From Sandaracinus sp. (lineage in GTDB: Bacteria > Myxococcota_A > Polyangia > Polyangiales > Houyiibacteriaceae), in contig PABA01000008.1 in assembly GCA_002699025.1 (NCBI GenBank), forward strand, positions 1 to 64,000: DNA of 64,000 nt. Direction: 5' to 3'. Under the pieces are notes generated by a model. That model ran no database searches. It was given only the letters and a program-made list of their open reading frames with translations, and had not been told where the DNA came from. The translations under genes and the position numbers were made by a program. Every line of letters starts with the position of its first letter. Within the stretch, counting starts at the first letter, position 1. Below are positions 1-64,000 of this stretch, piece by piece.

Positions 1-127
1 CGCCCCCCATCTCTGCCCCGTAGCCCGGCCCCACGGAGCCGCGTTCGTGTCGCGTCGAAGAACCGACCCATGTGACGCGGCCGGAGGCCGCGCCGAGCCG
101 CCCACGGCGGCGCTGGTAAGCCAAAAA

Positions 128-146
128 TAGCGAGCGCAGCGAGCGG
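128..146. repeat. GCTCGC-type short repeat
   Basis: On the minus strand this reads CGCTCGCTGCGCTCGCT, two GCTCGC blocks three bases apart. The same GCTCGC-N3-GCTCGC core occurs four more times at 17971-18220. It lies just past the end of the M14 peptidase gene. It is too short to be a mobile element by itself and is best read as a dispersed extragenic repeat of this genome. Confidence 0.4.
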
Positions 147-152
147 AAGACG

Positions 153-1181
153 CTACGCGTACCAGAGCTCGAAGGCCGCCGCGGCCAGGCGCTCCCGCGA
201 CGCCCGGTCCGGGTAGGCCCACCCATCCGGGCTCGCCGTGGCCCGGTGCAGGAAGTCCATCAGCGGCAGGTGCCGGCGCAGCGTCCGCCGCAGCCGATGC
301 GGCTTGATCGGGTTGAACCCGCCGAGCGCGCTGAACGCCTGCCGCGGGTTCTTCTTCACCCAGAGCCAGCTCCCCATCTCCAGCGTCAGCGGCAGGAAGA
401 GGCGCCCCGGCGCGTGCTCCCGATGCAGGTCGTGCAGGTGATCCCAGAGGTCCCCTTGCACCGTGTAGTTCCGCGCCTGCGGCTCGAGCCGGTACACGTG
501 GTTCGGCAGCGTCACGTCCAGCAGCCCCTTCAGCGCATAGACCTCCGCGAGGTTCGGGAAGGGCCGCCGCGTCCGCGCATACGGGAACCAGAGCCGGTCC
601 ACCATCCCGAAGCCCGAGTGCACGTCCAGCGCGACCGCCAGCCGCGCCTCGAAGAGCTCGCGCCGCACCAGCTCGCAGAGCGCCTTCGCCTCCGGCTGCA
701 TGGGCTCGGCCTCGGCCCCCATGTACCAGGGGAGCCGCGGCGAGATCTGCTGTCCCCCGACCAGGAAGCTCGGGTTCCCGTCCGGGTGGGGCGGCGCGTT
801 CCGCATCAGATCGACCCCCGCCCCGTTGCTCCGCCGCCGCGTCAGCATCCCCACCGGATTCAAGAGCGGCACGAAGAGCAGCCGCGAGCGCTCGAGCGCC
901 GCCTGGAGCACCTCGTCCCAGCCGAGCAGCTCCGTCAGCGTGTGCAGGTATGCCAGCACGACCCGCGTCCCGATGCGCTCGAGCCCATGCACCCCGCCGA
1001 CGACCGCCAGCGTCGGATCGCGCCGGTCCTCCGAGCCGAGCAGCACGGCGTGGATGGGGAAGCGGTGCCCCCCGTGCTCCACGGTCGTCAGCGTCCGAAC
1101 GCGCGCCCGGTCGCCGAGCCGATCGATGATCCGGTAGAGGCTCTCGAGCTCGCGGAGGCGTCGCCCCGGGGCGACGTTCAT
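153..1181 (-). CDS. M14-family zinc carboxypeptidase-like protein
   Basis: A 342-residue protein with the zinc-peptidase pattern of the M14/succinylglutamate desuccinylase superfamily. The first zinc ligands are seen in GGVHGLE (His65, Glu68), the third in DVHSG (His188), and the catalytic Glu is in LTLEMGS (Glu268). There is no signal peptide, so it is probably cytoplasmic. The ATG at 1179-1181 overlaps the stop of the upstream acyltransferase gene by four bases (ATGA), which fixes this start although the frame stays open far upstream. The substrate (peptide, acyl-amino acid or wall fragment) cannot be told from sequence. Confidence 0.8.
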   Translation of the reverse strand: MNVAPGRRLRELESLYRIIDRLGDRARVRTLTTVEHGGHRFPIHAVLLGSEDRRDPTLAVVGGVHGLERIGTRVVLAYLHTLTELLGWDEVLQAALERSRLLFVPLLNPVGMLTRRRSNGAGVDLMRNAPPHPDGNPSFLVGGQQISPRLPWYMGAEAEPMQPEAKALCELVRRELFEARLAVALDVHSGFGMVDRLWFPYARTRRPFPNLAEVYALKGLLDVTLPNHVYRLEPQARNYTVQGDLWDHLHDLHREHAPGRLFLPLTLEMGSWLWVKKNPRQAFSALGGFNPIKPHRLRRTLRRHLPLMDFLHRATASPDGWAYPDRASRERLAAAAFELWYA

Positions 1182-2020
1182 GGGCGGGTCCACGGTTCCC
1201 GGGCGCGGAGCGGGGCCTCGGCGCGACCGGGCACGAGGCCCGTGCGGACCACGGTGCGCGCGCGCTCGGCGAAGCCCTCCGCCGACTCGCCCCGGCGGGC
1301 CACGAGGGGCCGCCCGAAGCGCACGCGGACGCGCGTATGGCTCCGCGCGGTGGTCCGGACGTAGTGCGGCAGGAAGCCCTCGTCGCCCACCCAGCAGGGG
1401 TCCGTGGATTCGTAGCGGAGCGTCACGGGCACGACCGGCGCGCCCGTCAGGCGCGCGAGCCCGAACACGCCGCGCTTGAAGGGCAGCACGTCGCCCCCGG
1501 TGGTCGTGGTGCCCTCGGGGAAGGCGAGGATCGGCGCGCCGTCCTCCTCGAGGAGGCGCCGCGCCTGGAGCAGCACGCGGGCGCCGCTGTGCGCGCAGGC
1601 CCGGTCGACGAAGAGGATGCCGAGCTGATCGAGCGCGTCCCCGAGCACCGGCCAGTCTCCGACTTCCGCCTTCGCGATGGGCAGGGAGGGCGCGTGCTGC
1701 AGGATCGCGAGCGGATCGATGTAGCTCATGTGATTCGCGACGTAGACGGCCGGCCCCGCGACGGGCTCGCCCTCCGCCACCACGTCGATGCCGTGGAGCG
1801 CGCAGAGCTGCTCGGCGGTCCAGCTCAGGCGCCGCGTCCGGCGGATCACGTCCCCGGGCTCGGGCTGGCGCGCGACCCGCGCGAGCTGGGAGACGGTCTC
1901 GGCGACGAAGAGCCCGGCGCGCGTCATGCGGCGGCTGCTCCGGCCCACGGCGGCGGGGCCCTGGGCGAGCCAGCGGAGGAGGCCCGGCGTCGCGGGCGCG
2001 GGGAGCGGGGCGGTGGTCAT
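1178..2020 (-). CDS. 1-acyl-sn-glycerol-3-phosphate acyltransferase-like (PlsC family)
   Basis: A 280-residue acyltransferase of the PlsC/LPLAT fold. The catalytic HX4D box is NHMSYID (His97, Asp102) and the phosphate-binding box is FPEGT (167-171). The family transfers acyl groups to lysophosphatidate or related lipids at the inner membrane. The chosen start (ATG at 2020) gives a normal length; the frame continues upstream but with non-protein-like Arg/Ser composition. It is followed by the M14 peptidase with an ATGA overlap, so the two are co-translated. No flanking lipid-synthesis genes are seen, so the substrate is open. Confidence 0.85.
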   Translation of the reverse strand: MTTAPLPAPATPGLLRWLAQGPAAVGRSSRRMTRAGLFVAETVSQLARVARQPEPGDVIRRTRRLSWTAEQLCALHGIDVVAEGEPVAGPAVYVANHMSYIDPLAILQHAPSLPIAKAEVGDWPVLGDALDQLGILFVDRACAHSGARVLLQARRLLEEDGAPILAFPEGTTTTGGDVLPFKRGVFGLARLTGAPVVPVTLRYESTDPCWVGDEGFLPHYVRTTARSHTRVRVRFGRPLVARRGESAEGFAERARTVVRTGLVPGRAEAPLRAREPWTRP

Positions 2021-2191
2021 GCGCGCACGGTGCGATGGGTGGCGCCGGGGCCGGTGGCGGCTCCGTGACGAGACGGTGAAAAAGGCCCGCGTCACTGGGG
2101 CGACGAGAACGTCTTTCTCCCGTCGAAACCGACGCAAAAGCGTCGCGAGGCTCCTTCGCGTCGCCGGCTGGTCCGCGCTCGCCCGATCCGT

Positions 2192-2197
2192 TAGGGT
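2192..2197 (+). promoter_or_regulatory. Candidate -10 element for the porin gene
   Basis: TAGGGT followed by CGCC, identical over ten bases to the element before the ATPase-TPR gene at 10027. It lies 53 bases before the porin ATG, so a short leader would be made. No convincing -35 box is visible. Confidence 0.3.
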
Positions 2198-2250
2198 CGC
2201 CGCGCTCGGCGCAGATGGGGTGCGCCGCTGGCTTCCCTTCCGAGGTTCGC

Positions 2251-3594
2251 ATGTTCGTCCGTAGGCCGTCGTTCGCCCACCGGGAGCTCCCGCTCACCGC
2301 GCTGCTGGCGCTCGCCCTCTCGCTCCTCTCCGGTGCCCTCGCGCCCGCGCCCGCCGCCGCCGACATCCGCGTCTGGGAGACCGGCGTCGACGAGGAGAGC
2401 GGCGAGGTCACGGATCCGAAGGAGCACCGCTGGCTCGATCTCACGGCCTTCGCGCAGCCCGGCTTCGTGCTCCGCTTCGCCGACGAGAACGCCGGCCGGA
2501 CCGACAACACCTTCCTCCTCCAGCGCGCCCGCTCGGGCTTCAAGGCCCGGCTGACCTGGTGGCTCCGCATGCGCATGGAGGTCGAGTTCGCGCCCACGGC
2601 GCAGCTCCAGGACGCCTACCTCGAGCTGACGCCACACCCCTGGGCCCACCTCCGAGTCGGCCAGTTCCTCGTGCCCTTCCTGCGGGCCTACCAGTTCAAC
2701 GAGCTGAACCTCGGCTTCCTCGACCGGCCCATCTACACGCCCCAGTCGGGCTTCCGCCGCTCCATCCGCTACCTCTCGCCGCGCGACGTCGGCGCCCAGC
2801 TCTCGGGCCGCATCGGCGACCTGACCGAGGGCGCGACCTCGCCGGTCTTCGAGTACTGGCTCGGCACCTTCCTCGGGCGCGGCTCCAACCAGATCGAGAA
2901 CGGCGACGACGCCTTCCTCTACGCGGCCCGCTTCCAGCTCCACCTCCTCGGTCTGCCCGAGGGCGTCGAGGCCGAGAGCGACATCGCCCGCAACGCCCGC
3001 CCGCGCGTGGCCGTCGCCGGCAGCCTCTACAGCAACTGCGACGACCGGGCGAACTGGAACCGCGGCTGGAACGCCGACGCGGAGTTCCGCTGGAACGGCA
3101 TCTACGCCTCCGCCTCCTTCGTCTGGTTCAAGAACGGGCCCGCGGCGGACGGCCAGTTCGGCTACGACTTCTGCACCGGCTCGGACGGCCCGGACGGCAA
3201 CCCGCTCCGCTTCGTCTCCCGCGGCGCGCACATGCAGCTCCAGTACGTCCTCCCCGACGCCCTCTTCCCGGTGCCCGGCCAGGACCTCGAGCTCCTCGCC
3301 CGCTACGACTGGGTCGACGCCAACTCGCCCTTCGACCCGGACAGCCCGATCCTCGGCGGCGACGAGGACTCCCCCCAGTACGTGGCGCCCGAGACCATCG
3401 ACAACTCGGACAACCCGCCCACCCGCTACCGGCTGACCTTCGGCGTGAACTGGTTCCCGACCGGGAAGCAGACGCTGCGCATCCAGCTCAACTACCAGAT
3501 CAACCGCGAGACCGAGGACATGGTCACGGCCGAGGGACGCATCCGCGGAGTCCGCAACGAGATCGTCTGGCTCCAGATCACCGCGGGGCTCTGA
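2251..3594 (+). CDS. Phosphate-selective porin O/P-like outer membrane protein
   Basis: A 447-residue protein with a signal peptide ending near APAAA (about residue 37). The mature part looks like the OprO/OprP porin family: a framework rich in aromatic and alternating residues, a DAYLELTP segment, VGQFLVPF, and a C-terminal region with LTFGVNWFP and IQLNYQINRE strands. Family members are trimeric anion or phosphate channels, though many homologues carry other solutes. The next gene, 115 bases on, is a secreted phosphatase-like protein, so a joint role in phosphate gain is plausible but inferred. The ATG at 2251 sits directly before the signal peptide. Confidence 0.75.
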   Translation: MFVRRPSFAHRELPLTALLALALSLLSGALAPAPAAADIRVWETGVDEESGEVTDPKEHRWLDLTAFAQPGFVLRFADENAGRTDNTFLLQRARSGFKARLTWWLRMRMEVEFAPTAQLQDAYLELTPHPWAHLRVGQFLVPFLRAYQFNELNLGFLDRPIYTPQSGFRRSIRYLSPRDVGAQLSGRIGDLTEGATSPVFEYWLGTFLGRGSNQIENGDDAFLYAARFQLHLLGLPEGVEAESDIARNARPRVAVAGSLYSNCDDRANWNRGWNADAEFRWNGIYASASFVWFKNGPAADGQFGYDFCTGSDGPDGNPLRFVSRGAHMQLQYVLPDALFPVPGQDLELLARYDWVDANSPFDPDSPILGGDEDSPQYVAPETIDNSDNPPTRYRLTFGVNWFPTGKQTLRIQLNYQINRETEDMVTAEGRIRGVRNEIVWLQITAGL

Positions 3595-3708
3595 GCGGCT
3601 CCCCCGACCCTTCGAGCGGGTCGCACGCCCGCTCTGCCTTTCCGGCCATTACGCCCCCCTCCGTTCCTACGTCATACTTCCGACGCCCCCGTTCCAGAGG
3701 TCGCCCCC

Positions 3709-5208
3709 ATGAAGTCCCGCCTCTTCGCCTTCCCCTTCGCGCTTCTCCTCCTCTATCCCTGTGAGGAGACCGGTCTCGTCGAGCAGGAGACCGAGGACGC
3801 CGGCACGCTCGACGATGGCGCCGTGATCGAGCGCGACGCCTCGATGCCCGAGCTGCAGAGCCTGAGCTACACGCCGGACGGCTGCGACTACGAGGTCGCG
3901 ACCCCCGAGCTGCTCTTCGCGGAGCGAGGCGGCGACGAGGCCGGCTCGGAGCCGACGCCCTACCAGGTGCACGTGGGGTGGTCGGGGCCGACGCAGTCGA
4001 CCTTCAACGTGAACTGGCGCACGGACGGCGAGGGGACGACCTTCGCGCGCATCCTCTACGGCACGAGCGAGTCCGCGGTGGCCGGGGCGGACGACGACAC
4101 GGCCGAGGGCGTCTCGATGCAGAACGGGCACACGCTCGTCTACGAGACCGCCACCACCAACCTGATCGAGCTCGACGGGCGGGTGACGCTGCACGAGGTG
4201 CACGTCTGCGGCCTGGAGCCGGACACGACGTACTACTACAAGGTCGGCGGGCCCGGGAACTGGTCCGAGGTCTACGACGTGGCCACCGGCCCCGAGCTCG
4301 GCTCGACGGCTCCCTGGAGCTTCGCCTCGACGGGCGACAGCCGGAACAACACGGAGAACGCCTGGCCGCTGAGCCAGCGTCGGGTGCGCGACCGGGGCGT
4401 CGACCTGCAGATCTTCAGCGGCGACGCGGTCTTCCTCGGAACGCTGCAGCCGGACTGGGACCAGTTCTTCTCGGCCTCGGACGGGGACTTCGAGGTCACC
4501 GATCTCCTGGCCCGGGTGCCGCTGATGATGTCGAACGGCAACCACGACAACCTCGCGGTGAACTACGTCGCCTCCTTCGCCATGCCCCAGGAGGTCAGCG
4601 AGGACGAGCGGGCGCAGGGCGAGGAGTGGTACTCCTTCGACTACGCCAACGCGCACTTCATCGTGCTCAACGACTCGGTCGCCGACGAGAGCGTGCTCGC
4701 GGGCGCGCAGGCGAGCTGGCTCCGGGCGGACCTGGAGGCCGTCGACCGGGACGTGACCCCGTGGGTCTTCGCGGTGCACCACCGGCCCTTCTACACCTGC
4801 CTGTCGACGCACCGGCCAGACGTCGGGCTGCGCCAGGCGTGGCAGCCGGTCTTCGACGAGTACGAGGTCGACATCGTCTTCACCGGGCACAACCACGTGT
4901 ACGAGCGCTCGCAGCCGATCCGCGGCCTCGAGGGGGTCGAGGGGGTGCTGGCGAGCGCGGGCCCGAACGGCGTGCCGGCCATCGGCTCGGAGGGCAGCGG
5001 CTCGGGGCGCCCCTCGGGGACGCTCTACGTGGTGGCGGCGGGCGTCGGCGCGCCGCTCTACGCGGTGAGCGACGAGTGCCCGACGACGAACATCGCCGAG
5101 TCCGTGCAGAACTACGTGACGGTGGAGATCGAGGATCGCTCGCTCACCTTCACGGCGCGGAACGCGATGACCGACGCCGTCATCGACGAGTTCAGCTACT
5201 CGAAGTGA
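3709..5208 (+). CDS. Purple acid phosphatase-like metallophosphoesterase, exported
   Basis: A 499-residue protein. The N-terminus is a hydrophobic export signal with a Cys at residue 18 (LLYPC, a poor lipobox), followed by an acidic linker. Residues about 80-195 resemble the Fn3-like N-terminal domain of purple acid phosphatases. The metal site is complete: STGD (207-210), SGDA (237-240), GNHD (277-280), VHHRP (356-360) and GHNHVYER (393-400). The family hydrolyses phosphate esters at a binuclear metal centre outside the cytoplasm. AGAGG eight bases before the ATG is a possible ribosome site. It probably acts with the upstream porin-like protein. Confidence 0.85.
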   Translation: MKSRLFAFPFALLLLYPCEETGLVEQETEDAGTLDDGAVIERDASMPELQSLSYTPDGCDYEVATPELLFAERGGDEAGSEPTPYQVHVGWSGPTQSTFNVNWRTDGEGTTFARILYGTSESAVAGADDDTAEGVSMQNGHTLVYETATTNLIELDGRVTLHEVHVCGLEPDTTYYYKVGGPGNWSEVYDVATGPELGSTAPWSFASTGDSRNNTENAWPLSQRRVRDRGVDLQIFSGDAVFLGTLQPDWDQFFSASDGDFEVTDLLARVPLMMSNGNHDNLAVNYVASFAMPQEVSEDERAQGEEWYSFDYANAHFIVLNDSVADESVLAGAQASWLRADLEAVDRDVTPWVFAVHHRPFYTCLSTHRPDVGLRQAWQPVFDEYEVDIVFTGHNHVYERSQPIRGLEGVEGVLASAGPNGVPAIGSEGSGSGRPSGTLYVVAAGVGAPLYAVSDECPTTNIAESVQNYVTVEIEDRSLTFTARNAMTDAVIDEFSYSK

Positions 5209-5242
5209 GCGCGGCGCCCCCCGGCGCAGCCGAGGCCCAGGG

Positions 5243-6262
5243 ATGAGGCGAGCCGGCCAGCCGGGAGTCGCGTCGGTCGGGCTCCCGTTCCTCGGGGGCG
5301 CGCTGCTCGGCGTCGCGCTGCTCGGCGTCGGCACGCCCGCGGCGAGGGCGCAGAGCCCGGCGCAGACGCAGCGCGCCGAGCTCGAAGCGGCCCGGGCCGC
5401 CGAGGAGGCCTTCGACCCGGCCGAGGCGATGGAGCGCTATCGCGCGGCGCTGGAGATCGACCCGAGCTCGCGGCTGGCGCGCCGGGCCCGGGGCCGCGTG
5501 CGCTATCTGGAGGAGCGGAGCGAGGGGGGCTTCGCGCCGCTGGCCGAGCTCATGCGGGCCCAGCAGGCGCGGGGCGATCGGGAGGCGCTGCGCCGCTTCG
5601 CCGAGGCCCGCCGGGGCTTCCCGAGCGGGCGCGTGCGGCAGGAGGGGGCGATGCTCCTGGCCGAGTCCTGGTCCACGCTCGGCGACGCCGAGGAGGCGCT
5701 CTCCGCCTACCGGGAGTGGCTCGAGGAGCCCGAGCTCGAGGAGCAGGCGCGGATCCGGGCGACGGCGGGGCTCGCGCGGCTCCTCGAGCAGGAGGACCGC
5801 ACGGACGAGGCGATCGCCGTCCTGAACGAGCAGGCGCTCGGCGACGTCGAGGTGGGGCGGGAGATCGCGGCGGCGCAGCGCACCCGCGTCCGGCGCGGGG
5901 TCGCGCTCGGCGTGCTGGCCGGCTTCGCGCTCCTGCTCCTCGCGCTCCTGCGCCTCCGCTGGCTCGAGCCGGCCGTGCTCCGGCGCGCGGCTGCGCCCCG
6001 GCGCCTCCTCGTCGGGGCCTACGTGCTGCTCGGGCCGCTCGCCGTGGCCTGGCTCTACGACCCGAGCTCGCGGGACACCTTCGGCCTCCTCGCGCTGACG
6101 CTCGCGCCGCTCGTCTTCGTCGCGAGCTGCGCCGGGCAGGCGCTCGGCGGGGCGCCCCGGTGGAAGCGCTGGGCGGTCGCGCTGGGGGCGGTGGCGGCGC
6201 ATGCGGCGGCGGGCTACCTGGTGCTCGTGGCGCGGGGGAACACGCTGGGGCTGGCGCCGTGA
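5243..6262 (+). CDS. TPR-containing membrane protein with signal peptide
   Basis: A 339-residue protein of unknown function. It has an N-terminal signal ending near ARAQ (residue 36), then about 170 residues of TPR-like helical repeats (for example FDPAEAMERYRAALEIDP), and a C-terminal block from about residue 215 with four hydrophobic segments. The repeats would therefore lie outside the cytoplasm and the C-terminal part in the inner membrane. It follows the phosphatase gene by 34 bases and overlaps the next gene by four (GTGA), so it heads or belongs to a run of small membrane-protein genes. Confidence 0.6.
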   Translation: MRRAGQPGVASVGLPFLGGALLGVALLGVGTPAARAQSPAQTQRAELEAARAAEEAFDPAEAMERYRAALEIDPSSRLARRARGRVRYLEERSEGGFAPLAELMRAQQARGDREALRRFAEARRGFPSGRVRQEGAMLLAESWSTLGDAEEALSAYREWLEEPELEEQARIRATAGLARLLEQEDRTDEAIAVLNEQALGDVEVGREIAAAQRTRVRRGVALGVLAGFALLLLALLRLRWLEPAVLRRAAAPRRLLVGAYVLLGPLAVAWLYDPSSRDTFGLLALTLAPLVFVASCAGQALGGAPRWKRWAVALGAVAAHAAAGYLVLVARGNTLGLAP

Positions 6263-6813
6263 GCGAGGAGACGCGGGCGCGCCGCGCGGACGGCGCGGAC
6301 GAGAACGCGGCGGAGGACACTGCGGCGAAGGACGCCGCGGCGAAGGACACTGCCACGACGGACACTGCCACGACGGACACTGCCACGACGGACACTGCCA
6401 CGACGGACACTGCCACGACGGACACTGCGCCGAAGGACGCTGCAGCGAAGGACGCCGCAGCGAAGGACGCCGCAGCGAAGGACGCCGCAGCGAAGGACGC
6501 CGCGAGCGAGGGCGCCGGCCCGATGCGCTCGGTGCCCAGCCGCGCTCGTGGCGAGGGGAGCGGGGAGGGCGAGGTGCTCTCGGTCCACTTCGGGCGGAGC
6601 GCGAACTGCTCCTCCATCGGCAGCGTCGTGGACTTCCTCTTCCTCTCCGGGGTGGCCGGCGCGGCCGTGCTCTCGTCGATCGCCGTGCTGCTCGCGGCGG
6701 ACGACGCTCCGGACGAGGAGCCGCCGGGAGGTGGGCCCGAGGAGCATGACCCGGCCTCGGCGGCGAGCCCCGGCGATGCGAGCGCGGCGCCGGCGGGAGG
6801 CGAGGATGGCTGA
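6259..6813 (+). CDS. Repeat-rich single-pass membrane protein, unknown
   Basis: A 184-residue protein starting at a GTG that overlaps the previous stop. Residues about 18-85 are tandem five-residue units (KDAAA, TDTAT) encoded by a 15-bp DNA repeat. Then comes a conserved-looking stretch with VLSVHFGRSANCSSIGS and one hydrophobic helix (FLFLSGVAGAAVLSSIAVLL), and an acidic tail. The SANCSSIGS part before the membrane helix is the only segment that looks like a real domain. No family was recognised. It overlaps the next gene by eight bases. Confidence 0.55.
   Translation: MSEETRARRADGADENAAEDTAAKDAAAKDTATTDTATTDTATTDTATTDTATTDTAPKDAAAKDAAAKDAAAKDAAAKDAASEGAGPMRSVPSRARGEGSGEGEVLSVHFGRSANCSSIGSVVDFLFLSGVAGAAVLSSIAVLLAADDAPDEEPPGGGPEEHDPASAASPGDASAAPAGGEDG
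6316..6510 (+). repeat. 15-bp tandem repeat array, 13 units, inside a gene
   Basis: Thirteen consecutive 15-bp units of three related types: GACGCCGCGGCGAAG, GACACTGCCACGACG (five exact copies at 6346-6420) and GACGCCGCAGCGAAG. The period is a multiple of three, so copy-number changes keep the reading frame. The array keeps all six frames open locally, which explains several spurious open frames here. Confidence 0.85.
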
Positions 6814-7363
6814 GCCGACCTCCCCGAAGCCGACGTCCTCCCAGCCTGAGAGCGAAGCGCCTGAGAACGAGGCGCCTGAGAACGACGAGCCGACGTCCGC
6901 CGGGCCCACGCTGACCGAGCCGACGCCTGCCGAGCCGACGCCTGCCGAGCCGACGCCTGCCGAGCCGACGCCTGCCGAGCCGACGCCTGCCGAGCCGACG
7001 CCCGCCGAGCCTCCGAGCGACGTGCCGGCGGCGCGGCGGTCGCCGGCCGAGCCCGCCGCGCGCCGGACCGCCCTCGGCGCCGCGGCGCTCGCCTTCGCGT
7101 TCGCCGCGCCGCTGGCCTACGTCGCGCAACGACTCTACGAGCGCTCCGTGAGCGGCCCGGTCAATCCGCTGCTGGTGCTCCGCGAGGCGCACACGAGCTT
7201 CTACTGGCGCTGCGCGACGGCGGCCTGGTGGGGAGGCCTCGTCGCCGTCGCGGTCTTCGCGGCGCAGCGACGCCAGCTTCGGCTGACGTCCCCGCGCAGG
7301 GGGTGGGTCTGGGCGCTCGCCTTCGCGCTCGCCCTGGGCTGGGTCACCTGGGTGAAGCCGTGA
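6806..7363 (+). CDS. TPAEP-repeat membrane protein, unknown
   Basis: A 185-residue protein with a Pro/Glu/Thr-rich N-terminal third, including six TPAEP units, and a C-terminal half with about three hydrophobic segments (ALGAAALAFAFAAPLAYV, WWGGLVAVAVFAA, WVWALAFALALGWVTWV). The N-terminal part is probably an extended spacer. It starts eight bases inside the previous gene. Function unknown. The neighbour has the same design, a low-complexity repeat plus membrane helix, but no clear sequence similarity. Confidence 0.55.
   Translation: MAEPTSPKPTSSQPESEAPENEAPENDEPTSAGPTLTEPTPAEPTPAEPTPAEPTPAEPTPAEPTPAEPPSDVPAARRSPAEPAARRTALGAAALAFAFAAPLAYVAQRLYERSVSGPVNPLLVLREAHTSFYWRCATAAWWGGLVAVAVFAAQRRQLRLTSPRRGWVWALAFALALGWVTWVKP
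6917..7006 (+). repeat. 15-bp tandem repeat, 6 units, inside a gene
   Basis: Six units of GAGCCGACGCCTGCC in a row, the last with one change (CCCGCC). They encode EPTPA/TPAEP. Near identity at DNA level suggests recent expansion or ongoing homogenisation. Confidence 0.85.
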
Positions 7364-7559
7364 GGCGCGGGTGGTTCCGGGTGTCGAGATCGATCGCGTG
7401 GCGTGTCGTGTTCGATCGCGGCGGCTCTCCCCGGGGATCGAGTGTGGTCCAAGCCGGGATCGCGGCTGATCCCTCGCGTGTCATGCGTGGCGCCGAGGTT
7501 GCCCCGCGCGGGATCACGAAGGCTCCCGCCGCGCATCGGCCCCGACACGGGGGCGGGCG

Positions 7560-8006
7560 GTGATCTGGCGGGTCCTCGAGAGCGTGCACGGGCACCTCGG
7601 CGTGCTGGCCGCGGTCGCCCTGATGCACCCGGCCATCCTGCTCCGCAAGGGGCTCCCGCTCTCGCGCGGCGCGCGCCTCTCGGTGATCCTCACGACCGTC
7701 GTCACGGCGGGCGCCTTCGGGCTCGGCGTGGGCATCTACGAGGCCTATCGCGAGCAGGTGAAGCGGCGCCTCTTCGCCGCCGCCCCGGACGTCGGCTACC
7801 TCTTCGAGACCAAGGAGCACCTGGCCTGGGCGGTCATCTGCCTCGCCTTCGGCGCCGGCGTCGCGGCCCTCGCGGCCCCGGTCCGGGGCGGGCGCCGGCT
7901 CCGCCAGCTCTCGGCGATCACCTACGCCGTCGCCGCCGTGCTCTGCGTCGTGGTCGTGGCCCTCGGCACCTATGTGGCCTCGGTCCGCGGCTTCCCCGAG
8001 CCCTGA
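7560..8006 (+). CDS. Small four-helix membrane protein, unknown
   Basis: A 148-residue protein from a GTG start with four predicted membrane segments (around residues 10-28, 40-60, 85-108 and 118-140). A His-containing first segment (HGHLGVLAAVALMHP) and a short loop EAYREQVKRRLF are notable. It could be a small heme- or quinone-associated membrane protein, but no motif proves this. It follows a 196-base gap in which no gene was seen, so it may have its own promoter. Confidence 0.5.
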   Translation: MIWRVLESVHGHLGVLAAVALMHPAILLRKGLPLSRGARLSVILTTVVTAGAFGLGVGIYEAYREQVKRRLFAAAPDVGYLFETKEHLAWAVICLAFGAGVAALAAPVRGGRRLRQLSAITYAVAAVLCVVVVALGTYVASVRGFPEP

Positions 8007-8084
8007 TCGGCTTCGCCGACGTCGCGGGCTCCGGCGCCGCTCGACTCGGCTCGGGCGCCGTCGGCGCGGCTCGCTGCCCGGCGG

Positions 8085-9266
8085 CTACGAATCGGCGGTG
8101 GCGTGAGCGCGGACGCGCGGGCACTCGGGATCGGGACGCCAGGGGTCGCCCGCGAGGCCGGCCACGATGCGGCAGCCCCCGCGGCAGACCCGGCGCACCG
8201 GGCAGCTCGCGCAGGGCTCCGGGGCGGCCGCCGCGTGCTCCCGAAAGCGCTCGAGGCTCGGATCCTCGGCCCAGCTCCCCGCGCCGAAGGAGGCGCCCGG
8301 CGCGTCGCGCCAGAAGGAGCAGGGCGCCGTCCGCCCGTGGGCGTCGACGGTCATGAGCGAGCGGCCGGCCTCGCAGCCCATCACGCCGAAGGCCTGCAGC
8401 GCCTCGAGCCCGACCTCCGGATCGGCGGCCAGGAAGGGGACCATGGCGCAGTCGACACGGAGCGCGAAGGGGTGGCGCGCGCTCAGCCGCCGGAGCGCCC
8501 CGGGGAGCGCCTCGACCTGAGCGGGCGTGAGCCTCCGGGCCAGGTAGTCGAGGGAGCCCCGGCCGCTCGGCTTGAAGCGGAGCAGCTGGAGCTCGACCGC
8601 GCCGAGCGCCTCGGCGCCTTCGCCGATGGCCTCGAGCTGCCCGACGTTCTCGCGCGTGAGCACCGTGTTCAGCCCGACCGGCACCCCCGCCGCCTGGAGG
8701 TGCCGCACGGCGCGCTCGGCCTGGGGCGCGCCCCGGTAGCCCCGGACGGCCTCGTAGACCTCCGCCGGCCCGTCCCAGCTCACGTTCACCTGCGCCAGGC
8801 CCGCGAGCGCCCGCGCCCGCGCCGCGTCCACGCCCAGGCCGCTCGTCGTCAGGGTCGGGGTCAGGCCACGCGCCCGGGCGTGGGCGACGAGCGCCGGGAG
8901 GTCCTCCCGGAGCGCCCCCTCGCCGCCCCCGAAGGCCACGGAGAACGCGCCCAGGTCGGCGAGCGCGTCGAGGCGCGCCTTCAGCTCGTCGAGCGTGGGC
9001 GCGTGCCCATCCGGTCGCGCGTCCGCGTAGCAGCCAGAGCAGCCGGCCGGGCAGCGCTCGGTCACGGCGAGGTGCACCTCCGTGGGCCCCTCGAGGACGC
9101 TCACGTCGAGACCGGGGGAGGGCGCCTCCCAGAGCGCGCCGCCCTCGGCGCCGAGCTTCCGCGCGAGGGCCCGGTCCACGCTCACGAGAGCCGGCGGCTC
9201 GTCGGTGGCCACGATGGCGCCGAAGCGCTCGGCCCGCAGGCGTCGGATGCGCACGCCCCCGAGCAT
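8085..9266 (-). CDS. Radical SAM/SPASM domain protein
   Basis: A 393-residue protein (ATG at 9266) with the radical SAM cluster motif CPAGCSGC (Cys72, 76, 79). A C-terminal SPASM-type cysteine set follows: Cys316, then CASC at 352-355, CRGGC at 361-365, and Cys382. The SPASM domain holds extra iron-sulfur clusters and is typical of maturases of peptides or proteins. The first 60 residues may be a small substrate-recognition domain. A longer start (GTG at 9362) is possible. No short precursor-peptide gene with a convincing core was found beside it. It is divergent from a lipoprotein gene across a 161-base gap. Confidence 0.85.
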   Translation of the reverse strand: MLGGVRIRRLRAERFGAIVATDEPPALVSVDRALARKLGAEGGALWEAPSPGLDVSVLEGPTEVHLAVTERCPAGCSGCYADARPDGHAPTLDELKARLDALADLGAFSVAFGGGEGALREDLPALVAHARARGLTPTLTTSGLGVDAARARALAGLAQVNVSWDGPAEVYEAVRGYRGAPQAERAVRHLQAAGVPVGLNTVLTRENVGQLEAIGEGAEALGAVELQLLRFKPSGRGSLDYLARRLTPAQVEALPGALRRLSARHPFALRVDCAMVPFLAADPEVGLEALQAFGVMGCEAGRSLMTVDAHGRTAPCSFWRDAPGASFGAGSWAEDPSLERFREHAAAAPEPCASCPVRRVCRGGCRIVAGLAGDPWRPDPECPRVRAHATADS

Positions 9267-9427
9267 ACTCGGGAGAGCCGGTCCGTCGATCGCCCGCCCG
9301 GGCTCCGCCGCGAGGCCGCGCTCGTTCCTCCGCGCGTCGGGTCCGGGGAAGGGCGCGAACACCCTCGCGGCGAGAGCGAGCGGACGAGGGATAGACCCTC
9401 CGCGCGTGCCGGCCGTCCAAGCCCCCC

Positions 9428-9976
9428 ATGCCCCGCATCGCCCGCTTCCTGCTCACCGCCGCCCTCGTCGCCTGCGGCGGCTCGAACCCCGCCCCCGAAG
9501 CCCAGGCCACCGCCCCCGCCGAGCCCACGGCGACCGATCCCACGGCCACCGAGCCCGCACCCGCCGAGCCCGCCGCGACCCGCACGCTGGAAGGAGGCCT
9601 CGGGACCCTCGCCGTCGCCGCGGTCGACGCGCCGCGCTTCTTCGGCGCCCACGGCCACTTCGAGCCCGACGGATTCTTCACCCCCACGGACGCCGAGCTC
9701 GAGGCGACGCTCCGCGCGCTCGGCCCGGCCCTCGCCGCGCTCCCCCGCGCCGCCGGCCCCGCCGACGCCGACCGCTACTACCGCCACCTCGTCGGCGTCG
9801 AGCGCGCCGGCCGCCGGCAGCTCTTCGTCTTCGGCTTCTGCGACGGGTCCGTCCGCCCCGGCCCCCGCTGGACCGAGCCCTTCTCCATCGACGACGGCGG
9901 CGACTGCTACTTCGAGGGCTTCTACGATCTGGACGAGAACGCCTTCCGCGACCTCGCCTTCCACGGCGAAGCCTGA
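9428..9976 (+). CDS. Predicted lipoprotein, unknown
   Basis: A 182-residue protein with a lipoprotein signal (AALVAC, Cys16), a Pro/Ala/Thr/Glu-rich linker to about residue 55, and a globular C-terminal part with an acidic segment (FDLDEN-like YDLDENAF) and three Cys residues in the mature domain. No family recognised. It faces away from the radical SAM gene; a shared control region is possible but a functional link is only a guess. Confidence 0.6.
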   Translation: MPRIARFLLTAALVACGGSNPAPEAQATAPAEPTATDPTATEPAPAEPAATRTLEGGLGTLAVAAVDAPRFFGAHGHFEPDGFFTPTDAELEATLRALGPALAALPRAAGPADADRYYRHLVGVERAGRRQLFVFGFCDGSVRPGPRWTEPFSIDDGGDCYFEGFYDLDENAFRDLAFHGEA

Positions 9977-10026
9977 CCCTCGCGCGAATCCACACGGCGA
10001 GCGCTGGAGCCCCGACGGGCGCGTAG

Positions 10027-10032
10027 TAGGGT
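10027..10032 (+). promoter_or_regulatory. -10-like TAGGGT seven bases before the start codon
   Basis: TAGTAGGGT followed by seven bases and the ATG at 10040. The spacing fits a leaderless transcript. A weak CTGGAG about 17 bases upstream could be the -35 box. The same arrangement occurs before several other genes in the window. Confidence 0.45.
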
Positions 10033-10039
10033 CGCCCGC

Positions 10040-12670
10040 ATGGCCGACGTTCCCATCCCCCGCGTCCCCCTCGTGGGCCGCGGCCCCGAGCTCCGCGAGC
10101 TGGACGAGGCGCTCGGGCGCGCCCTCGCCGACAAGCAGCCGCAGTTCGTCACCCTCATCGGGAGCCCCGGCGTCGGCAAGACGCGCCTGCTCCACGAGTT
10201 CCTCCAGCGCGTCCGCGATCGCGAGCGCCGCATCCGCGCCTACCGCGGCACCTGCCGCCCGAACGCGCCCGCCTACGGCGTCGTCCAGCGCCTCCTGCGG
10301 GCCCGCTTCGGCATCATCGAGGGCGCCGAGCCGACCCAGGTCCGCCAGCGCCTCGCGGAGGCCGCCGAGGAGGTCCTCGGCGACGATCGCACGGCCGAGT
10401 TCGTCCACTTCCTCGGCGCCTTCCTCGACCTGCCCTTCGAGGACTCGCCCTTCACCCGCGCCGTGAGCGACGACCCGCAGCAGTCCGCCCGCGTGAGCCA
10501 GGCCGTGCTCCGGCGCTTCTTCGAGCTCGACGCCCAGCGCCAGCCCCTCGTGCTCACCTTCGAGGATCTCCACTACGCCCAGGACGACTCCCTCGACCTC
10601 GTCCAGTACCTCATGGGCGCCCTCCGCGGCGCGCCCATCCTCGTCGTCTGCGTCTCCCGCCCGGAGCTCCTCGCCCGCCGCGCCGACTGGGGCGAGGGCC
10701 TCCCGCAGCACCAGCGCGTCGAGCTCAGCCCCCTCGGCCCCGACGACGCCGCCACCCTCATGCTCAAGCTCCTCGAGCCGGCCGGGGACGTCCCCGACGA
10801 GGTCGTCGACGCCGCCGTCGACGTGGCCGGCGGCACCCCCTACCTGCTCGAGCAGATGGTCCGCGCCTTCTTCGAGGGCGGCACGATCACCGCCGAGGCC
10901 GACGGCTCCTGGGCCGTGCACCCCGAGCGCCTCGAGGACGCGCAGCTCCCGCTCACCGTCGAGGACGCGATCAGCGCCCGCATCAGCTCGCTGGCTCCCG
11001 CCGAGCGCGAGCTCCTCGAGAAGGCGTCCACCATGGGCGGGGTCTTCTGGCTCGGCGCCCTGGTCGCCCTCTCGCGCATCGACGCCGACGCGCCCGACCT
11101 CTGGGGCGGCCACGAGAGCCAGCTCGCCTACTACCGGGAGGCCCTCGAGAGCCTCGCCGAGCGCGACTACGTGCTCCCCATGCCGGACTCGTCGATCCCC
11201 GGCGAGCCCGAGTTCGCCTTCAAGCACAACCTCGAGCGGGAGACGCTCCACCGGCTCACCCATCGGCACCGCATGCGCCGCTACCACCGGGTCGTCGCCG
11301 AGTGGCTCGAGCTGAAGCTGCCGAGCCGCGGCGAGGAGCAGCTCGAGCTCCTCGCCCAGCACTACGACGAGGCGGGCCTCAGCGAGCAGGCCGCGCGCGC
11401 GTACCTCGACGCCGGTGACCGCGCCCGGTCGCGCTACGCGAACGGGAAGGCCGCCGAGTACTACCGGCGCGGCCTCGAGCTCCTCGGCGAGGGGGACATC
11501 CGGCGGCGCCTCGAGGGGCTCCACCACTACGGCGACGTGCTCCAGCTCGCCGGCGAGAACGAGGGCGCGAAGGTCGCCTTCCGCGAGATGCTCGAGATCG
11601 CCTTCCGCCTCGACCAGAAGGCCAAGGGCGGAGTGGCGCACAACCGGCTCGGCCGGCTCTACCGGAGCATCGGGCAGCTCGACGAGGCCATGCGGCACCT
11701 CGGCACGGGCCAGGCGCTCTTCGAGGCGGCCGGCGACGCGCGCGGCGTGGCCTCGAGCATCGACGACATCGGCAAGGTCCACTGGATGCGCGGCAACTAC
11801 GAGGCGGCCGAGCGCTTCCTCCAGCGCGCCCTCGAGCAGCGGCAGGCCCTCGGCGATCGGCGCTCCATCGCCCTCAGCCACAACAACCTCGGCCTCGTCT
11901 ACCAGGACAGCGGGCGCTTCACCGAAGCGAAGGAGGCCTTCCAGGAGGCGCTCCACCTCCGCCGGGAGATCGGCGACCGGCCGGGCATCGCGCAGACGCT
12001 GAACAACCTCGGCACGATCCACCAGGACGACGGGGATCACGCGCGGGCCGTGGAGGTCTACGAGGCGGCCCTCGAGGAGGCGCGGGCGGTCGGCGATCGC
12101 ATGCGCCAGGCGGTGATCCTGACGAACCTCGGCGAGTCGCACTACCGCATGGACCGGCCGACCGAGGCCATCGAGACCCTGAAGAGCGCCGAGGAGATCG
12201 GCGCCACGCTCGGCGACCGCATCCTCGAGGGGGAGATCCTCCGCGGCCTCGCCAAGGCGCACATGCTCATCCACGACTTCGGCGTCGCCCGCGACTACGT
12301 GGCGCGCTCCATCGAGCTCTTCGAGCAGGCGCGCGGCAAGCCCTTCCTCGGCGTGGCGCTGCGCACGCTCGGCGAGATCGCGGCGGCGGCGGGCTGGGGC
12401 GGCGAGGACCACGCGCAGGCGAAGGAGGCCTTCCGGCGGTCCATCGCGCTCTTCGAGGAGCTCGGCAACGAGATCGAGCTCGCCTCGAGCCTCGAGGCCT
12501 ACGCGGGCTTCCTGGAGAAGGCGAGCGACGGCGACTCGGTGGTGGCGCACGAGGCGATGCAGCTCCGGGGGCGCGCGGACGCGATCCGGCAGCGCCTGCG
12601 GGCGTCGGAGAGCTACGACCTCGAGCCCCTCGAGGGCGAGAAGACCGACCCGGGCATCGAGGCGGGGTAG
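10040..12670 (+). CDS. AAA-type ATPase with C-terminal TPR array
   Basis: An 876-residue cytoplasmic protein. Residues about 8-260 form an AAA_16-type ATPase with Walker A GSPGVGKT (41-48) and Walker B LVLTFEDLH (170-178). A helical middle section follows, and from about residue 400 to the end a long TPR array with repeated AHNRLGRLY, SHNNLGLVYQ and TLNNLGTIHQ type helices. This layout is common in the effector half of myxobacterial kinases and guanylate cyclases and in MalT-like regulators, but here no kinase, cyclase or HTH domain is attached. It probably works as a signalling scaffold or partner-regulated ATPase. It is monocistronic by position. Confidence 0.8.
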   Translation: MADVPIPRVPLVGRGPELRELDEALGRALADKQPQFVTLIGSPGVGKTRLLHEFLQRVRDRERRIRAYRGTCRPNAPAYGVVQRLLRARFGIIEGAEPTQVRQRLAEAAEEVLGDDRTAEFVHFLGAFLDLPFEDSPFTRAVSDDPQQSARVSQAVLRRFFELDAQRQPLVLTFEDLHYAQDDSLDLVQYLMGALRGAPILVVCVSRPELLARRADWGEGLPQHQRVELSPLGPDDAATLMLKLLEPAGDVPDEVVDAAVDVAGGTPYLLEQMVRAFFEGGTITAEADGSWAVHPERLEDAQLPLTVEDAISARISSLAPAERELLEKASTMGGVFWLGALVALSRIDADAPDLWGGHESQLAYYREALESLAERDYVLPMPDSSIPGEPEFAFKHNLERETLHRLTHRHRMRRYHRVVAEWLELKLPSRGEEQLELLAQHYDEAGLSEQAARAYLDAGDRARSRYANGKAAEYYRRGLELLGEGDIRRRLEGLHHYGDVLQLAGENEGAKVAFREMLEIAFRLDQKAKGGVAHNRLGRLYRSIGQLDEAMRHLGTGQALFEAAGDARGVASSIDDIGKVHWMRGNYEAAERFLQRALEQRQALGDRRSIALSHNNLGLVYQDSGRFTEAKEAFQEALHLRREIGDRPGIAQTLNNLGTIHQDDGDHARAVEVYEAALEEARAVGDRMRQAVILTNLGESHYRMDRPTEAIETLKSAEEIGATLGDRILEGEILRGLAKAHMLIHDFGVARDYVARSIELFEQARGKPFLGVALRTLGEIAAAAGWGGEDHAQAKEAFRRSIALFEELGNEIELASSLEAYAGFLEKASDGDSVVAHEAMQLRGRADAIRQRLRASESYDLEPLEGEKTDPGIEAG

Positions 12671-12829
12671 GGCGGCGGCGCCCGGCCCGTGCGCTCCACC
12701 GCCATGTCGAGCGCGAGGGGAGGGGGCGACATGGGCTGGTGCTGCCCTCGGGGCGGCTGACGGCTTCGCGATGCGTGCTCCCGCCTCGGTGGGGGTGGCG
12801 AACGGCGCCGCACGCGTCATCCTGGGCCC

Positions 12830-14155
12830 GTGGCCCCGCCCGCTCTCACGCCCGACCTGATCCCGCCCCCCGTCGTGGAGGTCTGTGCGCGCCTGCGCGA
12901 GAAGGGCCACCGCGCCTGGGTCGTGGGCGGCTGCGTCCGCGACCTGCTCATGGGGCGCCCGGTCAGCGACTGGGACATCTGCACGAGCGCCAAGCCGAAG
13001 CAGACCCAGCGCGCCTTCCGCAAGGTCATCCCGACCGGCATCCAGCACGGCACGGTCACCGTCCTCTGGAAGGGCGAGGGCTACGAGGTGACGACCCTCC
13101 GCGGCGAAGGCGAGTACACGGACGGCCGCCGCCCGGACGAGGTCTTCTTCGTCGACGACATCCGCGAGGACCTCGCCCGCCGCGACTTCACGGTCAACGC
13201 CATCGCCTACGACCCCATCGCGGATCGGCTCGAGGATCCCTTCGAGGGCATGGCCGACCTCGAGGCCGGGAAGATCCGCGCCGTGGGCGTCGCCGCCGAG
13301 CGCTTCGCCGAGGACGGCCTGCGCATCCTCCGCGGCGCCCGCTTCGTCGCCACGCTCGGCTTCGAGCTCGAGGCGGACACCCGCGCAGCGTTCTTCGGCG
13401 CGCTCGACACCTACGCCAAGGTCAGCGCCGAGCGCATCCGCGAGGAGTGGGTGAAGACCATGAAGGCGCGCGCCCCCTCGGCCGCGTTCCGGATCATGCG
13501 CGAGACCGGCATCCTCGAGCGCACCTGCCCGCTGCTCCTCGCCACGGCCGACGCCCCGGTCGGCGCCCGGAGCGCCTGGGAGGTGAGCCTCGACGCCCTC
13601 GACGCCAGCCGCCCGCCCCCGGAGGAGCGCCTCGCCGCGCTCCTGCACGCCGTGGGCCGGCCGCGCGCCGACGAGGGCACCTTCGCGCGCGCCGGCGCGG
13701 ACCTGCTCGAAGGCTGGCTCCGCGAGCTCCGCTTCAGCAACGACGAGCGCAAGCTCATCACGCACCTCATCCGCCTCCACCGCGTCGACGGCGCCGCGGG
13801 GTGGAGCGACGCCGAGGTGCGCCGCTTCCTCCAGCGCGCCGGGCGCGAGCGCGTCCACGCCGTCCTCCGCCTGGCCCGCGCCGTCCGCCAGGCCGAGGCC
13901 GGGGACGTCGCCGAGATCGACCACCTCAAGGCGCGCGTCGAGGCCGCGCTCCTCGAGCAGGTGCCGCTCACCGTCGGGGAGCTGGCCGTGAACGGGAAGG
14001 ACGCCATGGACGCCCTCGGGGGCGGCGGGCGCGCCGTGGGCGAGCTGCTCCGGGAGCTCCTCGATCGGGTCGTCGACGACCCGGCCCTGAACGAGCGGGA
14101 GCCGCTCCTCGCGCTCCTCCACGAGCTCGCCGCCGCCCGGAAGGAGGCCTCGTGA
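12830..14155 (+). CDS. cca: CCA tRNA nucleotidyltransferase
   Basis: A 441-residue class II nucleotidyltransferase. It carries GGCVRD (33-38), the metal-binding DWD (Asp47, Asp49), RRDFTVNA (117-124) and an ERFAEDGLRILRGARF helix, all typical of the CCA-adding enzyme/poly(A) polymerase head and neck. It adds or repairs the CCA end of tRNA in the cytoplasm. The related poly(A) polymerase I has the same head, so that remains the alternative. The GTG start is the first that keeps the whole head domain. The next gene starts inside its stop codon (GTGA). Confidence 0.88.
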   Translation: MAPPALTPDLIPPPVVEVCARLREKGHRAWVVGGCVRDLLMGRPVSDWDICTSAKPKQTQRAFRKVIPTGIQHGTVTVLWKGEGYEVTTLRGEGEYTDGRRPDEVFFVDDIREDLARRDFTVNAIAYDPIADRLEDPFEGMADLEAGKIRAVGVAAERFAEDGLRILRGARFVATLGFELEADTRAAFFGALDTYAKVSAERIREEWVKTMKARAPSAAFRIMRETGILERTCPLLLATADAPVGARSAWEVSLDALDASRPPPEERLAALLHAVGRPRADEGTFARAGADLLEGWLRELRFSNDERKLITHLIRLHRVDGAAGWSDAEVRRFLQRAGRERVHAVLRLARAVRQAEAGDVAEIDHLKARVEAALLEQVPLTVGELAVNGKDAMDALGGGGRAVGELLRELLDRVVDDPALNEREPLLALLHELAAARKEAS

Positions 14156-14877
14156 GCTTCGTCGATCTCCACAGCCACTACCTGCCCGGGATCGACGACG
14201 GCGTGCGCCGCCTCGAAGACGGCGTGGCGCTCGTGCGCGGCCTCAAGGGGATCGGCTTCGACACGGTCATGGCCACGCCGCACATCCGCACGGCCATGTT
14301 CCCGAACCGGAAGGGCGGCGTGGAGGAGGCGCATGCGGCCTTCCGCGAAGCCGTCGCGGGCGAGGAGGGGCTCCCCGAGCTCGGCCTCGGCGCCGAGCAC
14401 TTCTTCGACGACGTCTTCTGGGGCCTCTTCCAGGCCGGCGAGGCCGTGCCGTACCCGGGAGGCAAGGCGGCCCTCGTCGAGCTCCCGCCCGAGCGCCTCC
14501 CGCTCCGCCTCGAGCACTGCTTCTTCGAGATGCGCGTCAAGGGGGTCCGCCCCGTGCTCGCCCACCCCGAGCGCTACCGCCCCTTCTTCAAGCGCACGGA
14601 CGACCTCGACCCGCTCCTCGACGCGGGCGCCCTGCCGCTCCTCGATCTCATGAGCCTCGTGGGCCGCTACGGCCGCCGCCCGCGCAAGGCCGCCGAGCGC
14701 ATGCTCGAGGAGGGCGTCTACTACGCCGCCTGCAGCGACGCGCACAAGCCCGAGGACGTGGAGCTGGTCCGCGACGCCATCGCGAAGCTCCGCAAGCGGG
14801 TCGGCGACGAGGAGGCCGAGGAGCTGCTCGGGGAGAACCCGCGGCGGATCCTGGCGGGAACGGCCGAGTTCGAGTAG
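14152..14877 (+). CDS. PHP-domain phosphatase, CpsB/CapC-like
   Basis: A 241-residue PHP-family metal hydrolase. The N-terminal metal motif is DLHSHYLPGIDDG, followed by ATPHIR, ELPPERLPL, VLAHPERY and SDAHKPED; together these match the CpsB/YwqE manganese-dependent tyrosine phosphatases. These enzymes remove phosphate from tyrosine kinases that control polysaccharide chain length. No tyrosine kinase or capsule gene is next to it; it sits between cca and a flippase-like gene, overlapping the former by four bases. Confidence 0.85.
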   Translation: MSFVDLHSHYLPGIDDGVRRLEDGVALVRGLKGIGFDTVMATPHIRTAMFPNRKGGVEEAHAAFREAVAGEEGLPELGLGAEHFFDDVFWGLFQAGEAVPYPGGKAALVELPPERLPLRLEHCFFEMRVKGVRPVLAHPERYRPFFKRTDDLDPLLDAGALPLLDLMSLVGRYGRRPRKAAERMLEEGVYYAACSDAHKPEDVELVRDAIAKLRKRVGDEEAEELLGENPRRILAGTAEFE

Positions 14878-14892
14878 ACGGCACCCGATCCC

Positions 14893-16068
14893 TTGGCTTC
14901 TTCTTCCGATGAGACGACGGCCCCCGCCGGGGAGGCGGAGGAGGAGGGCCCGGTCACGGAGGCGCTCCGCGAGCGCGTCGAGCAGGGCCCGCCGGCGAGC
15001 CTCGCCCGGCGCGTCCTGCCGAAGCTGGTCCTGAGCCTCTTCCTCGGCGCGCTCTTCGCGTGGCTGGTGGCGCGCGGCGGCGTCCCGCTGATCCCGCCCG
15101 GCGAGGCCTTCGGGCGCGTCGTCTGGTGGACCGTCCCGGCCTACGTGGGCGCGCTCCTCTTCACGCACTTCGTGCGGGCGAGCCGCTGGCGCTTCCTCAT
15201 CGCGCCGGTGAAGGAGCTCTCGCTCCGCGAGGTGATCGCCCTCAACTGGATCGGCTTCTTCGCGATCTTCGCGCTGCCCCTCCGCCTGGGGGAGATGGCC
15301 CGGCCGGCGCTGACGAAGCTCCGCCAGGGCATCCCCGTCTCCGTCGGCTTCGGGACCATCGCCGTCGAGCGGGTCGTCGACGGTCTGGTGACCAGCCTCT
15401 GCGTGGCCTGGGCCCTCTTCGCCATCCCGATGATGGAGACGGACGACCCGATCGCGAAGGCGCTGCCCTTCTACGGCTACCTCGCGCTGACGGTCTTCGG
15501 GAGCGCCTTCGTGGCCCTCGGCGTCTTCCTCTGGCAGCGCGCCTGGGCCGTGCGCATGACCGAGAAGGTCTTCGGCATCCTCTCGAAGCGCCTCGGCACG
15601 CTCCTCGCGGAGAAGGTCGACGGGGTCGCCGAGGGCATCCGCTCGCTCGGCAGCGCCAAGCTCACGCTCGGCTTCCTCTTCGAGACCATGATCTACTGGC
15701 TCTCGAACGCCGCCGGCATGTGGCTCCTCGCCTGGGGCTCGGGCATCCCCATGGACTTCGGCCACGGCATCGCCGTCATGGGCATCCTGGCCATCGGCAT
15801 CCTCCTGCCGACCGGGCCCGGCCTCTTCGGCAACTTCCAGCTCGCGATCTCCACGGCGCTGAAGCTCTACTTCGCCGAGGCCCTCGTCGGCACCCAGGGC
15901 GCCGTCTACATCTTCCTGCTCTACGTGACGCAGAGCGTGATCATCGTGCTCGCGGGCGTGATCCCGCTCTACGCGATGAACCTCGGCCTCGGCGACCTCC
16001 TCGGCACCAAGCAGCTGAAGGAGGGCCTGAGCCAGCCGCCCCCCGCGATGGGCGACGAGGCCCGGTAG
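14893..16068 (+). CDS. LPG synthase/AglD-type flippase-like membrane protein
   Basis: A 391-residue integral membrane protein with about eight to nine helices. The family signature ALPLRLGEMARP follows the third helix, and ERVVDGL lies further on, as in the lysylphosphatidylglycerol synthetase membrane-region (UPF0104) family. Related proteins flip or modify lipids or lipid-linked sugars. The start is a TTG at 14893, 15 bases after the phosphatase; no better in-frame start keeps the charged cytoplasmic N-terminus. Coupling with a CpsB-like phosphatase hints at envelope polysaccharide or lipid work. Confidence 0.75.
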   Translation: MASSSDETTAPAGEAEEEGPVTEALRERVEQGPPASLARRVLPKLVLSLFLGALFAWLVARGGVPLIPPGEAFGRVVWWTVPAYVGALLFTHFVRASRWRFLIAPVKELSLREVIALNWIGFFAIFALPLRLGEMARPALTKLRQGIPVSVGFGTIAVERVVDGLVTSLCVAWALFAIPMMETDDPIAKALPFYGYLALTVFGSAFVALGVFLWQRAWAVRMTEKVFGILSKRLGTLLAEKVDGVAEGIRSLGSAKLTLGFLFETMIYWLSNAAGMWLLAWGSGIPMDFGHGIAVMGILAIGILLPTGPGLFGNFQLAISTALKLYFAEALVGTQGAVYIFLLYVTQSVIIVLAGVIPLYAMNLGLGDLLGTKQLKEGLSQPPPAMGDEAR

Positions 16069-16113
16069 GGCAGCGGCGGGGCCCGACAGGCAGCGGCCGG
16101 GCCCGTCGAAAAG

Positions 16114-16141
16114 TGGACCGGCGCGGCGGCCTGGATACGGT
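16114..16141 (+). promoter_or_regulatory. Promoter with TGGACC and TACGGT boxes
   Basis: TGGACC at 16114-16119, a 16-base spacer, TACGGT at 16136-16141, then six bases to the ATG at 16148. This predicts a nearly leaderless message for the small secreted protein. Confidence 0.45.
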
Positions 16142-16147
16142 CGAGCC

Positions 16148-16594
16148 ATGCGCCGCCTCCTCGTCCTCGCCCTTTTGCTGCTCTTCGCGCGGCCCGCCGG
16201 GGTCGACGCGCGCCGCAGCGAGACCGAGCCCTACCGCTACGAGCAGGTCTGGGGCTCGGTGATCCGCCTCCTCCGCGCCGACTACGGCTTCCCGGTGCGC
16301 GATCGGGACCGGGACGTCGGCTACGTGCTCTTCGACTACGTCGACCGGGGCCGGAGCCACCCGGGCAACGTGCAGCTCGTGCGCGTGCGCGAGGGCCGCC
16401 AGGAGAAGGTCCGCGTCACGCTGAACATCCCGGCCATGCCGAGCTACATCGAGGGGATGGTGCTCGAGCGGCTCTCCCGGAAGCTCCGGGCCGAGTTCGG
16501 CGAGCCCCTCCCGCCGCCCCCCGAGGAGGCCCCCGTCGAGGAGCCCGAGGAGGACGAGGACGAGGGCGAGGGCGCCGCGGACGACGAGAGCTGA
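16148..16594 (+). CDS. Small secreted protein, unknown
   Basis: A 148-residue protein with a clear signal peptide (LLVLALLLLFARPAGVDA, cleaved near residue 22), a globular part of about 90 residues (YEQVWGSVIRLLRADYGFPV, VGYVLFDYV) and a Pro/Glu/Asp-rich tail. The pattern of a short periplasmic alpha/beta domain that compares a residual state (RDRDVGYVLFDY) recalls small periplasmic DUFs, but no named family is certain. It has its own promoter-like element and is followed by aspartate kinase in the same direction. Confidence 0.6.
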   Translation: MRRLLVLALLLLFARPAGVDARRSETEPYRYEQVWGSVIRLLRADYGFPVRDRDRDVGYVLFDYVDRGRSHPGNVQLVRVREGRQEKVRVTLNIPAMPSYIEGMVLERLSRKLRAEFGEPLPPPPEEAPVEEPEEDEDEGEGAADDES

Positions 16595-16678
16595 GCGCGC
16601 GACCAGGACGGATCGCCCCGCGGCGGGCGCTCGCCTTTCGAGTCACGCGGTCGACACGCGCCGAAGGCGAATTTCGTG

Positions 16679-16706
16679 TTGCAACGCCGGCCAGCGGCGT
16701 AATGAT
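16679..16706 (+). promoter_or_regulatory. Candidate promoter of the aspartate kinase gene
   Basis: TTGCAA at 16679-16684, a 16-base spacer, AATGAT at 16701-16706, then nine bases to the GTG at 16716. It is one of the few AT-rich spots in this gap. If used, the message has almost no leader. Confidence 0.35.
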
Positions 16707-16715
16707 CCCGCCCCC

Positions 16716-17933
16716 GTGGCCCTCTACGTCCAGAAGTACGGTGGCACCAGCGTCGGCGACATCGAGCGCATCCGGAACGTCGCGCGGCGCATCGCGCGCA
16801 CCCGCCAGCAGGGCCACGACGTCATCGCCGTCGTGAGCGCCATGGCCGGGGAGACCGACCGGCTCCTCGGCCTCGGGCGCGAGCTCTCCGAGCGGCCCGT
16901 CGAGCGGGAGATGGACGTGCTCGTCTCGAGCGGCGAGCAGGTCAGCGCGGCGCTCCTCTGCATCGCCCTCAACCAGATGGGCGTGAAGGCCATGAGCCTG
17001 ATGGGGCACCAGGCCCGCGTCGAGACCGACAGCGTGCACACGAAGGCGCGCATCACGCGGGTCGACGACGAGCGGCTCCGGCGCGCCATCGAGGGCGGGC
17101 ACGCGGTCGTCGTCGCGGGCTTTCAGGGCATCGACGAGCACGGGAACATCACGACGCTCGGCCGCGGCGGGAGCGACACGAGCGCGGTGGCCATCGCGGC
17201 GGCGGCGCGGGCCGACGTCTGCGAGATCTACACGGACGTGGAGGGGGTCTTCACGACCGACCCGAACGTCTGCCGGAGCGCGCGGAAGATCGAGCGCATC
17301 AGCTACGAGGAGATGCTCGAGCTCTCGGCGCTGGGCGCGAAGGTGCTGCAGATTCGCTCGGTGGAGCTGGCGATGAAGTACGCCGTGCCCATCCACGTGC
17401 GCTCGAGCTTCTCCGACGCGGAGGGAACCATGGTGACGGGTGAGGACGAGTCCCTCGAGTCGGTGGTCGTCGCCGGCGTGACCTCGGACAAGAAGGCCGC
17501 GAAGGTGACCGTGCTGGGCGTGCCGGATCAGCCGGGCGTGGTGGCCGGGGTCTTCGAGCCGCTCGCCGAGCAGAACATCTCGGTCGACATGATCATCCAG
17601 AACGTGGCGACGGACGGGACGACGGATCTCACCTTCACGGTGACGCGGGACGACCTCGAGCGGACGCGGGACATGGCCGACGGGCTGGCGAAGAAGGTCG
17701 GCGCGCGGGACTTCACCGTGGACCCGGACGTGGTGAAGGTGAGCATCGTGGGGCTCGGCATGCGGAGCCACGCGGGCGTCGCGGCGAAGATGTTCCGGCT
17801 CTTGGCCGACGAGGGGATCAACATCGAGGCGATCAGCACGAGCGAGATCAAGACCTCGTGCCTGATCCGCGCGAAGTACGCCGAGCTGGCGGTGCGGGTG
17901 CTGCACGACGGCTTCGGCCTCGGTGACCGCTGA
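16716..17933 (+). CDS. lysC: Aspartate kinase
   Basis: A 405-residue aspartokinase, the normal length for the monofunctional class. The kinase domain shows KYGGTSV (7-13), [11 protein letters not shown], and [10 protein letters not shown] (about 150-159). Two ACT domains follow from about residue 265 ([13 protein letters not shown] and [15 protein letters not shown]). It phosphorylates aspartate at the head of the lysine, threonine, methionine and diaminopimelate pathways; the ACT domains are the expected site of end-product inhibition. The GTG at 16716 starts directly before the conserved first strand. No other amino-acid gene is adjacent. Confidence 0.95.
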
Positions 17934-18314
17934 GCGGCGTGCCTGCGGCCCGCCGCTCCGCGGTGGGGGCGCTCGCTTCGCTCGCTGAGGGGGGACGGGG
18001 GTCAGGGAACTGAGGTGCTTCGGGTACGTGGTGGGGGCGTGGGTCTCGTCGGGGGGCGCTCGCGTTGCTCGCTGAGGGGGACGGGGTCTGGGAACCCGGC
18101 GCGTCGGGCGCTCGCTTTGCTCGCTGAGGGGGACGGGGGACGGGGGACAGGGAACCCGGGCGCGGCGGGGACGTGGGCCTCGTCGGCGGTGCGCTCGCGT
18201 TGCTCGCGGAGGGGGACGGGCTGCCGGCTCGGGCTGGCGTTGACGCCTCGGGCGACCCCACGGCGACTCCGGTGTCGCCCGCAACCCGGCGCGCGCGCGA
18301 TCGACGAGGGCCGC
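17934..18314. other. Non-coding gap with repeats
   Basis: 381 bases between aspartate kinase and the ComEA-like gene. About 250 of them are made of imperfect repeated modules, listed separately. Frames through it give only Pro/Ser/Arg low-complexity translations. No RNA gene or clear terminator was seen. Confidence 0.6.
17971..18220. repeat. Four imperfect GCTCGC...GAGGGGGACGGG modules
   Basis: Each module has GCTCGC-N3-GCTCGC followed by (T/G)GAGGGGG(G)ACGGGG, and in three cases by GGGAAC soon after. Copies start at 17971, 18056, 18108 and 18191. Two of them are also preceded by a shared GTGGG(T/C)CTCGTCGG. The copies differ at several positions, so the array is not fresh. The spacing between copies is irregular (52 to 85 bases). 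Confidence 0.7.
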
Positions 18315-18743
18315 GTGTCCGAGCCCCCCGCGCCCGCCCGCCGAAGCGTCGCCTCCGCTCCGATCCTCGTGCTGGCGCTGGTCGTCGCCGCCCTCGGGGC
18401 CGTCGGGCTGGCCCGGGGTCGGCAGGCGGAGCTGCTGACGGTGCCCGTCCCCAAGGCCGCGGCACCGAAGGAGAGCGCGGGGGCGCGGGCGCTCCGGGAG
18501 GGCCGCGGGATCGACGTGAACACGGCGAGCCGCGAGGACCTCGAGCTCCTACCCCGCATCGGGCCGACGCTCGCCGAGCGCATCGAGGAGGCGCGACCCT
18601 TCGCGTCCGTCGACGAGCTGGTGCGCGTCCGGGGCATCGGCCCGCGGACCCTCGAGCGGCTGCGACCGATGGTCCGCGTCGGCTCCGCGGGGGAGGGCGA
18701 CCTCGCCGGTGAGCCCTCCGAGGAGGCCCCCGGGGCTCCGTGA
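18315..18743 (+). CDS. ComEA-like helix-hairpin-helix protein
   Basis: A 142-residue protein with an N-terminal membrane anchor (residues 14-34) and a helix-hairpin-helix pair: IDVNTASREDLELLPRIG, then VDELVRVRGIGPRTLERL. This is the DNA-binding module of ComEA, which holds incoming DNA outside the inner membrane in natural transformation. No other competence gene is present in the window, so uptake is only possible, not shown. The GTG start at 18315 was chosen because upstream sequence is repeat-derived. Confidence 0.75.
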   Translation: MSEPPAPARRSVASAPILVLALVVAALGAVGLARGRQAELLTVPVPKAAAPKESAGARALREGRGIDVNTASREDLELLPRIGPTLAERIEEARPFASVDELVRVRGIGPRTLERLRPMVRVGSAGEGDLAGEPSEEAPGAP

Positions 18744-18888
18744 ACGCTCCGCGACGGGCGCGGGCGAGAGCTTGCGCACGCTCCCCGCCGCCGCTACCAC
18801 GACGGGTCAGGCGACGCGCGTCCCCCGGGTGGGACGGGCCGCCAAGCGGATGGGCACGACCGCCGCGGTCGGGGCCGAAGGAGCGGAT

Positions 18889-20175
18889 ATGAAGCGATTG
18901 ACTTGCGTGCTTGGGATGATGCTGGCGCTCGGCGCCTGCGGCGACGACGACGGCGGCACGGGCACGGACGCCGGACCGGGCACGGACGCCGGGCCGGGCA
19001 CGGACGCGGGTGGCGACACCGACGGCGGCGGCGAGTGCGTGATGGGCGAGGAGAACACGGCCGCCCTCTGCAGCGACGGCTGCGACAACGACGGTGATGA
19101 CTTCATCGATTGCGACGACTTCGGTTGCGAAGGCCTACCCATCTGTAGCGCCACGCCCTGCGAGACCGAGGGCCCCGAGAACACGCCCGAGGCGTGCTCG
19201 GACGGATGCGACAATGACGGCGACGGCTTCGCCGACTGCGATGATCGGGGATGCGCCGGGGTCGGTGACTGTGATCCGGCCGAGGCGAGCAACTTCGCCT
19301 GCACCGATCGCGTCGACAACGACGGCGACGGCTTCCTCGACTGCGATGATCTCGACTGCCGGCGTGAGTCGGGGGGCATGGTCTTCGGCTTCAACGCCTG
19401 CGTTTTCGAGCAGAACAACACGAGCTGCTCGGACGGCGAGGACAACGACGGCGACGGCGACGTCGACTGCGACGACGAGGACTGCACGGGCGACGGCATC
19501 GTCGTCTGCGACGCGGACGGCGCCACGGACCTCGAGGAGAGCGAGTGGGCGGCGGCCATCGCCGCCGCCTGCGGCGACGAGACCGACAACGACGGCAACG
19601 GCTTCATCGACTGCGGCGATCGCACCTGCCAGTGGTTCGCGCCGGCCTGCCTCGAGCGCGGCCTCGAGGGGAGCAACGCGACCTGCTCGGACGGCGAGGA
19701 CAACGACCTCGACGGCCTGACGGACTGCGACGACCCGGACTGCGTGGGCCGCGAAGGCATCGTCGTCTGCGACGACGAGGGCATGGCCGTGGAGTTCGCC
19801 GACGACGACGCGATCACCGCGGCGGCCGACGAGGAGTGCAGCAACGGGACCAACGAAGATCCGGACCGTGGAGACTTCACGGATTGCGGCGACTTCGGCT
19901 GCTCCCGCGACTCCCTCGTGACCACCTGCAACGACAGCGCTGAGGGCAACGCCGAGACCTGCGCCGACGAGATGGACAACGACGGCAACAGCTTCACGGA
20001 CTGTGACGACTTTGCCTGCGCCCAGAACCCGGACCCCGCGATCTGTCCCGACGTCGAGAAGAGCGAGGCCGCTTGCTCCGACGGAGTCGACAACGACGGC
20101 AATGGGTTCGTGGACTGCAACGACTTCAGTTGCGATCGCGCCATCGTGTGCCGTCAGCAGGAGCCGGAAGAGTAG
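18889..20175 (+). CDS. Lipoprotein with nine Cys/Asp-rich repeats
   Basis: A 428-residue protein with a lipoprotein signal (LALGAC, Cys17), a Gly/Thr/Asp linker (GTDAGPGTDAG), and nine copies of a 20-residue unit of form CSDGxDNDGDGxxDCDDxxC. Each unit has a DNDGDG acidic loop that looks like an EF-hand or thrombospondin-type calcium loop bounded by Cys. Similar repeats occur in MopE-like and many myxobacterial surface lipoproteins. A role in metal binding or as a stiff surface spacer is inferred. GGAG six bases upstream supports the ATG. It is followed 43 bases on by another lipoprotein. Confidence 0.75.
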   Translation: MKRLTCVLGMMLALGACGDDDGGTGTDAGPGTDAGPGTDAGGDTDGGGECVMGEENTAALCSDGCDNDGDDFIDCDDFGCEGLPICSATPCETEGPENTPEACSDGCDNDGDGFADCDDRGCAGVGDCDPAEASNFACTDRVDNDGDGFLDCDDLDCRRESGGMVFGFNACVFEQNNTSCSDGEDNDGDGDVDCDDEDCTGDGIVVCDADGATDLEESEWAAAIAAACGDETDNDGNGFIDCGDRTCQWFAPACLERGLEGSNATCSDGEDNDLDGLTDCDDPDCVGREGIVVCDDEGMAVEFADDDAITAAADEECSNGTNEDPDRGDFTDCGDFGCSRDSLVTTCNDSAEGNAETCADEMDNDGNSFTDCDDFACAQNPDPAICPDVEKSEAACSDGVDNDGNGFVDCNDFSCDRAIVCRQQEPEE

Positions 20176-20218
20176 GCAGCCCAGGCAACCAGCTCGACCG
20201 CTGGGCGAGGAGAGCGAC

Positions 20219-21247
20219 ATGAGTCAGCGTGCCCAGTTCCTCATCGCCCTCGCCCTCGCCGCTTCATGCGGCGGGGGCGACCTTTGTGGTGACCTGGTCG
20301 AGGACCCGGAGATGATGGCTTGCGTCTGTCCTGACGGGACCATGTGGTCGCCGGACAGCGGTGAGTGCGTCATCGCGGACGCTGGCCTCGAGCGAGATGC
20401 CGGGTCTCCGATGGATGGTGGCACCGACGCGGAGCACCCGGACGCGGGATCCGTCGATGGTGGGTCGGACTCCGGACCACGGGACGGGGGCCAGTCGGAC
20501 GTTGGTCCGGAGGACGCCGGAACGGACGCGGGTGGCGCAGACCTCGCAGTCAGCTGCCCGGCGCCCTCTGCCATCGAAGGAGCCGGGGACGAAGTCGAAG
20601 TGGATGTGCGAGTTGCGAACATCGGCGGGTCGACCGCCGACCTGACCGACTTGGTCGTAGAAGCGCGAGATCCACGGTCCGGAACATACTCGCGGCTTGC
20701 GTCCGAGTCGCTCTTCACGCGGCTGGAGCCTGGGGAGGAACGAACGGTCCCGGTGAGGTTCTTCGCTCCCGACTACGTGACCGCGGGAGTGGCCTTCGCG
20801 GAGATCGACCCGGATGGGACGCTGCTCCGCTGTGCGCTCGATATCCCAGACGAGGAGCGGGAAGCCAATGACTCGGACGTCTTCTTCCTCCGTGCTGATG
20901 GTCTGCCGGATATGCGCATCGTTGGCCCGCTGACAGCAGGGCCGGTACGCGATGGTGAGAACATGTCGTTCTTCACGCTCGAGAACGCGGGGCACACGAT
21001 GCACGCCGTCGGCTGGCAGATCACGTATGAGGTGATGGGGGACCCCAGGACGTTCATCATCAGCGACACGACTGCCGCAGCCTCGATGGTCCTAGTTGCT
21101 CCCGGTGAGCGGCTGAACGTGCGCCGGACCCCAGATGTGCCGGTGGGAGGCACCGGAAGACTGCGGGTCCAACTGGCCACGGCCGCCGAGGACGCAGATC
21201 GTTCGAACGAGGCTGCAACGCGAGTCGACATCGTGTTCGAAGACTGA
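20219..21247 (+). CDS. Lipoprotein with CARDB-like domains, lower GC
   Basis: A 342-residue protein with a lipoprotein signal (LALAASC, Cys17), a Cys-containing segment, a long Asp/Gly/Ser linker (about residues 55-115), and a C-terminal part with CARDB-like adhesion strands (VDVRVANIGGSTADLTDL, FFTLENAGHTMHAVGWQI). The domain suggests a surface or adhesion role. Base composition is about 62-65 % GC with more relaxed codon use than the neighbours, so it may be a newer arrival. GAGGAGAG upstream supports the ATG. It overlaps nothing and ends opposite a barrel gene. Confidence 0.65.
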   Translation: MSQRAQFLIALALAASCGGGDLCGDLVEDPEMMACVCPDGTMWSPDSGECVIADAGLERDAGSPMDGGTDAEHPDAGSVDGGSDSGPRDGGQSDVGPEDAGTDAGGADLAVSCPAPSAIEGAGDEVEVDVRVANIGGSTADLTDLVVEARDPRSGTYSRLASESLFTRLEPGEERTVPVRFFAPDYVTAGVAFAEIDPDGTLLRCALDIPDEEREANDSDVFFLRADGLPDMRIVGPLTAGPVRDGENMSFFTLENAGHTMHAVGWQITYEVMGDPRTFIISDTTAAASMVLVAPGERLNVRRTPDVPVGGTGRLRVQLATAAEDADRSNEAATRVDIVFED

Positions 21248-21331
21248 TGGCCACGCGCTGCATTGGGCTTGCTCGCCGACGGGGCGCATCACCCAGAGCG
21301 TGATGATCACCTGCGACGCACGCACTGAGTC

Positions 21332-21874
21332 TCAGAAGCGGTCGAAGACGTAGCCCAGGCGCAGGCCGGCGCCGAGGTATACGGGGTCGACGCCCTGGTC
21401 GGCGAGGCTGAAGGGGAGGGCGTAGGCGCGGATGTCGAGGCCGACGACCCACTCCCGGGTCACGAGCCAGTCGAGGCCGAGGACGGCGTGGAGGGCCAGA
21501 TCGACGCCCGTGCCGTCGTCCTCGCGCTGGGTCAGGATGCCGTCGACGCCCAGGCCGAAGAAGGGGACCAGCTCGAGGATGTCGAGGAGGTAGACGACCT
21601 CGGCCCCGGCGAGGCCCAGGTGCAGCGGCCGGCCGCCGGGGTGGAAGGCGTAGGCGGCCCGGCAGCGGATCGCCCAGGCGTCGCCGATGCCGATGTCCAC
21701 GCTGAGGCCCGAGAGCAGGCCGTTGGCGGGGAGATCGTCGTTCGCGAGGGCCCGCGCGTAGCCGATGTCGAGGCCGAGGACGACCTGGTCCTCGTAGGCG
21801 CGGGCGGGCGCGGGGAGGGCGGCCCAGCAGAGGAGGGCGAGGAGGGCCCCGCGGGCCGCGGTCGAGGCGCGCAC
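21332..21874 (-). CDS. Small outer membrane beta-barrel protein
   Basis: A 180-residue protein with a signal peptide ending at ARAYEDQ (residue 26) and a mature part of alternating strands ending in LRLGYVFDRF, an outer-membrane barrel C-terminus with terminal Phe. The size suggests an eight-strand OmpA/OmpX-type barrel. The GTG start at 21874 lies six bases after TAACCC, a -10-like element. It is convergent with the CARDB lipoprotein gene. Function unknown. Confidence 0.65.
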   Translation of the reverse strand: MRASTAARGALLALLCWAALPAPARAYEDQVVLGLDIGYARALANDDLPANGLLSGLSVDIGIGDAWAIRCRAAYAFHPGGRPLHLGLAGAEVVYLLDILELVPFFGLGVDGILTQREDDGTGVDLALHAVLGLDWLVTREWVVGLDIRAYALPFSLADQGVDPVYLGAGLRLGYVFDRF

Positions 21875-21880
21875 GGAGAC

Positions 21881-21886
21881 GGGTTA
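21881..21886 (-). promoter_or_regulatory. -10-like TAACCC six bases before the start codon
   Basis: On the minus strand TAACCC, six bases, then GTG at 21874. The spacing matches the other start-proximal elements of the window. No clear -35 box. Confidence 0.3.
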
Positions 21887-22031
21887 CCACGGTCGGCGCG
21901 AGGCGGCGAACCCTCGACAACGCTGGGGAATCAGGGGAGGGGGACCCGCGTTGACTCGGCGCCCGCGGCGTGCCAAACCCGCCGCTCGGCGCCGCCCGCC
22001 CGGACCGGCGCCCACCTGCGGAGCCCGAACC

Positions 22032-23324
22032 TTGGCGAACGAAGACGAGAAGCGCACCGAAGAAGAGGCGGCGGAGCAGCCGGAGACCCCGGAGCCCGAG
22101 TCGACGGAGCCCGAAGAGGCGGCCGACGAGACCGCTCCCGAGGCCGCGGCGGACGAGGCCGGAGACGACGCCTCGGAGGACGAGGACGAGGGCTCCGATG
22201 AGGACGCCTCGGACGACGACGACGCCTCGGACGACGACGACGCCTCGGACGACGACGACGCCTCGGACGACGACGACGCTTCGGACGACGACGACGCGCC
22301 CGAAGAGGACGCCGCCGCCAAGGCCGCCGCGAAGAAGGCCGCCGCCGCCAAGGCCGCGAGCAGCGTCCGCAAGAAGCGGAAGAAGACCGGTCGCAAGAAG
22401 AAGAAGCCGAAGGTCACCGCCGGCGAGCGCCTCGCCGCCGCCAAGGCCGCCAAGGCCGCCAAGAAGCAGGCGCAGCGCGGCCAGGAGGCCGAGGAGATCG
22501 AGGACAAGGCCGAGCAGACGGCCGAGGCCGCGAGCGACTTCCTCGAGGAGAACCGCGGCCGCATCCTCGCCGCCATCGCGGCCGTGATGCTCCTCGCCGG
22601 GGGTTACTTCGGCTGGCAGTACTTCGCGGAGGGCAAGGCGGCCGACGCCGCCGAGCTCCTCTGGGACGCGACCGAGACGCTGAACGCCCCGATCCGCTCC
22701 GAGGAGGACGAAGAGGGCGAGGCCGCGGACGAAGAGGACGCCGAGGAGGAGAGCTACGCGAGCATCGAGGCCCGCGCCGACGCCACCCTCGAGGAGCTCC
22801 AAGCCCTCTTCGCCGACCACGCCGGGAGCGACGCCGCCACCCACGGGCGCCTGCTCCAGGGCCGGGCCCTCTACCAGAAGGGCCAGAACGAGGAGGCCCG
22901 CTCGGCATTCCAGCAGGCGCTCCAGTCCAGCGACGCCGACGTGCGCGCCCGCGCCCTCGAGGGGCTCGCCTACACCTACGAGGCCGAGGAGGCCTGGGAG
23001 GACGCGGCGGCCCAGTTCGAGGAGCTCCGGCAGAGCGACGATCCGGCCCTCGCGATCCTCGCCGACTACCACCTGGCCCGCGTGCACATCGCGCAGGACG
23101 ACGAGGAGACGGCGAAGGAGAAGCTCCAGGCCGTCCTCGAGGGGCTCCGCGAGGAGGAGGCCCCCGAGCTCGGCTACGTGCGGGACCAGGCGGAGCTGCG
23201 GCTCATGGCCATCGACTCGACGCTCGTGCAGCGCAACGCCGAGAACGCGATGGATCCGGAGCAGATGCGCCGGCTCATCGAGCAGATGCAGCGCCAGCAG
23301 CAGCAGGGCGGCGGAGGCCTGTGA
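22032..23324 (+). CDS. YfgM-like membrane-anchored TPR protein
   Basis: A 430-residue protein. The cytoplasmic N-terminus is very acidic and contains five DDDDAS repeats, then a Lys/Arg/Ala-rich part (KKRKKTGRKKKK). One membrane helix lies at about 176-198 (ILAAIAAVMLLAGGYFGWQYF), followed by a periplasmic TPR region with an EEL-rich C-terminus, as in YfgM. The gene directly downstream is bamB, as in Escherichia coli, which supports a role next to outer-membrane protein assembly or periplasmic chaperones. The start is a TTG at 22032; a TTG at 21951 is the alternative. It overlaps bamB by four bases. Confidence 0.7.
   Translation: MANEDEKRTEEEAAEQPETPEPESTEPEEAADETAPEAAADEAGDDASEDEDEGSDEDASDDDDASDDDDASDDDDASDDDDASDDDDAPEEDAAAKAAAKKAAAAKAASSVRKKRKKTGRKKKKPKVTAGERLAAAKAAKAAKKQAQRGQEAEEIEDKAEQTAEAASDFLEENRGRILAAIAAVMLLAGGYFGWQYFAEGKAADAAELLWDATETLNAPIRSEEDEEGEAADEEDAEEESYASIEARADATLEELQALFADHAGSDAATHGRLLQGRALYQKGQNEEARSAFQQALQSSDADVRARALEGLAYTYEAEEAWEDAAAQFEELRQSDDPALAILADYHLARVHIAQDDEETAKEKLQAVLEGLREEEAPELGYVRDQAELRLMAIDSTLVQRNAENAMDPEQMRRLIEQMQRQQQQGGGGL
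22206..22295 (+). repeat. 18-bp tandem repeat, 5 units, inside a gene
   Basis: Five units of GCCTCGGACGACGACGAC, the last with GCTTCG. They encode (ASDDDD)5 in the cytoplasmic tail of the YfgM-like protein. Confidence 0.85.
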
Positions 23325-24547
23325 GGCGCGGGGGCGGCCAGGCGCGCGCGGCGCTCGTCGCGCTCGGCGTCGGCGGGCTCCTCGTCGGCGGGCTTTTCGG
23401 CTGCGGGGCCGTGGGCCCGCAGGACTACGGCTGGTTCGGCGATCGCGGTGAGCGCAACCTCACCGTCGCCGGGGACACGCTCCGCGTGCGCTGGACGAAG
23501 GACCTGACGGCCGGGCTCGAGGACCCCTTCACGCCCGGCCATCAGGGGAGCCCCTATACGCCGGTGGAGCACGCCTCGGCCGGGCTCGACCCGCGCCGGG
23601 ACCGGGTCTTCATCGGGTCCTCCCAGGGCGGCTTCTACGCCTTCAGCTCCTCTGGCCGTCCGCTCTTCCGCTACGACCCGCAGAGCGGCGTCGAGGCCAC
23701 GCCGGCGGTCGACGAGTGGGGTGACGTCTACCTGGTCGCCGAGGACGGCGTGGTGCACGCGCTCCGCGGGCGCACCGGCGAGGTGCGCTGGAAGGAAGAG
23801 AGCCCGGGGCCGGTCCGCCAGGCGCCCGTGCTCACCGAGGACGCCGTCTACGTCGTCACGGAGGACGACCAGGTCGCCGCCTTCAACCGCGAGAACGGCG
23901 AGATCCTGTGGACCTACGAGCGCGAGGTGGACGTCGAGTACGCCATCGCGGGGCACGCGGGGCTCACGCTCGCCGACGGCACCCTCTACACGGGCTTCAC
24001 GGACGGCACGGTCGTCGCCCTCGACGCGGCGGACGGGACCGTCGTCTGGGAGCGGCCGACGCAGCTCGACTACGAGCCGGACGGCAGCGACGCGCTCCGC
24101 TTCTACGACGTCGACACGACGCCCGTCGTGACCGAGGACACCGTCTACGTGGCGAGCTTCCTGACGGGGCTCTACGGCCTCGAGCGGAGCAGCGGTACGG
24201 TGCTCTGGCGCGAGCCCATGACCGGCGTCACGGCCATCGCCGAGGCCGCCGAGCGCTTCCTGGTGGTCTCGAGCGCGGATGACGGGCTCCTGGTCCTCGG
24301 GCGCGACGACCGGCGGGTCCGCTGGCGTCGGAACGTCGACCGGGGCGCGCCGGGGCAGCCGGTGGTCGCGGGCGCGACGGTGCTCGTCGGCGAGAGCCAG
24401 GGCTCGCTGCTCGCGCTGGACGTGCGGAGCGGGCGCGAGAAGGCACGCATCGACGCCGGGCAGGGCTTCTCGAGCGCGCCGGCGGTGGCCGGGCGCTACG
24501 GCTGGATCCTCTCCAACGGGGGTCGCCTGATGGCCTTCGAGCTCTGA
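23321..24547 (+). CDS. bamB: BamB-like outer membrane assembly lipoprotein
   Basis: A 408-residue lipoprotein (GGLFGC, Cys28) with a PQQ-type beta-propeller. Repeated blades include VFIGSSQGGFYAF, VYLVAEDGVVHALRGRTGE, VYVVTEDDQVAAFN, LYTGFTDGTVVALDAADG and VLVGESQGSLLALDVRSG. BamB is the accessory propeller lipoprotein of the BAM complex that folds outer-membrane barrels. The GTG start overlaps the stop of the YfgM-like gene. The yfgM-bamB order is conserved in gammaproteobacteria, which strengthens the call over other PQQ-propeller lipoproteins. A second propeller protein at 55176 is a different architecture. Confidence 0.78.
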   Translation: MRRGGGQARAALVALGVGGLLVGGLFGCGAVGPQDYGWFGDRGERNLTVAGDTLRVRWTKDLTAGLEDPFTPGHQGSPYTPVEHASAGLDPRRDRVFIGSSQGGFYAFSSSGRPLFRYDPQSGVEATPAVDEWGDVYLVAEDGVVHALRGRTGEVRWKEESPGPVRQAPVLTEDAVYVVTEDDQVAAFNRENGEILWTYEREVDVEYAIAGHAGLTLADGTLYTGFTDGTVVALDAADGTVVWERPTQLDYEPDGSDALRFYDVDTTPVVTEDTVYVASFLTGLYGLERSSGTVLWREPMTGVTAIAEAAERFLVVSSADDGLLVLGRDDRRVRWRRNVDRGAPGQPVVAGATVLVGESQGSLLALDVRSGREKARIDAGQGFSSAPAVAGRYGWILSNGGRLMAFEL

Positions 24548-24571
24548 CGACCCCGAAGCCGGTCTGCCGGC

Positions 24572-24588
24572 GAGCCCCGATCGGGCTC
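24572..24588 (+). terminator. Hairpin after bamB
   Basis: GAGCCC and GGGCTC flank CGATC, a 6-bp stem 25 bases past the bamB stop. There is no T-tract, so it is a weak terminator call. Confidence 0.25.
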
Positions 24589-24745
24589 AGGAGGGCAGTC
24601 CCCAGGCTGGGACGCGAGACTACAGCTGCGCAGCATCCGTCGACCCGAGCGAAGCGTCCGGCTCGGTGTCGGAATCATGCCGTTTGTGACGAGTCGAGCG
24701 TGACGTCATGCGAGCGTCCCTCGTGTGTTCCATACTCGTCACCTC

Positions 24746-25660
24746 GTGACTCAGCTCACCGTCCAGAGCCGGGATCGGTCCGTGCGCATCGCCTTCGATA
24801 CGTTCGGTGATCCGAGCGCGCCGACGGTCCTGCTGATCCAGGGGCTCGCGACGCAGATGATCGCCTGGCGGCCGGCGTTCTGTCGCGCGCTGGCCGCGAG
24901 AGGCTTCCACGCGATCCGCTTCGACAACCGGGACATCGGCCTCAGCGAGCGGATCCGCGACGGGGCACGGCCGAACCCGGTGGCGAGCGTGCTGAAGCGA
25001 CACCTCGGCGTGCCGCTCCGGCCGAGCTACACGCTGGACGACATGGCCGAGGACGCCTTCGGGCTGCTCGACCGCCTCGGGCGACGACGGGCGCACGTCG
25101 TCGGCGCGTCCATGGGGGGCATGATCGGCCAGGTGATGGCCATCCGGCGTCCGGAGCGCGTGCTCAGCCTGACCTCGATGATGTCGAGCACGGGGGCGCG
25201 GAACCTGCCGGGGGCGACGCTGAGGGCGCTGGGGAGCATGCTGAAGCCCGTGCCGCGGGATCGGCCGGGCTACATCGCGCATCAGGTGGAGCAGCTGCGC
25301 GCGCTCGGGAGCCGCCGGTTCTTCGACCGAAGGGCGGCCGAGGGCTACTTCGCCGAGGTCGCCGAGCGGAGCATGGACCGGAGCGGTGTGCCGCGTCAGC
25401 TCGCCGCCGTGCTCGACGCGCCGGCGCGCGACGGGCTGCTCGGGCGCTACGACGGGCCGGCGCGGGTGATCCACGGCGCGGAGGATCCGCTGCTGCCGCC
25501 GGTGCATGGCTGGGCCACGGCGAAGGCGCTCGGAGCGCCGATCGAGCTGGTGCCGGGCATGGGGCACGACCTCCCAGAGGCGCTCTGGAGGCGCTACCTG
25601 AACGCCATCGAGGGGACCGCGCGCGCCGCCAGTCACCACCGCGCCGGCGCAGCGGCCTGA
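24746..25660 (+). CDS. Alpha/beta hydrolase
   Basis: A 304-residue alpha/beta-hydrolase. The nucleophile elbow is VGASMGGM, the acid is in HGAEDPLLPP and the histidine is in GMGHDLP; the oxyanion region is LLIQGLATQ. FDNRDIGLSE matches a group of esterase-like or aclacinomycin methylesterase-like hydrolases. The substrate is unknown. The GTG at 24746 keeps the full first strand and lies seven bases after TACTCG; an in-frame GTG at 24725 is the alternative. It is followed by a 413-base gap. Confidence 0.82.
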   Translation: MTQLTVQSRDRSVRIAFDTFGDPSAPTVLLIQGLATQMIAWRPAFCRALAARGFHAIRFDNRDIGLSERIRDGARPNPVASVLKRHLGVPLRPSYTLDDMAEDAFGLLDRLGRRRAHVVGASMGGMIGQVMAIRRPERVLSLTSMMSSTGARNLPGATLRALGSMLKPVPRDRPGYIAHQVEQLRALGSRRFFDRRAAEGYFAEVAERSMDRSGVPRQLAAVLDAPARDGLLGRYDGPARVIHGAEDPLLPPVHGWATAKALGAPIELVPGMGHDLPEALWRRYLNAIEGTARAASHHRAGAAA

Positions 25661-26073
25661 GCTCCTGCGTGAGCCGCCGGGCTTCGCTCGAAGCGGCAAG
25701 CATCGACCGCCACGCTCACCGCTTGGCACCGCGAGCCTCGCGCCGGCTCGAGCCTCGCGCCGGCCGGCCGGCCGCTCCACTTGCCGAGCCAGACGCCCGA
25801 CGCCGGGAGCCTCGCTCGCGCCGGCCGGCCGGCCGCTCCACTTGCCGAGCCAGACGCCCGACGCCGGGAGCCTCGCTCGCGCCGGCCGAACGGGCAGCGG
25901 TCGCGAGGGCGCCGCTCCGGGGGGAAGCCGCCCACCCCCCCGATCCACCCGGTAATTTCGCAGAAGATGGATTACGTAAACTGATCTCAGGGGTGTCGTT
26001 CCGAGGGAAAGCGACGTGATACCCAGGCCTTCGTGCGCTTTCGGCACCATCCCCGCCGCGGTCCGCGCCCGGT
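25661..26073. other. Non-coding gap with a direct repeat
   Basis: 413 bases between convergent genes. It holds the 61-bp direct repeat described separately and, at about 25950-26000, a short AT-richer piece (GGATTACGTAAACTGATC). No open frame with protein-like composition was seen on either strand. Confidence 0.55.
25751..25888. repeat. 61-bp direct repeat, two copies plus a partial third
   Basis: The unit runs from CGGCCGGCCGGCCGCTCC through ACTTGCCGAGCCAGACG to GCCGGGAGCCTCGCTCG. CGGCCGGCCGGCCGCTCC begins at 25761 and again at 25822. A third partial unit begins near 25870 (AGCCTCGCTCGCGCCGGCCG). The copies are nearly identical, so the duplication is recent. Confidence 0.8.
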
Positions 26074-28630
26074 TCAGACCCGCGGCGGCGGGAAGACCTC
26101 TTCGAGCCCCTCGGTCTCGGCGAGCGCGTAGACGGCGACGAGCTCGCGGCGGGCGAAGCTCTCGCCGGGGCCCGGGTTCACCTGGAGCCCGGCCGCGGTC
26201 TCGACCCCGATGGGCACGCAGCTCCGGGTCGCGAGCGCGTCGCGGAGCTCGGCGAAGCTCACCGAGCGCGCGTCCTCGCTCGGTGTGAGCGGCAAGCGCA
26301 CGAGCTCCTGGCCGCGGCTCCCGAGAAGCCGCTCGTAGATGGCCGTCACGCCGGGGACGAAGGCGCTGTGCACCATGAAGTAGTTCAATATGCGCTCGGT
26401 GCTGATGCGTACGAGCTCGTAGCGGTCCGCGCCGAGGGTCCCGAGGTGCCGCTCGAGGTGCTCTCCGCGCCCGACCGCCTCGAGCTCGACGAGCAGCCGG
26501 ATGCGATGGGCCGGCTCGAAGGCGCGCGCGAAGCGCAGCACGCGGAGCGCGCTCCGGGCGTCCACGTCGGCGCTCTCCGGATCGGCCAGGAAGACGACGG
26601 CGTCCACGTCCGCGGGCGCAGCCGACGCCGCCACGTGCTCGGCGAGGTCCGGCCCCGGGTGGTGATGCACGCGCAGGCGCCCTCCTCTCTCGAGCGCTCG
26701 GCCGCCCTCCCCGTCGACTTGCAGGACGGCGCGGCGCCGCGCCGCCTCGGCCGGCGTGCCGTCGAACCAGACATCCACCTCCACGCCGTCCACGAAGTGA
26801 GCGAGCGCCCCCGTGAGCTCGGGCAAGGCGCGGCTGAACCCCACCACGAGCACCCGGCGAACGGGCGGCTGCAGCGAGAGGTCGACCTCCTCGGCCAGCT
26901 TCGACGCCGCCGCCTCGTCGCGCTCGCGGACGCGGCCCGAGGCCAGCTCGCGGGCGGCGGTGCGCACCGGCAGGTAGGTCTCGCCGATGGCGAAGACGCC
27001 CTGGAGGCGACCGAGCTCCACCTGGCCCGGCTCGACCTCGGCGGTGCCCTTCGCGCCGGTGTCCTTCGCTCCGGTGCCCTCCGCGCCGGGCTCGGGCTCG
27101 GGCTCGGGCGCGACGAGCGGGTTCACCCAGGGCATGGCCCGGTCGACGGGCACCAGGCCGCGCGGGCCGCGCTCGAGCCGCTCGCCGAGGAAGACGCCGA
27201 GGAGCGTCACCCCGTGCTTCTCGTGGGCGTGTCGCGCGAGCGCCGTGAACGGGACCGTGCTCCCGCGCTGGCCGAGGGCCCGGTGCTCCTCCCGGTCCAC
27301 GAAGAGGTGCGTGTAGACCTCGTGGCCCTTCGCCGAGAGGAGCTCCCCCATGAGCGTCTCGATCCCGGGCACGAGCAGGTGGTGGCAGAGGAAGAGGCCG
27401 AGGAAGCGGCTCACGTCGAGGGGGAAGGTGCCGGGCCCGCCGACGGCCTCGGCCACCTCGAGGTTCGCCGAGTCGCGGATCTCCACGAAGGCGTGGGCGC
27501 CGGGGTTCACGGCGCGGAGCGCGGCGAGGCGCGCGAGCGTGATGGCGTCGGCGTCCTCGGCCGAGCAGCGCCGGGGCGCGAGGAGGATCGCCCGCTTGGC
27601 CGTGTCGGCGGCGGCGCGATCGAGCGACTCGGGCTCGGAGGGGTCGCCCTCGCGGTAGACGACCCAGCGCATCTCGGGCTCGTAGAGGTAGCCGGGGGGT
27701 TCCTCGTCGGGGCCGAGGAGCGCCATGCGCGGGAGGGCATGCCGACGGGGGCGCGGCTGGTGCGGTCGCGTGAGCCAGCGCCAGAGCTCGCGGAGCGAGG
27801 GCCGCCGGAGCGCGCGGTTCTTGTCGTAGATGCGCACGTACTCGCGGACGAGCAGCTCGCTCTCGTGCATGGGGCCGACGACGAGCGTGTGGTCCCGGTA
27901 CGGCACCGGGCGACGGCGCTCGGCGCGGAGCACCTGCTCGACGACGTTGGTCCCGACACCGATCAGGTACGAGAAGACGAAGATGCCCGTGATGGTCAGC
28001 CCGAGGCTGATCAGGAGCACGATGGGGTGCGCGTCGAGGTTGCCGACGAGGTTGTCCGGGCTCTCGACCTGCCGGAAGCTCCACCAGATCTGGTCCCAGA
28101 AGTCCTCGGGCGGGCCCTCGGCGCCGTCGTAGTCGTGGGGTACGCGGAGCTGGGCGAGGAGGACGGCGGCGACGAAGCTGAGCGCGACGACGGCGGTCGT
28201 GACGAGGCCGATCTGCTGGAGTTGCTCGCGCCGGGTCAGCACGCGCCAGACGTCGCGGGCGAGCTCGCGGCTGAAGCGGAGCAGGACGAGCAGGCGCACC
28301 AGGCGCAGCCCGCGCAGCCAGACGGCGTCGACGCCGAGGAGCTGGTCGAGGGGGAGGAAGCTCAGCCAGGCGAGCAGATCGAAGAGGACGAAGAGAAGCT
28401 CGACCCGGCGCGAGGGGGCGCCGCGGCGCAGCCGGCCACGGGCCAGCACGACGAAGCGCAGGACCACCTCGAGCCCGAAGGCGCCGAGGAAGAAGGGGCG
28501 GAGCCGCCCTTCCAGGCCCTCGAGGGGGAGGAGCGAGACGACGATGAGCCCGGCGACGAGCGTCCGGGTGAGCCGGTGCTCGAGCAGATCCTCGAGCCAA
28601 CCCGCGCGCCGACGGCGGCGGCCGGCCTCC

Positions 28631-28638
<8 letters not shown>
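26074..28638 (-). CDS. CASTOR/POLLUX-like ion channel with RCK-type domains
   Basis: An 854-residue protein. The first 280 residues contain membrane helices and a pore-like region (WDQIWWSFRQVESPDN, then ITGIFVFSYLIGVGTNVVEQ), followed by the HTLVVGP strand that opens the first RCK/TrkA-like NAD-binding fold. A second such fold starts at VRRVLVVGFSRALPEL (about residue 600). This is the layout of CASTOR/POLLUX-related putative cation channels. A Glu/Pro/Gly-rich linker (PEPEPEPGAEGTGAKDTG) lies between the RCK parts. The ATG at 28638 overlaps the GbsR-type regulator gene by eight bases, so regulator and channel are co-expressed. The ion carried is unknown. Confidence 0.7.
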
Positions 28639-29218
<580 letters not shown>

Positions 29219-29228
29219 ATCGGGCCGC

Positions 29229-30683
29229 TCAGGGAAGGTACACGACGTCCACGGTGGCGCCGATGGGGAACGGGCGCGGCGCGCCGCTGACGGGGCCGAG
29301 CTCGACGTTGTTGCCGGTCCAGCTGCGGAGACGGGTGCCGTCCTCGAGCACCTGCACGACGGCGAGGCGGTTCAGCCCGGGCTCGAGGCTCACCTCGAGG
29401 CTCCACGCCCCGCTCGCGTCGGCCGCCCCCGTCGCGACCGCCGCTCCATCCCGGTCGACGGCCACCATCGCGTCCGCCGCCGCGCGGCCCTCGAGCGTCA
29501 GGGTCGGCTGGTCGGTCAGGGGCGAAAGCCCCGAGAGCTCCACGCTCGGGCCGACGCTCAGGCCCTCGGCCGGACCCGTCACAGTCGCCTCACCGCCGGG
29601 CGCGTCGAGGCGCAGCGCGCCCGCCCCTCCGTCGCCGCCGCGGCCCTCGCCGGCGCCCCCGGAGACGTCGACGCTCGTCGTGGGCGCGACCACGCTCCGG
29701 CCCGCCAGGAGGAAGCCGCCGCCCGCGCCGCCGCCCGCGCCCTCGCCGCCGGCCGCGCCGATGGCCTGGAGCGTCGCTCCGCCGAGGTCGAGGGTCCCGA
29801 GCGCGACCAGGAGCATGCTCCCGGCGCCCGCGCCGCCCGCGCCCGTGGCGCCGCCGCCGCCGCCACCACCACAGGTGCCCGCGCCGAAGTCCGCGAGGCA
29901 GCGGAGCGCGCCCGTCGCCCAGGCCTCTCCGCCCGCGCCCCCTTCGCCGGGCGTGTCGTCCGCGCCGTCGCCGGCCGCGCCCGCCTCGACGAAGCCGCCT
30001 CCGCCGGCGCCCGCGCCACCCTCCCCCGCGGCTCCGGCGCCCTCCCCCGTCGCGTCGGCGCCGGCTGCGCCGCCGGCCAGCCCGCCCGCGACCGGGCCGT
30101 CCTCGCCGGGACCCAGGTCGGCCGTACCAGCCACCCGCGCGTCGCCGAAGACGACCCAGCGGAGCGGCGCGTCGGTGCCCGCGCGGAAGGCGGCGCCGGC
30201 CTCCACCTCGAGCCCGGATGCCAGCGCGACCGCCTGGCCGACGCTCGCGGGCGTCGTGCCGCGGACGGAGAGCGTGTCGAGGGGCAGCACGGAGAGGAGC
30301 GCTCGGTACTCGCTCCCGTCGGCCGTGCGGAGGTCCACGAAGTGGTTGGTGCCGTCGATCGGCGCGGGCACCGGCTGGCCGCGGTTGGGCACGGTGTCCT
30401 GGATGCGGAGCACCAGCCCGCAGCGGGCCGCCGTGCAGCGCTGCTCGACGATCTCGATGGGCGAGCCGGCCTCCACCTCCACGACGGCGCCGCTCAGGTC
30501 CGCCCCGTCGGCCGTGGTGAGCGCGTTCACGAGCGAGGGGTGGCCCTCGTAGCTGACCACCTGCGCCAGGCTCGCCGCGCCGGGTCCCGGCGGCCCCGCG
30601 TCGCCCATGCCGCCGCCATCGTCCCCGCACGCGCCGAGCGCCAGCAGGAGCCCCAGGAGCCTCGTCCGCACGTTCGCCCTCAC
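29229..30683 (-). CDS. Glycine-rich lipoprotein
   Basis: A 484-residue lipoprotein (LALGAC, Cys19). After an N-terminal domain of about 170 residues comes a Gly/Ala-rich middle (about 210-370) with GGAGAGGGG- and GGGGGGGATGAGG-like runs, then a C-terminal domain with strand patterns (DQPTLTLEGRAAADAMVAV, GLNRLAVVQVLEDGTRL) resembling bacterial Ig-like folds. Such Gly-rich middles occur in many myxobacterial surface proteins. The GTG start overlaps the upstream gene by four bases (GTGA). Function unknown; a surface location is inferred. Confidence 0.6.
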   Translation of the reverse strand: MRANVRTRLLGLLLALGACGDDGGGMGDAGPPGPGAASLAQVVSYEGHPSLVNALTTADGADLSGAVVEVEAGSPIEIVEQRCTAARCGLVLRIQDTVPNRGQPVPAPIDGTNHFVDLRTADGSEYRALLSVLPLDTLSVRGTTPASVGQAVALASGLEVEAGAAFRAGTDAPLRWVVFGDARVAGTADLGPGEDGPVAGGLAGGAAGADATGEGAGAAGEGGAGAGGGGFVEAGAAGDGADDTPGEGGAGGEAWATGALRCLADFGAGTCGGGGGGGATGAGGAGAGSMLLVALGTLDLGGATLQAIGAAGGEGAGGGAGGGFLLAGRSVVAPTTSVDVSGGAGEGRGGDGGAGALRLDAPGGEATVTGPAEGLSVGPSVELSGLSPLTDQPTLTLEGRAAADAMVAVDRDGAAVATGAADASGAWSLEVSLEPGLNRLAVVQVLEDGTRLRSWTGNNVELGPVSGAPRPFPIGATVDVVYLP

Positions 30684-31759
30684 TCTTCGTCGTCGCCGGC
30701 GGCCGCGGCCTCGCTCGGCTCGTGCTGCACGTAGAAGCCGTCGTAGGCGGGGCCCTCGTCGTCGTCGGCCGCCGCGAAGACGACGATCCGCAGGTCGCCC
30801 ACGCGCAAGCCCTGGAGCGCGAGCGGCAGCACCAGCGCGCCCTCGTCGCCCGACGCCGCGCTCGCCTCTTCGCCCTCGTCCTCGAAGTCGATGGCCGGCG
30901 GGTCGATCGGCTCCGGCACGACGTCGATCCCCTGGGCGTCGGGCGCGAGCTCCCGGACGGCCGGGATGAGGCGCTCGAGCGCCCAGTCGATGGTGGCCTG
31001 GCGCTGCTCCGGATCCTGGTCGATCACGAAGGTCTCGTTCTCGAGCTCGTACCAGCGCGAGAAGCCGCGGTCGGGCATCAGCATCTCGGCGCGGACGAGC
31101 TTGCCTTCGCTCATGCGCAGGCGGAGCAGGAGCCGGATCGTGCGCTCGATGCGCGTCTGACCCGGGACCGGGATGGCGAAGGTGAGCTCGTAGAGCTTCG
31201 CGCACTCCTCGGTCGTGCAGCGGGGCCGGGGGGCGGCGCCGAAGGCCTCGTCGAAGTCCTCGTTCGCCTCGGCGACCTCGCCGATGGGGCTGCCCCAGCG
31301 ATCGACCCCGAGGAGGATCCGGGTCCAGTAGCCGACGGCGTTGGTGGCCCACTGGCGGCGCGCGGCGAGCTGATCCTCGCGGCGCTCGCGCTGGACCTCG
31401 CGGGCGGTCTCCTGCTCGGAGCTCCGGTTCGCCTGCACGGACTCGAGCGCGTCGAGGCGCTGGCGGGCCTGGGCGGCGTACTGCCCCTCGGGGTAGACCT
31501 CGAGGTAGAAGGCGAGCCCGTCCCGAGTCGACTTGTTCTCGTCGAAGAGCGCCACCTCGGACGCCGCGAGCTCGGCGCGCACGTCGCCCGCCCATTGCCC
31601 CTCGGGCTGGGCGCGCAGGTAGGCGGCCATGGCCCGGGTCCGGGCGCGGGCGTCTTCGGCGCGCTCGACGGGGCGGTAGGCGCGGTAGTCGGCCTTCGAG
31701 GCGAAGGCGCTGCAGCCGGCGAGCGTGGCCAGGACGAGGGCGAAGGCGAGGCGGCGCAT
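30680..31759 (-). CDS. Lipoprotein with TPR-like N-terminal part, unknown
   Basis: A 359-residue lipoprotein (ATLAGC, Cys16). The first part resembles a TPR/coiled region with repeated YPEGQYAAQARQRLDALE-like helices, as in lipoproteins of the BamD/YbgF kind. A middle domain contains the Cys pair RCTTEEC, and the tail is acidic with DDDE runs. The ATG at 31759 overlaps the upstream gene (ATGA). No family was recognised; by context it belongs to an envelope operon with an outer-membrane protein and two other exported proteins. Confidence 0.6.
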   Translation of the reverse strand: MRRLAFALVLATLAGCSAFASKADYRAYRPVERAEDARARTRAMAAYLRAQPEGQWAGDVRAELAASEVALFDENKSTRDGLAFYLEVYPEGQYAAQARQRLDALESVQANRSSEQETAREVQRERREDQLAARRQWATNAVGYWTRILLGVDRWGSPIGEVAEANEDFDEAFGAAPRPRCTTEECAKLYELTFAIPVPGQTRIERTIRLLLRLRMSEGKLVRAEMLMPDRGFSRWYELENETFVIDQDPEQRQATIDWALERLIPAVRELAPDAQGIDVVPEPIDPPAIDFEDEGEEASAASGDEGALVLPLALQGLRVGDLRIVVFAAADDDEGPAYDGFYVQHEPSEAAAAGDDEE

Positions 31760-32124
31760 CAGCTGCCCCCTCCGCAGAGCTGGCACTCGGGGATGTCGGC
31801 GATGGCGCGGTCGACGTTCGAGGCCAGCGAGAGCTGGTCGATGCAGGCCTGGGCCTGGCGATCCGTCGGGAAGGGCTGGCAGGTGAAGGGCCAGTTCGTG
31901 CCCTCGCAGTCGACGACCGACTGGTCGACGCAGCCCTGGACGTCCTCGGCGCCGATCTCGCCGCGCGCCTCTTGCCGGCGGCAGTCCCAGGCGCTCTGGG
32001 CCAGGCAGAAGGCCTCGGCGTCGGCCTCTTCGACCTCGGCGCCGCAGCCGCCGACCTCGCCTGGCGCCGGGCCGAGCGAGAGGGCGAGCAGCCCGAGGAG
32101 GAGGACGAGTCGCAGGCGGCTCAT
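31759..32124 (-). CDS. Small Cys-rich exported protein
   Basis: A 121-residue protein with an N-terminal signal (LVLLLGLLALSLGPAPG) and ten Cys residues in the mature part, several in C-x(7-10)-C spacing (AFCLAQSAWDC, GCVDQSVVDC, ECQLCGGGS). The many Cys suggest disulfide bonds in the periplasm or outside. Both ends overlap neighbouring genes by four bases. No family recognised. Confidence 0.55.
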   Translation of the reverse strand: MSRLRLVLLLGLLALSLGPAPGEVGGCGAEVEEADAEAFCLAQSAWDCRRQEARGEIGAEDVQGCVDQSVVDCEGTNWPFTCQPFPTDRQAQACIDQLSLASNVDRAIADIPECQLCGGGS

Positions 32125-33140
32125 CGGAGCACCTCGAATTCGATGCGGGCGCCGAGCTCGACGCTCAGGATGCCGTGCACGGTGAGATCGCCGTTGCGAT
32201 CCTCGGCGCCGAAGAAGGTGGCCGCGCCGACCTCGGCGTAGACCCCGAGGCCCGCGAGGATCATGTAGGTGGCGCCGACGTCGAGCTGGAGGCCCCAGGT
32301 GAAGTCGGGGGAGACGGTGAGGGGCACGCCGACGCGGCCGAGCAGGAGCCAGTCCGGGACCGGGTCTTCGGAGAGCGCGAGCCGCAGGGTGTAGGCCGGC
32401 GTGAAGGTCCACTGGCGGCCGGCTTCGGGTCCGAGGGAGAAGGTGCCGTCGTCGTTCAGGTTGAAGCCGGCGGCGAGCCCGACCTCGTGGCGGAGCTGGC
32501 CGTGGCCGGGGAGGACGACGCCGCCGTAGGCCTCGACGTAGCCGGGGGCGAGCCGGTCCTGCTGGAAGCCGTCGCGCTGGGTCAGGCGGATGCCGAGGCC
32601 GGCACCCAGGGAGCCGACGATGCGGAGCGGCTCGTTCGGCACGCGGGGCTCGCGAGCGGCGCCGGGGATCTCGTCGTCCACGGGGGTCCGGAGGGCCGGG
32701 GGGAGATCGTCCTGGTTCACCGGCGCGGGCTGCTCTTCGGCCTCGCCGCCGCCGCCGGCGTCCTCCGCGCCCTCGCTCGCGGGCGCAGCCGGATCGTCGG
32801 CGTCCGTGCCGGCGGCATCCGCGTCGTCGTCATCGGCGGCGGCGTCCGCGTCGGCGGCCTCGCTCTCGGCCGCGCCGTCCTCGTCCTCGTCGTCCGCGGC
32901 AGGCCCAGCGTCCTCGGCAGGCGTGGCCTCCGCGGCGCTCGTGCCCTCGGCCTGCGCGTCTTCCGGGGTCTCCGACGGGGCGGCCTCGCCCTCGGCGGCG
33001 GCCTCCTCGATGGGGGCTTCGGCCGCGGCGTCGGGCTCGCTCGGCGCGGCGTCCTGCGCGGCGGCGCCGTTCGCGGCGAGAGGCCAGACCCAGAGCGCGG
33101 CGAGCGCCAGCCAGGCGGCGCGGTGGGCGCGGGCAGTCAC
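32121..33140 (-). CDS. Outer membrane protein with long acidic linker
   Basis: A 339-residue protein with a signal peptide (ending near GAAAQDA, residue 30), an Ala/Glu/Asp-rich linker to about residue 140, and a C-terminal domain of roughly 180 residues with alternating strands (GSLGAGLGIRLTQRDG, YVEAYGGVVLPG, LRLALSEDPVPDWLLLG) that looks like a small outer-membrane barrel. It heads the minus-strand cluster and has the clearest promoter of the window just upstream, with a predicted leaderless GTG start. Confidence 0.6.
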   Translation of the reverse strand: MTARAHRAAWLALAALWVWPLAANGAAAQDAAPSEPDAAAEAPIEEAAAEGEAAPSETPEDAQAEGTSAAEATPAEDAGPAADDEDEDGAAESEAADADAAADDDDADAAGTDADDPAAPASEGAEDAGGGGEAEEQPAPVNQDDLPPALRTPVDDEIPGAAREPRVPNEPLRIVGSLGAGLGIRLTQRDGFQQDRLAPGYVEAYGGVVLPGHGQLRHEVGLAAGFNLNDDGTFSLGPEAGRQWTFTPAYTLRLALSEDPVPDWLLLGRVGVPLTVSPDFTWGLQLDVGATYMILAGLGVYAEVGAATFFGAEDRNGDLTVHGILSVELGARIEFEVLR

Positions 33141-33148
33141 GGCGGGTG

Positions 33149-33177
33149 ACCGTAGTCGGGCGCATATGGGCGGTCAA
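33149..33177 (-). promoter_or_regulatory. Sigma-70-type promoter TTGACC-N17-TACGGT
   Basis: On the minus strand: TTGACC (33172-33177), a 17-base spacer, TACGGT (33149-33154), then eight bases to the GTG at 33140. Box sequences and spacing are near ideal. It probably drives the six-gene run down to 26074. Confidence 0.6.
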
Positions 33178-33228
33178 CGCGGAGGTCCCCGGCGTCCGGC
33201 GGGTGCGGTGCCCGCGCCGCGCCTGTGC

Positions 33229-33234
33229 TAAGAC
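33229..33234 (+). promoter_or_regulatory. -10-like TAAGAC before the AgmX-domain gene
   Basis: TGTGCTAAGAC, eight bases, then GTG at 33243; TGTGC gives an extended -10 look. No clear -35 box. It is divergent from the TTGACC promoter 50 bases away. Confidence 0.35.
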
Positions 33235-33242
33235 CACGCGCC

Positions 33243-33830
33243 GTGGGGCGCTTCATCGCCGGGTTCCTGGTCGCCACGCTCCTCTGGGGCGGCCTCTACT
33301 TCGCCGAGCGCGAGGGCTATCTGCAGCTCGGCGCGGAGGAGCCGATCGACGTCGCGGCCGTGCCGAAAGCCGAGGGGGGCGACGAGGAGGAGGCCGAGGC
33401 CTCGTCCATGCGCCGCCGCCGGGGTCGGCGCGGTCGTCGCCGCGCCGAGCGCCGGGGCCGCACCCCGACGGGGACCGCCACGACCGGCGACGACCTCGGC
33501 GAGAACGATCCACGCGAGCTCGCTGCCGGCGAGAGCGGAGGCGAGCAGCAGCTCAGCTCGGCCCAGATCGAGGCGGGCTTCGATGGCGCCTTCGGGCGTA
33601 TCCGCCGCTGCCTGATCCTCGTGCCCGAGGACGCGCCCACGCGAGGCCGGCTGACCTTCGGGCTCCGCATCCGCGGCGACGGGACGGTCACCCGCGTGAA
33701 TCTGCGGGGCCCGGCGGCCGTCACGGGCGGAGAAGCCGGGGGGTGCCTCCGCGGCGCCGCGCGGAGCATCCGCTTCCCGAGCTTCGATGGCCCCGAGATG
33801 ATCGCCCACTACCCCATCACCCTCGAGTGA
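33243..33830 (+). CDS. Membrane-anchored AgmX/PglI C-terminal domain protein
   Basis: A 195-residue protein with one N-terminal membrane helix (FIAGFLVATLLWGGLYFAE), a basic linker (RRRRGRRGRRRAERRGR) and a C-terminal AgmX/PglI-type domain (FGRIRRCLILVP, LTFGLRIRGDGTVTRVNL, GGCLRGAARSIRFPSF). This TonB-C-like fold is frequent in myxobacterial gliding and envelope proteins such as AgmX, PglI and GltG/J. The GTG at 33243 keeps the complete membrane helix. The next gene begins in its stop codon. Confidence 0.72.
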   Translation: MGRFIAGFLVATLLWGGLYFAEREGYLQLGAEEPIDVAAVPKAEGGDEEEAEASSMRRRRGRRGRRRAERRGRTPTGTATTGDDLGENDPRELAAGESGGEQQLSSAQIEAGFDGAFGRIRRCLILVPEDAPTRGRLTFGLRIRGDGTVTRVNLRGPAAVTGGEAGGCLRGAARSIRFPSFDGPEMIAHYPITLE

Positions 33831-34378
33831 CTTCGGCCCGCCGACCCGCGCGGGGTCGCCTCGCGGAGGCGGCGGCTGCGCTCCCCGCTCTCCTCGGGCT
33901 GACCTGCCTCGGCGCCGCTGCGATCGCCTGTGGCCCGCCGCCGGCCCCCCGCACGGCGAACGACGCCGATCTGCGCAGCGTGCCCGAGGGGCGCGCCCTC
34001 GCCATCGCCCGCGAAGCGCTCGCGGACGCAGGCTTCCAGGCGGGCCCGGGCTTCGCCGTCGACATCGGCCGGGAGGCGCCGCTCGAGGTCGATCTGCGGG
34101 TGGCGGACACGCGCTTCGGCGTCGAGTGGGTCTCGGCCCAGGATCGCGCCGACCTGGGCGACCAGCTCCCGCCCCCGGCGCCCGGAGGCGAGCTCCGCAT
34201 CCTGCCCGGCGTGGGCGAGGACGCCGCGATCGAGGTGCTGCTCCTGCACGCCGAGAGCTACCGCTACGACCCCGATCGGGAGCGAGTGCAGCGCGGGGCG
34301 ACCGGCGCCGCGGACGTGGAGGCCCGCCTCCGCCGCGACCTACGCGACTTCCTCGGCTACTGCCGCGCGCAGCTATAG
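33827..34378 (+). CDS. Predicted lipoprotein, unknown
   Basis: A 183-residue protein starting at a GTG that overlaps the previous stop (GTGA). The lipobox is AAAIAC (Cys35) after a long charged N-region. The mature part has an alpha/beta pattern (LAIAREALADAGFQAG, FGVEWVSAQDRADLG, EVLLLHAESYRYDPD). No family recognised. Coupling to the AgmX-domain gene suggests a joint envelope role. Confidence 0.55.
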   Translation: MTSARRPARGRLAEAAAALPALLGLTCLGAAAIACGPPPAPRTANDADLRSVPEGRALAIAREALADAGFQAGPGFAVDIGREAPLEVDLRVADTRFGVEWVSAQDRADLGDQLPPPAPGGELRILPGVGEDAAIEVLLLHAESYRYDPDRERVQRGATGAADVEARLRRDLRDFLGYCRAQL

Positions 34379-34601
34379 GAGCGCGGATCGCGTAGGCGCC
34401 CGGCGACCCGAGGGCGGGACGAGCCCATCTCGCCCCATCCCCTCACGCTCGAAAAGGCGCTGCCGTTCCTCGGTTCGCGGACCGGCGATCGGAACCCGTC
34501 GCGCTCCACGCTCCGCCCGGCGCCTCCGCCTTACGCGCTCTCGTGGGCGGCAGCTCCTGACGAGGGCGGGCGGGGGCGGAAGAGCTGCTCGCCCCGCTCC
34601 G

Positions 34602-35402
34602 CTACTCGCCTCGGTAGACGGGCGGGCGCTTCTCGCGGAAGGCGGCGAGCGCTTCGAGCCGGTCCTGCGAGGCGAGCGTGCGCTCGTAGCAGCGGCGCTC
34701 GTGGAGGAGCCCCGCGTCCAGGTCGAGGTCGGTCGCTCCGTCGATCGCGTCGAGGGCCGCAGCCACCGCGATCGGCGCGGCGTTCTCGAAGGGGGCGCAG
34801 AGCTCGAGGGCGCACTCGAGGGCGCCCTGCCCTTCCGCGGCGACGCGGTTCACGATGCCGAGCGCCTGCGCCTCCTCGGCCTCGAGCCGGCGCGCGAGCA
34901 GGATGAGCTCCTTCGCCTTGGCGGGGCCCACGATGCGCGTCAGCCGCTGCGTCCCGCCGGCGCCGGGGATGATCGCGAGCGAGACCTCCGTCAGGCCCAC
35001 CTTCGCCGTCGACGCCATCACGCGGAGATCGCAGGCGAGCGCGACCTCGAGCCCGCCGCCGAAGGCGACGCCGTTGATCGCGGCCACCGTCGGCTTCGGG
35101 AGCCGGTCGATCGCGTCGAAGGCCGCGCGGTAGAGGCCGAGGAAGTCGCGGACGTCCTCCTCGTCCATGCCCTTGCGCTCCTTGAGATCGGCGCCGGCGC
35201 AGAAGGCCCGGTCACCGGCGCCCGTGAGGATCACGGCGCGCACGGAGTCGTCCTCGGCGGCGGCCCGGGCGAGCCGGCCGAGCTCGCGGACGGTCGCGCG
35301 CGAGAGCGCGTTCATCCGCTCCGGGCGGTCGAGGGTCCAGATGGCGAGGGCGCCGCGCGTCTCGACGCGCACCCCGTGCTCGGCGGCTTCGGGCTGACTC
35401 AT
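34602..35402 (-). CDS. Enoyl-CoA hydratase/isomerase family protein
   Basis: A 266-residue crotonase-fold protein of normal length. The oxyanion-hole segments are AFCAGADLKER and NGVAFGGGLEVALACDL; the catalytic glutamate regions fit TEVSLAIIPGAGGTQRL. The family hydrates or isomerises acyl-CoA in fatty-acid or branched-chain amino-acid breakdown. The pattern is closest to short-chain hydratases of the methylglutaconyl-CoA hydratase kind, but the substrate is not certain. Its ATG overlaps the stop of the upstream TPR lipoprotein gene (ATGA), an odd partner for a metabolic enzyme. Confidence 0.88.
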   Translation of the reverse strand: MSQPEAAEHGVRVETRGALAIWTLDRPERMNALSRATVRELGRLARAAAEDDSVRAVILTGAGDRAFCAGADLKERKGMDEEDVRDFLGLYRAAFDAIDRLPKPTVAAINGVAFGGGLEVALACDLRVMASTAKVGLTEVSLAIIPGAGGTQRLTRIVGPAKAKELILLARRLEAEEAQALGIVNRVAAEGQGALECALELCAPFENAAPIAVAAALDAIDGATDLDLDAGLLHERRCYERTLASQDRLEALAAFREKRPPVYRGE

Positions 35403-36562
35403 GGCGGGGGTTCTCCCGCGGCGGCCCCCTCGTCGTCAACGGGGGTCGCCGGCGCGTCGTCGACCGCGCTCGCGTCGCCGCCGCTCCGTCGGTCGAGGTC
35501 CGCCTCTCGCGCATCCGCGTCGGCGCGTTCGAAGTCGACCTGTTCGGTGCCTCGTGCCTCTTCCCTCGCGCGCTCCGGCGCGTCGTCTCCGCGACGCCCC
35601 GCCGCTTCGCTCGTGACGGGCGCGTCCTCACCCCGGTCGGCTTCCTCTCCGTCGGTCGCTTCCGCGCCTTCTTCTGTGTGCGCGCCGGCCCTCGTCTCGG
35701 GCCGATCGCTCCGCGCATCCGGCTCGCGGTCCTCATCACGCCGCGCCCCGCCCGCGCGAAGCCGGCGGTAGGCCGCGAGGCGCCGCTCGTAGCGCGCGGG
35801 ATCGTCCGCCACGTGCACGGCCCGGATCAGCGCCGCCTCCGCGTCGTCCGGCCGCCCGAGCTCGTGCAGGAGGAGCGCCCGCCCCACGTGCGCGGCCGCG
35901 AAGCGCGGGTACGCCTCGACGAGCCCGTCGTAGACGCCGAGGGCCTCTTCGTGCCGCCCCGCGTTCACCAGGAGCGCCGCCAGCGAGAGGGAGAGCCCGA
36001 GGTGCCGCGGGCGCCGTTCGAGCCCGGCCCGGAAGGCCGCCTCCGCGCCCTCCAGATCGCCCTGGTCGTGCCGCGCGAGCCCGAGCGCCTTCCAGGTCTC
36101 CGCGTGATCGGGCGCCAGCTGCGTCGCCCGCTCGAGCGGCTCGAGCGCCGGCTCGCTCTCGCCCCAACGCAGGAGTCGCGTCCCCAGCACCCGATGCGGG
36201 TACGCCTGCCCCGGCGCCAGGTCCCGCGCCTCCACGTAGAGCTCGAGCGCCCGGTCGTAGCGCCGCTCCAGCTCATGGGTGAAGCCGATCTCCACGAGGG
36301 GCCGCGGGTCCCTCGGGCGCAGCTCCGCCAGTCGCCGGAACGCCGCCCGCGCCCGCGCCGGACGCTCCGCCTGGAGCTCCGCCCGCGCGAGCTCGAGCCA
36401 GCGCGCCGGGTTCTCCGGCTCGTCCTCGGCCGCCTCCTCGAAGGCACGCGCCGCCGCCTCGAAGCGCCCCTCGGCCATCCAGCGCCGCCCGCGACGCACG
36501 GCCCGGGGCGCGCAGCCGGCGAGGAACGCGAGCCCGAGGAGCAGCCAGGCGACCCCCCGCAG
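35399..36562 (-). CDS. TPR lipoprotein with charged C-terminal tail
   Basis: A 387-residue protein. A lipoprotein signal (LAFLAGC) is followed by about seven TPR units (FEAAARAFEEAAEDEPEN, YDRALELYVEARDLAPGQ, LEGAEAAFRAGLERRPRH) and, from about residue 270, a disordered tail of Arg/Asp/Glu/Ala. No ATG, GTG or TTG precedes the signal in frame within the gap; the best start is a CTG at 36562. PilF/Tgl-type pilotins share a lipoprotein-plus-TPR design, and the pilin locus lies 2 kb away, so a pilus role is possible but unproven. Confidence 0.6.
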   Translation of the reverse strand: MRGVAWLLLGLAFLAGCAPRAVRRGRRWMAEGRFEAAARAFEEAAEDEPENPARWLELARAELQAERPARARAAFRRLAELRPRDPRPLVEIGFTHELERRYDRALELYVEARDLAPGQAYPHRVLGTRLLRWGESEPALEPLERATQLAPDHAETWKALGLARHDQGDLEGAEAAFRAGLERRPRHLGLSLSLAALLVNAGRHEEALGVYDGLVEAYPRFAAAHVGRALLLHELGRPDDAEAALIRAVHVADDPARYERRLAAYRRLRAGGARRDEDREPDARSDRPETRAGAHTEEGAEATDGEEADRGEDAPVTSEAAGRRGDDAPERAREEARGTEQVDFERADADAREADLDRRSGGDASAVDDAPATPVDDEGAAAGEPPP

Positions 36563-36619
36563 AGCCCGCGAGCCGATTCGCGCTTGCGGACCCGCGGGAA
36601 GAGAGAAACCATCGGCGCC

Positions 36620-36901
36620 ATGGAGGCCAGCACCCTCGCGCACATCCTCGGCGCCGCCCCCGGCATCACCGAGACGAAAGGCACCTTCGAGGTGGAGGAG
36701 GGCCATCGGGTCACGTTCTACCTCGGCCAGCCCGGGCAGGCGATGATCGTCCGCGGCATCGTCCGCGTCCGCCTGGAGGACGAGTACGTGCACCTCGGCC
36801 GCGAGGGGGACGGGGAGCTCTTCCTCACCTACGGCGCCGTCCACGGCGTGGGCGTCCAGCCGCCCGAGGAAGCCGCCAAGCGCCGCGCCGGCTTCTCCTG
36901 A
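36620..36901 (+). CDS. Small protein, unknown
   Basis: A 93-residue protein starting 57 bases from the divergent TPR lipoprotein gene. It has no signal or membrane segment. Strand-like patterns (TFEVEEGHRVTFYLG, MIVRGIVRVRLEDEYVHLG, ELFLTYGAVHGV) suggest a small all-beta fold. A purine-rich GGGAAGAGAG sits before the start. It precedes the NtrC-type regulator by 42 bases. No family recognised. Confidence 0.5.
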   Translation: MEASTLAHILGAAPGITETKGTFEVEEGHRVTFYLGQPGQAMIVRGIVRVRLEDEYVHLGREGDGELFLTYGAVHGVGVQPPEEAAKRRAGFS

Positions 36902-36943
36902 GCTCGCCGTGACGCGCCCCCGCCAGCCCGAGAGCCGCGCCCC

Positions 36944-38320
<1,377 letters not shown>

Positions 38321-38372
38321 CGCGAGCCCGAATCACCTGTTAACCTTTGCGCTGAGGCTGTACGCCATCCGC

Positions 38373-38388
38373 TGGCGTGCATCCTGCT
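38373..38388 (+). promoter_or_regulatory. Sigma-54 promoter of the first pilin gene
   Basis: TGGCGTGCATCCTGCT matches the -24/-12 consensus TGGCACG-N4-TTGCW, with GG and GC exactly ten bases apart. It follows a NtrC-type regulator gene and lies 170 bases before the first pilin start, leaving a long leader. Confidence 0.7.
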
Positions 38389-38391
38389 CGT

Positions 38392-38446
38392 CGTGGTCTT
38401 TGGTTCGTGGTCTTTGGTTCGCGGTCTTCGGTTCGTGTCCTTCGTT
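38392..38446 (+). repeat. 14-bp tandem repeat in the pilin leader
   Basis: CGTGGTCTTTGGTT occurs twice exactly (38392-38405, 38406-38419), then once as CGCGGTCTTCGGTT (38420-38433) and once degenerate (38434-38446). It lies just after the sigma-54 site, so it would be in the 5' leader of the first pilin message. The phase changes the reading frame, and no small peptide with a start was recognised. Confidence 0.75.
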
Positions 38447-38557
38447 CGTTCGAGTCGGGCCTCGTCGCCCTCGCCGCGACCTTCGCCGCCCGTCGACGTT
38501 CGCGGAACCACGCCGGGCCCCGCGGCCGCCGCCGCCCCACCCTCAGGAGCTCCCCTC

Positions 38558-39097
38558 ATGGCACCCCGCAGCACCCGCCTCGCAGGCTTCACCCTCCTCG
38601 AGCTCATGATCGTCGTCGCGATCGTGGGCATCCTCTCGGCCATCGCGATCCCCACCTTCAGTCAGTACGTGCACCGCGCGCGCACCTCGGAGGCCACGAC
38701 CTTCCTCGGCGAGATCCGGCAGCGCCAGGAGGCCTACCGCGCCGAGTTCGGGCAGTACTGCGACGCCAGCGGCGGAAACCTCGGCAACTTCAACCCCACG
38801 AATCCTCCCCGTGACCAGCTGTCTGGGTGGCAGAACCAGCCGGGCTGGCAGCAGCTCGGAGCCCGTCCGGACGGCGCCGTGCGCTTCCAGTACTCCGCCG
38901 TGGCGGGCCTGCCCAACACCGCCGTTCCGGGCGGCATTGGCGAGTGCGGCGATCCCTCCTCCGGTGTCCTCAACACGGAATTCTGGCACGTGGCGCAGGC
39001 AGTGGGGGACCTGGATGCCGACGGGAACCAAGTCTGCTTCGACGTGACCTCCCACCGCCCACGGGTCTGGGTGAGTCGCTCGTCCGGCTGGGAGTGA
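38558..39097 (+). CDS. Type IV pilin
   Basis: A 179-residue prepilin: leader MAPRSTRLAG, then the cleavage site [13 protein letters not shown] with Glu5 of the mature form, and the long hydrophobic alpha-1 helix (VGILSAIAIPTFSQYV). The globular part has four Cys and near the end GDLDADG. Type IV pilins assemble into surface fibres for motility and attachment. The sigma-54 promoter at 38373 and the upstream PilR-like regulator fit a PilA role. GGAG lies before the ATG. The frame is open upstream but only the ATG at 38558 gives a normal leader. Confidence 0.88.
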   Translation: MAPRSTRLAGFTLLELMIVVAIVGILSAIAIPTFSQYVHRARTSEATTFLGEIRQRQEAYRAEFGQYCDASGGNLGNFNPTNPPRDQLSGWQNQPGWQQLGARPDGAVRFQYSAVAGLPNTAVPGGIGECGDPSSGVLNTEFWHVAQAVGDLDADGNQVCFDVTSHRPRVWVSRSSGWE

Positions 39098-39140
39098 CGC
39101 TTTTCGTCGCTCGGCGCGGCGGGCGGTGACGAAAATCGTC
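39096..39140. repeat. Inverted repeat between the two pilin genes
   Basis: GACGCTTTTCGTC (39096-39108) and GACGAAAATCGTC (39128-39140) form a 13-bp inverted repeat with one mismatch and a 19-base loop. The first arm contains the last bases of the pilin stop codon. It could be a terminator for the first pilin, or a regulator site 40-90 bases upstream of the second pilin's sigma-54 promoter. Confidence 0.45.
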
Positions 39141-39181
39141 AGTGTGCGCTCGGAGCGGCCGATTCCAGCGACACGACACCT

Positions 39182-39197
39182 TGGCACGAGTCCTGCT
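39182..39197 (+). promoter_or_regulatory. Sigma-54 promoter of the second pilin gene
   Basis: TGGCACGAGTCCTGCT, with a perfect TGGCACG -24 box and a CTGCT -12 box in the right spacing. It lies 62 bases before the second pilin ATG. Confidence 0.8.
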
Positions 39198-39258
39198 CGT
39201 CTTCTCACCGAATCACGGACCCCCCCGGGCACCTCACCCCTTCGAGAAGGACGAGCAC

Positions 39259-39885
39259 ATGAATCTCCGCAAGAACAAGGAAGGCTTCACGCTCATCGAG
39301 TTGATGATCGTCGTCGCCATCATCGGCATCCTCGCTGCCATCGCGATCCCGGCCTTCATCAACTACATCAAGCGCTCCAAGACGTCCGAGGCCCCGGATA
39401 ACCTCAAGGCGCTCTTCACCGGTGCCAGCGCGCTCTACGTCCGCGGTCGGACGGAACAGATGCTCATCGCCCGCGGCGTGGCCTCGGCCAACTCGACCCG
39501 CTGCCACGTCGCCGCCATGGTCACGACCGCGGGCTTCGGTGGCGCCCCCGCAACGCCCATGGACCAGAAGTACACCATCGCCTGGCCGCCCGACCCGTCC
39601 ATGGACGCGGTCGCCGACAGCTTCACGGGTCTCTCCTGGCAGGCCTCGGACCCCCTCTACTACATCTACGAGGTCGACACGGCCGGCAACGGCGCCACCA
39701 TGGTCAGCACCGGCATCAACTGCGGTGACTCCACGATGGTCGGGGAGGCTCTCTACACCTTCCGCGCGCTCGGTGACCTGGACGGGGACGGCGCGCTCAG
39801 CACCTTCGAGCTTGCCGTCGGTGTCGACGAGGGGACCGCGCTCTATCGGAACGCCGAGATCTTCACGTCGAACGAGCTCGAGTAA
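39259..39885 (+). CDS. Type IV pilin (major pilin candidate)
   Basis: A 208-residue prepilin with short leader MNLRKNKEG and cleavage site [16 protein letters not shown], Glu5 present. A basic segment ([12 protein letters not shown]) follows the helix. The globular domain has two Cys and a C-terminal loop [15 protein letters not shown] that resembles an EF-hand calcium loop. The leader peptide, the strong sigma-54 promoter and the purine-rich AGAAGGA before the ATG point to high expression, so this is the better candidate for the main PilA. A good terminator follows the gene. Confidence 0.9.
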
Positions 39886-39908
39886 GCGCGCATCCTTCGA
39901 GCAAGTGA

Positions 39909-39942
39909 GCGGGGGCCGTCGGACGACGGTCCCCGCTTCTTC
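39909..39942 (+). terminator. Intrinsic terminator after the second pilin
   Basis: GCGGGGGCCGTCG and CGACGGTCCCCGC form a 13-bp GC-rich stem (one G-T pair), followed by TTCTTCGTT. It separates the pilin from the downstream large gene. Confidence 0.6.
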
Positions 39943-39964
39943 GTTCGCCTCGGCCCTTCCGGAG

Positions 39965-39970
39965 TAAGCT
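39965..39970 (+). promoter_or_regulatory. -10-like TAAGCT seven bases before the start codon
   Basis: TAAGCT, seven bases, then GTG at 39978. It lies directly after the pilin terminator, so the following genes probably have their own, leaderless, promoter. No convincing -35 box is visible. Confidence 0.4.
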
Positions 39971-39977
39971 CGCCATC

Positions 39978-42900
39978 GTGGTCCGCCAAGCCTCTCCCTT
40001 CCTCGCGCTCTTCCTCTCGGGCCTGGCCGCCCTGATCTACCAGACGGCCTGGGGGCGGATGCTGCACCGGGTCTTCGGGGTCAGCGACCTGGCCATCGCC
40101 ACGGTGCTGGCGACCTTCTTCCTCGGCCTCGGCCTCGGCTCGGCGCTCGGTGGCCGGTGGGGCAGCCGCAACGAGCGACCTGCGCGGCTCTACGCGGCGC
40201 TCGAGATCGCGATCGGCGCCTGGGCGCTCCTGTCGATCCTCCTCATCCCGAACGTGCATGGGCTCTACGCGTCGTTCGGCAGCGACCAGAGCTTCACCGT
40301 GCTCACGGCGCTTCGCTTCACGCTGGCGCTTCTCATCCTGCTGCCCCCCACCCTCCTCATGGGGGCGACGCTGCCCGTGCTCATCGCGGCGGTCTCACGC
40401 AGGGGCATCGACTGGGGGGGGCGCGCGACCGGGCTCTACGCCACCAACACCCTGGGGGCCGTCGCCGGCGCCGGGCTCACGGGGCTGCTCCTCGTGCCGC
40501 GTTTCGGCGCGCGGATGAGCATCGTCCTCGCCGCCGTAGCGAGCTTCGGCGCCGCCGCGGTCGTCTTCGCGGCCATGCGAGCGCTCGATCAGGGCGGCGA
40601 AGCGCCGGGGACCACCGACGCCGAGGGGGGCGAGGCCCCCGGATCGGCGCCGGTCGTGGAGGGGCCGGAGAACAGCGAGTCCCCCGCGACGGTCGACGAG
40701 GGCAGGCCCAGCGCGCTCCCGCTCGCGACCGGGCTGGCCTTCATCGCCGGGCTCGCCAGCCTCGCCTCGGAGGTCCTCTGGACGCGCGTGCTCCGCATGG
40801 TGGTGCAGGGCACGACGCAGGCGTTCGCCGCGATGCTCGTCAACTTCCTCCTCGGCATCGCCCTCGGGAGCCTCCTCGCCGACCGCTTGGTCCGCCGGGG
40901 CGGCGACCCCAGGCGTCTCTTCGGCATCACCCAGCTCCTGCTCCTGCTGCTCACGGGCGTGGCGATGATGGTCGCCCCCCAGCTGCCGCGCCTCTTGGCC
41001 ATGGCCCAGGACGGCGCCAGCCTGGTCCCGCACGAGGCGGGCCCGATTCTCCTCCTCGCGGCCTTGCTCCTCTTTCCGCTCGCCCTCGTGCTCGGGACCT
41101 CGGTCCCCCTCGCCTGGCGCATCGCTGGCGGAGACGCGGCTCAGGCCGCCCACCACTCGGGGCGCGTCCTCGCCGCCAACACCCTCGGCGGCCTGCTCGG
41201 CTCGCTGGCCGCGGGCTTCTTCTTGGTGCCGAACATCGGCATCGAGGCCTCGGTGCTGGTCGTCGCGCTCGTCCACGGCCTCGCATCCATGATCGCCCTC
41301 GCCTCCAGCACGCGGGAGTCGCGGACGCGCCTCGTCGGCATCCTGGTCCCAGCGCTCGCCCTCGGGGGGCTCCTGAGCCTCCAGCCCCGGCTCCACGTGG
41401 CGTATCTCGTCGAGGCCCGGCGCGACATCGCGCGCGCCGTCATCGAAGGGCCGGGAGATGAGTGGCGCCAGGCCCTGGTCTTCCTCGAGGAGGGACGGAA
41501 CACGACGGTGACCGTCTCGCAACGCAACCCGGGGAGCCTCCAACTCTTCAACGATGGCCGCCCGGAGTCGGGGTTCTCGGCCGGAGAGCCGGGCTTCGGA
41601 GCCGAGCTCGTCCTGCTGGGCTCGCTGCCGAACGTCTTCGTGCCAGAGCGACGGAGCGCGCTGGTGGTCGGGCTCGGCGGCGGTCACTCGACCTCGGTAC
41701 TCGCGGAGCCGGGTTGGGAATCCGTCGAGGTGGTCGAGCTCGAGGAAGCCGTCGTCCACGCCGCGCGCTTCATGCACGAGTCCTTCGACGAGCCCTTCCC
41801 CTTGGATCGGCCGGAGGTCAGCTTGACCGTCGACGACGCGCGCGCGCAGCTGGTGCTCTCCCCGCCGGAGAGCCTCGACGCCGTCGTGAGCCAGCCGTCG
41901 CACCCCTGGCTCGCCGGGTCGAGCGCGCTCTACACGGAGGAGTTCTTCCGGGAGGTGCAGCGCGCCCTGCGCCACGAGGGGGTCTTTTCGCTCTGGGTGA
42001 ACCGCTTCCGCATCGAAGAGCGACATCTCCGCTCCGTGGTCGGTACGCTCCTCGCGGTCTTCGAGCACGTGCAGGCTTTCGTCGTCGAGTACTCGAGCTT
42101 CGTCCTCGTCGCGAGCGACGCGCCCCTGACCACGAGCGCCGAGCGCTTCCGCGAGCTGGGGGGCGAAGGCACCTATTTCGACGCGATCGGCATGGATCGG
42201 ATGGGCTTCGTGGGCGCGCTCGAGCTCGACACCGCGGGCGCGCGGGCTTGGACGGAGGGGGCCGCTCGCATCGTGGACGATCGCCCCACCCTGGAGTTCG
42301 AGCTCGCCCAGCTCCCGGAGCAGCGCGACCTCTCGACCTCGGATCTCGACCAAGCCCTTCTCGCGATTCCCTGGGCTTCGAGGGAGACGCTCGCGGGGCT
42401 GGGGGTCGCACCGTTGGAGGGTGCCCTGGCGCGCGTCGACGGGGTACGCGACCGGCGCGCCGCCCTCGATCGACTCGAACGCTCGCTCCCGGCCCTCCAG
42501 GTCGAGGCTCCAGTGGAGCGCGCCTTGGTGGGTGCCGCGATCGCCGAAGCCCGCGGGGACTTCGCGCGCGCTCTCGACCTCTACGACGAGGCCATGGCGA
42601 GCCCGGAGGCGGTGCGCCGGGCCGACGCGCTGCGCGACGCGGAGCGGCTCCACGCCGGACTCCTCCGCCGCTGGCGTCGTGCCGGACGGGCTGCCCCTTC
42701 GGACCCCGCGCCCTACGTACTCGCCGCACTCGCCGAGGGGGACCGCGAGGCGGCGGTAGAGCTCTTGGCCGCGCACCCTGATTGGGCCTCTCCCTTGCGC
42801 GCCTTCGCGGAGGCCTGGGCGACCGCGGACTGCGCCGCGGCCCTCGCGCACGTCGCCTCGCTGCGCGACGACCGGTCCCTCGCGGTCGCGGCGCGGTGCG

Positions 42901-43274
42901 CCTCCGAGCTCGGGCGCTTCGACGCGGCCCGGGCGCTGCTCGAGCGTGCCGGCCGTGCCCGGCGCCTCGCGTCCCATCGCTGGACGACCCGAGCGCTGCC
43001 GATGCTGGAGACCAATACCGGGCTCGCGGTGCGATACCTGATGCGCGCCCTCGCCGCCAACGCGGGTCACGCCAAGGCCGCCGAGGAGCTGGCCAAGGCG
43101 CTCCACGCCCACGGCGAGCGTGACCGGGCCGCCACCGTCCTGGCGGAGGCCATCGAGCAGAACGCCGGCCTCCCCACGGCGACTCATCTCTACGGCATCG
43201 CCGAGCGTCTGGGCGTGCACCGAGCCGTCCGGCGCCCCGCGGACGCTCACGAGCCGCTGAGGGTCCAGCCATGA
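39978..43274 (+). CDS. Membrane aminopropyltransferase-like protein with TPR C-terminus
   Basis: A 1098-residue protein in three parts. Residues 1-480 form a polytopic, MFS-like membrane domain (FLSGLAALIYQTAWGRMLHRVFG). Residues about 555-720 form a Rossmann domain of the spermidine synthase family (LVVGLGGGHSTSVL, VVELEEAVVHAARFM, TVDDARAQL). Residues about 800-1098 are TPR-like helices. At the usual catalytic Asp site the sequence is VVSQPSHPWLAGSSALYT (about 636-653), so polyamine synthesis is unlikely. The same SxPSxPW pattern is known from membrane 'fused MFS/spermidine synthase' proteins of unknown role. It starts a four-gene overlapping or abutting run with TPR, prepilin and DUF2723 genes. 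Confidence 0.75.
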   Translation: MVRQASPFLALFLSGLAALIYQTAWGRMLHRVFGVSDLAIATVLATFFLGLGLGSALGGRWGSRNERPARLYAALEIAIGAWALLSILLIPNVHGLYASFGSDQSFTVLTALRFTLALLILLPPTLLMGATLPVLIAAVSRRGIDWGGRATGLYATNTLGAVAGAGLTGLLLVPRFGARMSIVLAAVASFGAAAVVFAAMRALDQGGEAPGTTDAEGGEAPGSAPVVEGPENSESPATVDEGRPSALPLATGLAFIAGLASLASEVLWTRVLRMVVQGTTQAFAAMLVNFLLGIALGSLLADRLVRRGGDPRRLFGITQLLLLLLTGVAMMVAPQLPRLLAMAQDGASLVPHEAGPILLLAALLLFPLALVLGTSVPLAWRIAGGDAAQAAHHSGRVLAANTLGGLLGSLAAGFFLVPNIGIEASVLVVALVHGLASMIALASSTRESRTRLVGILVPALALGGLLSLQPRLHVAYLVEARRDIARAVIEGPGDEWRQALVFLEEGRNTTVTVSQRNPGSLQLFNDGRPESGFSAGEPGFGAELVLLGSLPNVFVPERRSALVVGLGGGHSTSVLAEPGWESVEVVELEEAVVHAARFMHESFDEPFPLDRPEVSLTVDDARAQLVLSPPESLDAVVSQPSHPWLAGSSALYTEEFFREVQRALRHEGVFSLWVNRFRIEERHLRSVVGTLLAVFEHVQAFVVEYSSFVLVASDAPLTTSAERFRELGGEGTYFDAIGMDRMGFVGALELDTAGARAWTEGAARIVDDRPTLEFELAQLPEQRDLSTSDLDQALLAIPWASRETLAGLGVAPLEGALARVDGVRDRRAALDRLERSLPALQVEAPVERALVGAAIAEARGDFARALDLYDEAMASPEAVRRADALRDAERLHAGLLRRWRRAGRAAPSDPAPYVLAALAEGDREAAVELLAAHPDWASPLRAFAEAWATADCAAALAHVASLRDDRSLAVAARCASELGRFDAARALLERAGRARRLASHRWTTRALPMLETNTGLAVRYLMRALAANAGHAKAAEELAKALHAHGERDRAATVLAEAIEQNAGLPTATHLYGIAERLGVHRAVRRPADAHEPLRVQP

Positions 43275-44128
43275 GCCGCGTCCCTTGGGCGGGCCTACTG
43301 CTCCTCCCCCTGCTCGCCGGGGCGACGCTGCCGCTCCGCGCCGAGAGCATGCACCACTACCTGGAGCATCAGACCTACGAAGACGTCTACTATCTCCCCT
43401 CCCCGGTCTGGCTCGAGCACCTCTCCCTCGGTCACCAGGAGGCGCTGGCGGACCTCATCTGGCTGAAGGCGCTGGTCTACATCGGGGACGAGTTCCTCCA
43501 CGAGGGCGACGTCGGGAACGTCTTCCGCTACGCGGACGCGATCCTCCACCTCGACCCCGACTTCCGTCGCGCCTACGCCTGGGTGGGGACGATGGGGCTC
43601 TATCGGCCCACGGGAGCCAGCCTCGAGGACGGGCTGCGCACGGTCGAGTTCCTCCGGGCCGGGGTCGAGCGCTTCCCCGACGACGGGGAGCTCGCCTGGG
43701 ACCTCGCCGCCACGCTCTCCTACGAGCTCCCCGCTCTGACGGAGGACCCGGCTGAGCGGGAGCGCTTCCGGGCGCTGGGCGCCGACCACATGCAGACGGC
43801 CGCCCGTTTGGGGGCCGGGCCCGATTGGCTCGCGCTCACCAACGCCACCCAGCTCTCCGAGCTCGGGCGCACGGAACAGGCCGCAGCCCACCTGGAGGAG
43901 ATGTACATGCTCGTCGACGACGAGGAGGTCCGCGCCCAGATCTCCGAGCGCCTCCATCAGCTGCGCGGCCACGTGCGCGCCCAGGCCCTCGAGCGGGCGG
44001 TTCGGGGGGCGCACGAATCCTACGAGGCGGACTACCCCTGGGTGCCCTTCGAGTTCTACCTGCTCCTCGGAGACCGGCCTGTCGTCGATGCGACGGAGCT
44101 GCGCGAGCGGCGCTGGCTCTCCGAGTAG
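43271..44128 (+). CDS. Exported TPR protein, pilin-locus associated
   Basis: A 285-residue protein with a signal peptide (LLLLPLLAGATLPLRAES) and a TPR-like body. A characteristic stretch YLPSPVWLEHLSLGHQEA, then LADLIWLKALVYIGDE, and YADAILHLDPDFRRAY recurs in proteins found beside pilin and membrane spermidine-synthase-like genes of deltaproteobacteria. It overlaps the upstream gene by four bases (ATGA) and touches the next prepilin gene. It probably works in the periplasm with these partners; no enzyme motif is seen. Confidence 0.6.
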   Translation: MSRVPWAGLLLLPLLAGATLPLRAESMHHYLEHQTYEDVYYLPSPVWLEHLSLGHQEALADLIWLKALVYIGDEFLHEGDVGNVFRYADAILHLDPDFRRAYAWVGTMGLYRPTGASLEDGLRTVEFLRAGVERFPDDGELAWDLAATLSYELPALTEDPAERERFRALGADHMQTAARLGAGPDWLALTNATQLSELGRTEQAAAHLEEMYMLVDDEEVRAQISERLHQLRGHVRAQALERAVRGAHESYEADYPWVPFEFYLLLGDRPVVDATELRERRWLSE

Positions 44129-44740
44129 GTGGCGGTGTTTGCCCGGCTCGGGTCGACGGAACAAGATGCGGGCGTGCTCCGAACAACCGGCCGCGCGCGC
44201 CGCCGCGTGCCTCGCCGTGGCGGCCTGACCCTCATCGAGACGTCGCTGCTCGTGAGCATCGTGGGGATCGTGCTCGCCGTCTCCGTGCCGACCTTCTGGC
44301 GGGAGCTGCGCACGAGCAAGGTCGACGAAGCCAGCGAGCTGCTCGAGGAGCTCGCAGCGCGGGTCGACGCCTACTACGTCGCCGATCACGGTGGCCAGAC
44401 CGCCTGCCTTCCGTCGGCCGCGGGCCCGGCCCCAGCGGAGACCCACGCCGCGGCTACGGAAGTCGACTTCGTCGACGACGAGCTCGTTCCCGGTCAGGCG
44501 ACCTGGGCCGCGTTGGGCTTCGACCCCGGGCGGCCTGTCCGCTATCGATACGAGTTCGTCCCGTACCGCGACGGATGTGGCGTGCGCCCTCCGGAGGGCG
44601 AGACCCTCTATACGCTGCGCAGCACGGGCGACCTCGACGAGGACGGGCGCCTTTCGACCTTCGAGCGCTCGGCGACGCTGGGTCCGGATGGAGCTCCCCG
44701 CCCGACCGGAGTCCTGCGCGTTCGAGACCGGGTGGAATGA
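44129..44740 (+). CDS. Prepilin-like protein (minor pilin or pseudopilin)
   Basis: A 203-residue protein with an unusually long leader (about 32 residues if the GTG at 44129 is used; a GTG at 44174 would shorten it), cleavage site GG|LTLIETSLLVSIVGIVLA with Leu instead of Phe at +1 and Glu5 kept. The globular domain has two Cys and ends with STGDLDEDGRLSTFERS, the same acidic loop as in the second pilin. It abuts the TPR gene and overlaps the DUF2723 gene (ATGA). A role as a minor pilin or a specialised fibre subunit is likely. Confidence 0.75.
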   Translation: MAVFARLGSTEQDAGVLRTTGRARRRVPRRGGLTLIETSLLVSIVGIVLAVSVPTFWRELRTSKVDEASELLEELAARVDAYYVADHGGQTACLPSAAGPAPAETHAAATEVDFVDDELVPGQATWAALGFDPGRPVRYRYEFVPYRDGCGVRPPEGETLYTLRSTGDLDEDGRLSTFERSATLGPDGAPRPTGVLRVRDRVE

Positions 44741-46710
44741 GCTCCCGGCCAGTCCTCCGGGAGCTCGTCCGCCTCGGGCTTCCACTCTCGCATCCAGGCC
44801 CCGCCTGGCTGGTCGCGGGGCTCGCTCTCGGGGTCTACCTGATGACGATGGCCCGCGGGCTGACCTTCTATGACAGCCCCGAGCTCGCTCTCGTCGCGCG
44901 AGAGCTGGGGGTGGGCCATCCGATCGGCCAGCCGGTGCACACCCTGCTCGGCGCGGCCTTCTCGCGCTTGCCGGGGCTGAGCCCGGTAACGGGTCTGACC
45001 GCGATGAGCGCCCTGTTCGGGGCGCTCTCGGCGCTTCCGATGTGGTCGCTCTCCGAGCGCCTCGTCCCGCCGGGGGCCTGGCGCGGGGCACGGGTCATCC
45101 GGGGCGCTGCCGTGCTTGGAGTCCTCCTCTCCGCGGTCGCCTGGGAGCCTGCGACACGCGTCGAGGTCTACACGCTGGGGAGCTTCCTCGCCTGTTGGTC
45201 CGTGGCGTTCGCCGGTGATGTCGCCGAGCGGCTCGCCGCCGGCGAGCGAGCGATACCCCGCGTCGTCGGCCTGGGCGTGGCCCTCGGCGCCGCGGCGGCG
45301 ACGCACGCCATCCTCGCCGCTGGAGCGGGGCTCGCGTGCGTGCCGCTTCTCTGGAACGGCGACGGATGGCGTCGCCGCGCGCTCCGCGCCGTCTCGGTCA
45401 CGGGCGGGGGGCTCCTAGGCCTGACGACCTACGTCTACGTGCCCCTCGCCTCGCGCGATCCCCACCGCTTCGCGTGGGGCGGCGTGCACGACATGGCGAG
45501 CTTCCGTGCCTACCTGAGCGGGGCCGACTACGCCCACAACCAAGGCATCGAGGGGAGCGGTTGGCTGGCACACCTCGGAGACATCGTCGGCTGGTGGGCG
45601 TCGCATGGCGCGCTGCCGGTCGCCCTCGTCGGCGCGGGGGCCTGGTTCGGGCTCGGTCGCCGGACCAGGGGGCTCCGGTGGGCGTTCCTGCCGGTGCCCT
45701 TCGTCCACGTGGGATTCGTCGCCGCAAACGTGGTCTTCCACCCGGACGTCCCGGACTACCGGGGCTACTACCTCCCGACGCTCGTTCTGGCTGGCGCCCG
45801 CGTCGCCGCGCTCGCGGCCAAGCTCGCCCTCGAGGGCGGCCGACACCGAGCGTATGGCGTCGCCCTGGGCATCGTCCCGCTTCTCGCGATCCTCGTCTCG
45901 CCCGCGCACCTCGGGGGGCCTCGAACGGGCGCTCCTTCTCTCGCCGAGCGGATGGCCCGGGGCGCGCTCCGAGAAGCTCCCCGCAACGGCATCCTGGTGG
46001 CGGAGGCGGATCACTGGGTCGCCCCGCTCCTCTACGTGCAAGAGGTCGACGGGGTGCGGCCGGACGTCGTGCTCGTCCCCTGGGGTCTCGCCTCCTCGTC
46101 GTGGTACTGGGCTCACCTCAGAGCCCGCCACCCCTCTTTGCGTGACTTCGCGCTGCGCGGTCCCGGCGGACGCGCCGGCCGGATCGGCCGACTCCTCGAA
46201 GCACACCCAGAGCGCGCCGTGCAGCTCGAATCCTGGGACATGGCGATGCGCCTCGGGCGCCGCCCATGTGGTGTCGGTTGGCTGCTCCACGCCGGTCCGG
46301 GCTGTGCTCCGCCCGACCCCGGCGAGGCGAGCGCCGCCGTGAGCGCGGGGGGGCCCTACCAGGGTGAGAGCCTCGAGGTGGCGGCGGCCCTGGGCGCGGC
46401 GCGGGGTGAGGCGGCGTGGCGTCTGGGCCAGGGTCGAGGCGCGGCCGAGGCGTGGGTCGCCGGCCTGCCGGCGTCAGGCGTGGGTCCCCGCCTGCCCGAG
46501 GGGCTTCCGGAACGCACGCGACCCCTCGGTGGCCCGCTGCCACCCTGGACGCGCCACCGACCCATTCATGACCCGGCCCGAAACCTCGCGCTCACGGGGC
46601 TCCTGCTCCGGGAGCTCGGGCGCCCGCGGGAGGCTCTCGCCTTCGTTGATGCGGCGCGCTCCTCCGGTCTGCCCGGCGCCGAACAGGCTCGCGCTCTCGT
46701 ACAACGATGA
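44737..46710 (+). CDS. DUF2723 membrane protein, glycosyltransferase-like
   Basis: A 657-residue polytopic membrane protein with about ten helices in the first 420 residues. The family motif near the first loop is complete: GLTFYDSPEL (41-50) and HPIGQPVHT (61-69), as in DUF2723, a GT-C-like family related to protein O-mannosyltransferases. The C-terminal third is soluble with TPR-like ends (EALAFVDAARSSG). It closes the pilin-associated run by an ATGA overlap, so glycosylation of pilins or surface proteins is a fair hypothesis. Confidence 0.75.
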   Translation: MSSRPVLRELVRLGLPLSHPGPAWLVAGLALGVYLMTMARGLTFYDSPELALVARELGVGHPIGQPVHTLLGAAFSRLPGLSPVTGLTAMSALFGALSALPMWSLSERLVPPGAWRGARVIRGAAVLGVLLSAVAWEPATRVEVYTLGSFLACWSVAFAGDVAERLAAGERAIPRVVGLGVALGAAAATHAILAAGAGLACVPLLWNGDGWRRRALRAVSVTGGGLLGLTTYVYVPLASRDPHRFAWGGVHDMASFRAYLSGADYAHNQGIEGSGWLAHLGDIVGWWASHGALPVALVGAGAWFGLGRRTRGLRWAFLPVPFVHVGFVAANVVFHPDVPDYRGYYLPTLVLAGARVAALAAKLALEGGRHRAYGVALGIVPLLAILVSPAHLGGPRTGAPSLAERMARGALREAPRNGILVAEADHWVAPLLYVQEVDGVRPDVVLVPWGLASSSWYWAHLRARHPSLRDFALRGPGGRAGRIGRLLEAHPERAVQLESWDMAMRLGRRPCGVGWLLHAGPGCAPPDPGEASAAVSAGGPYQGESLEVAAALGAARGEAAWRLGQGRGAAEAWVAGLPASGVGPRLPEGLPERTRPLGGPLPPWTRHRPIHDPARNLALTGLLLRELGRPREALAFVDAARSSGLPGAEQARALVQR

Positions 46711-46765
46711 GGACGCCAAGGCGGTCGGCATCCCGTCCCGGCCAGGAGCGACGCGCGAGCTGCGA

Positions 46766-46801
46766 GACCGGGTAGCTTTGGCCGCGCAGCGCTGCCCGGT
46801 C
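46766..46801. terminator. Hairpin between convergent genes
   Basis: GACCGGGTAGC and GCTGCCCGGTC pair over 11 bp (one G-T) with a 14-base loop, midway between the DUF2723 stop and the kinase stop. No T-tract; probably a two-way terminator. Confidence 0.4.
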
Positions 46802-46870
46802 GCCGGCTGCGCCTCCACCTCGGCCTCGACCATGCCGGCCGCGACTCCCCACGGCACCGGGTGCGACCGC

Positions 46871-49501
<2,631 letters not shown>

Positions 49502-49539
49502 CGCGATCCTCGAATCCGGAGCGGGATTGAAAACGCGGC

Positions 49540-49569
49540 ACTGTACCCAGCCTGCACAAAGCAGGTCAA
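49540..49569 (-). promoter_or_regulatory. Sigma-70-type promoter TTGACC-N18-TACAGT
   Basis: On the minus strand: TTGACC (49564-49569), 18 bases, TACAGT (49540-49545). The TTG start of the kinase is 38 bases after the -10 box, with GAGGAT as ribosome site, so this message has a normal short leader. Confidence 0.65.
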
Positions 49570-49763
49570 GGACCGGCCAGAGCCCATTTGGCCCATCATT
49601 CTGGTGCTTTCCGCCATACGGGAACTTCGCTGCGGGGGTGGAATTGCGTCGATCTCCGAGGCCGCCCGGGAATGCGACCCGGTCCGCGCCCCACGCCTTG
49701 GCCGCATGATGCCCGAGACGGGGTGGGATTGACGAGTTCCGATGCGATTTCGCGCAGTCCGGC

Positions 49764-52523
49764 CTACTCGCCCTCGTCCTCGCCGCCCTCGACCTCGTCG
49801 GGCGACGTGAAGCGCCGCGGGCCCTCGTCGCGGAAGTAACGCACGCGCGTGTCCTGCATGGGGCCCCAGTACATGTACGGGCGCGGCTCGACGTCCGGGA
49901 AGAGGACCTCGGTGGGCGGCCGCGTGTCCGGGAGGAAGGCGAGCGCCGTGGCCTCGTCGACCTCGCGCTCGTACTCGTCCGGCCCCGCCAGCGTCTCGCC
50001 GGCACGGAAGGCGAGGCGCGCGTCGTCCGGGAGGACCAGCGCCGCCCGGACGCCGGCGAGCGCCAGGTCCGCCGCCAGGTCCCGCCCCGGCGCGCTCCGC
50101 TCCGCGTAGACGAGGAAGCCGTCGTCGTCGACGCCGATGGCCGCGCCGGCGTCGCTCCCTCGGGCGAGCGCGTCGCCGGCCAGGACGACCTGCGCCTCCT
50201 CCGGCACCTCCGCGCCCACGCCGAAGCGCCAGCCGCCGACGAGGCGTCGCTCGGCCCAGAGCGAGACGGCCCCGCGCACGCGATCCGCGCTCCCGCCGAG
50301 GTAGGCCAGCGGCGCCGGCGCTTCTCCTTCGTCGCTCGCGAGCGCCTCGCCCGCCAGCGGGGCCGGTACGGCCCGGGTCGGGTCGATGCGCACCAGCCAG
50401 GTGCGCTCTCCCTCGGGCTCGCCCTCTCCCTCGCTCGGAGGCGCGCCGAGCCAGGTCCGCGCGAAGGCATGCGGCCAGCCGGCGTGCGGGAGCCCGTGCG
50501 TGTCGAAGACGCCCTCCCCCTCCGCGCCGTCCTCGACGACCAGGTGCCGCCCCGGGAGGACCGGCTTCAGCGTCAGGTAGAAGAAGTCGCGCGGATCCCG
50601 CCGGATGTACCGGGGGAAGCGCATGGGCGTCATGTTCCGCGCGAGCTTCCGCCCCCGCACCCGCCAGCCGCGCGCGTAGGGCACGCCGATCTCGAAATGC
50701 ATCGCCTGGCGCCGCGTCTCCGGCTCGGGCGGGGGGTCGTCCCGCACCGTCGGCGTCTCGGCGCCGTCGGGCCGGAAGGCGTGATAGAACTCGAAGCCCG
50801 TGTGGCGCTGGTTCATGTCCAGGTGGAGCCCGCGGACGCAGCGCACCGCGAGCATCGCCCGGCCGAGCTCCTCGGCGCCCATGGACTTGCCCCAGAAGTA
50901 CGCGAGGAAGCCCTCCTCCGTGAGGCAGAGCCCCGAGCGGTCGATGTAGACCTGCTCCTCGTCGCCCTGCGGCGCGGCGCCCCAATACCAGCGACGCCAG
51001 GGGTTCCAGGCGTCCCCCTCGACGACGCTCGTGAGGTTCTGCCGGAACTCGACCATGTCCTCGGGGATCTGGTCGACGGCCCAGCGCTCCGTGTAGTGGC
51101 GGACGCCCTCGGGGGGATCGAGCCAGCTCCCCATGCCGACGCGCCCGTCGCGCATGACGGCGACCGTCGCGGCCCAGGGCTTCGGCGGCAGGTAGACGCG
51201 GCCCTCGCTCATCATGCCGAACTCGCCGTGGAGCGATTGGAAGCCCCCGTTGAAGCCGGCGACGACGCGCCCGAGCGTCTCCGGGTCGCGCGGCACCATG
51301 CCCGGCGCGGTCTCGCCGGTGGCGCTCTCGGGCTCGCGGGTACCGCTCATGATGCGGAGCTGGGCCTGGCGCGGGTCCCAGAGGGCCACGTAGACGCGGG
51401 TGAAGGGACGCTCCGGATCGACTTGGAGGAAGGTCGTGAAGAAGGCCGGGGGCGCGTTCGGGTTCTCGCGCACCCAGGGGTCGTCGACGACGGGGATCCA
51501 CTCGCCTTCGCCCCGCGCCGGGCTCCGCACGAAGGGCTCCGCGGGCGCCGGCGGCCAGCCGAGCTCCGGATCGGTGACGGCGAGCTCCGCGCGGCGGCGG
51601 GTCTCCTCCTCCGTGAGCTCCACGCCCAGCTCCTCCGCGACCTCCTGCTCCGTGTCCGGGGCGCCGGCGATGGCGTAGTACTGGCGCTGCACCCAGTCCT
51701 TCACGGCGAAGACCCGGGACTCGAGCCAGGCGATGGGCTCCGGGCCGACGAAGGAGAGGTTGCGTACCGTGTCGACGACCCAGGTGATCGTCCCCGGCAC
51801 GCCCTTCTCCTGGGCCTGCGCCTCGACGCGCTCGGCGCCCTCGACCGGGGAGAGCGCCCCCGGATCGATCACCACGCGGGCGCCGTCGGCCACGGCCACC
51901 AGCCGGCCCTCCTCGTCGTCGAGCTCGAGCGACTCGGCCGGCGGCCGGAGGGCGTAGCGGCGCCGACCGAAGCCCTCGGGCCGGCCGGTCTCCTGGAGGT
52001 TCGTGACGGCGTTCTGGGCGCGGGCCCGGGAGGGCCAGCCCTCGGTGACGGCCTCGGGCTCGCCGCGGAGGTCGAGCACCGTGAGCGCGCCCCAGGCGCC
52101 CCGGACGCGCGTGGCGTAGGCGGCGTGATGAGGGCCGAGGCGGCGTGGGGCCTGCTCGTCGGCGCTGCTGGTCCGCGTGAGGTTCGAGAGGCCGCGCACG
52201 CCGAGGACGCCGCCGTCGTCCGTGAGCCGCGCGCGCACGAAGTAGAGGTCGTGCGGCTGCGAGGGATCGACCCGCCCGCGGAAGAGCGCCGGGCGGTAGG
52301 TGAGCGCGCCGGTCTCGCCCCACCAGAGCACGCTCTCCGCGTCGACCTCCACCTGATCGTGCAGGAAGGCCGCCAGCGAGGCCTCCGCGTCGCCGGCGTC
52401 GGCGTAGCCGTCCCATCGCCAGAGCACGCCCGCGAGCAGGACCGCGCCCGCCACCGCCAGCACGCGACGGCGCCGACGGAGCTGGGCACGGAGGAGCGCC
52501 GGGCGGTCGGGGCGAGGACCCAT
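49764..52523 (-). CDS. Phosphodiester glycosidase (NAGPA)-like protein
   Basis: A 919-residue protein with an N-terminal membrane anchor (VLAVAGAVLLAGVLWRW). The middle region has the phosphodiester-glycosidase-type core: VVAGFNGGFQSLHGEFGMM, AVMRDGRVGMGSW and, later, HLDMNQRHTGFEFYH. Such domains remove sugar phosphodiesters from peptidoglycan or exopolysaccharide carriers in other systems. About 300 residues on either side are not recognised and add a propeller- or strand-rich part. It lies 31 bases after the TMTC-like gene in the same direction, so the two may act on the same surface glycan. The ATG at 52523 has a -10-like element seven bases upstream. Confidence 0.6.
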   Translation of the reverse strand: MGPRPDRPALLRAQLRRRRRVLAVAGAVLLAGVLWRWDGYADAGDAEASLAAFLHDQVEVDAESVLWWGETGALTYRPALFRGRVDPSQPHDLYFVRARLTDDGGVLGVRGLSNLTRTSSADEQAPRRLGPHHAAYATRVRGAWGALTVLDLRGEPEAVTEGWPSRARAQNAVTNLQETGRPEGFGRRRYALRPPAESLELDDEEGRLVAVADGARVVIDPGALSPVEGAERVEAQAQEKGVPGTITWVVDTVRNLSFVGPEPIAWLESRVFAVKDWVQRQYYAIAGAPDTEQEVAEELGVELTEEETRRRAELAVTDPELGWPPAPAEPFVRSPARGEGEWIPVVDDPWVRENPNAPPAFFTTFLQVDPERPFTRVYVALWDPRQAQLRIMSGTREPESATGETAPGMVPRDPETLGRVVAGFNGGFQSLHGEFGMMSEGRVYLPPKPWAATVAVMRDGRVGMGSWLDPPEGVRHYTERWAVDQIPEDMVEFRQNLTSVVEGDAWNPWRRWYWGAAPQGDEEQVYIDRSGLCLTEEGFLAYFWGKSMGAEELGRAMLAVRCVRGLHLDMNQRHTGFEFYHAFRPDGAETPTVRDDPPPEPETRRQAMHFEIGVPYARGWRVRGRKLARNMTPMRFPRYIRRDPRDFFYLTLKPVLPGRHLVVEDGAEGEGVFDTHGLPHAGWPHAFARTWLGAPPSEGEGEPEGERTWLVRIDPTRAVPAPLAGEALASDEGEAPAPLAYLGGSADRVRGAVSLWAERRLVGGWRFGVGAEVPEEAQVVLAGDALARGSDAGAAIGVDDDGFLVYAERSAPGRDLAADLALAGVRAALVLPDDARLAFRAGETLAGPDEYEREVDEATALAFLPDTRPPTEVLFPDVEPRPYMYWGPMQDTRVRYFRDEGPRRFTSPDEVEGGEDEGE

Positions 52524-52530
52524 CCCCCAG

Positions 52531-52558
52531 GGCCTACTACAGCGCCCGGGAACTTCAA
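52531..52558 (-). promoter_or_regulatory. Promoter TTGAAG-N16-TAGGCC
   Basis: On the minus strand: TTGAAG (52553-52558), 16 bases, TAGGCC (52531-52536), then seven bases to the ATG at 52523. It overlaps the end of the TMTC-like gene and suggests an extra, leaderless start for the glycosidase-like gene. Confidence 0.4.
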
Positions 52559-54087
52559 CGCAGCCGTCGAGGGGGTCGAGCGACCGCTTCCATGGCGTCA
52601 TCCACCTTTCGGAGGTTCTCGTGGAGCTTCGGCTCCTCGGGGAAGGCCTCCAGCGCCTGGGAGAGCAGAGCCCGTGCCTCGGGCAGCCGCCCGCGGGCAG
52701 CGAGGAGCTTGGCCAGGTTGTTGGTGGCGCGCACCGATACCCGGGTCCGCAGCCCGTCGCGCGTGAGGGCCGCGCGAAAGGCCGCCATGGCCTCCTCTTC
52801 TCGGCCGGCGGCCTCGAGGGCGTCGCCGAGCTGGTAGGGGGCGTAGGGATCGCGCTCGGTCCGCGCCGTCGCGTCGAACCAGAGCCGGCGCGAATCCGCG
52901 AAGAGCGGAACGCGCACGAGCGTACCCAAGGCGAGCAGCACGACCCAGAGCAAGGCAGGGCCGCGGAGGAGGCGGCGAAGACCTCGGCTCTCGATCGACA
53001 CCAGCCGATCGGCGCAGACCAGGAGGAGCATCGGCCCGGCCACGCTCAGCCAGAGGTAGCGGTCGGCAAGGACGTTCTGGAGCGGGACGAGCACCTGGCT
53101 CACGGGGGCCAGCGGGACCGCGAACCACAGCCACGCGGCCAGCGCCACGCTGCCCCGGTCGGGCCCCGACCTCCGCCCGCGCAGCCAAGCCGCGAGCGCC
53201 GCCCCGCCCCAGCCCAGGAGGAGGGCCCAGCCTGCGAGCGAGGCCCCCCACCCCTCGGGAGCCGGGATGTCGTGACGGAGGTTGCTGGCCGAGGGGTCGA
53301 GGCTGATCCGGGCATAGCGAAGCCAGACCTCGCCCATGACTTGCGCCGCTCGGAACCGATCTCCCTCGAGCGGTCCCCCGACCATCTCCACGAGCCCGCC
53401 CACATAGACGTGAACGGCGAGGACGGAGCCCACCAGGATCGCGCCCAGCCCATGGCGCCGAAGGTCTGGCCGGCGGCCGAGGAGGAGGTCCATCGCCAGA
53501 AGGGGCCCGATGAAGCCGACGCTCATCGACTTGGAGAGGCAGGCGGCCAGCCAGAGCAGCGGCACGGAGACGCGCGCGTCCCGTCCATCCCGAGCGTGGC
53601 GCCACAGCGCGAGCCCCATGAAGAGCAGCGCCAGCACGTCCTTTCGCCCCGCGAGCCAGGCGACCGACTCCACGTGCACCGTATGAAGGGCGAAGAGCCA
53701 CGCCCAGAGCTCCCCCCGGAGTGGCCCGAGGGTGCGTCGGAAGGCGGCGCGGAACGCGAGACAGGCGACGACGTAGAGTCCGAGCTGCACCGCACGCATC
53801 GCCTGAGGGCGCAGGCCGAAGAGCGCGACGTCGAGCCACATGCTCAGGTCACGGAGAGGTAGGTACTCCGCGCCCAGCTGCAGCCGGGTCCTGGGCCTCA
53901 GATCGAAGAAGAAGGCCGTGAGGGCGTCGCCGAGGCCCGCTCGGAGCCAGGGGTTGGCCTCGATGAGCCAAGGGTCGTCGTAGTTGAGGAACCCCCCGCC
54001 GAGGCTCGCTGCGTAAGTGGCCACCAGGCTCGCGGTGAGGGCCACGCCACCCCAACGGGACGCGCGGCGCAGGTGCTCCGCCTTCAC
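52555..54087 (-). CDS. TMTC-like membrane protein with TPR, O-mannosyltransferase-like
   Basis: A 510-residue polytopic membrane protein. The first loop has LNYDDPWLIEANP (Asp37, Asp38) and a later loop HTVHVESVAWLAGRKDVLA (135-153); both are signatures of the TMTC/GT-C family, whose eukaryotic members O-mannosylate proteins. About ten helices are followed by two to three TPR units (DPYAPYQLGDALEAAGREEE, RATNNLAKLLAARGRLPEA). The GTG start lies six bases after TAGAGT. With the NAGPA-like gene next to it, a surface glycan or glycoprotein role is likely. Confidence 0.75.
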   Translation of the reverse strand: MKAEHLRRASRWGGVALTASLVATYAASLGGGFLNYDDPWLIEANPWLRAGLGDALTAFFFDLRPRTRLQLGAEYLPLRDLSMWLDVALFGLRPQAMRAVQLGLYVVACLAFRAAFRRTLGPLRGELWAWLFALHTVHVESVAWLAGRKDVLALLFMGLALWRHARDGRDARVSVPLLWLAACLSKSMSVGFIGPLLAMDLLLGRRPDLRRHGLGAILVGSVLAVHVYVGGLVEMVGGPLEGDRFRAAQVMGEVWLRYARISLDPSASNLRHDIPAPEGWGASLAGWALLLGWGGAALAAWLRGRRSGPDRGSVALAAWLWFAVPLAPVSQVLVPLQNVLADRYLWLSVAGPMLLLVCADRLVSIESRGLRRLLRGPALLWVVLLALGTLVRVPLFADSRRLWFDATARTERDPYAPYQLGDALEAAGREEEAMAAFRAALTRDGLRTRVSVRATNNLAKLLAARGRLPEARALLSQALEAFPEEPKLHENLRKVDDAMEAVARPPRRLR

Positions 54088-54093
54088 GGGGGC

Positions 54094-54099
54094 ACTCTA
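54094..54099 (-). promoter_or_regulatory. -10-like TAGAGT six bases before the start codon
   Basis: On the minus strand TAGAGT, six bases, GTG at 54087. A CTGGCC box about 17 bases upstream is a weak -35 candidate. Confidence 0.4.
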
Positions 54100-54285
54100 C
54101 TCCGAAGCCATGCCGTCCGGGCCAGCCCGCTGCGAAGGCCTGCGGCCTCTCGCCGCCCATCGTGAGAAATCGCGGGACGTCGGGATTTTTCGGGGGCGAC
54201 GGACGAACGGCTCTGCTAAGGCGCCAGGTCGAACGCCCCCCGGTGCGCATGGGCATGCGGCCCGGGAGGCGTGGAGAGGAATGGA

Positions 54286-55179
54286 ATGCTGCGCCACGCG
54301 CTACCCTTCGTGCTCTCGTGGGGGCTCGCCCTGCCCCTCATCGCCGTCGATCCCCCATCCGCCGAGGCCCAGCGCCGCCAGCGGCGCGCCGCCGAGGACG
54401 CGCCGTCCGGGCCGCGGGTCACGCTCGCGGACATGGACGAGATCCTGCCTCGGCTGCAGTCCGCGAACCCGGACGAGGTCCGCGAGGCGATCGACCTCCT
54501 GGTCATCGTGGACCGGCCCCAGGTGGTGCCGCCGCTCGCGGAGCTGCTGCGGAGCGGTCAGCCGGATCGCATCACGGACCGCGCCCTCGAGGCGCTCCGC
54601 GGTCTCGCGCACCCGAACGCGATCGAGGTCCTGACGGAGTTCACGAACCACCGCCGCGTCGGCGCCCGCCGCCGGGCCTACCAGGCGCTGGCTGCCATCG
54701 ACGACGAGCGCGTGCGCCCCTTGCTCGAGCGCGGCCTCCGCGACAGCGATCGCACGGTGCGGGGCGCGGCGGCGCTGGCCCTCGGGGAGATCGGCGCCAA
54801 GCCCTCCCTCGACCTGCTCTTCCACGCCTTCGAGCGGGGCGTGGTCGAGGCGGCCATCGCCATCGGCAAGCTCGGCGACGAGGGCTCGGTCGAGCGCTAC
54901 TCGGAGTTCCTCGGCCGGGAGCCCCTCGGCGTCATGCTCTCGGGCTACGAGGAGTACCTCGGGCGGAGCGACATCGACCTCGAGACGAAGGCGGCCATCG
55001 TGGACCGCCTCGGCGAGGTCGCCGGCGTCATGGTGCGCCGCTTCCTCCAGAGCTACCTGAACCAATTCCCGTCCCGGATCCGCGACCAGGAGGTCCGCGA
55101 GCTCTTCGAGCGTGTCGAGGAGACCATCGCGCGCATCCCCGAAGAGGCCGCCGGAGAGACCATCGGAGGTGGGCAGTGA
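54286..55179 (+). CDS. Exported HEAT-repeat protein
   Basis: A 297-residue protein with a signal peptide (LPFVLSWGLALPLIAV, cleaved near SAEA) and HEAT/PBS-lyase-like repeats from about residue 55 (AIDLLVIVDRPQVVPPLAEL, ALEALRGLAHPNAIEVLTEF, ALALGEIGAKPSLDLLFHAF). The ATG at 54286 is preceded by GGAGAGGA at the right distance; a GTG at 54271 is less likely. The stop overlaps the next gene by four bases (GTGA), which also has HEAT-like repeats, so the two probably form one periplasmic assembly. Confidence 0.7.
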   Translation: MLRHALPFVLSWGLALPLIAVDPPSAEAQRRQRRAAEDAPSGPRVTLADMDEILPRLQSANPDEVREAIDLLVIVDRPQVVPPLAELLRSGQPDRITDRALEALRGLAHPNAIEVLTEFTNHRRVGARRRAYQALAAIDDERVRPLLERGLRDSDRTVRGAAALALGEIGAKPSLDLLFHAFERGVVEAAIAIGKLGDEGSVERYSEFLGREPLGVMLSGYEEYLGRSDIDLETKAAIVDRLGEVAGVMVRRFLQSYLNQFPSRIRDQEVRELFERVEETIARIPEEAAGETIGGGQ

Positions 55180-57707
55180 CCCGCGTCGCCATCCCCCTCG
55201 CGGCCCTCGCCGCCGCCGGCACGCTGACCGGCTGCTTCGGCGTCCAGCAGGCCGGCGCCTTCAGCTACCGCTTCCCGGACAACCAGGAGCTCGACCTCCA
55301 GCCCGTGCTCCAGGCCGGTCCGGCGCCGAGCGCGCCCGAGGTGGGCAACCCGAGCGGCGAGCCGCTGGTCGTCGCCACCACGCATGCCGAGGAGAGCGGC
55401 GCGGTCGTCGCCCTCGGCCTCGACGGCGAGGAGCGCTGGCGCCACCCCTTCGACGCCATGACGCGCCCCGAGATCCTCGGGGACGTGGTCATGACGAGCG
55501 ATCGGGAGCACGTCGTCGCCCTCGACGCACGGAGCGGCGAGGAGCTCTGGCGCAAGCCCCTCGAGAGCCTCGCCTACGTCGGCGCCACGCGCCGCGGGGA
55601 CACCATCGTCTTCGTCACCAGCGTCGGCGCCGCCGGCGGCGCGACCCGCGTCGGCCACGTGCGCGCGGTCGGCGCGCGCTCGGGCGACGCCCGCTGGGAG
55701 TGGGAGATCCAGGGCGTGCTCGGCCGACCCCAGGTCTGGGGCCCGAACGTCTTCGTGCCCTGGGATCGGCAGAACATCGCCATCCTCGACGTGACGACGG
55801 GCCTCGAGAAGGCGCGGCTCCGCTCGACGGACGACGTGATCGCCTGGGTGAACGCGACCTCCGCCGGGCTCTTCTATGGCGGTCGCGGCATGTACCGCTT
55901 CACCGAGCGCTCCCACACGGGCACGAAGGAGGAGTCGACCTACCGGCCCTCCCCGCTCCCGGAGGCGCCGCGCGAGCCGCTCGTCGAGGACGACGGCTTC
56001 TTCCCGGTCCCCGGCACGCGCTCCGCCCGAGGGCGCATCCGGCTCCACTACGCGCCGGCGCCGAGCGAGGACCCGACGGCCGTGGCCGTCCATCACGACC
56101 AGTTCTACTTCACCTACTACCGCTACGTCTTCGCCTTCGACGGCGAGGGCACGCTGCGCTGGGCGCGCATGCTCGAGCAGGACGTGATCGTCGCCAAGGC
56201 GCTCGAGAGCGGGCTCTTCACGGTGGGCGAGCAGGGCGCGTTCCGGCTCCTCGACTGGGAGACGGGCGCGGAGCGCTGGAGCGGCGGCAGCGAACGCGAG
56301 CTGGCCAGCGCCGGCGTGGACCTCGGCGCCTTCGCGCCAGCGCCCAGCGGTGAGCTCGAGGCGCGCGACCCGCGCATCGTGCTCACGGAGATCGCCGGCG
56401 ACCCGGACAACCGGCTCGTGCCGGCGCGCGCCTACGCCATCGAGCTGCTCGCGCAGATGGACGACCCGGAGATCACGCGGCTGCTCCTCGACCTCTACGC
56501 GCAGCGGCACATGCCCGGCGCGCTGAAGGAGGCCATCGCCAACGTGCTGCGCACGCGCGCGACCGGCACGGAGGCGCTCGTGGAGGCCCTCGACCAGCGC
56601 TACGACTACCTCGCGGATACGCCGGCGCCGCCGCTGGCCCTGCTGGTGCCGGCGCTCCTCGAGCAGCAGAAGACCGAGGCGGTCGGCGGGCTCGTGCGGC
56701 ACATGCTCGACCACGAGACGCCCATGGCGGTGCTCCCGCTGGTCGTGCGCGGCGTCGTCGAGCTCGGCGACGAGTCCATCGTCCCGGCGCTCCGAAGCTT
56801 CCTCGTGCTCTACCACGCGGACTCGACCTTCCAGGAGAAGCCCGAGGCGCTCGCGGTGGCGGCCGAGGGTATCTTCCGCCGTGGGGGCGACGAGGGGCGC
56901 GAGCTGCTCCAGGCGCTCGTCGCGGACGGGACGACCGTCGGGCCGGTCTCGACGGCCATCAACGGGCTCTTCGAACGCGAGGCGCAGGAGGCCGAGGCGG
57001 CGGCCCGGGCGGAGGCCGAGGCGGCGGCCCGGGCGGCCGAGGAGGCGGCGCGGCGCGAGCGCGCGGCGCGGCCGACGCGGCTGAGCCAGGCGGCCATCAA
57101 CGAGGTCTTCGTGGCGCAGACCGAGGCCATGCGGACCTGCGTCGAGGGCGAGCTCGAGCGGAACCCGCGGCTCGGCCAGGTGCGCATCGTGTTCGTGCTC
57201 CTCAACGACGGCACGGCGACGGAGGTGCGCTTCGCGCCGAACACGCCGGAGTTCGTCGCGTGCATGGAGCCCGTGGTCGCGGCGCTCGAGTTCCCGGCTT
57301 TCGTGCAGCGGCGCCAGCGGGCGAGCTTCACGGTGAACCTGCGCGGCGACTCGAGCGAGCAGGTCGCGGAGGCGCCCGAGGATCGCTTCTGGTGGTCGCG
57401 CGCCCAGCGGCGCGCCGGCGAGGGCGAGATCGGACGACCCTGGTGGGAGGTCCGGCAGGCGCCGCGTCAGCCCGGCGCCGCGACGCCGCAGCCCGAGCGC
57501 CCGAGCGGGGGCGAGGGCGAAGGCAGCGGTGAAGGTGGCGACCAGCCCTGGTGGATGGAGGGCGGCGAAGGCGGCGGCGAGGCTCCGCCTGCCGGCGAAG
57601 GCGGCGAAGGCGAGGGAGAGACCCCGCCGGCCGGTGAAGGTGGTGAGGGCGAAGGCGGCGAAGGCGGCCAGGGCGGTGGCGAGCCCTGGTGGCTCCCCAC
57701 CGAGTGA
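55176..57707 (+). CDS. Lipoprotein fusing beta-propeller, HEAT-like and AgmX domains
   Basis: An 843-residue lipoprotein (GTLTGC, Cys20). Residues about 50-390 look like a PQQ/BamB-type propeller (VVALGLDGEERWRHPFD, VVALDARSGEELWRKPLE). Residues about 400-600 are HEAT-like helices (AYAIELLAQMDDPEITRLL, ALKEAIANVLRTRA). A charged coiled coil (about 606-632) leads to an AgmX/PglI-type domain (AMRTCVEGELERNPRLGQV, RIVFVLLNDGTATEVRF). The last 130 residues are Gly/Glu-rich with four WW pairs (RFWWSR, RPWWEV, QPWWME, EPWWLP). It is coupled to the HEAT protein gene and followed by a terminator-like palindrome. Confidence 0.75.
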   Translation: MTRVAIPLAALAAAGTLTGCFGVQQAGAFSYRFPDNQELDLQPVLQAGPAPSAPEVGNPSGEPLVVATTHAEESGAVVALGLDGEERWRHPFDAMTRPEILGDVVMTSDREHVVALDARSGEELWRKPLESLAYVGATRRGDTIVFVTSVGAAGGATRVGHVRAVGARSGDARWEWEIQGVLGRPQVWGPNVFVPWDRQNIAILDVTTGLEKARLRSTDDVIAWVNATSAGLFYGGRGMYRFTERSHTGTKEESTYRPSPLPEAPREPLVEDDGFFPVPGTRSARGRIRLHYAPAPSEDPTAVAVHHDQFYFTYYRYVFAFDGEGTLRWARMLEQDVIVAKALESGLFTVGEQGAFRLLDWETGAERWSGGSERELASAGVDLGAFAPAPSGELEARDPRIVLTEIAGDPDNRLVPARAYAIELLAQMDDPEITRLLLDLYAQRHMPGALKEAIANVLRTRATGTEALVEALDQRYDYLADTPAPPLALLVPALLEQQKTEAVGGLVRHMLDHETPMAVLPLVVRGVVELGDESIVPALRSFLVLYHADSTFQEKPEALAVAAEGIFRRGGDEGRELLQALVADGTTVGPVSTAINGLFEREAQEAEAAARAEAEAAARAAEEAARRERAARPTRLSQAAINEVFVAQTEAMRTCVEGELERNPRLGQVRIVFVLLNDGTATEVRFAPNTPEFVACMEPVVAALEFPAFVQRRQRASFTVNLRGDSSEQVAEAPEDRFWWSRAQRRAGEGEIGRPWWEVRQAPRQPGAATPQPERPSGGEGEGSGEGGDQPWWMEGGEGGGEAPPAGEGGEGEGETPPAGEGGEGEGGEGGQGGGEPWWLPTE

Positions 57708-57749
57708 GCGGCTCTTCGCTGCTTCCCGGCCCGGCGACGACCCCTGCCT

Positions 57750-57787
57750 GACGAAGGCCCCGCGGAGCGCTCCGCGGGGCCTTCGTC
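57750..57787. terminator. Perfect 38-bp palindrome after the propeller gene
   Basis: GACGAAGGCCCCGCGGAGC followed directly by its exact reverse complement, 43 bases past the stop. The stem is 17 bp with a four-base loop. It lacks a T-tract but is the strongest hairpin of the window. Confidence 0.55.
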
Positions 57788-57979
57788 GTCTCCATGACCG
57801 AGCGCCCCGCCTGGCCGAGACGAGCCGCCCTCCCCGGCCGCGCGCGCCTCGTTCGGACGCGCATGAAGCGACCTCCCTCCCTCGGTCGGCCTCGCCGCTC
57901 GAGCTCTCGGCCGGGGCTCGGCGGCTCCCCTCGGGCGCTCCGGCTGGCCTCCAGCCTCCCTCTCGCCCAGTCCGAAAAC

Positions 57980-58009
57980 TTGGCCGCCTTCGAGTCCGCC
58001 CGGTACGAC
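57980..58009 (+). promoter_or_regulatory. Promoter TTGGCC-N18-TACGAC
   Basis: TTGGCC (57980-57985), 18 bases, TACGAC (58004-58009), then seven bases to a GTG at 58017, or one base to the GTG at 58011. The spacing favours 58017 as the true, leaderless start. Confidence 0.4.
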
Positions 58010-58010
58010 C

Positions 58011-58913
58011 GTGGACGTGGATCCTCACGTTCCGGCGGCCAGCACACTCGGGCGTACGCTCCTGCGTCTTCACCAGGGGCGTGCCTCGGGCACGCTGAAC
58101 GTGAGCGGCCCGGCCCGCGCCCGCGTCCTCTTCCACGCCGGCCGCGTCGTCGCGATCGAGATGCCCGACGACCGCCCCCTCGGCGAGCTCCTCCAGCTCG
58201 ACCCGGCCGCGCACGGCGAGGCGCTCGGCCGGGGACGCGTCCACGGGCCGGTGGGCGCCTGGCTCGTCCGCGAGGGCCTCGCGAGCGAAGGGGACGTCCT
58301 CGCGGCGCTCCGGCGCCAGCTCCGGGTCCGCGTCGGCGCCCTCCTCCGCTGGCCCGACGCGCGGCTTCGCTTCGCGCCGGTGGCCGCGCCCCTCCCCACG
58401 CTCCACGAGCCCGTGCCGGTCATCGATCTGGTCCTCGGCGGCCTCCGCGACGCGCTCGGCTCCGTACCGGCGGCCGCCTCGCGCCGGCTCCGCACGCAGC
58501 GCTGGGGGCTCTCGCCGCTCGGCGAGGCGCTCCTCCCGAAGGCGGCCCTCTGGCCCGAGGAGCGCGCCATGGCGGGGGTCCTCGAGCGCCCGCTCGGGGG
58601 CGACTCGGTCCTCTCCATCGGGGCCCACCGGCCGCGCGCGTTGCGGGCGCTCTATGCCTGGCACCTCCTCGGGCTGGTGACCTGCCGGCGCGCCGGCACG
58701 CGCCACGGCGTGCTCCTCCGCAAGCGCCACCAGCTCCGGCACGCGGCCTCCCCGGCCGACCTGCTCGAGCTCCGCGAGCACGGCGACGCCCGGCGAGGGC
58801 TCCGCCGCTTGCTGCGCGACGTCCACCCGGACCGCTTCGAGCCCAGCCTCCAGACGACCTCGGGCGAGGTCGTCCAGGCGCTCATGCGCGCCGAGCGAAA
58901 GCTCCGCGGCTGA
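58011..58913 (+). CDS. DUF4388 (PatA-like) protein with J-domain-like end
   Basis: A 300-residue protein (298 if the GTG at 58017 is used). The N-terminal 110 residues match the DUF4388 or PatA N-terminal pattern (LLRLHQGRASGTLNVSG, RVLFHAGRVVAIEM), common in myxobacterial and cyanobacterial signalling proteins. The last 60 residues (RRGLRRLLRDVHPDRFEP) carry the HPD tripeptide of a DnaJ-type domain and the helix before it, suggesting contact with DnaK. The middle is helical and unrecognised. No receiver or output domain is attached. Role unknown; protein-protein signalling is inferred. Confidence 0.65.
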   Translation: MDVDPHVPAASTLGRTLLRLHQGRASGTLNVSGPARARVLFHAGRVVAIEMPDDRPLGELLQLDPAAHGEALGRGRVHGPVGAWLVREGLASEGDVLAALRRQLRVRVGALLRWPDARLRFAPVAAPLPTLHEPVPVIDLVLGGLRDALGSVPAAASRRLRTQRWGLSPLGEALLPKAALWPEERAMAGVLERPLGGDSVLSIGAHRPRALRALYAWHLLGLVTCRRAGTRHGVLLRKRHQLRHAASPADLLELREHGDARRGLRRLLRDVHPDRFEPSLQTTSGEVVQALMRAERKLRG

Positions 58914-58946
58914 ACGCGCCGTTCCTCGCGCGGCTCGGTGTCCGAC

Positions 58947-59900
58947 TCAGGAGGCGTAGCGCGGATCGCCGGGCCGCAGCGCCAGCGTGTCGCGGATCTC
59001 GCCGTAGCGGCTCGAGAGGGACGTGGCCGCGATGCCGTAGCGCCGGGCGATCTTCGCCTGCGTCGCGCCGCGGCGGCTGTGGATGAGCGCGATGGCGTAC
59101 TCGACGGCCGCCGCGAAGACCTCCGGCTTGCCGACGCGCACCTCGCGCCGGTTGCGGAAGTCCCGCCAGAGATCCTTGGCCCGCTCCACCTGCTGCGCCG
59201 AGAAGCCCGCCGCGCGCATCTCACGCTCGAACGTCTCCCGCACCGCACGCGTCTTCGGCCCCTCTTCGGGCAGGCCCTCGCGGGGCCCGCGGCCGGTGTC
59301 GATCTCGTCGGGGGCGCCCCGCTCGATCCACTTCACGAGCCGGGCATGGTCTGCGTTGTCCGGCGCCTGCTCCTCGGCGCGCTGCGCGAGCTCCAGCGCC
59401 TCGTCGAGCTCCCCGGCCCGCGCCAGGCAGTGGGCGAGGCTCGCCGTGATCTCGTCGTGGTCGGGCTCCATCTCGTGCGCCGCGCGCAGCGCCGGGAGCG
59501 CGCGCCCCGCGTCGTCGAGCGCCACGTCCAGGAGGTGCCCGAGGTTGTGCAGGTACCAGGGCGTGCCGGGGGCGACGTCGAGGGCGCGCCGGTAGGAGCC
59601 GACCGCCGCGCGGTAGTTGCCGAGGAGCGCCTGGCAGAGCCCCATCATCGCGTGCGGCACGTCGTCGTCGGGCATCGCCCGGATCACGTGCCGGAGGTGC
59701 AGCGCCGCGCGCCAGGGGTGGCGCTCGAGGCGAAGCTCGGCGAGGTGCCGATGCGCGAAGACCGACTCTTCGCTGCCGTCCTCCACCAGGTCCAGGAGCC
59801 GCTCGAGGAGCGTCTCCGCCTCGGTGAGCCGGCGCCGCTCCAGCGCGTGCTCGGCCCTTCGGCGGAGACGTTGCCGGGCGGTCTCCTTCGACTCGGTCAT
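58947..59900 (-). CDS. TPR protein with C-terminal helix-turn-helix-like domain
   Basis: A 317-residue cytoplasmic protein. TPR units run from about residue 15 to 185 (AEHALERRRLTEAETLLERL, ALLGNYRAAVGSYRRALD, LARAGELDEALELAQRAE). The C-terminal 90 residues contain a helical block ending in GATQAKIARRYGIAATSLS then SRYGEIRDTL, which looks like a cyclin/TFIIB-like or HTH unit as found in SEC-C or DUF6398-type proteins. DNA binding is possible but unproven. The ATG has GGAGAG upstream and a good promoter. Confidence 0.65.
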   Translation of the reverse strand: MTESKETARQRLRRRAEHALERRRLTEAETLLERLLDLVEDGSEESVFAHRHLAELRLERHPWRAALHLRHVIRAMPDDDVPHAMMGLCQALLGNYRAAVGSYRRALDVAPGTPWYLHNLGHLLDVALDDAGRALPALRAAHEMEPDHDEITASLAHCLARAGELDEALELAQRAEEQAPDNADHARLVKWIERGAPDEIDTGRGPREGLPEEGPKTRAVRETFEREMRAAGFSAQQVERAKDLWRDFRNRREVRVGKPEVFAAAVEYAIALIHSRRGATQAKIARRYGIAATSLSSRYGEIRDTLALRPGDPRYAS

Positions 59901-59909
59901 GAGGCTCTC

Positions 59910-59938
59910 CGTATAACGAAGGGGTTGGAGCCCCGCAA
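59910..59938 (-). promoter_or_regulatory. Sigma-70-type promoter TTGCGG-N17-TATACG
   Basis: On the minus strand: TTGCGG (59933-59938), 17 bases, TATACG (59910-59915), then nine bases to the ATG at 59900. The predicted start of transcription is within about five bases of the ATG. Confidence 0.5.
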
Positions 59939-59973
59939 GACCACGGGCCGCGCCATGGCGCGTGCCTCGGCCC

Positions 59974-60699
59974 TCATCGCGGCCCCCGCTGGAGCTCGGC
60001 GACGAGGAAGCCCCCGAGCCAGCGGAGAGGCGATCGGAGCGCCGCGTGCTCGGCGCGCCGGAAGAGCGCCGATACGCCGGGGAGGCGATGCACGAAGGCG
60101 GCGGGCGTGACGACCCGGACGCCGTGCACGTCGACGAGCTCGAGGCCGGGCGGCAGCACGCGGCGAAGCACCCAGGGCGGGTCCCAGCGGGTGTACACGT
60201 CCGCCTCCGTGCGCCCGTCGCTGATCGGCTGCGGGCCGGCGAGGCGCTTGGCCAGGTAGCGGAGGCTGAGCGGGTTGTAGAGCTCGGCGAGGAGCCGGCC
60301 GGACGGGCGCAGCACGCGCGCCGCTTCGGCGAGCGCGTCCGCGAGCGCCGGGACGTGCGCGAGCACCTTCACGCTGTAGACGAGGTCGAAGCTCGCGTCG
60401 CCGTAGGGGAGCGCCGTGGCGGACGCGAGCGCCACCTCGAGGCCGCGCGCGCGCGCCTTTCCGATCATGCCCGGCGAGAGGTCGACGCCGACCGCCCGCC
60501 GCGCCTCGCGCGCGACCCGCTCGAGCAGCAGCCCGGTCCCGCAGCCGACCTCGAGCACGTCCACGCCCCGGGCCCGCGGCGCGATGACCTCCATCTCGAG
60601 GTCGTCGATCAGGCCGTGGTAGCCGCGCCCGCGCGCGTCCTCGTAGCCGGTCGCGAAGTCGTCGTAGTAGTCCTTCGCCTCGTGCTCTCGCGTGCTCAT
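59974..60699 (-). CDS. Class I SAM-dependent methyltransferase
   Basis: A 241-residue methyltransferase. Motif I is VDVLEVGCGTGLLLER, followed by AVGVDLSPGMIGKAR, ALPYGDASFDLVYSVKVLAH and RVLRPSGRLLAELYNP. The fold matches small-molecule or lipid methyltransferases of the ubiE/SAM type. Its ATG overlaps the stop of the glycosyltransferase gene (ATGA), so the pair probably decorates one product, perhaps a glycolipid or surface sugar. The substrate is unknown. Confidence 0.88.
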   Translation of the reverse strand: MSTREHEAKDYYDDFATGYEDARGRGYHGLIDDLEMEVIAPRARGVDVLEVGCGTGLLLERVAREARRAVGVDLSPGMIGKARARGLEVALASATALPYGDASFDLVYSVKVLAHVPALADALAEAARVLRPSGRLLAELYNPLSLRYLAKRLAGPQPISDGRTEADVYTRWDPPWVLRRVLPPGLELVDVHGVRVVTPAAFVHRLPGVSALFRRAEHAALRSPLRWLGGFLVAELQRGPR

Positions 60700-61823
60700 C
60701 GTTCCGTCCGTTCGAGCAGCCCGTCGTAGACCCGCTCGTAGGCCGCCGCCACCCGCGCCGGGGCATGCACGGCGAGCACGCGCGCCCTCCCCCGCTCGCC
60801 GAGCGCCCGCGCCGCTTCGGCATCCTCCAGGAGCGCACCGACGGCTTCGGCCACGGCGCCCGCGTCGGGCTCCACGGCCCGCGCCGCGCCCCCCTCCGCC
60901 AGCTCCGCGGCTGGCGTCCCCGCCGCCACCACGACCGGCCGCTCGAGGCTCATGGCTTCGAGGAGCACGAGGGGATGGTCCATCTTCGCCCAGAGATCGT
61001 CCGACGGAAGCGCCACCACGTCCGCGGCCCCGAGGAGCGCGTGAATCCCGTCCGTCTCGCCGACCCAGCGCACTCGCCCCGGCGCGAGCGCTTCGCCCCG
61101 CGCCCGAAGCCGCGCCTCCACCGCCGCCGCGGCGTCGGTCTTCCGTCGGCACGCCATCACCAGGATCGCCTCGGCCGGGAGCTCGCCGAGCGCCTCGATC
61201 ATCCGCTCGGCGCCGCCCCCGAACTCGAGGTCGCCCGGGTACGCGACCACGGGCGCCTCCCTCGGGAGACCGAAGCGCTCCCGGGCGGCGCCGCGGGCGC
61301 GCGCGTCCATCGGGGGGAGCGCCGGGACGCTCGGCGGGATGCGCACGAGCCCCCGGCAGCCCGCCTCCCGGAGCCGCGCCTCCGTGTGCGCGGAGAGCAC
61401 GACCGTCCGGTCCGCGAAGAGCGAGCGCCCGAGGTCGACGCCGGGCCGGGGCGCCGAGCAGACCGTGTGCACCGTGGGCACGCGCCGGAGCCCCGAGGCC
61501 AGCCGACCCGCCGCGCCGCTCCGCGGATTGGGCGCGAAGAAGAAGTGCCAGAGCGCTGCGCGGGGACCCGCGAGGAGCCGCGCGAGCACCCGCGCGTTCT
61601 CCCGGAGCGCCGGCGCGTAGCCGCCCGCCCCCGGCGGATGCAAGGGCACCCCCACGGTGTGCGGCGGCGCCACGCTCCCTCGCCGGACGACCACCCGAGC
61701 CCGATGCCGCGAGAGATGCGTGGCGACGTCGCGCACGAGGTTCTTGCTGGAGTCGTTCCAGGGCGGCTCGACCGGCTTCGAGACGAAGAGGACGGTCGCG
61801 CCACCGGGCAGCTCGACGGACAT
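60696..61823 (-). CDS. Glycosyltransferase family 4-like
   Basis: A 375-residue GT-B glycosyltransferase. The N-terminal fold begins with VLFVSKPVEPPWNDSSKNLV. The second fold has VAYPGDLEFGGGAERMIEAL, VRWVGETDGIHALLGAADVVALP, and the sugar-nucleotide site HPLVLLEAMSLERPVVVAA (Glu in LLEAMSLERPV). It would transfer a sugar in the cytoplasm to a lipid or polysaccharide acceptor. It is coupled to the methyltransferase gene. Donor and acceptor are unknown. Confidence 0.85.
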   Translation of the reverse strand: MSVELPGGATVLFVSKPVEPPWNDSSKNLVRDVATHLSRHRARVVVRRGSVAPPHTVGVPLHPPGAGGYAPALRENARVLARLLAGPRAALWHFFFAPNPRSGAAGRLASGLRRVPTVHTVCSAPRPGVDLGRSLFADRTVVLSAHTEARLREAGCRGLVRIPPSVPALPPMDARARGAARERFGLPREAPVVAYPGDLEFGGGAERMIEALGELPAEAILVMACRRKTDAAAAVEARLRARGEALAPGRVRWVGETDGIHALLGAADVVALPSDDLWAKMDHPLVLLEAMSLERPVVVAAGTPAAELAEGGAARAVEPDAGAVAEAVGALLEDAEAARALGERGRARVLAVHAPARVAAAYERVYDGLLERTER

Positions 61824-61878
61824 GCTCAGCGCCCCCGCCGACGGGCCCCGGAGGTCGACGCGCGGCCGGGCGAAGGGC

Positions 61879-62406
61879 TCACCGCTCCGCGTCGCCGGGC
61901 TCGCTCGGCGCCACGCTCTCGGGCGCCTCGGGCGGCTCGCTGCCTCGCTTCTCCCGCTTCACCTTCGGCGCGGCCTTCGCGCGCACCTGCGGCTTCACGC
62001 CGCCAGCCTCGTTCGGGATGAAGCGCACCTCGGTCTTGATCTCGAAGGAGAGGCTCGTGAGCGCGCGCTGGAGCTCCCCCGCGACGTCCGTCGCCTCGAG
62101 GAAGTCCCGCACCTCGTTCGCCACGACCCGCACGAGCGCGTTCTTCGTGTCGTCGAACTGGCTGAAGAGGACGCCGACAATCTCCTTCGGCAGCGGAACG
62201 TCGTCGATCGCCCCCCGCACCGCCTTGTCGGCGCGGCTGAACGTGCCGACGCCCGCCTCGACCCCGCGCTCGATGGCTCGTCGGAACGCCTCCCGGAAGA
62301 CGCGCTCGAGCCGGCGGCGCCGCTCTTGCCGCTCGGAGTCCTCCCCGAGCTCGTCTTCGGGATCGAGGCCCTCGTCGGGCCGCCCGGCGTCGTCGTCCAT
62401 GGTCAC
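61879..62406 (-). CDS. Small charged protein, unknown
   Basis: A 175-residue protein (GTG at 62406; an ATG two codons in is the alternative). Acidic ends flank a helical middle (RLERVFREAFRRAIERGVEA, LFSQFDDTKNALVRVVANEVRDF) and a strand with IKTEVRFIPNEAGGVKPQV. The helical amphipathic centre is loosely phasin-like, but this is weak. There is no signal or membrane segment. A TTGACC-N17-TACCGC promoter lies six bases before the GTG. Confidence 0.55.
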   Translation of the reverse strand: MTMDDDAGRPDEGLDPEDELGEDSERQERRRRLERVFREAFRRAIERGVEAGVGTFSRADKAVRGAIDDVPLPKEIVGVLFSQFDDTKNALVRVVANEVRDFLEATDVAGELQRALTSLSFEIKTEVRFIPNEAGGVKPQVRAKAAPKVKREKRGSEPPEAPESVAPSEPGDAER

Positions 62407-62412
62407 GCGCTA

Positions 62413-62441
62413 GCGGTACGACGCCCGCGCGGGCGGGTCAA
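62413..62441 (-). promoter_or_regulatory. Sigma-70-type promoter TTGACC-N17-TACCGC
   Basis: On the minus strand: TTGACC (62436-62441), 17 bases, TACCGC (62413-62418), then six bases to the GTG at 62406. The -35 box overlaps the stop codon of the upstream cyclophilin gene. Confidence 0.5.
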
Positions 62442-63469
62442 TTCCCCTCGACGCGCTGCCGCTCCTCGCCCGGACGGCGGAAGGTGCGCGGGTCGAAGGG
62501 GCTCGCGCCCTCGTGCCGCTCGGGCCGGCCGGGGATCGCGTTCTCGTTGGGGCCCGGCGAAGCGGAGCGCACCAGGTCCTCCGGCGTCATGCCCTCGGGG
62601 AGCTGCGGCGGCGTGCGGACGGCGTTCGCGGCGCCCCCGCGCACCCGGCGCACCCGCACGCGCTCGATCATGACGTCGGTGCGCGGGCGGTTCTCCTCGC
62701 CTTCCTGCGGCACGCGGGCGATGCGCTCCACGATGTCCGTGTTCCGGCAGCGGCCGAAGATGGTGAACCGGTCGTCTTCGTCCAGGTCCGGCGTCGCGCC
62801 GTCCGTGATGAAGAACTGGGCCCCGTTCCCGTCCTCGCCCTCGGTCGCCATGCAGAGCAGGCCCTCCCGGTCGTGCGCCAGCTCCGCGTGGGGCTCGTTC
62901 GGGATGGTGTAGCCGACCGTGCCCGACCCGTCGCCGAGGTAGTCGCCGCCCTGGATCAGGTAGTCCGGGATGACGCGGTGGAAGGTCGTCCCATCGTAGG
63001 CCGGGCGCCGTCGCCACTCGGCCGCGCGCGCATCCCACCAGCGCCGCTTTCCGCGCGCCAGGCCGATGAAGTTCGCCACCGTGTTGGGGACCTTCTCGGC
63101 GTAGAGGTCGCAGAAGATGGTCCCGAGCGTCGTGTTGAGCTCCGCGACCAGCGTGCCGTCCGTGCCGAGCCCCTCCACGGCCTCGTCGAGGCTGAAGCTC
63201 CCGCCGTGCGGGTCGGGCGAGGTCGGCTCGCGCACGAGGGTCTGGTGCTCCTCGCGCTCCTCCCGGGCCGGGCGGCGCGGCGCCTCGATGATCTCGTAGC
63301 CGTCCGGGGTCCGCGGACGCGCGAGGATCTTCTCCGCGTTCCCGACGGATCCGCGCTGCGCGAAGCCCTCGCCGTTGCCCTCTTCGGAGGCGGCGGCGTC
63401 TTCTTCGCATCCCCCGCACCCGCCGAGGGCGAGAGCGAGGAAGAGGAGGAGGTGGGGAGTGCGTCGCAT
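62438..63469 (-). CDS. Cyclophilin-type peptidyl-prolyl isomerase, lipoprotein
   Basis: A 343-residue lipoprotein (LALGGC, Cys18) with a charged linker and a cyclophilin domain at about 110-280. The active-site segment is [13 protein letters not shown] (Arg165), followed by [18 protein letters not shown] and FTIFGRC. It speeds proline cis-trans isomerisation during protein folding in the periplasm. The loop between the first strands is longer than usual ([19 protein letters not shown]). The tail of about 60 residues is Pro/Arg-rich. It is divergent from the uroporphyrinogen methyltransferase gene. Confidence 0.9.
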
Positions 63470-63569
63470 GGGGTTCGAGGGGCGGTCGATGGGGGGCGTT
63501 CGAGGAGCCTGGGCCGCCGGTCGGCAGGCCGCGGGCCGCGGGGGCGTCAACACGCGGGCGCCCTCTTCA

Positions 63570-63611
63570 TTCCGGTCGGCGACCCGTTCGTTTCGGTCGG
63601 TGACCTGCTCG
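63570..63611. repeat. 21-bp imperfect tandem repeat
   Basis: TTCCGGTCGGCGACCCGTTCG followed by TTTCGGTCGGTGACCTGCTCG, four mismatches. It lies in the divergent promoter region and could be a paired protein-binding site. Confidence 0.5.
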
Positions 63612-63787
63612 GGGGCGGCCGTGCCGCGGGGCCCTCGAGGGAACAGGGGTACCACGCCCCAAGGGCTCGTCAACGGGCAGCGCCGCGCGGAACAGCCCGC
63701 AATGGGTGCAAAATTCGACCTCTTCTCCGGCTCCCGTCCCGCGAGTCGCACCGGTGGAAGCCGGCTCGAATTTCCGGGCAGGGGTAT

Positions 63788-63793
63788 TAGGGT
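63788..63793 (+). promoter_or_regulatory. -10-like TAGGGT seven bases before the start codon
   Basis: TATTAGGGT, seven bases, GTG at 63801. It matches the element before 10040 in sequence and spacing. Confidence 0.45.
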
Positions 63794-63800
63794 GCGCGGC

Positions 63801-64000
63801 GTGGGCAAGGTCTACCTGGTGGGCGCCGGCCCCGGCGATCCCGAGCTGATCACCGTCAAGGCGCAGCGTCGCCTCGCGGAAGCGGATCTCGTCCTCTACG
63901 ACGCGCTCGCGCACCCCGAGCTGCTCGACCTCTGCAAGCCCGGCGCGGAGAAGGTCTTCGTCGGCAAGCGGGCCGGCAAGCCGAGCGAGCGCCAGGCGCG
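63801..64000 (+). CDS. cobA: Uroporphyrinogen-III C-methyltransferase, 5' part
   Basis: The first 66 codons of a gene cut by the window end. [18 protein letters not shown] is the SAM-binding signature of the SUMT/CobA/CysG family, followed by [17 protein letters not shown] and [12 protein letters not shown]. The enzyme makes precorrin-2, the branch to siroheme and cobalamin. A fused uroporphyrinogen-III synthase or siroheme domain cannot be excluded because the rest is missing. The GTG at 63801 is favoured over 63792 by the -10-like element seven bases upstream. Confidence 0.85.

Follow-up and report, generated by a model that had tools for sequence, protein, structure and literature searches.

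The window (the whole stretch of 64,000 nucleotides that was analyzed) carries a type IV pilin operon in which the gene for an MFS / spermidine-synthase-fold / TPR fusion protein lies between the second prepilin gene and a gene for a small TPR/FIMAH-like protein (Table 1). The sigma-54-like element preceding prepilin 2 is the best -24/-12 match in the window, with one mismatch, and such matches are not more numerous in the window than expected by chance. The strong GC-rich hairpin that separates prepilin 2 from the fusion gene is possibly an attenuator, which would keep expression of the genes that follow it below that of the pilin. All three prepilins have a C-terminal GDLDxDG (39005-39025, 39772-39792 and 44627-44647), as do the cassette pilins of relatives, and this motif resembles the calcium-binding DxDxDG loop. 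Beside the operon, on the minus strand (46871-49550), is a gene for a large protein that, by eye, resembles a Ser/Thr protein kinase with repeated PEGA-like segments.

Table 1. Pilin operon and fusion gene features, in window coordinates.
Feature	Coordinates	Strand	Basis or remark
PilR-like sigma-54 response regulator, first gene of the cassette	36944-38320	+	Pfam/NCBIfam; kept in relatives' cassettes
Type IV prepilin 1	38558-39097	+	
Sigma-54-like -24/-12 site TGGCACGAGTCCTGCT	39182-39197	+	62 bases upstream of prepilin 2
Type IV prepilin 2 (PilA-like)	39259-39885	+	
GC-rich hairpin	39910-39937	+	z -2.15
MFS / spermidine-synthase-fold / TPR fusion gene	39978-43274	+	1098 aa, GTG start
Membrane region, residues 1-470: 12-helix MFS (1-448) and 13th helix	39978-41387	+	AlphaFold2, MFS structures, loop charge
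TM13, residues 452-470, predicted to take the chain into the periplasm	41331-41387	+	Model, hydrophobicity in 54 homologs
Spermidine-synthase-fold domain, residues 483-745	41424-42212	+	Domain model, fold search, profile match
Motif I LVVGLGGGHSTS, residues 562-573	41661-41696	+	G568 in place of GGG[D/E]G acid
VVELEE, residues 585-590	41730-41747	+	
SQPSHPWLAGSSALYT, residues 638-653	41889-41936	+	Q639 and H642 in place of D-x-x-D aspartates
C-terminal helical TPR-like repeats, residues about 802-1078	42381-43211	+	Model, Pfam
Small TPR/FIMAH-like protein	43271-44128	+	Overlaps fusion gene by 4 bases
Atypical prepilin 3 (GLTLIE)	44129-44740	+	
TMEM260-like (PF11028) membrane glycosyltransferase, last gene of the operon	44737-46710	+	Pfam

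The fusion protein passes the cut-off of the NCBIfam model for fused MFS/spermidine synthases (NF037959, MFS_SpdSyn; 110.1 bits, cut-off 40). Pfam models recognize Spermine_synth at residues 547-703 (34.9 bits, cut-off 22.9), MFS_1 across residues 8-339 at a score under the cut-off, and, weakly, TPR at residues 1016-1064. In the full-length AlphaFold2 model (mean pLDDT 92, pTM 0.90), residues 1-448 match MFS transporter structures with Z scores of up to 32.8, and the MFS fold stops at residue 448. Because a fold search with this model reached the MFS part only, residues 480-780 were modeled and searched alone (pLDDT 90, pTM 0.91). The resulting domain model matches the Thermus thermophilus aminopropyltransferase 1uir_B with a Z score of 27.6 across 275 residues, and the domain profile also matches 1uir (E 5e-25). 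Nearly all fold matches are aminopropyltransferases, with Z scores of 23-27.6, and METTL13 appears at 17.0. This confident model indicates a true spermidine-synthase fold, so that the overlay on spermidine synthase proposed in the first-pass annotation has returned the same fold. The domain order read there from the sequence, membrane helices followed by the synthase-like domain and then TPR repeats, is also correct.

The same annotation stated that the Rossmann core is kept and that the catalytic aspartate is lost. Both core motifs are in place, and the loss at D-x-x-D is borne out by Q639 and H642, but a third lost acid, at G568, had been overlooked. In an alignment with solved aminopropyltransferases, SQPSHPW falls exactly on D-x-[ST]-D-P, with S-Q-P-S-H-P-W opposite S-D-C-T-D-P-I of Escherichia coli SpeE, while GGG[D/E]G has become GLGGG and D-x-x-D has become Q-P-S-H. 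All three acids for decarboxylated-SAM/amine chemistry are therefore absent from the fusion protein, and binding of decarboxylated SAM requires the GGG[D/E]G acid (PMC10349129). The GxG loop, E587 and D620 of the cofactor core typical of spermidine synthases are retained. In those enzymes, the residues at the positions of E587 and D620 hold ribose and adenine. Of the earlier suggestion that the domain binds SAM or decarboxylated SAM, the first part is plausible on sequence grounds because the cofactor core is invariant.

Alignment of the SQPSHPW site among relatives, which had also been proposed, found it unchanged in 18 of 18 close homologs collected by a whole-protein search that made no use of the motif, and this invariance rules out a degenerate or decaying domain. 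A single-sequence scan of a collection of genomes from 84,980 species gave no relatives, but a scan of the same collection with an alignment succeeded, finding 260. The 79 loci that were retained come from Myxococcota, Gammaproteobacteria, Planctomycetota, Verrucomicrobia and others. All 82 SQPSHP sequences have G, A or S at position 568. In this set the invariance of SQPSHPW itself is not independent because the set was gathered in part with the pattern [VI]SQPSHPW; only the 18 close homologs are free of this bias. Independent of such gathering is the invariance of G527, E530, G565, G567, E587, E589, D620 and R622, which accompany SQPSHPW throughout the cross-phylum subfamily. In an alignment of 54 homologs the invariant columns, S638 to W644 among them, cluster in the spermidine-synthase-fold domain, and in the A2 set residues 506-653 hold 22 of the 26 invariant columns. 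The wider family within the same genomes has SEPSNPW or other variants at this site, and SQPSHPW is, as judged from these alignments, the mark of a subfamily that spans phyla. Over several phyla, the motif that took the place of D-x-x-D shows the invariance of a functioning active site, a pattern that argues for retained binding and changed chemistry.

Thirteen membrane helices are predicted in the full model, the last of them ending at about residue 470. TM13 is strongly hydrophobic in all 54 aligned homologs and is preceded by a basic loop, and the mean number of K+R per loop in these homologs is 2.3-4.1 for predicted inner loops versus 0.3-1.6 for outer loops. Both the N- and C-termini of MFS proteins are cytoplasmic. 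Because the MFS unit would thus end in the cytoplasm and TM13 adds one crossing, the spermidine-synthase-fold and TPR domains are predicted to face the periplasm, a probable placement that comes from helix count and charge bias and was absent from the first-pass annotation. The same charge analysis also predicts an outward-facing catalytic domain for the intact 7-TM SpeE family, despite the presence of SpeD near a 7-TM SpeE gene in two genomes (G038 and G051). Hence, either the charge rule misleads or all of these proteins face outward, and an outward catalytic domain of intact 7-TM SpeE would, if true, be odd for a polyamine enzyme. Examples are the 7-TM spermidine synthases L070 / L214 (G000:C16), which have an intact site and a catalytic domain predicted to be outside the cytoplasm. 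Proteins of the SEPSNPW class (L052, L048) have about 1300-1560 residues, and their MFS half is matched repeatedly, which suggests more than two six-helix units.

Throughout the host's family and taxonomic order, within Myxococcota, the cassette keeps the arrangement PilR, prepilin, prepilin, TPR protein, atypical prepilin, and the small TPR/FIMAH-like protein, which serves as the marker gene of the cassette, occurs in 51 of 57 genomes. The conserved cassettes of relatives are mostly without the fusion gene. Of 16 informative genomes, 5 (that of the window, G004, G034, G043 and G048) have the fusion gene within the cassette or next to it, and locus L084 adds a further case. The linked layouts vary: the gene is part of the cassette, follows prepilin 1, is divergent from PilR, or is convergent with the TPR gene. 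With a 10 kb neighborhood, linkage in 5 of 16 would arise by chance with a probability of about 1e-9 if the genomes were independent, or about 2e-5 when counted as three lineages. The possibility that the linked copies form one clade was rejected, as the tree needs five changes and clustering is no stronger than with shuffled labels. The linkage of the fusion gene to pilins is recurrent, not universal. The tie to prepilins that the first-pass annotation offered as a clue to function is therefore real, but most family members do not share it.

Most family members are located away from pilins, where the gene is near trmB, a response regulator gene and valS (the latter recognized by eye), or near a multiheme cytochrome gene. 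The host has a second copy (G000:C211), whose synteny is conserved and whose neighbors include trmB and a multiheme cytochrome gene, and because of this setting the window copy is likely to be an extra paralog recruited to the pilin operon. At locus L051 (8521-10461), this second copy is near genes for a multiheme cytochrome c and an AAA-TPR protein. The TMEM260-like gene of the operon is also present in the G048 cassette and near the cassettes of G010 and G015.

Elsewhere in the host genome are a canonical SpeE with the motifs GGGDG and DGTDP and a 7-TM SpeE with GGGDG and DFPDP that scores above the PRK03612 cut-off. With these intact copies present and the three acids replaced, the claim that the domain does not make polyamines is very probably right. 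Public annotation names such proteins 'spermidine synthase', which the SQPSHPW subfamily almost certainly is not. No match to SpeD (PF02675) was found in 33 same-family genomes, the host included. This absence fits a loss of aminopropyl chemistry in the fusion protein, but its weight is reduced by the canonical SpeE of the host: a divergent SpeD could have escaped the search, or there may be another source of aminopropyl groups. A search for eukaryote-type SAM decarboxylase also gave no match, but its controls were silent too, making it uninformative.

Our preferred reading, held tentatively and with less than even confidence, is that the fusion protein is a membrane-anchored transferase of spermidine-synthase fold on the periplasmic side that has lost aminopropyl chemistry, most likely uses SAM, and is probably a methyltransferase. 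The 12-helix MFS unit and TM13 would hold the domain in the periplasm, the MFS unit may carry SAM across the inner membrane, and the TPR part would present the exported substrate. The donor would be intact SAM, acting by methyl transfer. The protein may act on exported proteins or their glycans, and at this locus the candidate substrates are the operon's own pilins or a sugar that the TMEM260-like glycosyltransferase would attach to them. Linkage to pilins thus supplies a concrete candidate substrate. Methylation of the prepilin N-terminus was considered as the main idea and rejected, as the host has a separate prepilin peptidase gene (PilD) with an A24_N_bact domain, and a Pfam scan of the fusion protein found no A24 peptidase with N-terminal methylase domain of the PilD type. 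Because PilD covers N-methylation, another modification is expected. SAM is not known to occur in the periplasm, which speaks against this reading, as do the outward prediction for intact 7-TM SpeE and the location of most family members away from pilins. If the domain is periplasmic, bacteria would be able to run SAM-dependent reactions beyond the cytoplasm, which would recast the view of pilin modification, and of the modification of other exported proteins, and would provide a bacterial parallel to fungal NHMT. It is doubtful that the whole scheme extends to a cross-phylum family with 13 helices, in which the MFS unit feeds SAM to an attached periplasmic transferase that methylates exported proteins or glycans, here pilins.

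Other functions can be envisaged for the same architecture. The loss of three active-site acids of the parent enzyme would also be expected of a conserved pseudo-enzyme that binds SAM, MTA or decarboxylated SAM as a sensor or scaffold, with the TPR region recruiting pilus parts and no group being transferred, and both the TPR region and the MFS part fit a scaffold or a transporter-sensor. However, the replacement motif is invariant over phyla, including Q639, H642 and W644, which are capable of chemistry, whereas the former catalytic loops of sensors usually drift, an argument that is suggestive and not proof. We therefore consider this explanation, raised as a non-catalytic sensor in the first-pass annotation, unlikely, and less likely than changed chemistry. 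Alternatively, the domain might be an aminopropyltransferase with a re-modeled active site that uses decarboxylated SAM as donor and a protein, lipid or polyamine as acceptor. The closest solved structures are all aminopropyltransferases, and the pocket region has gained an invariant acid, E530. Nevertheless, the GGG[D/E]G acid and both D-x-x-D aspartates are absent, neither the host nor 32 other same-family genomes gave a SpeD match, and the host has its intact SpeE copies, which together make this reading improbable. We regard as equally improbable a transporter whose cargo might be polyamines or metabolites derived from SAM, that carries a regulatory spermidine-synthase-like domain and whose pilin neighborhood is incidental. 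Although the MFS fold is clear and many members reside away from pilins, for example near sulfatase-like and TonB-receptor-like genes (identified by eye), invariance peaks in the spermidine-synthase-fold domain, and linkage to the pilin cassette recurs.

The subfamily is a variant of the known NF037959 family, whose members share with the window protein the arrangement of MFS helices followed by a spermidine synthase domain; other members in related genomes have SEPSNPW where the window protein has SQPSHPW. In the literature searched there is no experimental function for fused MFS/spermidine synthases, and within that scope the subfamily appears to be functionally uncharacterized. A paper on a corynebacterial envelope methyltransferase was considered and has no bearing on the fused family. 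The 7-TM aminopropyltransferases (NF002956 / PRK03612) correspond to TM7-13 and the synthase domain of the window protein (residues 252-704), which fails the PRK03612 cut-off (100.3 bits, cut-off 472). That family keeps GGGDG and D-x-x-D, whereas the window protein replaces both and has in addition a further 6-TM half and the TPR region. Canonical SpeE shares with the window protein the fold, the N-terminal beta domain, GxG, the ribose-binding acid and the D-[AG] adenine site, but the window protein differs in its three replaced substrate/catalytic acids, its membrane anchor and its TPR region. The C-terminal methyltransferase domain of METTL13 (5wcj), a protein that is not membrane-anchored, is a more distant relative of the window domain than the aminopropyltransferases are (profile match E 1.7e-4; fold Z as given above).

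The precedent for the preferred reading is an experimentally proven enzyme, NHMT (AN4663), the fungal 7-TM N-terminal histidine methyltransferase, which is located in the ER, methylates secreted LPMOs on their N-terminal histidine once the signal peptide has been cleaved off, and is separated from spermidine synthases by loss of the D/E of GxG(D/E)G (PMC10349129). By its published description, NHMT resembles the window protein in joining membrane helices to a SpdS-like domain from which the GxG(D/E)G acid is missing. NHMT is fungal, has seven membrane helices, is without TPR repeats and acts on LPMOs, whereas the window protein has 13 predicted helices and a TPR region.
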